DNA of 32,609 nt from Lacinutrix sp. (lineage in GTDB: Bacteria > Bacteroidota > Bacteroidia > Flavobacteriales > Flavobacteriaceae): positions 1 through 32,609 of the forward strand of contig NZ_JALZVX010000103.1 in the NCBI RefSeq assembly GCF_023299985.1, in the 5' to 3' direction. Below, piece after piece: positions 1-32,609 of this stretch (positions are counted from its first letter, which is position 1; every line of letters begins with the position of its first letter). The notes below the pieces were generated by a model that saw only the letters and a list, made by a program, of their open reading frames with translations, searched no databases and was not told the origin of the DNA. The translations under genes and the position numbers were made by a program.

Positions 1-31
1 ATTTTTGAAAATGCAGTTTTGAAAGTAAGGT

Positions 32-1009
32 ATGCGTAAAAAATTGGGCAAAAGTTCAAAAAAACGCATAGACTACTATCCTTTTGGGATGCCAATGCCA
101 GATCGTAATGTAGAAGGCGATTATAGATATGGGTATCAAGGTGAATATGCCGAAAAGGATAAAGAAACTGGCTTAAATGCGTTCCAGTTAAGAATGTACG
201 ACAGTCGAATAGGTAGATGGATAAGTCCTGATCCAATGGGTGAGTTCTTTAGCCCTTATCTTGCAATGGGGAATAATCCTATTTCTAAAACAGATCCAAC
301 TGGAGGAAGTACTTCAGATTGCCCAAAATGTCCAGATCCAAATGGACCTTTTATCTTAACAGATGGCATGGAACATGTCTCATCTGATGGACAAACTTAT
401 TCATATGATAAAGAGAACGGTTGGAGTTCGGCACCTATAGTTGATTTAGGAACTACATACAAGACTAATCCTAGAATAAATATAGGGTTGAGTATAATGA
501 AAAATTTAGTAGATGAAAATATAAAATACAGCCAAGCAGGTAATAGAACAAGTTTAACAGGGAACGGTCTCTGTGGTTTAGATTGCTCTGAAACTGTTGC
601 TATATACCTTAAAATGATGGGAACTATGCAAAAAAGAGATGGTTATCTATATACAGGTGTAATGACAAACGAAAAAGATTTTAGAAATGCTATCGGGAGT
701 AATAATATAGATTTTGTAGAAGGAAGTACAGCATCTGATTTTACTCCAAGAGCGGGAGATATTTTTGTGTGGAGAAAATCTAATGGGGTTGGACATACAG
801 GAATTATTTATAGTGTTGATGGGAATAAAGCAACTGTTTTAGAAGCTATTGGGAATGTTGGTAGTTCAGATGAAAGATTTAATAGGAATAATGGCGGATC
901 ATTATCGACTGGTATATCAAGAACCGCAGTTTATAGAATTAATGGTAGAGCTCTTTCTAAACATGCTGGCTGGTACGGATACTTTAGACCTATTAATGTG
1001 AATTTTTAA
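32..1009 (+). CDS. Rhs-family C-terminal tip (RHS core plus variable toxin domain), N-terminally truncated; NlpC/P60-like cysteine peptidase toxin domain
   Basis: RHS core signature YYPFGMPMPDRN...YRYGYQGEYAEKDKETGLNAFQLRMYDSRIGRWISPDPMGEFFSPYLAMGNNPISKTDPTGG, then a variable tail with LDCSETV, GDIFVWRKSNGVGHTGIIY and VLEA (Cys/His arrangement typical of NlpC/P60). The rest of the Rhs barrel is absent. Confidence 0.8.
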   Translation: MRKKLGKSSKKRIDYYPFGMPMPDRNVEGDYRYGYQGEYAEKDKETGLNAFQLRMYDSRIGRWISPDPMGEFFSPYLAMGNNPISKTDPTGGSTSDCPKCPDPNGPFILTDGMEHVSSDGQTYSYDKENGWSSAPIVDLGTTYKTNPRINIGLSIMKNLVDENIKYSQAGNRTSLTGNGLCGLDCSETVAIYLKMMGTMQKRDGYLYTGVMTNEKDFRNAIGSNNIDFVEGSTASDFTPRAGDIFVWRKSNGVGHTGIIYSVDGNKATVLEAIGNVGSSDERFNRNNGGSLSTGISRTAVYRINGRALSKHAGWYGYFRPINVNF

Positions 1010-1014
1010 TTTAA

Positions 1015-1680
1015 ATGAAAATGAAAAAGAAATTTTTATTTAGAGTATTGTTTTCAATACTTATTTTCTTTTCCTGTAAAGAAAAACAATCGAATGAAGA
1101 AAAAATCATAGATGATGCTATTTCAATTCAAAAATCTACAAAAAAAAGCCAACCAGAGAGAAAGGAATTTAAAAGGACTAAGGTCACTTCTGATTATTAT
1201 AATGCATTAGATAGCATATTGAAATGTAGTGATTATGTTTATGTTGATTATTATTTTAGAATGCCAGATTATGGATGTGTGTTTAATCCTGAATTAGTTA
1301 AAGATAATAAACTTGGATGGGCAGATATAATGTTATTTCTAAACAAAAAGGATCAGGCTATATATGACAAATTTTCAGACGATAAATTATATGAAATGGA
1401 AGATGAGTTAAATAATAATTTATCTATACAAAAGATTAAAGAAAATTTTATCCCAATAATATTCCTAATTGAGAGTAAGTATTTGTCTTCAGGCATCAAT
1501 AATGAAATTTTATACTATCCGTCTATTCCATATATGAAAAAATTATTTATGTATGACAACAAAAAAAGTAATTGGTATTTAATTGACTCAATAGAAGTTA
1601 AGCAAGAAAATGATGACAGAAACTGGGTTAATACAAACATTAATAATTTAATTGATAAAGCTGGTAATGGGTCAGATTAG
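1015..1680 (+). CDS. Lipoprotein of unknown function; candidate immunity protein for the adjacent Rhs toxin tip
   Basis: Starts 6 bp after the Rhs ORF; signal peptide with lipobox-like ILIFFSCKEK; otherwise unrecognised. Confidence 0.6.
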   Translation: MKMKKKFLFRVLFSILIFFSCKEKQSNEEKIIDDAISIQKSTKKSQPERKEFKRTKVTSDYYNALDSILKCSDYVYVDYYFRMPDYGCVFNPELVKDNKLGWADIMLFLNKKDQAIYDKFSDDKLYEMEDELNNNLSIQKIKENFIPIIFLIESKYLSSGINNEILYYPSIPYMKKLFMYDNKKSNWYLIDSIEVKQENDDRNWVNTNINNLIDKAGNGSD

Positions 1681-1742
1681 TTGATGTTACAGAAATAATT
1701 TTTAAAATGCTTTAAAACAGTAAATTAAAATATAATCTCAGT

Positions 1743-1780
1743 AGTAAAAAGATGTGCTTATAGTACGTCTTTTTACTTTT
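1743..1780 (+). terminator. Rho-independent-type hairpin downstream of the Rhs/lipoprotein pair
   Basis: agtaaaaagatgt-N9-acgtctttttact (13-bp stem with one G-U pair) followed by ttt. Confidence 0.6.
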
Positions 1781-1876
1781 AAACACATTTAAGAAGCTTA
1801 AAATGCGTTTTTCTATCTTCGTGAAACAAATTAGTTGATAGAAAATATATGAATTGTAGAAAATGTAAAGGTTTTT

Positions 1877-2127
1877 TTATGCAATAGCTTTAAGCTTTAC
1901 CGATTTAATAAGAGCGTCAAGAGTATAGAGAATATGTTCTTTATCTTCACTGCTCATTTTCTGAACGTCAATAATACGTTTTAAGAGACTATTATCTACT
2001 TTACCAAGTAAAATCCAAACTAACATCAAGTCCGTCTGCAATTTTAGAAGCCACTTCAATAGATGGCTTTACTTCATCACGCCCATAACGTCCAATAATA
2101 TCGCCAGAAGTTCCTACTTTTTTACGC
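1877..2127 (-). pseudogene. XRE-family HTH transcriptional regulator, 5'-truncated and frameshifted
   Basis: Minus strand reads KKVGTSGDIIGRYGRDEVKPSIEVASKIADGLDVSLDF then shifts frame to LLGKVDNSLLKRIIDVQKMSSEDKEHILYTLDALIKSVKLKAIA*. N-terminal part of the HTH is missing. Confidence 0.75.
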
Positions 2128-2433
2128 TACAAATTATGTTCATGGTAGTGGTTTAATAGAAGTGTTATTAGTAGAAAACCTAGTTATTAATGGACATAGC
2201 GATAATACATTTTGGAAAGTATTACTTGGTAAGTAAGATTTGTAATCCTGTTTTTAAAATGAATAATAATGTTTCGAAGTTATAAACTTTGAAGAGTTAA
2301 AAACAACAAAACTGTTTTACAAAAGTCTATAAACCTGTATGGTACAGAATAAGTTTTAAAAGCAATAAATTTAGAAATAAAACCATTGCTTTAATTGGTA
2401 ATATATTTATATTTACCTAAACACATTTGTTTA

Positions 2434-3165
2434 ATGACTAGATACATATACTTATTTCTAATAGTAGCTTTTATAACAAGCTGCAAAACCATTTCAATAG
2501 CTCAAGACTATCAAAAAACAACTACTCAAAACATACAATTAGGCACAGTTGGAGAACAAAAAAACTTTGTGTTAGAGCAGGACTATAATCATACAGCATT
2601 GCCAAAATACCAGACGCCAATAAAAGTAAATGTAAGTGTCTTAGATTTTAATAAAACAATACATAAGGCTTTTGCTAATGCAAAAGAGAATCAAAATCAA
2701 GCAATAACTGTTAACTACGTCGACTCTTTAAAGCGTAAACCAAAGTATCTAAAATTAGAGATTGCAGATCGTGTAGCTGTTTTAAATGCATTAAATAGCA
2801 AAGAGAATAAAGATGTATTTAGTTTTTTAGAAACCAAAACAGAAGCGCATTTAATTAGTAGTATTGCTTTGGCGTTAAACCCAAATGATTTAATTGCAAT
2901 CACTGCTGCAGACGAAGTTTTTCTTGAAGTTACAGGAATAAAAAACTACGCTTTAAAGTTGTATAAAAATAAACTAGTACAGCAAACCATTATGTTTAAT
3001 GATGGAGTTGTCTTTGCATATAAAACATCAAGTTGTTGTTGGAAACAAAATGACAAATACCAATTAGAAATTGTAGATTTAGTACAAGGCAGAGATAAGT
3101 GTCCAAGCGATACGTATCGATTTGCAAAACGTGCAAAAAAGAAAATAGATTATTATAAATTATAG
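2434..3165 (+). CDS. Lipoprotein, first gene of the T2SS/T4P-like operon
   Basis: ATG at 2434 gives MTRYIYLFLIVAFITSCKT lipoprotein signal; stop is 3 bp from the next start. ORF track extends to 2395. Confidence 0.65.
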   Translation: MTRYIYLFLIVAFITSCKTISIAQDYQKTTTQNIQLGTVGEQKNFVLEQDYNHTALPKYQTPIKVNVSVLDFNKTIHKAFANAKENQNQAITVNYVDSLKRKPKYLKLEIADRVAVLNALNSKENKDVFSFLETKTEAHLISSIALALNPNDLIAITAADEVFLEVTGIKNYALKLYKNKLVQQTIMFNDGVVFAYKTSSCCWKQNDKYQLEIVDLVQGRDKCPSDTYRFAKRAKKKIDYYKL

Positions 3166-3167
3166 AG

Positions 3168-3830
3168 ATGAAAAATATTAGATTAATTGGATTGTTATTC
3201 ATTCTAATAGTAAGTTGTAGTGATATTATTGGAGTGGAAGACATCTCTGACAAAACAGTAACTATTTTAGCACCAACCGAAGCAGCTATGCTAAACGAAA
3301 CAACTGTTATTTTCTCATGGAACACTTTGGAAGATACAGAACGTTACAAATTACAAATTGTAATGCCAGATTTTGAAAATACCATAGCTATTTTAGAAGA
3401 CACAACTATAACAGCAACAAGTTTTTCTAAAGTAATAAGTGCTGGTAATTATGAGTGGAGAATTCGTGCAGAAAATTCAGACTTTCAAACTGCTTATACA
3501 ACTCAAAGTTTTAGTGTAACTCAAAGTGATGCTGTAGATATTTCTAATGAAACAGTCGTTTTATTAGCACCAACCAATGCTATTATTTTTACAACAACAG
3601 ACACTATTAATTTTTCTTGGGAAACCGTTTTAAATACAGAGACTTATACTGTTCAAATAGCAACACCAAGCTTTGCAAATGCTGTAGAGATTATTGAAAA
3701 TGAAGTAGTGAGTACTACTGGTTTTTCTGTTTCAAATATAGACGCACAAGATTACGAATGGAGAGTGAAAGCACAAAACTCAGATTACGAAACTACGTAT
3801 ACAACTCAAAGTTTTTCTGTTGAAGAATAA
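3168..3830 (+). CDS. Lipoprotein with two tandem ~93-aa beta-sandwich-like (Fn3-like) domains
   Basis: MKNIRLIGLLFILIVSCSD lipobox; internal repeats ISDKTVTILAPTEA...YEWRIRAENSDFQTAYTTQSFSV and ISNETVVLLAPTNA...YEWRVKAQNSDYETTYTTQSFSV. Confidence 0.75.
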   Translation: MKNIRLIGLLFILIVSCSDIIGVEDISDKTVTILAPTEAAMLNETTVIFSWNTLEDTERYKLQIVMPDFENTIAILEDTTITATSFSKVISAGNYEWRIRAENSDFQTAYTTQSFSVTQSDAVDISNETVVLLAPTNAIIFTTTDTINFSWETVLNTETYTVQIATPSFANAVEIIENEVVSTTGFSVSNIDAQDYEWRVKAQNSDYETTYTTQSFSVEE

Positions 3831-4290
3831 AACAAAAACATACATATTATTAGTTGCCGTCTTTGGTCTTTGGGGAACTGTTGCATACAAAATTTTTAAT
3901 GGATTAAATCCTGAAGTATTAGAGATAGATACTCAAGAGTTTAATAATACGTTTAAACCTAAAACAATAGTAGAGAGCGATACGTTTTCGGTTAAAAATG
4001 TAAAAATAGATCCTTTTTTGGGAACATTGTATTCAAATAAAAAAAACAATACTACTTCAAAAAAAATAAAACCGAAAGTTAGTAATAATAAGAACCTTCC
4101 TAAGATTACTTTTAGTGGCTTAATAAAAAAACAAAATACTACAGATCAGGTTTTTGTTTTAAATATAAATAATAGGCAGTATCTTTTAAAAAAGGGACAA
4201 ATAGCAGATAGTGTTACTGTCGTGTCTGGTAATACTAAAGAAGTTGTTGTTAGTTATAATAGCAGGTCGTTAACAATAAAACGTCAATAA
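3820..4290 (+). CDS. Single-TM GspC/PilP-like type II secretion/pilus component
   Basis: TTG start overlapping the previous gene; N-terminal TM, linker with DPFLG, C-terminal FSGLIKKQNTTDQVFVLNINNRQYLLKKGQIADSVTVVSGNTKEVVV resembling the GspC HR/PilP fold; operon context. Confidence 0.55.
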   Translation: MKNKTKTYILLVAVFGLWGTVAYKIFNGLNPEVLEIDTQEFNNTFKPKTIVESDTFSVKNVKIDPFLGTLYSNKKNNTTSKKIKPKVSNNKNLPKITFSGLIKKQNTTDQVFVLNINNRQYLLKKGQIADSVTVVSGNTKEVVVSYNSRSLTIKRQ

Positions 4291-5570
4291 TGTTTATGTT
4301 AAAGCTTAGAGGTGGAGCATTACAATTAACGTTATTTATTATAGTGGTTATTGCACTATTACTCACTTCTTTTATTTTATTAGTACACACACATAAACAA
4401 TTTCAAGTACAAACCGATTTCATTATTGAAACCACTCGAAATACAAATATAGGAGTTGATTACGCTTTACAAAATAGTATTAGTTTAAATGATACAATTA
4501 GTATAGACTTAAAAGATGAAGATTTTAAGAGCATTAAAGTATTGCGTGATTATTGGGGAGTTTTTGAGAAAATAACAGTAGTTTCTCAGATAAAAAACAA
4601 TCAATTCAAAAAAACAGCTTTAATTGGAGCTAAACAAATAGAAAATAATAGAACAGCGTTATATACTCAAAATAACAACAAACCTTTAGTGCTAGTTGGT
4701 AATACTAAAATTGAAGGTGTTACTTATTTACCTAGTCAAGGTGTAAAATCTGGAACTATTTCTAGACAATCCTATTATGGCTCACAACTTATTTATGGAC
4801 AAACGAAAACTGCTTCTAGTTTACCTAAAGTATTAACTGAAACGGTAAATGAGTTAAAAAATATTGAAAGTAAAGTTGGAAAGGTTCAGAGTAATCAATT
4901 TTTAGAAATTGAAATTGGTAAACATTATAATAACTCATTTTTTAAACCAACACAACTTATTTTTTCAAATAGTACTATAAATTTGAGAGGAATAGAATTA
5001 ACAGGGAATATTTTGGTGCAATCAAAGTCTAAAATAGTAGTGTATGCTTCTTCAATATTAAAAGATGTAGTACTTGTAGCACCTGAAATTGAAATTCAAA
5101 ATAATGTTAAAGGGAATTTTCAAGCTATAGCTTCAAAACGGATTAATGTTGGTAAATCTGTAAAACTACAATATCCTTCGGTATTAGTTATAAATGAAAA
5201 GGAAGGGCTTACGAAAGAGCAAGAATCAAATAAACCGATAAAACAAAATCGTATTAGTATTGATGATAATTCCATTATTAAAGGATTGGTGTTTTATTTA
5301 GGAGAGAAGAAGTCTAATAATTATAAAACACAAGTAGAACTCAACGAGAAGGCGATACTAATTGGCGAGTTGTATTGTAACCAGAATACTGAATTAAAAG
5401 GCACAGTTTATGGCACAGTTTATAGTAATAATTTTATAGCTAATCAGTTTGGGTCAGTTTATCAAAATCATATTTATAATGGGACGATAATCGTTAATAA
5501 ACTACCAAAAGAATATGTAGGACTACCATTTAATAACTCTAAAAAGGAAATATTAAAATGGTTATACTAA
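4290..5570 (+). CDS. PilX/GspK-like membrane-anchored protein with beta-solenoid (bactofilin-like) body
   Basis: TAATG stop/start overlap; N-terminal GGALQLTLFIIVVIALLLTSFILLV; C-terminal region with repeated short beta-strand pattern (ILVQSKSKIVVYASSILKDVVLVAPEIEIQNNVKGNFQAIASKRINVG; AILIGELYCNQNTELKGTVYGTVYSNN). Confidence 0.5.
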   Translation: MFMLKLRGGALQLTLFIIVVIALLLTSFILLVHTHKQFQVQTDFIIETTRNTNIGVDYALQNSISLNDTISIDLKDEDFKSIKVLRDYWGVFEKITVVSQIKNNQFKKTALIGAKQIENNRTALYTQNNNKPLVLVGNTKIEGVTYLPSQGVKSGTISRQSYYGSQLIYGQTKTASSLPKVLTETVNELKNIESKVGKVQSNQFLEIEIGKHYNNSFFKPTQLIFSNSTINLRGIELTGNILVQSKSKIVVYASSILKDVVLVAPEIEIQNNVKGNFQAIASKRINVGKSVKLQYPSVLVINEKEGLTKEQESNKPIKQNRISIDDNSIIKGLVFYLGEKKSNNYKTQVELNEKAILIGELYCNQNTELKGTVYGTVYSNNFIANQFGSVYQNHIYNGTIIVNKLPKEYVGLPFNNSKKEILKWLY

Positions 5571-5890
5571 AAAAAGTAAAAAGCTCTACTTTAATGGAGA
5601 CTTTAGTTGCTACAGTTCTTGTTGTTATAGTGTTTATGCTCGCTAGTATGATTTTAAACAACCTGTTTTCAACTACAATAAATAACAATACGCAGGTTAT
5701 AGATACTCATTTAAATGAATTACAGTATTTACTACAAAACGACAAGATAGAGTTGCCTTATACTGAGACTTTTCAAAATTGGAATGTTACTATTGAAAAC
5801 TACCAAGATAATAATCAAGCAGTAACAGAATTCGAAGTAATACATTTAAAAACAAACAAAACTATAAGTTTCATACAAAATGCAAACTAA
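5558..5890 (+). CDS. Minor pseudopilin-like protein (PilV/GspI-type N-terminus)
   Basis: STLMETLVATVLVVIVFMLASMIL: Glu at +5 and hydrophobic helix typical of prepilins; overlaps neighbouring genes. Confidence 0.65.
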   Translation: MVILKKVKSSTLMETLVATVLVVIVFMLASMILNNLFSTTINNNTQVIDTHLNELQYLLQNDKIELPYTETFQNWNVTIENYQDNNQAVTEFEVIHLKTNKTISFIQNAN

Positions 5891-6344
5891 TAAAAAAGTA
5901 CAAGCTTTTACTTTAAGCGAAATGATTGTGGTACTTATCTTAACGAGTATTGTAGTTGGTTTGGCTTTTTCTGTATTAGGATTAGTGCAAAAACAAATGT
6001 TAGCCATCCAAGACAACTATAATAAGAGTTTAGAATTAAACAAATTGGAAACAGTTTTATGGTTAGATTTTAATAGGTATTCTAAAATTGAATATAATAA
6101 TCTTGAAAAAGAACTTAAATTTTCGACAGAATTAGATTCGATGACCTATAGGTTCTTAGAAAGTAAGGTAATAAAAGAACAAGACACCTTTGCTATTCAA
6201 TTACAACAAAAAAAATATTATTTTGAAGGAGATATTATAAGCAATGGGCAAATTGATGCTTTAAAATTAGAAACAACAAAAGACTTTCAAAATCAACAAT
6301 TGTTTATCTTTAAACAAAATGATGCAACAGTATTTATGAACTAA
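5880..6344 (+). CDS. Pseudopilin with prepilin-type cleavage/methylation motif
   Basis: KKVQA|FTLSEMIVVLILTSIVVGLAFSVLGL type III signal sequence. Confidence 0.8.
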   Translation: MQTNKKVQAFTLSEMIVVLILTSIVVGLAFSVLGLVQKQMLAIQDNYNKSLELNKLETVLWLDFNRYSKIEYNNLEKELKFSTELDSMTYRFLESKVIKEQDTFAIQLQQKKYYFEGDIISNGQIDALKLETTKDFQNQQLFIFKQNDATVFMN

Positions 6345-7477
6345 TGGGATTTCAATTAGAGAACATACAAAAAGAAAAAAAGATAAACACAGAGCGTTCT
6401 GAGAAAACGTCTTTTTTACAAAAAGAAATCACGTTTTTTGGAAATGCTTTTTCTAATAAAATTAAGGAAGATTTTTATACTGAATTGAGTGTATTGTTAA
6501 AAGCAGGTATTACACTTAAAGATGCTTTAGAATTGATTCAGGAGGCTTTAAAAAAGAAAAACCATCAAGATAAATTAGGTGTTATTCTAAACGATATTGT
6601 TTCGGGATTAAGCTTATCCGAAACTGTAAAAAAACAAAAAGAATTTACAGATTACGAGTATTATTCACTTAAGATAGGAGAGGAAACAGGAACACTTACA
6701 CAGGTGACAGAACAGTTAGGCGCATTTTATACTCGAAAGAATGAACAACGCAGAAACCTTGTAAGTGCTTTAACTTATCCTATTATCATATTAACTACTG
6801 CTTTATTAGTTGTTATTTTTATGTTGCAGTTTGTGGTGCCAATGTTTCAAGATATTTTTGAACAACAAAAAGTGGAATTACCAGCAATTACAAAAGTTAT
6901 AATTTACGTCTCTAAATTTATGAAAGAATATGCTTGGCTTTTATTATTAATAATATTGGCTTTAATTTTTTCGAGAGCATTTTTTAATAAAAAACTATGG
7001 TTTAAAAAATTTAAAGACCGCTTTGTTTTAAAGCTTCCATTTATTGGTGATTTTGTTAGAACAGTTTATCTCTCACAATTTACTCAAGCAGTTTCTTTAT
7101 TAACAGCTTCTAAAGTGCCCGTAGTTAATAGTATTCAATTGGTAAAACAGATGATTGATTTTTATCCTCTTCAAGACGCATTGGAAACTGTGGAGCAAAG
7201 TATATTAAAAGGGCAATCTTTAAGCGAAAGTTTAAAGCCTCATAAATTATTTGATGCCAAAATGATAGCCTTAGTTAAAGTAGCTGAAGAAACCAATCAA
7301 AATGAGTTTATTTTCGAGCGTTTAAATATGCAATATAATACTCAAGTACAACAACGTTCCAAATTATTATCAACTATCATGGAGCCTTTTATTATATTAA
7401 TTGTTGGTGTTTTAGTTGGTGTAATTTTAATCGCTATGTATTTACCAATGTTTAAGTTGAGTAGTGTTTTAGGATAA
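6344..7477 (+). CDS. Type II secretion system F family protein (GspF/PilC)
   Basis: Two GspF-type repeats (YTELSVLLKAGITLKDALELI ... LSQFTQAVSLLTASKVPVVNSIQLV), three TM segments, KLLSTIMEPFIILIVGVLVGVILIAMYLPMFKL C-terminus. Confidence 0.92.
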   Translation: MGFQLENIQKEKKINTERSEKTSFLQKEITFFGNAFSNKIKEDFYTELSVLLKAGITLKDALELIQEALKKKNHQDKLGVILNDIVSGLSLSETVKKQKEFTDYEYYSLKIGEETGTLTQVTEQLGAFYTRKNEQRRNLVSALTYPIIILTTALLVVIFMLQFVVPMFQDIFEQQKVELPAITKVIIYVSKFMKEYAWLLLLIILALIFSRAFFNKKLWFKKFKDRFVLKLPFIGDFVRTVYLSQFTQAVSLLTASKVPVVNSIQLVKQMIDFYPLQDALETVEQSILKGQSLSESLKPHKLFDAKMIALVKVAEETNQNEFIFERLNMQYNTQVQQRSKLLSTIMEPFIILIVGVLVGVILIAMYLPMFKLSSVLG

Positions 7478-7483
7478 TTTATT

Positions 7484-8749
7484 TTATTGATTCTGCCCAG
7501 CCCAATAAGTCTCCAGTTTCTCAAGATGCTCTTTCTGAGTAGTCTTTACATAAGATAAAAACTGAGCATGACTTCTATGAGTAGTAATAGCCATTATAGT
7601 TTTATCATCAATTTTCCCATAATGGTTGGTTGCAAAACTGCGTCTACAAGTATGAGAGCTTATGAGTTTGTACTTTTCAAAATAACCTTTTTCTTTCCTT
7701 TTGGTTTCTTTATTTAGTAAGCTACCAAGAATTTTATCAGTAAAACCAGCTTCTTCACATAAATCCTTAACATAAAGATTAAATTTTTGATCACTTATAA
7801 TGCGAGGCAGTTCATTATTTCTCTTTTTTAGAATAGCTTTTACTTGAGGATGAATAGGTATTTCTGCTGTATCATCTGTTTTTTCAGTGCCAGCAATAAT
7901 TATACGATTATTAGAGAAGTGAAAATCATGAATACGCTTTAAATCACTTATTCTCAAACCTGTCCAGAGCCCAATAATAAATAAGTCTCTAACATTATCT
8001 AATCTTGGATTATTGTTTAGATCTAATTCGAACAATTGAGTAATTTCTTCAACGTTTAGATACGTGTCAATAGCTTCGTTTGCTTTAAACGTAAACTTAG
8101 AGCTTTCAATTTCTGGATTAGTTTTAAAACCTTCAATTTTAGCCTCTCTAATAAAAGATTTTATTTGACTAACATTTTTCCTGATTAACGAGTTCGCGTA
8201 ATTGCCTTCAAGTTTTAAGTAAGTGGTGAACTCTTTATGAAATTTTAAGTTTATATCAGTAAGCCTAAGTCTAATCTTGTTTATTCTTTCAAATTCTTCA
8301 ATCTTTTTCTTAGTAGATTTATATTTACTGATGGTTGCAGGCGAAATTTGTTTTCCAGTTTTTAAATTAATCCTTGTCTTAGAATCTTCAATGTATTTTT
8401 TAATGTAAGCTAAAAAGTATGTTGACACATCTCCATTGTCTCCAGGTCGCTTTTGGAGTTCCTTAATCGTGTCTTTTAACCATTTTGAGTCGATTGTCTT
8501 TCCATCAAAAAAATCATCATTAAAAGTCATAATGATATATTCTTTGATATTATTAACTTTATCTAGATAGCGTTGTTTTATTTTAGAATCTACAGCAGGT
8601 TTCAAACTTTGCATTTTATTACTCCAAAGTTTAGGATCAATTAATATATTAGATTGTGTATTACAGTCAATATCTTTGCCGTGATAAAATCTAACATTAA
8701 GATTCGACGGATTCTTTTTACTAATTAGGTTAAACTTAATATTTGCCAT
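7484..8749 (-). CDS. Tyrosine-type site-specific recombinase/integrase
   Basis: TGLRISDL (Arg I), SSHTCRRSFATNHYG (H-x-x-R), TTHRSHAQFLSYVKT (His and Tyr nucleophile); SAM-like core-binding domain in the middle. Confidence 0.93.
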   Translation of the reverse strand: MANIKFNLISKKNPSNLNVRFYHGKDIDCNTQSNILIDPKLWSNKMQSLKPAVDSKIKQRYLDKVNNIKEYIIMTFNDDFFDGKTIDSKWLKDTIKELQKRPGDNGDVSTYFLAYIKKYIEDSKTRINLKTGKQISPATISKYKSTKKKIEEFERINKIRLRLTDINLKFHKEFTTYLKLEGNYANSLIRKNVSQIKSFIREAKIEGFKTNPEIESSKFTFKANEAIDTYLNVEEITQLFELDLNNNPRLDNVRDLFIIGLWTGLRISDLKRIHDFHFSNNRIIIAGTEKTDDTAEIPIHPQVKAILKKRNNELPRIISDQKFNLYVKDLCEEAGFTDKILGSLLNKETKRKEKGYFEKYKLISSHTCRRSFATNHYGKIDDKTIMAITTHRSHAQFLSYVKTTQKEHLEKLETYWAGQNQ

Positions 8750-8931
8750 TTAGGGTGTGATTTGATAACGAAGATAATAATAAAATTCCCGATATAATCC
8801 CGAAAAATTACATTTATCTATTAATCTTCATTTTTCATCATTTTATACTTAGTTCTTAAATACATTGATATAATTGACTTTACATAGATTTTTAATTTAA
8901 ATAATGTAATATAAAAACAAGTAAACTTGTT

Positions 8932-8944
8932 CAAGTGGGACCAC
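8932..8944 (+). other. Possible tRNA 3'-end remnant (candidate att site) upstream of the integrase
   Basis: caagtgggaccac resembles T-stem plus acceptor 3' strand of a tRNA with acceptor ggtccca/tgggacc-A, but no complete tRNA cloverleaf is present. Confidence 0.35.
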
Positions 8945-8952
8945 GCTCAAAG

Positions 8953-8978
8953 CCCTTCTATTTTTAGAAGGGTTTTTT
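8953..8978 (+). terminator. Rho-independent terminator
   Basis: cccttcta-tttt-tagaaggg followed by tttttt. Confidence 0.8.
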
Positions 8979-9120
8979 GTTTTATAAATAGTCCATATTT
9001 ATAACAAACAAAACGAATAATAGATAACTACCTACGAATACTAAACGCGTTCAAATTAAACTAGGTTCTCATAATACCTTTGAAGTGTAAACAAACAATA
9101 ACACTCTAAAACAAAACATT

Positions 9121-9816
9121 ATGAAAATTCTAAAAAACATTATCACAGCATTAGTATTATTAATAACAGTAAATGTATTTGCTCAAAACACAGAAGTTGT
9201 TTTCGACACATACGTAAATGCAACAGCAAGCCAATCTTCAAAATACTTATTAGCAAATAACGTAGCTTTAAGAGATTGCCCAGCAACACAATGCCAAAAA
9301 GCAACAACACTACCAATTGGTATGAAAGTAAGATTGCTAGAAAAAAGCGAATGTCCAGTTACAATTAACGGTGTAACAAGCAGTTTCTATAAAGTAAAAG
9401 TAGGTCCAGATACAGGATGGATATTTGGAGGCTTAATTTCCCAAAAAACAATGAAAAGCACTGCAGACCCATCAATTATGTTTGTATTTGGCGAGAAAGG
9501 TGTAACAGGAAGTAACGATGACGATATTACAAATAATTACCAGATTAGAGCCGTAAAAAATGGTGTTGAAATAGACAGACTAACCATAGATTCTCAAGGA
9601 TTAGATTATGCTAACGTAACAAATATTGGTAATAAAGGATTAGAAAACGTAGACGATGTTATTAGTTTAAGTCTTTATAATGGCGAAACTTGTGACGCAG
9701 AAGAAAACACACTTTATGTAGTGTGGGAAGGTAATACACTTAAAAAAAGAACTAATGTAATAGTATTTACAGACTCAATTTCTGGAGGAGATTGTTGTTC
9801 ACTTTTTGATAATTAA
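9121..9816 (+). CDS. Secreted SH3 domain-containing protein
   Basis: Signal peptide MKILKNIITALVLLITVNVFAQ; SH3b-like LANNVALRDCPATQCQKATTLPIGMKVRLLEK...YKVKVGPDTGWIFGGLIS. Confidence 0.7.
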   Translation: MKILKNIITALVLLITVNVFAQNTEVVFDTYVNATASQSSKYLLANNVALRDCPATQCQKATTLPIGMKVRLLEKSECPVTINGVTSSFYKVKVGPDTGWIFGGLISQKTMKSTADPSIMFVFGEKGVTGSNDDDITNNYQIRAVKNGVEIDRLTIDSQGLDYANVTNIGNKGLENVDDVISLSLYNGETCDAEENTLYVVWEGNTLKKRTNVIVFTDSISGGDCCSLFDN

Positions 9817-9851
9817 GAGATTGATTTAAGTTAAAGATTATCAAAAAAAAT

Positions 9852-9888
9852 AAACGCTGCGTTCTTTCATTTGGTTCGCAGTGTTTTT
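9852..9888 (+). terminator. Rho-independent terminator downstream of SH3 protein
   Basis: aaacgctgcg...cgcagtgttttt inverted repeat with T-run. Confidence 0.6.
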
Positions 9889-9904
9889 AATAGATAAAGA
9901 ACTC

Positions 9905-9923
9905 CTCTAGGTTTTACCTAGAG
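9905..9923. repeat. Perfect 8-bp-stem palindrome
   Basis: CTCTAGGT-TTT-ACCTAGAG. Confidence 0.6.
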
Positions 9924-10070
9924 CTTCCTGTTGGAATTGTCGTTCCCACGAAAACGAGAATCTAAACAGCATGCACAATAACAGTTTAACTATATTTGTT
10001 TTCATTGAAGTGATTTAATTTTTTAGCAAATGGAAAAGTTTAAAACACTTCATTATCCAAACCTTTACAA

Positions 10071-13000
10071 TTGAATAGATTTTTTACATTTTTAATAACT
10101 TTAGTAATTTCATGTTCGGCTTACACGCAGAACAAAAAACTGAGGGCGTATTCTATTCAAGACGGTTTGCCACAATCTCAGGTTTACGATATTGTCCAAG
10201 ATGAAAAAGGTTATTTATGGTTAGGGACACAAGGCGGTGGAATATGTCGCTTTAACGGAAAAAACTTTGAGGTTTGGAACGAAACAAAAGGCTTACAATC
10301 TAATTATGTACATGCATTGTTCGCTTCCGCGGAAAAACTTTATATAGGAACCAAACGTGGATTATCTATTAAAAATAAAGAAACATTTACAAACTTTGAA
10401 GCGCCTCTAGTTAACCAAATATATAGTTTTAATGACGTTATTTATTTAGCAACAAAACAAGGTCTGTATAGGTTTTTAGAAGACGAAAAATTATCTAAAG
10501 TAACCATCAATCCTGAAATTGATAATGCATCTATTAACGCTATAGTTTTTATAAATAATTTTTTCTGGGTTGCAACAAACAAAGGGTTTTATAAGCTAAG
10601 CGATTTAAAAAAATCATTTAAAAGTTTTAAAAAATTAGAGTCTAATGTGTTTTCTGCAGTAACAACAATTGGCGATAAAGTTTATGCGGCAACCTTTAAC
10701 GATGGTACTTTTGTGTTTGACTTAAACAATCTAGAAGACCCTATTTTAATACGCGAACCACTTAATATAAATAGTGTGTCTATCCAGAATAAAAATGAGC
10801 TTTGGGTTACCACAGATAGCTATGGAATTACAATAATAAACACAGAGACAGACAACGAAAAAGGTTTTTTAAATGCCCAAAACGGATTAAAAGTACCACA
10901 CATTAGAAAAGTGATTACAGACAAGCAGTCTAATATTTGGATTGCAACATCTGGTGGAGGATTTTATAAATACTTTCAAAACGACTTCAAGCACTTCAAT
11001 ACAAACTCGGGATTAAAAGGTAATCGTATTTATGCAGTACACGAAACTAAAGATGGATTATACATTTCAAATTCAGAAGCAGGTTTAAGTAAAATTACTC
11101 CTAACAAAATTGAACACATTAAATCACCACCATTCTTTTCAAACGTAAAAATAAAAACCATTACAAGCGATAAAAATGGAAATATTTGGGCAGGATCTGA
11201 TGGTCGCGGATTATTGTTTAGAGAACAAAAAATGGTCGATAGCCTATCGGCAGATTCCACAAGTATTTTTAAAGTAAAAAGTTTTAAGAACCATCTTATA
11301 AATACAGATACTGGTTTTCCAAATAATTGGATTAGAAAAGTACATGTTGGTAAAAAAGCAATCTATGCAGCAACTTATTCTAGTGGTATTATAAAATTTA
11401 ACTATTATCCAGAAGAAGATAAATTAGTTGTTAGAAAAATATTTGGTAAAAAAGAAGGTATTGAAGATTTATACATTAAAGATTTAATTGTTGATAATGG
11501 CGTTGTTTTTTACAGTACACAAAATGGACAGTTAGGATTTATAGATAACGATAAGGTTACACATTTAGGCGAAGTCCTTCAAAAAAAAGCGGCCATTAAT
11601 TCTATAGTATCAGCTAATAATAAATTATATCTTGGTACAGCAGGAAAAGGTATTTGGTGGAGTAATAATGATGGTTCAATTTTCGAATTTCAGAAATTAA
11701 AAGGAGAGAAACAATTAACATCAGAAAATGTGTATCAGCTTCTTTTTGATAACCAAGGTTATTTGTGGGCAGGAAGCGAACGTGGTGTAGATAAAATTGA
11801 AATTAGCCAAGACAATAACATTTTAGATGTGTTTTATTATGGTAGAAATGATGGTTTTTCTGGTATTGAAACATGTTTAAACGCTATCGAAAAAGACAAT
11901 AATGGAAATTTATGGTTTGGGACACTTAATGGTTTAACTCAGTTTCAGCCAAGTGAAAGAGACTTAAAAAGTTTTAAACCTAAAGTTTATTTTCAAGATG
12001 TTAAAGTGGCTTATAAATCTGTAGATTCTATAGCTTTAAAAAGTTGGGTAATTAATAACAAAGTCCTTCAGTTAAATGCTAAACAACGTCAAGTAAGTTT
12101 CGACTATACTACTGTAGACATAGATCATCCAAGTGGTATTGAATATAGAACTAAATTAAATGAGTCTGATTGGAGTCCATGGACAAAAACAAGCTCTCAA
12201 GACTTATCTGGCCTAGCTTATGGTGCTTATAAATTTTCTATTCAATCTAGAAATTATAGATGGAAAGAAAGCGAGCCTAAAAGCTTTAGCTTCTTTATAG
12301 AGACTCCTTTACATAAAAAAGTATGGTTTCAATGGATTATTATTTTATCAGTAATTGCTCTTTTAGCCTTGTTAACTTGGCGCTATATTAAACGCCTAAA
12401 ACGAGAAAGTGAAACAGAAAGAGAACGTTTAGAACTCACTAATCATTTACTAACATTAGAGCAAAAAGCGTTGAGATTACAAATGAATCCGCATTTTATT
12501 TTTAATGTATTAAATGGAGTAAAGGCAATGGCAGTGACTAAACCAGATAAAATGAACATCACTATTAATAGTTTTGCTTCATTATTACGCGATACATTAA
12601 TGAATTCTAGAAAAGACACCATTAGCTTGTTTCAAGAAATAAAAACATTACGTCATTATATAGAAGTAGAAAAGTTAATGGCAACAAAAGCTTTTACTTA
12701 TACTATAAATGTTAATACAGACATAGATACTGAAGAAATTTTAGTACCTCCAATGCTTTATCAGCCATTTGTAGAAAATGCGATTAGACATGGCATTTTA
12801 AAAGGAAAAAAAGAAGGAAAATTATCTATTACTTTTAATACAACTAAAAACAAATTAGAATGTATAATTATAGATAATGGGATTGGTATTTACGAATCTC
12901 AAAAAAACAAACCAAAAACCGACCATCAATCAATGGCACTTTTGGTTACCGAAGAGCGTTTAACATCTATTGCAGGTGCGAACACGCTAAATATAGAAGA

Positions 13001-13073
13001 AATTAAAAATGAAGATGGCACAATTGCTGGCACTAAAATAGCCTTTAGTTTACCATTAGAAACAGAATATTAA
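10071..13073 (+). CDS. Sensor histidine kinase: two-component regulator propeller, Y_Y_Y domain, TM, LytS/YehU-type kinase
   Basis: TTG start with signal peptide; propeller repeats (YLWLGTQGGGICRFNG, NIWIATSGGGFYKY, NLWFGTLNGLTQFQP); TM WFQWIIILSVIALLALLTWRYI; LQMNPHFIFNVLNGVKAMAV; HATPase PFVENAIRHGI, IDNGIGI. Confidence 0.92.
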   Translation: MNRFFTFLITLVISCSAYTQNKKLRAYSIQDGLPQSQVYDIVQDEKGYLWLGTQGGGICRFNGKNFEVWNETKGLQSNYVHALFASAEKLYIGTKRGLSIKNKETFTNFEAPLVNQIYSFNDVIYLATKQGLYRFLEDEKLSKVTINPEIDNASINAIVFINNFFWVATNKGFYKLSDLKKSFKSFKKLESNVFSAVTTIGDKVYAATFNDGTFVFDLNNLEDPILIREPLNINSVSIQNKNELWVTTDSYGITIINTETDNEKGFLNAQNGLKVPHIRKVITDKQSNIWIATSGGGFYKYFQNDFKHFNTNSGLKGNRIYAVHETKDGLYISNSEAGLSKITPNKIEHIKSPPFFSNVKIKTITSDKNGNIWAGSDGRGLLFREQKMVDSLSADSTSIFKVKSFKNHLINTDTGFPNNWIRKVHVGKKAIYAATYSSGIIKFNYYPEEDKLVVRKIFGKKEGIEDLYIKDLIVDNGVVFYSTQNGQLGFIDNDKVTHLGEVLQKKAAINSIVSANNKLYLGTAGKGIWWSNNDGSIFEFQKLKGEKQLTSENVYQLLFDNQGYLWAGSERGVDKIEISQDNNILDVFYYGRNDGFSGIETCLNAIEKDNNGNLWFGTLNGLTQFQPSERDLKSFKPKVYFQDVKVAYKSVDSIALKSWVINNKVLQLNAKQRQVSFDYTTVDIDHPSGIEYRTKLNESDWSPWTKTSSQDLSGLAYGAYKFSIQSRNYRWKESEPKSFSFFIETPLHKKVWFQWIIILSVIALLALLTWRYIKRLKRESETERERLELTNHLLTLEQKALRLQMNPHFIFNVLNGVKAMAVTKPDKMNITINSFASLLRDTLMNSRKDTISLFQEIKTLRHYIEVEKLMATKAFTYTINVNTDIDTEEILVPPMLYQPFVENAIRHGILKGKKEGKLSITFNTTKNKLECIIIDNGIGIYESQKNKPKTDHQSMALLVTEERLTSIAGANTLNIEEIKNEDGTIAGTKIAFSLPLETEY

Positions 13074-13076
13074 ATT

Positions 13077-13826
13077 ATGCTTACAGCTATTATTATAGAA
13101 GATTTATTAGATGCAATGCAGCTTTTAAAAAACGATTTAGAAACACGTCATCCAGACATTAAAATAATTGATACTGCTCAAAGTGTTGTAGAAGCGGCCA
13201 AATCTTTAAGAAAGCAGCAGCCAGATATTTTGTTTCTAGATATTATGTTAGGAGACGGAACAGGTTTTGATGTTTTAGAGATTTTTCCAGATTTAAAATC
13301 GAAAATTATTTTTGTTACCGCAAGCGATGAATTTGCTATAAAGGCTTTTAAGTTTGCTGCCATAGACTATGTACTTAAGCCATACGCTCATGAAGAATTA
13401 GATCAAGCTATTATTCGTGCAAAACAACAAATTCAGCCTACTAAGGAACGTTTAAACATATTAAAAGACACATTATCTGCACCTGGAAAGAAACCAGATA
13501 AAATATCGCTACATACTTTAGATAAAATCATTATTGTTAATTTAGATGATATTGTGCGTTGCGAATCAGACAGTAACAATACTATATTTCATTTACAGAA
13601 TGGGAAAAAAGTATTTGTCACCAAAACACTTAAATATTTTAGCGATATGTTGAAACCATATGAATTTTTACGTGTACACCAAAGTCACTTAGTAAATCTC
13701 CAATGTATTAGCGCTTTTATTAAAACAGATGGCGGTTATTTAATGTTAAAAAACGGAGAAAATGTACCTGTTTCTGTTAGAAAAAAGACCGAAGTAATAG
13801 AAATATTAGATACTATGCATCGTTAA
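13077..13826 (+). CDS. LytTR-family response regulator
   Basis: Receiver DILFLDIMLGDGTGFDVLEIFP...VTASDEFAIKAFKFAAIDYVLKPY; LytTR IVRCESDSNNTIFHLQNGKKVFVTKTLKYF...FLRVHQSHLVNL. Confidence 0.95.
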   Translation: MLTAIIIEDLLDAMQLLKNDLETRHPDIKIIDTAQSVVEAAKSLRKQQPDILFLDIMLGDGTGFDVLEIFPDLKSKIIFVTASDEFAIKAFKFAAIDYVLKPYAHEELDQAIIRAKQQIQPTKERLNILKDTLSAPGKKPDKISLHTLDKIIIVNLDDIVRCESDSNNTIFHLQNGKKVFVTKTLKYFSDMLKPYEFLRVHQSHLVNLQCISAFIKTDGGYLMLKNGENVPVSVRKKTEVIEILDTMHR

Positions 13827-14100
13827 GTTTTACTATACTAAACATAATTAGCTAGGTTTTATTCCAATTTAGAGTCAGGATTTGAAGTTAAATTTTATTA
13901 AAAATAGTGAAAATTCAACTTTTACACTCATGTAAATTTTATGTTTTTTAGAGATTTATGACTTAATTATTTAAAAAGATATATTCTTTTCGTAAAAACA
14001 AACAACTACTAAACTTTCGAAAACAAGCCTAAAAATGGCATTTCATCGAAAAAAAACAACCGTTCATGGTGTTTTTTTAATAAAAAAACCGATTAAAAGC

Positions 14101-14130
14101 TTTGATAAGAAAGTTTTTTTTATACATTTG
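14101..14130 (+). promoter_or_regulatory. Bacteroidota-type promoter upstream of the small PID-CTERM-like gene
   Basis: tTTG (14101-14104), 18-nt spacer, TACATTTG (14123-14130), matching the TTTG/TAnnTTTG consensus, 14 bp before the ATG. Confidence 0.6.
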
Positions 14131-14144
14131 TCTACTTATTTATT

Positions 14145-14345
14145 ATGATACAGAATAAAAAAATAATTGCCTCAATCTTATTTGTATTAATAAGTTTTGT
14201 TTGCTCAGCACAAATGCCTCCACCGCCTCAGCCTCCTCCAGGACCTGTTGGGCTACCAATTGACAGTGGCATACTACTACTATTAGTTGCTGGTGTTTTA
14301 TATGGTATCTTTAAAATGTACAGTATTAGAAAAAAGACACTTTAG
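14145..14345 (+). CDS. Small proline-rich protein with PID-CTERM-like C-terminal sorting tail
   Basis: Signal peptide MIQNKKIIASILFVLISFVCSAQ; MPPPPQPPPGPVG; PIDSG + hydrophobic helix ILLLLVAGVLYGIFKMY + basic SIRKKTL tail. Confidence 0.65.
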   Translation: MIQNKKIIASILFVLISFVCSAQMPPPPQPPPGPVGLPIDSGILLLLVAGVLYGIFKMYSIRKKTL

Positions 14346-14932
14346 TTATTAAGAGTGTTTAATCTTGAAACGTATTTTCCAATAACATCAAATTCTAAGT
14401 TTACAATAGAGCCTATTTTAAAGGTTTTAAAATTTGTGTGTTCGTAAGTATATGGTATAATTGCTACGCTAAATTCATCTCGTTTAGAGTTTACAACTGT
14501 TAAACTTACACCGTTTATAGTTACAGAACCTTTTTCAATAGTAATATTATTTAGAGAGGAATCATACTTAAAAGTAAACAACCAACTACCTTGAGTTTCT
14601 TCAACATGAATGCATTTTGCTGTTTGATCTACATGGCCTTGTACAATATGTCCATCTAGCCTGTCTCCAAGTTTCATTGCACGTTCAAGGTTTATTATAC
14701 TAGAAACCTTTAAACTCCCAATATTAGTTTTATCTAACGTTTCTTTAATTGCAGTAACAGTATAACAATTATCATTAATGTTTACAACGGTTAAACAAAC
14801 ACCATTATGCGCTACACTTTGATCTATTTTTAATTCGTTGGTAAAAGTACTTTCAACTGTAATATGTAGGTTTTCTAATTCAAGTTTAAGATTTGTAACA
14901 CGACCTAAGGTTTCAATAATTCCTGTAAACAT
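14342..14932 (-). CDS. ribE: Riboflavin synthase alpha subunit
   Basis: MFTGIIETLGRV, NGVCLTV, GDRLDGHIVQGHVD, VTINGVSLTVV duplicated lumazine-binding domains. Confidence 0.95.
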   Translation of the reverse strand: MFTGIIETLGRVTNLKLELENLHITVESTFTNELKIDQSVAHNGVCLTVVNINDNCYTVTAIKETLDKTNIGSLKVSSIINLERAMKLGDRLDGHIVQGHVDQTAKCIHVEETQGSWLFTFKYDSSLNNITIEKGSVTINGVSLTVVNSKRDEFSVAIIPYTYEHTNFKTFKIGSIVNLEFDVIGKYVSRLNTLNN

Positions 14933-14998
14933 ACTTTTAACTGTATTATTTGGTTAAATTTGCGAGTATAAAATTACGAACAATAGTTAGCATTATTA

Positions 14999-16078
14999 AT
15001 GAAGAGAGAAGAAAAAATAATTGTAGGCATCTCTATAGGAGATTTAAATGGCATAGGTTCTGAAATTGTATTAAAGATTTTTGAAGATAATAGAATGCTG
15101 GACTTTTACACACCAGTTATTTTTGCATCTACAAAAACAATGACTTTTGTTAAGAATCATTTTAAGCTAAATATTAATTTAAATGGTATTAATAGTACAA
15201 ATGAAATCCTCCATGGTAAAGTAAACATCCTTAATTGTTGGAAAGAAAACGTAAATATTAATTTTGGACAAGAAGACACCAAAATAGGAGAGTATGCTAT
15301 AAAATCGTTAGAAGCTGCAACAAAAGCATTAAAGGATGAAACCATAGATGTTTTAGTAACGGCACCTATTAATAAAAGTAATATTCAGTCTGAAACTTTT
15401 AAATTTCCTGGACATACAGATTATCTCGCTCAAGAATTAGAAGGGGATAGTTTAATGTTTATGGTTACAGATACATTAAGAGTTGGTTTATTAACAGACC
15501 ATGTACCAGTAAAAGATGTTTCAAGTCATATCTCTTCAGAATTAATAACAAAAAAGATAGATACAGTTTATAATTCTTTAAAAAAGGATTTTAAAATTAA
15601 TAAGCCTAAAATTGCAGTTTTAGGTATAAACCCACATACAGGAGACAATGGTGTTATTGGAAGTGAAGACGACACTGTAATGCGACCAACACTTAAAAAA
15701 ATTAAAGAAAGTGGAAAATTAGTTTTTGGTCCTTATGCAGCAGACAGTTTTTTTGGCAGTGATAACTATAAAAGTTTCGATGCTATTATTGCATCCTATC
15801 ACGACCAAGGTTTAATACCGTTTAAAACATTATCTTTTGGTCAAGGCGTAAATTTTACAGCAGGATTAAATAGAATAAGAACATCACCAGATCATGGTAC
15901 TGCATATGAAATAGCTGGTAAAGGCCAAGCCGATTCGAGTTCTTTTAAAGAAGCACTTTTTACAGCTGTTAGTATTTACAATAATAGAAATGAATTCGAA
16001 GAACTAAATAAAAATCCATTAGCGATTAGTAAAAGGAAGCGTTTTGATGAAAGAAAATACGAATCGAAAAAGAAGTAA
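14999..16078 (+). CDS. pdxA: 4-hydroxythreonine-4-phosphate dehydrogenase
   Basis: GISIGDLNGIGSEIVLK, VTAPINK, FPGHTDYLA, GINPHTGDNG, ASYHDQGLIPFK, RTSPDHGTAYEIAGKG. Confidence 0.95.
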   Translation: MKREEKIIVGISIGDLNGIGSEIVLKIFEDNRMLDFYTPVIFASTKTMTFVKNHFKLNINLNGINSTNEILHGKVNILNCWKENVNINFGQEDTKIGEYAIKSLEAATKALKDETIDVLVTAPINKSNIQSETFKFPGHTDYLAQELEGDSLMFMVTDTLRVGLLTDHVPVKDVSSHISSELITKKIDTVYNSLKKDFKINKPKIAVLGINPHTGDNGVIGSEDDTVMRPTLKKIKESGKLVFGPYAADSFFGSDNYKSFDAIIASYHDQGLIPFKTLSFGQGVNFTAGLNRIRTSPDHGTAYEIAGKGQADSSSFKEALFTAVSIYNNRNEFEELNKNPLAISKRKRFDERKYESKKK

Positions 16079-16150
16079 ACAAAAAATTGTTAATAAGTCT
16101 GCTCAATAAATAAATATTTGTATATTTGCAGGCTCAAAATAGATGCGATA

Positions 16151-16690
16151 ATGAAGCCATTGAAAGAGTTTACAATTCCATTTGTAGGTTTAAAAGAAGG
16201 GAAACATCATTTTGATTATGAAATAAACAATTCGTTCTTTGAATATTTTGATTATGAAGACTTTAACAGTAGTGATTTAAAAGTTAATGTTGAATTTGTA
16301 AAGAAATCAACACTTTTAGAACTGCATTTTGAAGTTTCAGGAACAGTAAACGTTAATTGTGACGTTACTAACGAACCTTTTGATAAATCATTAAATAACG
16401 AGTTTGATTTGGTTGTTAAGTTTGGAGAAGAGTATAATGATGAGAATATAGATATTTTAATCATACCTCATGGAGAATACGAAATAAGCATACAACAATA
16501 TGTTTATGAGTTAATTGTATTAGCCATGCCAACAAAACGAGTGCATCCTGGAGTTGAAGATGGCACATTAGATTCAGACATACTAGAAAAATTAGAAGAA
16601 TTAAGTCCTAAAGAAAAGGATACAAAAGAAGACCAAGAGGAAACAGATCCTCGATGGAATACATTAAAAAAACTATTAACGGATAAATAA
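16151..16690 (+). CDS. DUF177 (YceD-like) protein
   Basis: MKPLKEFTIPFVGLKEGKHHFDYEI, CDVTNEPFD, DPRWNTLKKLL; located directly upstream of rpmF. ORF track starts at 16118 but ATG 16151 fits better. Confidence 0.85.
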   Translation: MKPLKEFTIPFVGLKEGKHHFDYEINNSFFEYFDYEDFNSSDLKVNVEFVKKSTLLELHFEVSGTVNVNCDVTNEPFDKSLNNEFDLVVKFGEEYNDENIDILIIPHGEYEISIQQYVYELIVLAMPTKRVHPGVEDGTLDSDILEKLEELSPKEKDTKEDQEETDPRWNTLKKLLTDK

Positions 16691-16699
16691 AATAATAAA

Positions 16700-16903
16700 A
16701 TGGCACATCCTAAAAGAAAAATCTCGAAAACAAGAAGAGATAAAAGAAGAACACATTACAAAGCAACTGCGCCACAAGTTGCAACTTGCCCAACAACAGG
16801 TGAGCCGCACTTATACCATAGAGCACATTGGTTCGAAGGTAAACTATATTACAGAGGTCAAGTTTTAATTGATAATGCTGTTGCCGAAGAAAATATTGCA
16901 TAA
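16700..16903 (+). CDS. rpmF: 50S ribosomal protein L32
   Basis: [26 protein letters not shown]...[14 protein letters not shown]. Confidence 0.97.
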
Positions 16904-16921
16904 TTTACTATGCATGCATAC

Positions 16922-16951
16922 AGAAAACGCTCACTTGTGAGCGTTTTTTTT
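16922..16951 (+). terminator. Rho-independent terminator after rpmF
   Basis: aaaacgctcac-ttg-tgagcgttttttttg. Confidence 0.8.
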
Positions 16952-17080
16952 GTGATATATTTTTCTTTGAGTTAAAAAGAACTTAATTTGCACTTAATTA
17001 ACCGAAATTCGCTATTTTGAGCTAAAATTAGCCTTTTTTAGGCGGTTTTGAGTAATTTTTGGTCAAATTAACTTAAAAGT

Positions 17081-18088
17081 ATGAGTAAAATCTCTGCGGC
17101 AATTACAGCTGTAGGCGCATATGTGCCAGAATACATATTAACCAATAAGATTTTAGAATCTATGGTTGATACAAACGATGAATGGATTACCTCAAGAACA
17201 GGTATAAAAGAACGTCGTATATTAAAAGGAGAAGGTAAAGGAACTTCCTATATGGCTATTAAAGCCGCTCAAGACCTTCTAAAAAAATCTAACACAAACC
17301 CTGAAGATATAGAGTTGGTAATTGTAGCTACAGCTACACCAGATATGCAGGCAGCATCAACTGCAGCATACACAGCAACACACATAGGTGCAATAAATGC
17401 GTTTTCATTCGACTTAGAAGCAGCGTGTTCTGGCTTTCTATTTGGTATGTCTACTGCAGCAAAATATATAGAATCTGGTCGTTACAAAAACGTACTTTTA
17501 ATAGGTGCGGACAAAAACTCTTCAATGATTAATTATGAAGACAGAGCAACATGTATCATCTTTGGAGATGGAGCAGGAGCTGTTTTATTTCAACCAAATG
17601 AAGAAGGACTAGGTTTACAAGATGAATACTTAAGAAGCGATGGAACAGGAAGAGAATTTCTTCAAGTAAAATCTAGTGGGTCTTCTTATCCTGTAACCGC
17701 AGAGACTATAGCTAAAAAAGAAAATTTTGTTTTTCAAGACGGCAAAACAGTTTTTAAAAACGCAGTATTTAATATGGCTGATGTAGCAGGAAAAATTCTT
17801 AAAAGAAATAATCTTACAAATAATGACATTACTTGGTTCGCAGCACATCAAGCAAATAAGCGTATTATAGATGCTACAGCAAAACGCATAGATCTAGAAA
17901 ACGAGAAAGTGATGATGAATATTGAGAAGTATGGTAATACAACATCTGCAACATTACCATTATTAATAAACGATTACGAATCACAATTAAAAAAAGGAGA
18001 TACTATTATTTTCGCTGCATTTGGTGGTGGCTTTACTTGGGGCTCAATATATTTAAAATGGGCATATAATTCCCAAAAAACTAACTAA
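17081..18088 (+). CDS. fabH: Beta-ketoacyl-ACP synthase III
   Basis: TNDEWITSRTGIKERRI, LEAACSGFLFG, FAAHQANKRIID, YGNTTSATLPL, FAAFGGGFTWGSIYLKW. Confidence 0.95.
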   Translation: MSKISAAITAVGAYVPEYILTNKILESMVDTNDEWITSRTGIKERRILKGEGKGTSYMAIKAAQDLLKKSNTNPEDIELVIVATATPDMQAASTAAYTATHIGAINAFSFDLEAACSGFLFGMSTAAKYIESGRYKNVLLIGADKNSSMINYEDRATCIIFGDGAGAVLFQPNEEGLGLQDEYLRSDGTGREFLQVKSSGSSYPVTAETIAKKENFVFQDGKTVFKNAVFNMADVAGKILKRNNLTNNDITWFAAHQANKRIIDATAKRIDLENEKVMMNIEKYGNTTSATLPLLINDYESQLKKGDTIIFAAFGGGFTWGSIYLKWAYNSQKTN

Positions 18089-18113
18089 AAAACACTTAAT
18101 AACTCTAAATATT

Positions 18114-18590
18114 ATGGATTTAAAAGACATTCAAAACTTAATTAAGTTTGTAGCAAAATCTGGTGCAAGTGAAGTTAAATTAGAAACAGACGATGTTAAG
18201 ATTACAATAAAAACAGGCTCAGAAGAGACAACTATTGTACAACAAATGCCAATGGCGCAAATGCCACAAATGCAAATGCCAGTTGCACAAGCACCAGTAG
18301 CTTCTACACCAGCAGCAGAAACTCCAGTTGCAGAAAGTGAAGATTCTAAATACATAACTGTAAAATCTCCAATTATTGGTACATTTTACAGAAAACCATC
18401 TCCAGATAAACCATTATTTGTTGAGGTAGGTCAAAACATTGCTGAAGGAGATGTACTTTGTATTATTGAAGCTATGAAATTATTTAATGAAATTGAATCC
18501 GAGGTTTCAGGTAAAGTTGTTAAAATTTTAGTAGATGACTCTTCTCCTGTAGAATTCGATCAGCCATTATTTTTAGTAGATCCATCATAA
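18114..18590 (+). CDS. accB: Acetyl-CoA carboxylase biotin carboxyl carrier protein
   Basis: [34 protein letters not shown]...[14 protein letters not shown] biotinyl motif. Confidence 0.96.
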   Translation: [158 protein letters not shown]

Positions 18591-18678
18591 CAATTTAAAA
18601 TTCCCATAAATACAGAAGCTTTAAAATCAAATAATTTTAGAACTTATTGTTTGGAAATTTAATTTAAAAATATAAGTT

Positions 18679-20031
18679 ATGTTTAAAAAAATACTAATTG
18701 CCAATAGAGGCGAAATAGCATTACGTGTTATTCGTACTTGTAAAGAAATGGGCATTAAAACTGTAGCAGTTTATTCTACAGCTGATGCCGAAAGTCTCCA
18801 TGTTAAATTTGCAGACGAAGCGGTTTGTATTGGTCCAGCACCAAGTAGCGAATCGTATTTAAAAATGTCTAATATTATAGCGGCTGCAGAAATTACAAAT
18901 GCAGATGCTATACATCCAGGTTATGGTTTTCTATCGGAAAACGCAAAATTTTCAAAAATTTGCACTGAACATGAAATCAAATTTATTGGAGCATCTCCAG
19001 ATATGATTGATCGCATGGGAGATAAAGCCAATGCAAAATCAACAATGATTGCCGCTGGAGTTCCTGTAGTTCCAGGTAGTGAAGGTATAATAGAAACTTT
19101 TGAAGAGTGTATTAAAGTAGCTAAGGAAACAGGTTATCCAGTAATGCTAAAAGCCTCTGCTGGTGGTGGTGGAAAAGGAATGCGTGCTGTATGGAAACCA
19201 GAAGATTTGCAAGATGCTTGGGAATCTGCAAGACAAGAGTCTAAAGCCGCATTTGGAAATGATGATATGTATATGGAAAAGCTTATTGAAGAGCCTAGAC
19301 ATATCGAAATCCAAATTGTTGGTGACTCAAGAGGTACAGCTTGCCATTTATCAGAAAGAGATTGTTCTGTTCAAAGACGTCACCAAAAATTAACAGAAGA
19401 AGTGCCTTCTCCTTTTATGACAACTGCTCTACGTAAAAAAATGGGCGAAGCTGCAGTAAAGGCTGCAGAATATATTAAATACGAAGGTGCAGGAACAGTA
19501 GAGTTTTTAGTGGACAAACATAGAAATTTTTACTTTATGGAAATGAATACACGTATTCAAGTAGAGCATCCAATTACAGAACAGGTAATTGATTTCGATT
19601 TAATTCGTGAACAAATTCTAGTAGCTTCAGGAGTACCAATTTCAGGAAAAAATTATACACCTAAGTTGCATTCTATAGAATGTAGAATTAATGCTGAAGA
19701 TCCTTTTAACGATTTTAGACCTTCACCAGGACGCATCACAACATTACACGCTCCAGGTGGACACGGAGTGCGTTTAGATACTCACGTTTATGCTGGATAT
19801 TCTATACCTCCAAATTACGATTCGATGATTGCTAAGTTAATTACAACTGCACAATCAAGAGAGGAGGCTATAAACAAAATGAAACGTGCTTTAGACGAAT
19901 TTGTAATTGAAGGCATAAAAACAACAATTCCTTTTCATAGGCAATTAATGGAGCATCCAGATTATTTAGCAGGTAATTACACTACAAAATTTATGGAAGA
20001 TTTTGTAATAGAAAAACCAGCAAAAGAATAA
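18679..20031 (+). CDS. accC: Acetyl-CoA carboxylase biotin carboxylase subunit
   Basis: [74 protein letters not shown]. Confidence 0.97.
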
Positions 20032-20036
20032 AACTA

Positions 20037-20070
20037 AAAACGCCTTGAAATATTTCAAGGCGTTTTTTTA
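20037..20070 (+). terminator. Rho-independent terminator after accC
   Basis: aaaacgccttgaaatatttcaaggcgttttttta. Confidence 0.9.
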
Positions 20071-20091
20071 TTACTTAAAAGTTTCATGTAT

Positions 20092-20500
20092 TTAAGTTAT
20101 AATTTGAAGAACTTTATCAGTATTAAAATCCAGAACAATATTATATTTATTTTCTTTAACCTTAGTCAATAATAAATGACCTTTGATTATTTTATACAAA
20201 CCTGGAGTCTTTCAAAACCAGTATTTATCTTTTTTAATGTCGAATTTTTTAAATTCAAATTATCTGCGTTAGAATTAATTTCTCTTATATTCAAATTTCA
20301 AAACATTTTTTTCCATCTAGAACCTCAGAATAACTATTACCATACTTATTTTTTTATGGCATAAGCTTTATTTTTTAAAACTTTGAATGTGCAAATCCCG
20401 CCATCTGGATATGATTTGGTTTTTTTAATTAGTCTATATTTTAGGACTTATAACTTTATTTGTATTACAAAAAACACAAAAAAATTAGTAAACTCTTCAT
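20092..20500 (-). pseudogene. Decayed gene for a small secreted/lipoprotein-like product, multiple frameshifts
   Basis: Minus-strand reading across frames: MKSLLIFLCF / FCNTNKVISPKI / KKTKSYPDGGICTFKVLKNKAYAIKK / YGNSYSEVLDGKKCFEI / REINSNADNLNLKNSTLKKINTGFER / TPGLYKIIKGHLLLTKVKENKYNIVLDFNTDKVLQIIT*. Confidence 0.5.
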
Positions 20501-20599
20501 ATTTAAGGGTAATATATTCAAAAATTAACTTTAAATCCTTGGTCTTTAGCGATTATCAGTATACATTTATAAATATTTATTAAAATAAAAAAAAATAAA

Positions 20600-23359
20600 A
20601 TGAAAAAACTTTACTTAAAATGGGCTTTTACTTTAGTACTTTCAGTACTGTTAACAATGCCTATGCTTTCACAAAGTGGAAAGTCATTATGGAACAAAAC
20701 GACTCAAAATGCTGCTTCTAAAAAAGAACTAACTTTTAGAAAAACAGAACCAAGCAAAGCAGATTTTTATAAATTAGATATTAATGCTTTAAAAACCGAG
20801 CTTCAAGCTGCACCAAACAGAAATACTTTTTCTGGAATTTCAAATGTTATTTTAGATTTCCCAAATGTTCAAGGAACTTTAGAATCTTACAGAATTAAAG
20901 AAGCACCAATAATGGAAGCTGCACTTCAAAATAAGTATCCAGATATTCGTACTTACATTGGAGAAAGTATTGATACTCCTGGAACTGTTATTCGTTTTAG
21001 TTTAACATCACAAGGTTTACATACCATGTCTATGTCGAATAATAATGGAACCCAATTTATAGATCCTTACACTAAAAATGGTAATGAATATATAGTTTAT
21101 GCTAAAAAAGATTTACCAGTATTAGACCAAAATTGGGAATGTGGAGTTGTAGATGGAGAGCTTATTGAAGGAGAGAGAGGATTAGATGTAAATATGCAAA
21201 GAAATGCAGATGATGGGTTATTAAGAAACTTCAGACTAGTAGTAGCTACTACTATAGAATATTCTTCATTTCATTGGATGGCTGCGGGACTTACTGCTGC
21301 AGATACAGAAGCAGCTAGAAGAACAGCTGTTATGGCAGCTATTGTTGTTACAATAAACAGAAACAATCAAATCTATGAAAGAGATTTATCTATAACCATG
21401 ACACTTGTTGGAAATAACGATAGTGTTGTTTTTATTAACTCTGACAATTTTGATAACAATAATCCAGGATTACTAATTAATCAAAGTCAAACAGTAATAG
21501 ATAATATTATTATGCCTGGTAATTATGATATTGGACATACTTTTAGTACAGGAGGTGGAGGTTTAGCTCAGTTAGGCTCTGTTTGTGGAGGAGGAAAAGC
21601 AAGAGGTATTACAGGTTTACCATCACCAGTTGGTGATTCATACGATATAGACTTTGTTGCTCATGAATTTGGACACCAATTTGGTGCGCCACACACATTT
21701 AATGGTAATGCAGGCGCTAATACTTGTGCATCGCAAAGATCAGCTTCAAATGCTTACGAAGTAGGTAGCGGCACCACTATTATGGCTTATGCTGGAATAT
21801 GTGCACCACAAAACGTTCAAGGAAATAGTGATGCTTATTTTCACCAGAAGAGTTTACAAATGATTTGGGATAATGTTACTATAGGAAATAGCCAATGCGC
21901 TTCTACTACTAATACTGGTAATAATGCACCAACGTCTAATGCTGGAGCAGATTTTACTATCCCGTTTTCGACTCCATACAAATTAACAGGATCTTCAACA
22001 GATGCAGATGGAACAGGAACACATACTTACACATGGGAACAATATGATTTAGGACCAACAGGATTACCTGCGGACACTAATACTTCAGGTCCTATGGTAA
22101 GATCTTATGAAGGCACATCAAGTCCATCAAGATACATTCCAATACTTGAGGATATTATTTCATTTGGAGGAGTCTCTTCAACTTGGGAGAAATTAGCTTC
22201 TGTAGCAAGAACACAAGATTTTAGATTAACGGTAAGAGATAACGATATTTCAGGAGGCCAAACTGCTGTAGATGAAATGACTGTAACTGTTAATGGAAAT
22301 GATGGTCCTTTTCTAGTAACGTCACAAAATGTAGATGGGATATCTTGGACAGCTGGAAATACAGAGACTATTACATGGGATGTTGCTGGTACTAACGTAG
22401 CACCAGGAGTAAATACACCTAATGTAAACATATTATTATCTACAGATGGTGGAGTAAATTTTGACACAGTTTTAGCTTCTAATGTACCAAATGATGGGTC
22501 ACATGATATAATGGTTCCAAATATTCAAGCTGCTTTTTGTAGAATTATGGTAGAAGGTGAAGGCAATATCTTTTTTAATGTAAACGATACTGATTTTGCA
22601 ATAGGTACAACAGTTGTTACCACATGTACAACTTACTCTTCTGCTCAAAATTTAGGTCTTGCTATACCAGATGGAACAGGTACTGCAACAGCTCCAGGTC
22701 AAGGAACACCTTTATTTAACTCTATAAATATACCAGATTCTAATACAATTACTAGTATTACAATTTCAGCAGATGTAACACACCCTAATACTGCTGACCT
22801 GCTTCTTCAATTTCAGCATCCAGATGTAGGGACAAATAATGCTTTTGTTAATATATGGATTTTTGATTGTGTTGGTGACTCATTTAACATCACCTTTGAC
22901 GATTTAGGTGCACCAATTAATTGTGGTTCTCCTACAACAGGTACTTTTGCTCCCGTTAACCCTTTAGGTGCAATATTAAATGATTTAAATTCATTTGGAG
23001 ATTGGAATCTAGCGTTAGTAGATTTCGTTTCAGGTAACACAGGAACCCTTAATAATTGGTCAATAGAAATTTGCTCGATATCTACAGGGCTTTCTATTGA
23101 TGAATTTGAATTGAATAACTTATCAATCTATCCAAATCCAAATAATGGAGAATTTAACGTTAAGTTTAATTCAATTTCAGAGAATGTATCACTTCAAGTG
23201 TTTGATATTAGAGGACGTTCAGTATATAACAAATCGTATGCTAATAGTTCTAGTTCTTTTAATGAAGCTATAAACTTAGGAAATGTTCAATCTGGAATGT
23301 ATTTACTAAATGTAAATGATGGTGAAAGAACAATAACTAAAAAAATTATAGTAGATTAA
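20600..23359 (+). CDS. Secreted reprolysin-like zinc metalloprotease with proprotein convertase P-like domain and T9SS type A sorting domain
   Basis: Signal peptide; HEFGHQFGAPHTF zinc site; P-like domain TTVVTTCTTYSSAQNLGLAIPDG...WNLALVDFVSGNTGTLNNWSIEIC; C-terminal LSIYPNPNNGEFNVKF...SGMYLLNVNDGERTITKKIIVD. Confidence 0.93.
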   Translation: MKKLYLKWAFTLVLSVLLTMPMLSQSGKSLWNKTTQNAASKKELTFRKTEPSKADFYKLDINALKTELQAAPNRNTFSGISNVILDFPNVQGTLESYRIKEAPIMEAALQNKYPDIRTYIGESIDTPGTVIRFSLTSQGLHTMSMSNNNGTQFIDPYTKNGNEYIVYAKKDLPVLDQNWECGVVDGELIEGERGLDVNMQRNADDGLLRNFRLVVATTIEYSSFHWMAAGLTAADTEAARRTAVMAAIVVTINRNNQIYERDLSITMTLVGNNDSVVFINSDNFDNNNPGLLINQSQTVIDNIIMPGNYDIGHTFSTGGGGLAQLGSVCGGGKARGITGLPSPVGDSYDIDFVAHEFGHQFGAPHTFNGNAGANTCASQRSASNAYEVGSGTTIMAYAGICAPQNVQGNSDAYFHQKSLQMIWDNVTIGNSQCASTTNTGNNAPTSNAGADFTIPFSTPYKLTGSSTDADGTGTHTYTWEQYDLGPTGLPADTNTSGPMVRSYEGTSSPSRYIPILEDIISFGGVSSTWEKLASVARTQDFRLTVRDNDISGGQTAVDEMTVTVNGNDGPFLVTSQNVDGISWTAGNTETITWDVAGTNVAPGVNTPNVNILLSTDGGVNFDTVLASNVPNDGSHDIMVPNIQAAFCRIMVEGEGNIFFNVNDTDFAIGTTVVTTCTTYSSAQNLGLAIPDGTGTATAPGQGTPLFNSINIPDSNTITSITISADVTHPNTADLLLQFQHPDVGTNNAFVNIWIFDCVGDSFNITFDDLGAPINCGSPTTGTFAPVNPLGAILNDLNSFGDWNLALVDFVSGNTGTLNNWSIEICSISTGLSIDEFELNNLSIYPNPNNGEFNVKFNSISENVSLQVFDIRGRSVYNKSYANSSSSFNEAINLGNVQSGMYLLNVNDGERTITKKIIVD

Positions 23360-23381
23360 ATATTTAATTTTTATAAAATTT

Positions 23382-23411
23382 AAAACTCCGGAAGTAATTT
23401 CGGAGTTTTTT
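23382..23411 (+). terminator. Rho-independent terminator after metalloprotease
   Basis: aaactccggaagtaatttcggagttttttt. Confidence 0.8.
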
Positions 23412-23451
23412 TATGCTTTAATAGTTCGAATAATTAGAGTACATTAGAGTT

Positions 23452-24579
23452 ATGAATTTATCCTATTGGGAAATAAAATCTTGGCTTACTAACATAGATT
23501 ATACTATTGTTGGCAGTGGTATTGTAGGTTTAAATTGTGCACTACAATTAAAGACACGTTTTCCAAAAGCTAAAATTTTAATTCTAGAAAAAGGAACATT
23601 GCCACAAGGCGCAAGCACAAAAAACGCAGGTTTTGCTTGCTTTGGAAGCTTAAGCGAAATCATAAGTGACTTAAACACACACACTAATGAAGAAGTTTTA
23701 GACTTGGTAAAACAACGTTTAAAAGGGTTAGAATTACTACGTAATACATTAGGCGATAAAACCATAGATTATCAACAATTAGGAGGTTATGAGTTGTTTA
23801 GTGAAGAAAATAATCTGTTCGAAAACTGTATCGCTAAAAAAGACCAAATCAATTCATTTTTACAACCTATTTTTAATGCTGAGGTTTTCAGCTTTAAAGA
23901 CAACACTTTTGGTTTTCAGAAGATAAAGAATCAATACTGTTTTAATCAATTTGAGGGACAAATAGACACAGGTAAGATGATGGAGGCTTTGCTTCAAAAA
24001 ACACGCTTAAAAGGGGTTAAAATATTAAACAACGTATCTGTCGATAATTTTCAAGAGGATTCAAATTCAGTAAAGGTAAAAACCAATCGGTTTGAATTTT
24101 CAACATCTAAATTATTAATTGCAACTAATGGCTTTGCTTCAACATTAAATATTCCTCAAGTAAAACCAGCAAGAGCACAAGTACTCATTACAAAACCAAT
24201 AAAAAACCTACATATAAAAGGTGCTTTTCATCTTAATGAAGGCTACTATTATTTTAGAAATATAGATAATAGAATCCTTTTTGGAGGAGGACGAAACCTT
24301 GATTTTAAAACCGAAGAAACCACAGCATTTAATCAAACAGAACTAATTCAAAATAAATTAGAAGTCATTTTAAAGACGACTATTTTACCCAATACTCCTT
24401 TTGAAGTAGATTATAGATGGAGTGGAATTATGGGTGTTGGTAACAAAAAAAAGCCAATCGTTAAACAACTAAGTAATCATGTATATTGTGGTGTGCGTTT
24501 AGGTGGAATGGGAGTTGCAATAGGAAGTTTAATAGGACAAGAATTAGCCGATTTAATTCCTGCTTATACGAGAAGTTAA
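23452..24579 (+). CDS. NAD(P)/FAD-dependent oxidoreductase (DAO family)
   Basis: DYTIVGSGIVGLNCALQLKTRFPKAKILILEKG Rossmann fold; C-terminal GGMGVAIGSLIGQELADLI. Confidence 0.85.
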   Translation: MNLSYWEIKSWLTNIDYTIVGSGIVGLNCALQLKTRFPKAKILILEKGTLPQGASTKNAGFACFGSLSEIISDLNTHTNEEVLDLVKQRLKGLELLRNTLGDKTIDYQQLGGYELFSEENNLFENCIAKKDQINSFLQPIFNAEVFSFKDNTFGFQKIKNQYCFNQFEGQIDTGKMMEALLQKTRLKGVKILNNVSVDNFQEDSNSVKVKTNRFEFSTSKLLIATNGFASTLNIPQVKPARAQVLITKPIKNLHIKGAFHLNEGYYYFRNIDNRILFGGGRNLDFKTEETTAFNQTELIQNKLEVILKTTILPNTPFEVDYRWSGIMGVGNKKKPIVKQLSNHVYCGVRLGGMGVAIGSLIGQELADLIPAYTRS

Positions 24580-24580
24580 C

Positions 24581-25030
24581 ATGAAAATTAAACAACAATT
24601 ATACAGCCAGTGCCAACAATTTCTTGATAATCGTTTACAAACGATTCAAAAAACAATAAACGAAATTCAAGAATCTCTAACTACTGAAACCAAAAGTAGT
24701 GCAGGCGACAAGCACGAAACTGGTCGTGCTATGTTGCAATTAGAGCGCGAAAAAGCTGGACATCAACTAGCCGAAATCCAAAAAACAAGTCAATTACTCT
24801 CTAAAATTGACGCTTCAAAAACGTCTCATAACGTAGTTTTAGGAAGTGTAATTTACACTAGTAAAGCTAATTATTTTATTACTATAAGTGCTGGCGAATT
24901 AGAGTTTGACAATCAAAAATTCTACGCTATTTCTGCAAGTACTCCAATTGCGCAATTGCTATTAGGTAAAACAGTTGATGATCAGATAATTTTTAGAGAC
25001 CAAAATTTTACTATTATTAACATAATCTAG
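24581..25030 (+). CDS. GreA/GreB-like C-terminal domain small protein
   Basis: SSAGDKHETGRAMLQLEREKAGHQL with VVLGSVIYTSKANYFITISAGEL...ISASTPIAQLLLGK. Confidence 0.6.
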   Translation: MKIKQQLYSQCQQFLDNRLQTIQKTINEIQESLTTETKSSAGDKHETGRAMLQLEREKAGHQLAEIQKTSQLLSKIDASKTSHNVVLGSVIYTSKANYFITISAGELEFDNQKFYAISASTPIAQLLLGKTVDDQIIFRDQNFTIINII

Positions 25031-25073
25031 TTTCAATCTAAAATAATTTCGACTTACCTTTAGTAAAAAACAA

Positions 25074-26222
25074 GTGCTAAAAAAATTGAAAACAAATCCC
25101 TTAAATTTTGACGTTATAATTATTGGTGGTGGATTGGCTGGTTTATCTAGTGCTATTCACTTATCTAAGTCCAAATTGGACGTTTTAGTTATAGAAAAAA
25201 ACAGTTATCCAAAGCATAAAGTTTGTGGCGAATATATTAGTAACGAAGTCCTGCCATATTTTGAGTTTTTAGGTATTGATGTGTTTAAACTAGGAGCAAA
25301 AAAAATTAACCGTTTTGAGTTATCGACGCCCAAAAATAAAGTCGTTAAAGCTAATCTACCACTTGGTGGTTTTGGTATTAGTAGATTTTGTTTGGACTTT
25401 GAACTGTCAAAAAAAGCAACAGACAATCAAGCAATTATTAGTCAAGACACTGTAGAAGATATCCAGTTTTTAAACGATAGATTTTCTGTTAAGACAAAAC
25501 TAACAACTTATACTTCCACAATAGTAATTGGCGCTTATGGTAAACGTGCTAATTTAGATGTGAAGATTAATAGAAATTTTATTAAAAACAAATCACCATT
25601 TCTAGCAGTTAAAACACATTTAATAGGAAATTTTCCTGAAGATTTAGTGGCACTTCACAATTTTGATGGTGGTTACTGTGGGCTTTCAAAAGTAGAAAAC
25701 AATAGTATAAATGTTTGTTATATTACAGATATTGAAGCTTTTAAAAAGCATAGAGATATAGAGGATTTTCAGCAAAAAGTAGTCTTTAAAAATAGTGCCT
25801 TAAAAGCAGTTTTCAAAAACTCAAAATCAGTTTTCAAAACACCTTTGACAATTAGTCAAATTTCTTTTGAAACTAAAAATCCAATCGAGAATCACATAAT
25901 AATGTGTGGTGATACTGCAGGTATGATACATCCATTGTGTGGCAACGGAATGAGTATTGCAATACGTAGTGCGCAAATAGCATCTTTACTTATAATTCAA
26001 TTTTTTAATGGCGAAATAAAAGATAGACAAGCATTAGAAAAACAGTATCTTAGAGAATGGAATACCGAATTTAAATCCCGTTTAAAAACAGGTCATATCG
26101 TTGCTAATTTGTTTAGTAAAAATAGAATAGCTGAGGTTTTAATTAGTATTACAAAATTAATTCCAAGTATTCTGCCACAAATTATTAAACGTACACATGG
26201 TAAAATAATGACAGTTAAATGA
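25074..26222 (+). CDS. NAD(P)/FAD-dependent oxidoreductase (geranylgeranyl reductase/UbiH-like), T3PKS cluster tailoring enzyme
   Basis: GTG start; DVIIIGGGLAGLSSAIHLSKSKLDVLVIEKNSYPKHKVCGEYIS; CGDTAGMIHPLCGNGMSIAIRSAQIAS. Confidence 0.85.
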   Translation: MLKKLKTNPLNFDVIIIGGGLAGLSSAIHLSKSKLDVLVIEKNSYPKHKVCGEYISNEVLPYFEFLGIDVFKLGAKKINRFELSTPKNKVVKANLPLGGFGISRFCLDFELSKKATDNQAIISQDTVEDIQFLNDRFSVKTKLTTYTSTIVIGAYGKRANLDVKINRNFIKNKSPFLAVKTHLIGNFPEDLVALHNFDGGYCGLSKVENNSINVCYITDIEAFKKHRDIEDFQQKVVFKNSALKAVFKNSKSVFKTPLTISQISFETKNPIENHIIMCGDTAGMIHPLCGNGMSIAIRSAQIASLLIIQFFNGEIKDRQALEKQYLREWNTEFKSRLKTGHIVANLFSKNRIAEVLISITKLIPSILPQIIKRTHGKIMTVK

Positions 26223-26935
26223 GTTTGTTAGTAAGCACAAAATTTAGAAGCGAAGAAGAAGAAATCATGGATGATTTGGATTATAATGGTCCAATACTTC
26301 ATGATGCTTTAGATAAATTAGCAAAAATTAACCAATGGTTAGGCGGAAATATTGTGACCATAAATGGCTTAAAAAAAGCACTAAAAAACCATCCTAAAAA
26401 AGAGCGAATAACAATCATTGATTTAGGTTGCGGTGGAGGAGATATTTTAAGAGAAATATCACAATTTGGAAAGAAAAATAACTATAATTTTAATTTAATA
26501 GGTATTGACGCAAATCCACATACAGTTAATTATGCTAATATATTATCGCAAAATTACGATAATGTAATTTTTAAAACAATTGATATTTTTTCAGAAGAAT
26601 TTAATGCACTAAAATATGATTTAGTTTTAACCACATTATTTCTACACCATTTTAAAGAAGATGCGCTAATATCCTTTTTAAAACCAGTTTTAGAAAAAGC
26701 AAAACTAGGTATAGTCATTAACGATTTACATAGACATAAATTAGCCTATTACCTGTTTAAATTATTAAGTACAACAATCAAAAACAAAACAATAGTTGAA
26801 GACGGATTAACGTCTGTTTTAAGAGGATTTAAAAGAGAAGAACTAAAATCTATTTCAGAAAAAATAAATGCAAATTATCAAATACAATGGAAGTGGGCTT
26901 TTCGTTTCCAATGGATATTAAAAAGAAATAATTAG
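26219..26935 (+). CDS. Class I SAM-dependent methyltransferase
   Basis: ITIIDLGCGGGDILREIS; LIGIDANPHTV; DLVLTTLFLHHF; overlaps upstream gene by 4 bp. Confidence 0.88.
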   Translation: MSLLVSTKFRSEEEEIMDDLDYNGPILHDALDKLAKINQWLGGNIVTINGLKKALKNHPKKERITIIDLGCGGGDILREISQFGKKNNYNFNLIGIDANPHTVNYANILSQNYDNVIFKTIDIFSEEFNALKYDLVLTTLFLHHFKEDALISFLKPVLEKAKLGIVINDLHRHKLAYYLFKLLSTTIKNKTIVEDGLTSVLRGFKREELKSISEKINANYQIQWKWAFRFQWILKRNN

Positions 26936-26937
26936 TT

Positions 26938-26974
26938 CTCAGTGAATCTCTGTAAAAACTCAGTGATACTCTGT
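26938..26974 (+). repeat. Two imperfect 16-bp direct repeats
   Basis: ctcagtgaatctctgt aaaaa ctcagtgatactctgt (21-bp period). Confidence 0.55.
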
Positions 26975-26989
26975 TTAATAAAAATATAA

Positions 26990-28042
26990 ATGAGCGTAAA
27001 AATAACAGCAGTAGCAAAACAACTACCAAAATACACTAGAGAAACTAAAGATATTATTCCGTATTTAAATCTTTGGATGACTGGACAGGATGAACGTTTT
27101 CAACGTAAAGTCATTAAACTTTTTGAAGGTGCTGGTGTAGACAAACGTTATTCTATTATGGATGCTGAAGAAGTTTTTACAAACACGTCTTTTCAAGAAA
27201 AGAATGATATTTATTCCAGAGAAGTTGTCAAGTTAGCAGAACAATCCTTAGTAAAAGCACTAGATAAAGCAGCGCTAAAACCAACAGATATAGACTACAT
27301 TATTACTGTAAGTTGTACAGGAATTATGATTCCGTCAATAGATGCTTATCTAATTAATAACCTAAAAATGAAACAGGATATTGTTAGATTACCTGTTACA
27401 GAAATGGGTTGCGCAGCAGGAGTCTCAGGTATTATTTATGCCAAAAATTTTTTAAAGGCAAACCCTAACAAACGCGCAGCAGTAATTGCAGTAGAGTCAC
27501 CAACAGCAACTTTTCAGTTAGACGATTTTTCTATGGTTAACATTGTTAGTGCTGCCATTTTTGGTGATGGAGCAGCAAGTGTTATTTTGTCCTCTTATGA
27601 AGAGGAAATAGGACCTAAAATAGTTGATGAAGCCATGTATCATTTTTATGATGCCGAAACCATGATGGGTTTTAAATTGGTAAATACAGGATTACAAATG
27701 ATTTTGGATAAGGCTGTTCCAGAAACTATTTCAGAGCATTTTCCTAAAATCGTACATCCTTTTTTAGAACGAAATAACCTTTCTATTAAGGATATTGATC
27801 ATCTTATTTTTCATCCAGGAGGAAAGAAAATAGTACAAACTGTAGAAGACTTATTTGGGTCTTTGGGTAAAAATATAGACGATACAAAAGAAACGTTAAG
27901 ACTTTATGGTAACATGAGTAGTGCAACTGTATTGTACGTTTTAGAACGTTTTATGGATAAGCAATTACCAAAAGGAGACAGAGGTTTAATGCTAAGTTTT
28001 GGGCCAGGTTTTTCGGCACAACGTATATTATTGGAATGGTAA
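26990..28042 (+). CDS. Type III polyketide synthase (chalcone synthase-like)
   Basis: Cys-His-Asn triad: TEMGCAAGVSG, LIFHPGGKKIV, YGNMSSATVLYVLERF; C-terminal GLMLSFGPGFSAQRILLEW. Confidence 0.92.
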   Translation: MSVKITAVAKQLPKYTRETKDIIPYLNLWMTGQDERFQRKVIKLFEGAGVDKRYSIMDAEEVFTNTSFQEKNDIYSREVVKLAEQSLVKALDKAALKPTDIDYIITVSCTGIMIPSIDAYLINNLKMKQDIVRLPVTEMGCAAGVSGIIYAKNFLKANPNKRAAVIAVESPTATFQLDDFSMVNIVSAAIFGDGAASVILSSYEEEIGPKIVDEAMYHFYDAETMMGFKLVNTGLQMILDKAVPETISEHFPKIVHPFLERNNLSIKDIDHLIFHPGGKKIVQTVEDLFGSLGKNIDDTKETLRLYGNMSSATVLYVLERFMDKQLPKGDRGLMLSFGPGFSAQRILLEW

Positions 28043-28071
28043 TACTGAAGACAAAATATAGTTAAACTCTC

Positions 28072-28092
28072 ATGCTGAGCTTGTCGAAGCAT
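28072..28092 (+). repeat. REP-like palindrome, family A (variant stem)
   Basis: atgctgagcttgtcgaagcat: core CTGAGCTTGTCGAAG with outer pairs ATGCT/AGCAT. Confidence 0.8.
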
Positions 28093-28111
28093 CTCTTTTT
28101 AAAAATAAATA

Positions 28112-28906
28112 ATGAAAGACTTTCAACATAAAAATTATTGGGCACTCATTTTAGGTGGATCAAGCGGATTGGGTTTGGCGACTGCAAAAAAGCTAGCCAA
28201 ACACGGAATGAATATTTGTATTATTCATAGAAATTCTAGAACGCAAGAAGCACAAATTAATTCAGAATTCAACGAAATTAAAGCTGAAGACATTCAGTTT
28301 AAATCTTATAACGTTGATGCCTTTAAAGCTGAAAAACGAGAACAAATTATTTCAGATTTAAAAGAAATATTAGGTGCTGAAGGAAAAATAAGAACATTAG
28401 TTCATAGTGTGGCCAAAGGAAATTTAAAACCTATGTTGGATGACCAAAAACCAACGCTTAAAAATGACGACTTCAATTTAACAATCAACGCCATGGCTAT
28501 TAGTTTGTTTGATTGGACTAAAGCTGTTTTTGAAGCTAAATTATTTGCTTCAGATTCAAGAATAGTCAGTTTTTCAAGTGAAGGAAATACCAAAGCATGG
28601 AAAAATTACGCAGCAGTATCTGCAGCAAAAGTTACTTTAGAAGCCATTACTAGAAACATCGCTTTAGAGTTTGCACCTTTTGGTATTAGAGCCAATTGCA
28701 TTCAAGCAGGAGTTACAGATACAGCGTCTTTACGCATGATTCCTGGTAGTGATAAAATTAAAGAACACAGTTTACTTCGTAATCCATTTAAGCGATTAAC
28801 ACAACCAGAAGATGTAGCAAACGCAGTGTATTTATTATGTAAAGATGAAGCAGCTTGGATTAATGGTTGTGTAATTCCTGTGGATGGAGGAGAACATATT
28901 AGTTAG
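28112..28906 (+). CDS. SDR-family oxidoreductase, enoyl-ACP reductase-like
   Basis: GGSSGLGLATAKKLAKHG; HSVAKG; Y-x6-K (YAAVSAAK) as in FabI/FabL-type reductases; NGCVIPVDGGEH. Confidence 0.85.
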   Translation: MKDFQHKNYWALILGGSSGLGLATAKKLAKHGMNICIIHRNSRTQEAQINSEFNEIKAEDIQFKSYNVDAFKAEKREQIISDLKEILGAEGKIRTLVHSVAKGNLKPMLDDQKPTLKNDDFNLTINAMAISLFDWTKAVFEAKLFASDSRIVSFSSEGNTKAWKNYAAVSAAKVTLEAITRNIALEFAPFGIRANCIQAGVTDTASLRMIPGSDKIKEHSLLRNPFKRLTQPEDVANAVYLLCKDEAAWINGCVIPVDGGEHIS

Positions 28907-28910
28907 TCAA

Positions 28911-28930
28911 ATTCCTGCGCAGGCAGGAAT
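28911..28930. repeat. REP-like palindrome, family B
   Basis: attcctgc-gcag-gcaggaat, 8-bp perfect stem. Confidence 0.8.
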
Positions 28931-28985
28931 CTTATAATAATAACTAGTGTTTATTTTTAAACAATAAAAAATTAGTCGGTTTGTC

Positions 28986-29005
28986 ATTCCTGCGAAGGCA
29001 GGAAT
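28986..29005. repeat. REP-like palindrome, family B
   Basis: attcctgc-gaag-gcaggaat, 8-bp perfect stem. Confidence 0.8.
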
Positions 29006-29025
29006 CCACTTATTTAAAATGAAAT

Positions 29026-29466
29026 ATGAACAGTAAACAAATCATAAACCTTTTACCATACCAACAACCTTTTCTATTCGTTGAAGAACTAACCACGATT
29101 TCAAACGAAGGAATAACAGGAAATTACACCTTCAAAAAAAACGAACATTTCTACAAAGGACATTTCAAAGACAATCCAATTACACCTGGTGTTATTTTAA
29201 CAGAATGCATGGCACAAATAGGCGTAGTCTGTTTAGGTGTTTATATGTTGAAAGACGAAGTTTCCGAAGAAAACAAACCACAAATAGCATTAACATCAAG
29301 TCAAGTAGATTTCTTTTTACCAGTATTTCCTGGAGAAAAAGTAACTGTAGTTTCAGAGAAAGAAGTGTTTAGGTTTAATAAGTTGAAATGTAACGTGAAG
29401 TTATTTAATGAGAAGAATGAACTGGTTTGTAGAGGAAAAATCTCAGGAATGATGAAGATAGTGTAA
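29026..29466 (+). CDS. FabZ-like 3-hydroxyacyl-ACP dehydratase
   Basis: Hotdog motif HFYKGHFKDNPITPGVILTECMAQIG. Confidence 0.88.
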   Translation: MNSKQIINLLPYQQPFLFVEELTTISNEGITGNYTFKKNEHFYKGHFKDNPITPGVILTECMAQIGVVCLGVYMLKDEVSEENKPQIALTSSQVDFFLPVFPGEKVTVVSEKEVFRFNKLKCNVKLFNEKNELVCRGKISGMMKIV

Positions 29467-29485
29467 AGCCAAATATAATTGATAC

Positions 29486-29510
29486 TGTCACACTGAGCTT
29501 GTCGAAGTGT
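29486..29510 (+). repeat. REP-like palindrome, family A
   Basis: tgtcacactgagcttgtcgaagtgt. Confidence 0.8.
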
Positions 29511-29535
29511 TTGTCGTAATTATAAAAATAAAAAA

Positions 29536-30810
29536 TTGAAAAAAAACAGAGTCGTCATAACAGGTTTAGGAGTCGTAGCACCAAATGGTGTTGGTCTCGA
29601 AGCGTTTAGTAAAGCCATAAAAAATGGCGAATCTGGAATTACGTTTCATCAACAATTAGCAGACTTAAATTTTTCGTGCTGTATTGGTGGTATTCCTAAT
29701 ATTTCTGAAGAAAAAAAATTAGAATATTTAACACCTTTACAACTTAGAGGCTTTAATAGTTCTGGTATTTTATATGGTTGTATTGCAGGTAGGGATGCAT
29801 GGAAAGATGCAGGGTTTACAATAGATAAAAACAGCGACTTAGATTTTAATAGCGGAACCGTTTTTGGAACAGGAACTTCTGGAGTCGAAAAATTTAGAGA
29901 AGCTATTTACAAGCTAGATGATAAGCAAGTAAAGCGACTAGGAAGCACAGTTGTAGTACAAACTATGGCTAGCGGAATTAGTGCTTTTTTAGGTGGAATA
30001 CTAGGCTTGGGAAATCAAGTTACAACAAATTCTTCTGCATGCACAACAGGAACCGAAGCTATTTTAATGGGTTACGAGCGCATTAAAAACGGACTAGCAA
30101 AACGTATGCTAGTTGGAAGTTGCAGTGACGATGGACCATATATTTGGGGAGGTTTTGATGCTATGCGTGTGATGACATACAAACATAATGAGACACCAAA
30201 ACAAGGCTCAAGACCAATGTGTGCAACAGCATCTGGATTTGTGCCTGGATCTGGAGCAGGTGCTTTAGTTTTAGAATCGTTAGAAAGCGCATTAGAACGA
30301 AAAGCAACTATTTACGCTGAGGTTTTAGGCGGAAACATTAATTCTGGTGGACAACGAGATGGTGGAACCATGACTGCTCCAAATGCTAAAGCTGTGCAGC
30401 GTTGTATTAAAGATGCCATTAAAAACGCTAATATTTCAGCCGAAGAAATAGATACTATAAATGGACATTTAACAGCAACCTCAAAAGATAGTTTAGAGAT
30501 TGAAAATTGGACAAAAGCATTAAATAGAAAAGGAACAGGTTTTCCGTACATTAATTCTTTAAAGTCTATGGTTGGTCATTGCTTAGCAGCAGCTGGAAGC
30601 ATAGAAAGCGTAGCAACTGTGTTACAATTAAAAGAACAGTTTGTGTTTCCTAATGTTAATTGCGATACTATTCATCCAGAAATTTCAGCATTAATTTCCG
30701 AAGAAAAAATTGTAAAAAAACTTAAAGAAACGAACCTTAATATTGCAGCTAAAGCTAGTTTTGGTTTTGGTGACGTTAATGGTTGTGTTATCTTTAAGAG
30801 ATATAATTAA
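29536..30810 (+). CDS. Beta-ketoacyl-ACP synthase (FabF-like KS)
   Basis: TTG start; NSSACTTGTEAI active-site Cys; INGHLTATSKDS and KSMVGHCLAAAGSIE His motifs. Confidence 0.9.
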   Translation: MKKNRVVITGLGVVAPNGVGLEAFSKAIKNGESGITFHQQLADLNFSCCIGGIPNISEEKKLEYLTPLQLRGFNSSGILYGCIAGRDAWKDAGFTIDKNSDLDFNSGTVFGTGTSGVEKFREAIYKLDDKQVKRLGSTVVVQTMASGISAFLGGILGLGNQVTTNSSACTTGTEAILMGYERIKNGLAKRMLVGSCSDDGPYIWGGFDAMRVMTYKHNETPKQGSRPMCATASGFVPGSGAGALVLESLESALERKATIYAEVLGGNINSGGQRDGGTMTAPNAKAVQRCIKDAIKNANISAEEIDTINGHLTATSKDSLEIENWTKALNRKGTGFPYINSLKSMVGHCLAAAGSIESVATVLQLKEQFVFPNVNCDTIHPEISALISEEKIVKKLKETNLNIAAKASFGFGDVNGCVIFKRYN

Positions 30811-30818
30811 TCAATGGT

Positions 30819-30914
30819 CTTAGACAGGCTCAGACTGACAAATAGTTTCAATTTTGGCTTGACTACTACATTGCCAATTGTAAGTTCTAATGTCACACTG
30901 AGCTTGTCGAAGTG
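30819..30914. repeat. REP-spacer-REP unit (BIME-like), copy 1
   Basis: cttagacaggctcagactgaca + spacer + tgtcacactgagcttgtcgaagtg; 57-bp core (30828-30884) identical to copy 2. Confidence 0.8.
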
Positions 30915-30940
30915 CCAACAATAATTCAAGAAATATAAAA

Positions 30941-31246
30941 ATGAAATTCTACTACGTTTAGATATTATTACGTGCAGACAAAACGTATTACACAGGAATG
31001 ACTAATGATTTAGAAAGGCGAGTATCTCAGCATAAATCTGGGTACAAAAAAGACTCGTATACTGCAACAAGACTACCTGTTAAGTTACCTTGGTATTTAC
31101 AATGTGAAAACCCAAAAGAAGCTATTAAAATTGAAAAACAAATAAAAGGTTGGTCTCAAAGAAAGAAAAGAGCATTAATTAATGAAAACTGGGATGATTT
31201 AGTCGAATTTTCAAAGAATTATAAGGAAAATGATAACCATATATAA
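30941..31246 (+). pseudogene. GIY-YIG nuclease, in-frame TAG at codon 7
   Basis: ATG AAA TTC TAC TAC GTT TAG ATA TTA TTA ... = MKFYYV*ILLRADKTYYTGMTNDLERRVSQHKSG...EAIKIEKQIKGWSQRKKRALINENW. The ORF-track start at 30998 lacks the first half of the GIY-YIG motif. Confidence 0.85.
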
Positions 31247-31259
31247 TTGATGGTGTTGT

Positions 31260-31352
31260 CTTCGACAAGCTCAGACTGACAAATAGTTTCAATTTTGGCT
31301 TGACTACTACATTGCCAATTGTAAGATTTAATGTCACAAAAAGCCTCTCGAA
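31260..31352. repeat. REP-spacer-REP unit (BIME-like), copy 2
   Basis: cttcgacaagctcagactgaca + same 57-bp core (31269-31325) + degenerate tgtcacaaaaagcctctcgaag. Confidence 0.8.
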
Positions 31353-31433
31353 GCTTTAAAAACAGTATAGTTTTCAATTTAACTTTGGTAACTATAGTAT
31401 AGTAAAATGGATATTGACAAATAAGTACAGTAA

Positions 31434-31457
31434 TGTCACACTGAGCTTGTCGAAGTG
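31434..31457 (+). repeat. REP-like palindrome, family A
   Basis: tgtcacactgagcttgtcgaagtg, identical to 30891-30914. Confidence 0.85.
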
Positions 31458-31490
31458 CTAAAAAATTATGATATTTAAAAAAGAAAAAAC

Positions 31491-31745
31491 ATGAATAAAG
31501 AAGAATTAATAACTAAATTAAAAACCATTGTACAACCCTATATCCAAGATGAAGAAGCTTTTGCCAACCTCTCTGAAGAGACCGATTTTATAAACGATTT
31601 AAAAATAAATTCAGCTAATTTAGTAGATGTTATTTTAGATGTTGAAGACGAGTTTGATATCAGGATTGAAAACGACGATATGGAAAAAATGACGTCTGTA
31701 AAAGCAGCAATGGATATTGTAAACGAAAAGTTAGCTGTAAAATGA
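31491..31745 (+). CDS. Acyl carrier protein
   Basis: FINDLKINSANLVDVILDVEDEFDIRIENDDMEKMTSVKAAMDIV. Confidence 0.88.
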   Translation: MNKEELITKLKTIVQPYIQDEEAFANLSEETDFINDLKINSANLVDVILDVEDEFDIRIENDDMEKMTSVKAAMDIVNEKLAVK

Positions 31746-32299
31746 TAGGTAATGATATTGTCGATTTAAAACAAGCAGCTAAAGATAGTAATTGGAAACG
31801 TCCACGTTTTTTAGACAAAGTTTTTACAGTTGAAGAACAACAGTTAATTGCAGATGCTAAAAACCAACACCAAATGGTTTGGTTACTTTGGAGCATGAAA
31901 GAAGCTGCTTATAAAGTAAATGTACAACAGTTTGGGAAGCGGTTTTTTAATCCGAAACGATTAGAGTGTGAGTTTGTTTCTTTAGAAAAAGGACAAGTTG
32001 TTATAGATTTTGAAACCTATTTTACAAGTTCTGAAATTAGTAAGGATTATGTTTATACTGTTGCTGTTTTAAACCCAAAACAAAGCTATAAAAGTGAATG
32101 GTTTAGAGATAAAAAATTAGAGATCAGTAAACAAAGCGATCACCTTCAAAACCGTTTTTTAAAAGCTTTAAATTTAGATTTAACAACCATTATAAAAAAT
32201 AATGTTGGTGTACCTAAATTATATTGTAACACGAAAGTATTAAACACCTCTTTTTCTTTGACGCATCATGGCGCTTTTAGTGGCTATACAATGTTGTGA
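31742..32299 (+). CDS. 4'-phosphopantetheinyl transferase superfamily protein
   Basis: MIGNDIVDL and WLLWSMKEAAYKV motifs; overlaps the ACP gene by 4 bp. Confidence 0.88.
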   Translation: MIGNDIVDLKQAAKDSNWKRPRFLDKVFTVEEQQLIADAKNQHQMVWLLWSMKEAAYKVNVQQFGKRFFNPKRLECEFVSLEKGQVVIDFETYFTSSEISKDYVYTVAVLNPKQSYKSEWFRDKKLEISKQSDHLQNRFLKALNLDLTTIIKNNVGVPKLYCNTKVLNTSFSLTHHGAFSGYTML

Positions 32300-32609
32300 T
32301 TTCTAAATACCGATTGGTGTTTTTTTCTATGTTTGTTTTACTTTCAAAAAACACCTTCTCACCATTTAAATCTCCCTCAATTAAATAATAATTACCTTTA
32401 AAAAAAGATTGTTTTACAGTTACTTTTAATTCAGATTTTTCAACAACTTGTAGTTGATGTGCATAAATAATCTCATTATCTATCACATTAAATTCACTAA
32501 AAAAAGAAGCTATTAAAGGTGTTCTAGGATTTTTATATAAGTGTTCAGGCAAATTATAAGCTTCAATAGTATTATTATTAAGTACCATCATGTTATCTGC
32601 AAAACCCAA
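32277..32609 (-). CDS. C-terminal part of an ABC transporter ATP-binding protein (runs off window)
   Basis: GFADNMMVLNNNTIEAYNLPEHLYKNPRTPLIASFFSEFNVI resembles the post-ABC region of FbpC/PotA-type ATPases; 5' end outside the window. Confidence 0.65.
   Translation of the reverse strand: MGFADNMMVLNNNTIEAYNLPEHLYKNPRTPLIASFFSEFNVIDNEIIYAHQLQVVEKSELKVTVKQSFFKGNYYLIEGDLNGEKVFFESKTNIEKNTNRYLEITTLYSH

Follow-up and report, generated by a model that had tools for sequence, protein, structure and literature searches.

Small GIY-YIG nucleases of about 95-110 amino acids and GTC-tagged palindromes probably form a two-part system in which each nuclease lineage has its own cognate REP, judging from the sequence patterns described below. 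Nuclease genes and palindromes are neighbors, nuclease branches carry distinct palindromes, and the two arms of the palindrome covary. Furthermore, REP copy number correlates with the nuclease across genomes, and orthologous sites are found empty, with a solo REP, or occupied by nuclease and REPs. The window, a 32,609-nucleotide stretch of Lacinutrix sp. (NZ_JALZVX010000103.1), holds the following features.

28069-28093, + strand: solo REP of the window type with a degenerate tag (CTCA), before an SDR gene
28911-28931, strand not given: second, partial palindrome of the class E CGTC type
28982-29008, + strand: CGTC-type REP of another class (E), with TGTC tag, stem ATTCCTGC and CCA tail
29486-29509, + strand: solo REP of the window type, located between the FabA-like and FabF-like genes; in congeners it varies or is missing
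30817-30840, - strand: REP at the outer end of the upstream REP-spacer-REP unit, differing from the 15-mer CTGAGCTTGTCGAAG at 2 positions
30817-30912, + strand: REP-spacer-REP unit, copy 1 (96 bp), 91% identical to copy 2
30891-30914, + strand: REP directly upstream of the nuclease gene, tag TGTCA outward
30941-31246, + strand: small GIY-YIG nuclease gene, pseudogene, 101 codons, in-frame TAG at 30959-30961
31258-31281, - strand: REP in inverted orientation, directly downstream of the gene
31258-31353, + strand: REP-spacer-REP unit, copy 2 (96 bp), in direct orientation relative to copy 1
31332-31353, + strand: decayed REP closing the downstream REP-spacer-REP unit
31434-31457, + strand: further solo REP before the acyl carrier protein gene, 94% identical to the first over 34 nt

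The gene at the center of this arrangement had been called a GIY-YIG nuclease in the preliminary description, and its match to the GIY-YIG domain (Pfam PF01541, E 1.3e-13 with the stop read as X) bears this out; we add that it is a pseudogene. Its reading frame is MKFYYV*ILLRADKTYYTGMTND..., in which the invariant GIY tyrosine (Y7 of the alignments) has given way to an in-frame TAG at 30959-30961. The next ATG (30998), if used as a restart, would lose both catalytic tyrosines. Because the stop replaces a catalytic tyrosine and the restart loses both, we read the window copy as dead; being broken, it is therefore unable to act itself. Full-length copies with 82-83% identity to the window gene occupy the same site in two congeners, and intact small nuclease genes are present in many relatives of the window genome. 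In the window, the gene is flanked by those for a FabF-like ketosynthase (29536-30810) and an acyl carrier protein (31491-31745), and five GTCA-tagged palindromes of one family surround it. All coordinates in the preliminary description hold. The inverted pair that it reported consists of TGTCACACTGAGCTTGTCGAAG (30891-30912) upstream of the gene and its partner CTTCGACAAGCTCAGACTGACA (31260-31281), which are 91% complementary over 22 nt; the units that it placed on both sides of the gene in the same direction, and the further REP that it noted at 31434, are likewise present, with the identities listed above.

The 15-mer CTGAGCTTGTCGAAG, with up to 3 mismatches allowed, occurred 6 times in the window compared with 0.34 expected, a count reached in 0 of 100 shuffles. 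The whole window genome had 7 exact copies and none of the reversed control pattern. The window REP pattern was common among 60 relatives and across 301 genomes of the same family, with no copies of the backward pattern. The region 28112-32299 is a cluster of FabA-like, FabF-like, acyl carrier protein and phosphopantetheinyl transferase genes, probably for a pathway of the aryl-polyene or flexirubin type. REPs lie in its gaps in many congeners, and in the window the CGTC-type pair (28911-29008) sits between its SDR and FabA-like genes. An Rfam search found no structured RNA family above the gathering score.

Palindromes were strongly enriched next to GIY-YIG homologues, the first thing that the preliminary description had proposed to check. 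From 60 relatives we took 88 small GIY-YIG genes whose flanks were usable and compared them with 145 intergenic control sites in 20 regions of the same genomes, set at round coordinates chosen by the analyst. Exact 14-mer repeats within 500 bp were present at 68 of the 88 genes and at no more than 6 of the 145 control sites (p 4e-33). Because tandem duplication of the nuclease gene generates direct repeats of this kind, these alone are too weak a signal; separate counts were made of inverted repeats and of motif density. Inverted 14-mer repeats within 500 bp were found at 37 of the 88 genes compared with 4 of the 145 controls (p 2e-14). A second sample comprised the best 80 loci from a scan by protein alignment only, with one genome per species (Bacteroidota, Ignavibacteria, Nitrospinota). 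Among these, an inverted repeat spanned the nuclease gene at 48 of 78 loci, compared with 0 of 73 when flanks 1.2-1.5 kb off were used, and the motif GTCA-N(1-4)-CTGAG or -TCGAG lay within 300 bp of the nuclease at 75 of the 80. Tagged motifs beside the gene in these best 80 loci numbered 1.77 per 250 bp upstream and 1.37 downstream, and dropped to 0-0.09 at 750-1750 bp (upstream, at most about 0.05 past 1 kb). In the same loci, the nearest copy pointed its tag outward on both sides of the gene (57/73 upstream, 44/55 downstream). Directly downstream of one intact nuclease gene (L044; G002 1498430-1499963), 19 REPs of alternating orientation formed a regular tandem array (about 169 bp).

The palindromes have the form of REP elements: they are imperfect palindromes of 20-40 nt, intergenic, present in multiple copies and tagged at one end. 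Their arms covary, since both outer variable pairs were complementary in 196 of 243 distinct copies of GTCA-N1N2-CTGAGC..GTCGAAG-N2'N1', compared with a mean of 34 and a maximum of 53 in 1000 shuffles. Direct reading of several palindrome classes revealed a constant GA opposite GA that breaks the stem between the variable pairs and the loop. Plain duplex palindromes do not show such an interruption, which suggests that the form being read is a folded strand. With standard DNA energies, the CGTC types gave a stable hairpin (z -3.6 to -5.2); the A-type palindrome of the window gave none (z +0.7, -0.7, +0.5). Pairing in the A type is argued for by covariation, of which symmetric binding of duplex DNA could in principle be the cause instead.

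Each branch of the nuclease tree has a distinct palindrome. In tree order, the flanks carried CTGAGC-YTG-TCGAAG, CTGAGCGNAGTCGAAG, TCGAGCGNAGTCGAGA, TTCGAGTG..GTATCGAGAAC, ATTCCTGCGAAGGCAGGAAT, TTGCGAGG..GAAGCAATC and others. On a tree of 138 labelled nuclease genes, where shared ancestry inflates all such counts, the ten palindrome classes required 25 changes (shuffled mean 88, minimum 78), and the nearest nuclease from another genome predicted the class for 115 of the 138 genes, or for 128 compared with about 22 after shuffling once the near-identical classes A and B were merged and neighbors closer than 0.3 ignored. The contrast between paralogues of one genome is independent of ancestry, and single genomes indeed housed paralogues with different palindromes, with four classes in G002 and four in G025. 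Like REP/RAYT pairs, enzyme lineage and palindrome thus co-vary in these GIY-YIG/palindrome pairs. A separate small GIY-YIG branch was found directly next to tRNA genes, where tRNA 3' halves (T arm plus acceptor) are duplicated (L013, L030, L032, L039, L051, L094, L095 and L097), as if tRNA genes instead of REPs were its target.

REP copy number followed the presence of the nuclease, a relation on which the preliminary description had staked its proposal. We counted GTCANNCTGAGCYTGTCGAAG in 301 genomes of the same family and searched them with a profile of the window nuclease branch, tallying the tables by hand; a match at E <= 1e-42 was called strong, the nuclease was called absent when there was no match at 1e-20, and the rest were intermediate. 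REPs were present in 15 of the 17 genomes with a strong match, at a mean of 9.2 copies, compared with 17 of the 183 genomes without a match, at a mean of 0.5 copies (Fisher p 4e-12). Intermediate genomes carried REPs in 38 of 101 cases. The exact pattern was missing from 2 of the 17 strong-match genomes. In the nine genomes that combined a strong match with listed REP places (G000, G036, G074, G115, G205, G245, G266, G292 and G296), REPs lay about 100 bp or closer to the gene. One REP-rich genome that lacked the nuclease (G213) carried a REP pair with 49-bp spacing inside a dispersed, ordinary MITE with long terminal repeats CAATGTCGTTAAGTTAAGC (L233, L234, L236, L237 and L243); REPs can therefore also multiply by riding other elements.

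Comparison of orthologous sites, which had likewise been proposed, revealed all three states. The gap between fabF and the acyl carrier protein gene was empty in one congener (G001), contained a solo REP in three (G006, G010 and G003), and held one or two nuclease genes with many REPs in the window, G004 and G008. Two other gaps of the window gene cluster were also variable among congeners. On AZO_p3 of Azospirillum lipoferum (L248), a nuclease gene with four CGTC REPs separates sufB from sufC in the iron-sulphur assembly operon, and this junction had no insert in four relatives. In Sphingobium, the gap between fnrL and a response regulator gene had no recognisable REP in TYG72 and TYG65, a double-tagged solo palindrome in TYG64 and TYG74, and REP-nuclease-REP as a third state. 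The solo palindrome combines the left arm of one REP with the right half of the other and would be the expected remnant of a deletion between the two ACCCCGGG arms. We saw no clean target-site duplication in the Azospirillum or Sphingobium alignments.

The nuclease is a GIY-YIG superfamily member by its PF01541 match and its conserved Tyr, Tyr, Arg and Glu: Y7, Y17, R27, H31 and E65 are invariant in homologues (22 were compared for the catalytic residues), and Y7 is the residue that the window copy has lost. A predicted model (pLDDT 88.9) matched the UPF0213 proteins 1ZG2 and 1YWL and then Slx1. Small proteins of this UPF0213/COG2827 type (1ZG2, BH0048; 1YWL, EF2693) are the closest sequences and folds of known structure, and their entries state neither a function nor a link to palindromes. 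No NCBIfam family scored above its cut-off. A PADLOC search for defence systems returned no hit. A phage origin was also rejected: the class E nuclease had no match in the phage collection, and the window clade had only 3 relatives on viral contigs.

Palindromes of a second kind extend the association to Proteobacteria. In a tblastn search of plasmids and chromids, a class E nuclease matched 33 records. An inverted repeat surrounded the gene in 13 of the 17 loci read from this set, compared with 0 of 16 at a distance. Here the three loci from Sphingobium are orthologues of one another and are treated as a single case. The tagged hairpins were CGTCATCCTCGGGCTTGACCCGAGGATCCAC at the Shinella and Neorhizobium nucleases, CGTCACCCCGGGCTTGACCCGGGGTCCCG in Sphingobium, and CGTCATTCCCGCGCAGGCGGGAATCTAG in Neisseria, which we take to be the known dRS3 repeat. 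Azospirillum, one of the CGTC species in PMC3733652, had CGTCATCCCCGCGAAGGCGGGGATCCAG. CGTC REPs thus flank a GIY-YIG gene in all five genera, and the layout ranges over alpha-, beta- and gammaproteobacteria. On plasmid p1 of Planktothrix agardhii (L247), a GIY-YIG gene lies between genes for an MmeI-like restriction enzyme and the DISARM protein DrmA.

According to Di Nocera et al. (2013; PMC3733652), REPs split into GTAG and CGTC superfamilies; the latter have a CGTC or TGTC tag, a stem of 8-9 bp starting with AT, a loop of 4-5 nt and a CCA tail, and no dedicated transposase or other enzyme was found for them, a question left open there. Class E palindromes (TGTCATTCCTGCGAAGGCAGGAATCCA), including the one at 28982-29008 in the window, and those of several proteobacterial loci fit this description, which also covers the neisserial dRS3; what differs is that here the repeats flank GIY-YIG genes, whereas that survey came without an enzyme. 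The A-type palindromes around the window gene have a weaker stem and a constant GA/GA mismatch, and we found no description of them in that survey. Because they fall short of CGTC stem strength, we do not file them as CGTC REPs.

How might such a system work? In each lineage the cognate REP combines a GTC(A) tag with an imperfect inverted repeat that comes after it, and an upstream REP and an inverted downstream one usually enclose the gene. The nuclease may recognize its palindrome folded out of single-stranded or cruciform DNA and nick it at or near the unpaired GTC tag. GIY-YIG enzymes hydrolyse DNA and do not join it; the mobility step therefore needs host enzymes, and host replication and repair would copy the free end or join it at another place. 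In this way the system would be actively mobile, spreading solo REPs and REP pairs and, less often, the entire REP-nuclease-REP unit. The window would then hold a dead copy of such a unit between its fabF-like and acyl carrier protein genes. The preliminary description had suggested a REP-associated GIY-YIG system in which the nuclease may mobilise or duplicate the palindromes. The association stands and is wider than proposed, taking in other branches with other palindromes and Proteobacteria; mobilisation or duplication is what we infer. Several points count against the two-part system, namely its need for host enzymes in the mobility step, the lack of a clean target-site duplication, the instability of the A-type hairpin under standard parameters, the 17 of 183 genomes that have REPs and no close nuclease, and the 2 of 17 with the nuclease that lack the exact REP pattern.

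The chief rival, which we consider unlikely, is that REPs spread by other means and serve as the target of a homing-type selfish gene: its nuclease would cut palindromes, and recombination would copy the gene, carried between REP arms, into the cut sites. Homing endonucleases of the GIY-YIG type are well established, the solo-REP and REP-gene-REP states at one orthologous site fit such a cycle, and the Sphingobium solo palindrome would be what remains after collapse of the unit between its arms. However, homing leaves unexplained why REP copy number tracks the nuclease genome-wide and why gene-free REP arrays and pairs expand beside the gene, and most REPs lack the gene altogether. We regard it as quite improbable that the palindromes function as regulatory elements or terminators for a repair nuclease that serves the host, spread as operon signals: they are close to the gene on both sides and could fold in RNA, but most copies lie far from it, the gene is patchy, tandemly duplicated and often decayed, and outward tags on both sides are unexpected for a terminator pair.

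Passive accumulation, in which small nuclease genes and REPs both gather in intergenic gaps that tolerate them and are shared among related species through common descent, would account for their common intergenic location and for REPs inside unrelated MITEs. Against it, repeats occurred at about 4% or fewer of the control intergenic sites in the same genomes, paralogues of one genome have different palindromes, and motif density decays within 500 bp of the gene; we think this reading very improbable. Least credible of all is mobilisation of the REPs by a RAYT (Y1 tyrosine transposase) with the GIY-YIG gene as passenger. RAYTs are the known REP-associated enzymes (PMC2817692, PMC8266576), but no Y1 match lay near any listed REP in the 60 genomes, none at all was found in G004, G014, G017 and G036, which have 6-11 exact REPs each, and palindrome class follows the GIY-YIG tree. 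The absence of Y1_Tnp near REPs largely refutes a RAYT as the mobiliser.

Among known systems, we regard REP/RAYT (TnpA-REP, REPtrons, REPINs) as the closest functional analogy to the proposed GIY-YIG system. Both have short tagged palindromes that occur singly, in pairs and in arrays, with dispersed solo copies, and both have a low-copy gene flanked by palindromes and paired, lineage by lineage, with a cognate palindrome. The enzymes are unrelated, however: a RAYT is an HUH tyrosine transposase and the enzyme here a hydrolytic GIY-YIG nuclease, for which a covalent protein-DNA intermediate is not expected, and the tag is GTC(A) instead of GTAG. We do not assign the system to the REP/RAYT family, since it has neither an HUH transposase nor the GTAG tag. 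GIY-YIG homing endonucleases such as I-BmoI and I-TevI share with the REP-flanked nuclease its catalytic domain and, as proposed here, selfish spread; unlike them, it has no intron and no separate DNA-binding domain, and its gene lies between REPs. Slx1 matches the fold and acts on branched DNA structures, not on sequence, but is eukaryotic, needs Slx4 and has no known association with repeats. We found no prior report of a REP/GIY-YIG pairing in open-access full text, the scope of our search.

REPs are among the most widespread bacterial repeats. An enzyme is known for the GTAG type, and the 2013 survey (PMC3733652) found none for the CGTC type. We currently regard the GIY-YIG family as the best candidate for the enzyme behind the spread of CGTC REPs. 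On balance, we lean toward the broader view that the CGTC (GTC-tagged) REP superfamily, in at least Bacteroidota and Proteobacteria, has its missing dedicated enzymes in the small GIY-YIG nucleases, such that a lone hydrolytic nuclease without transposase or ligase activity would spread folded palindromes and a side branch would have moved to tRNA genes. A nuclease of about 100 residues with cognate palindromes opens the question of the CGTC enzyme to direct in vitro testing, and a function can be offered for a very common gene that is annotated only as 'GIY-YIG nuclease family protein'. If the proposal is true, REP-type mobile DNA would have evolved at least twice, with unrelated enzymes.
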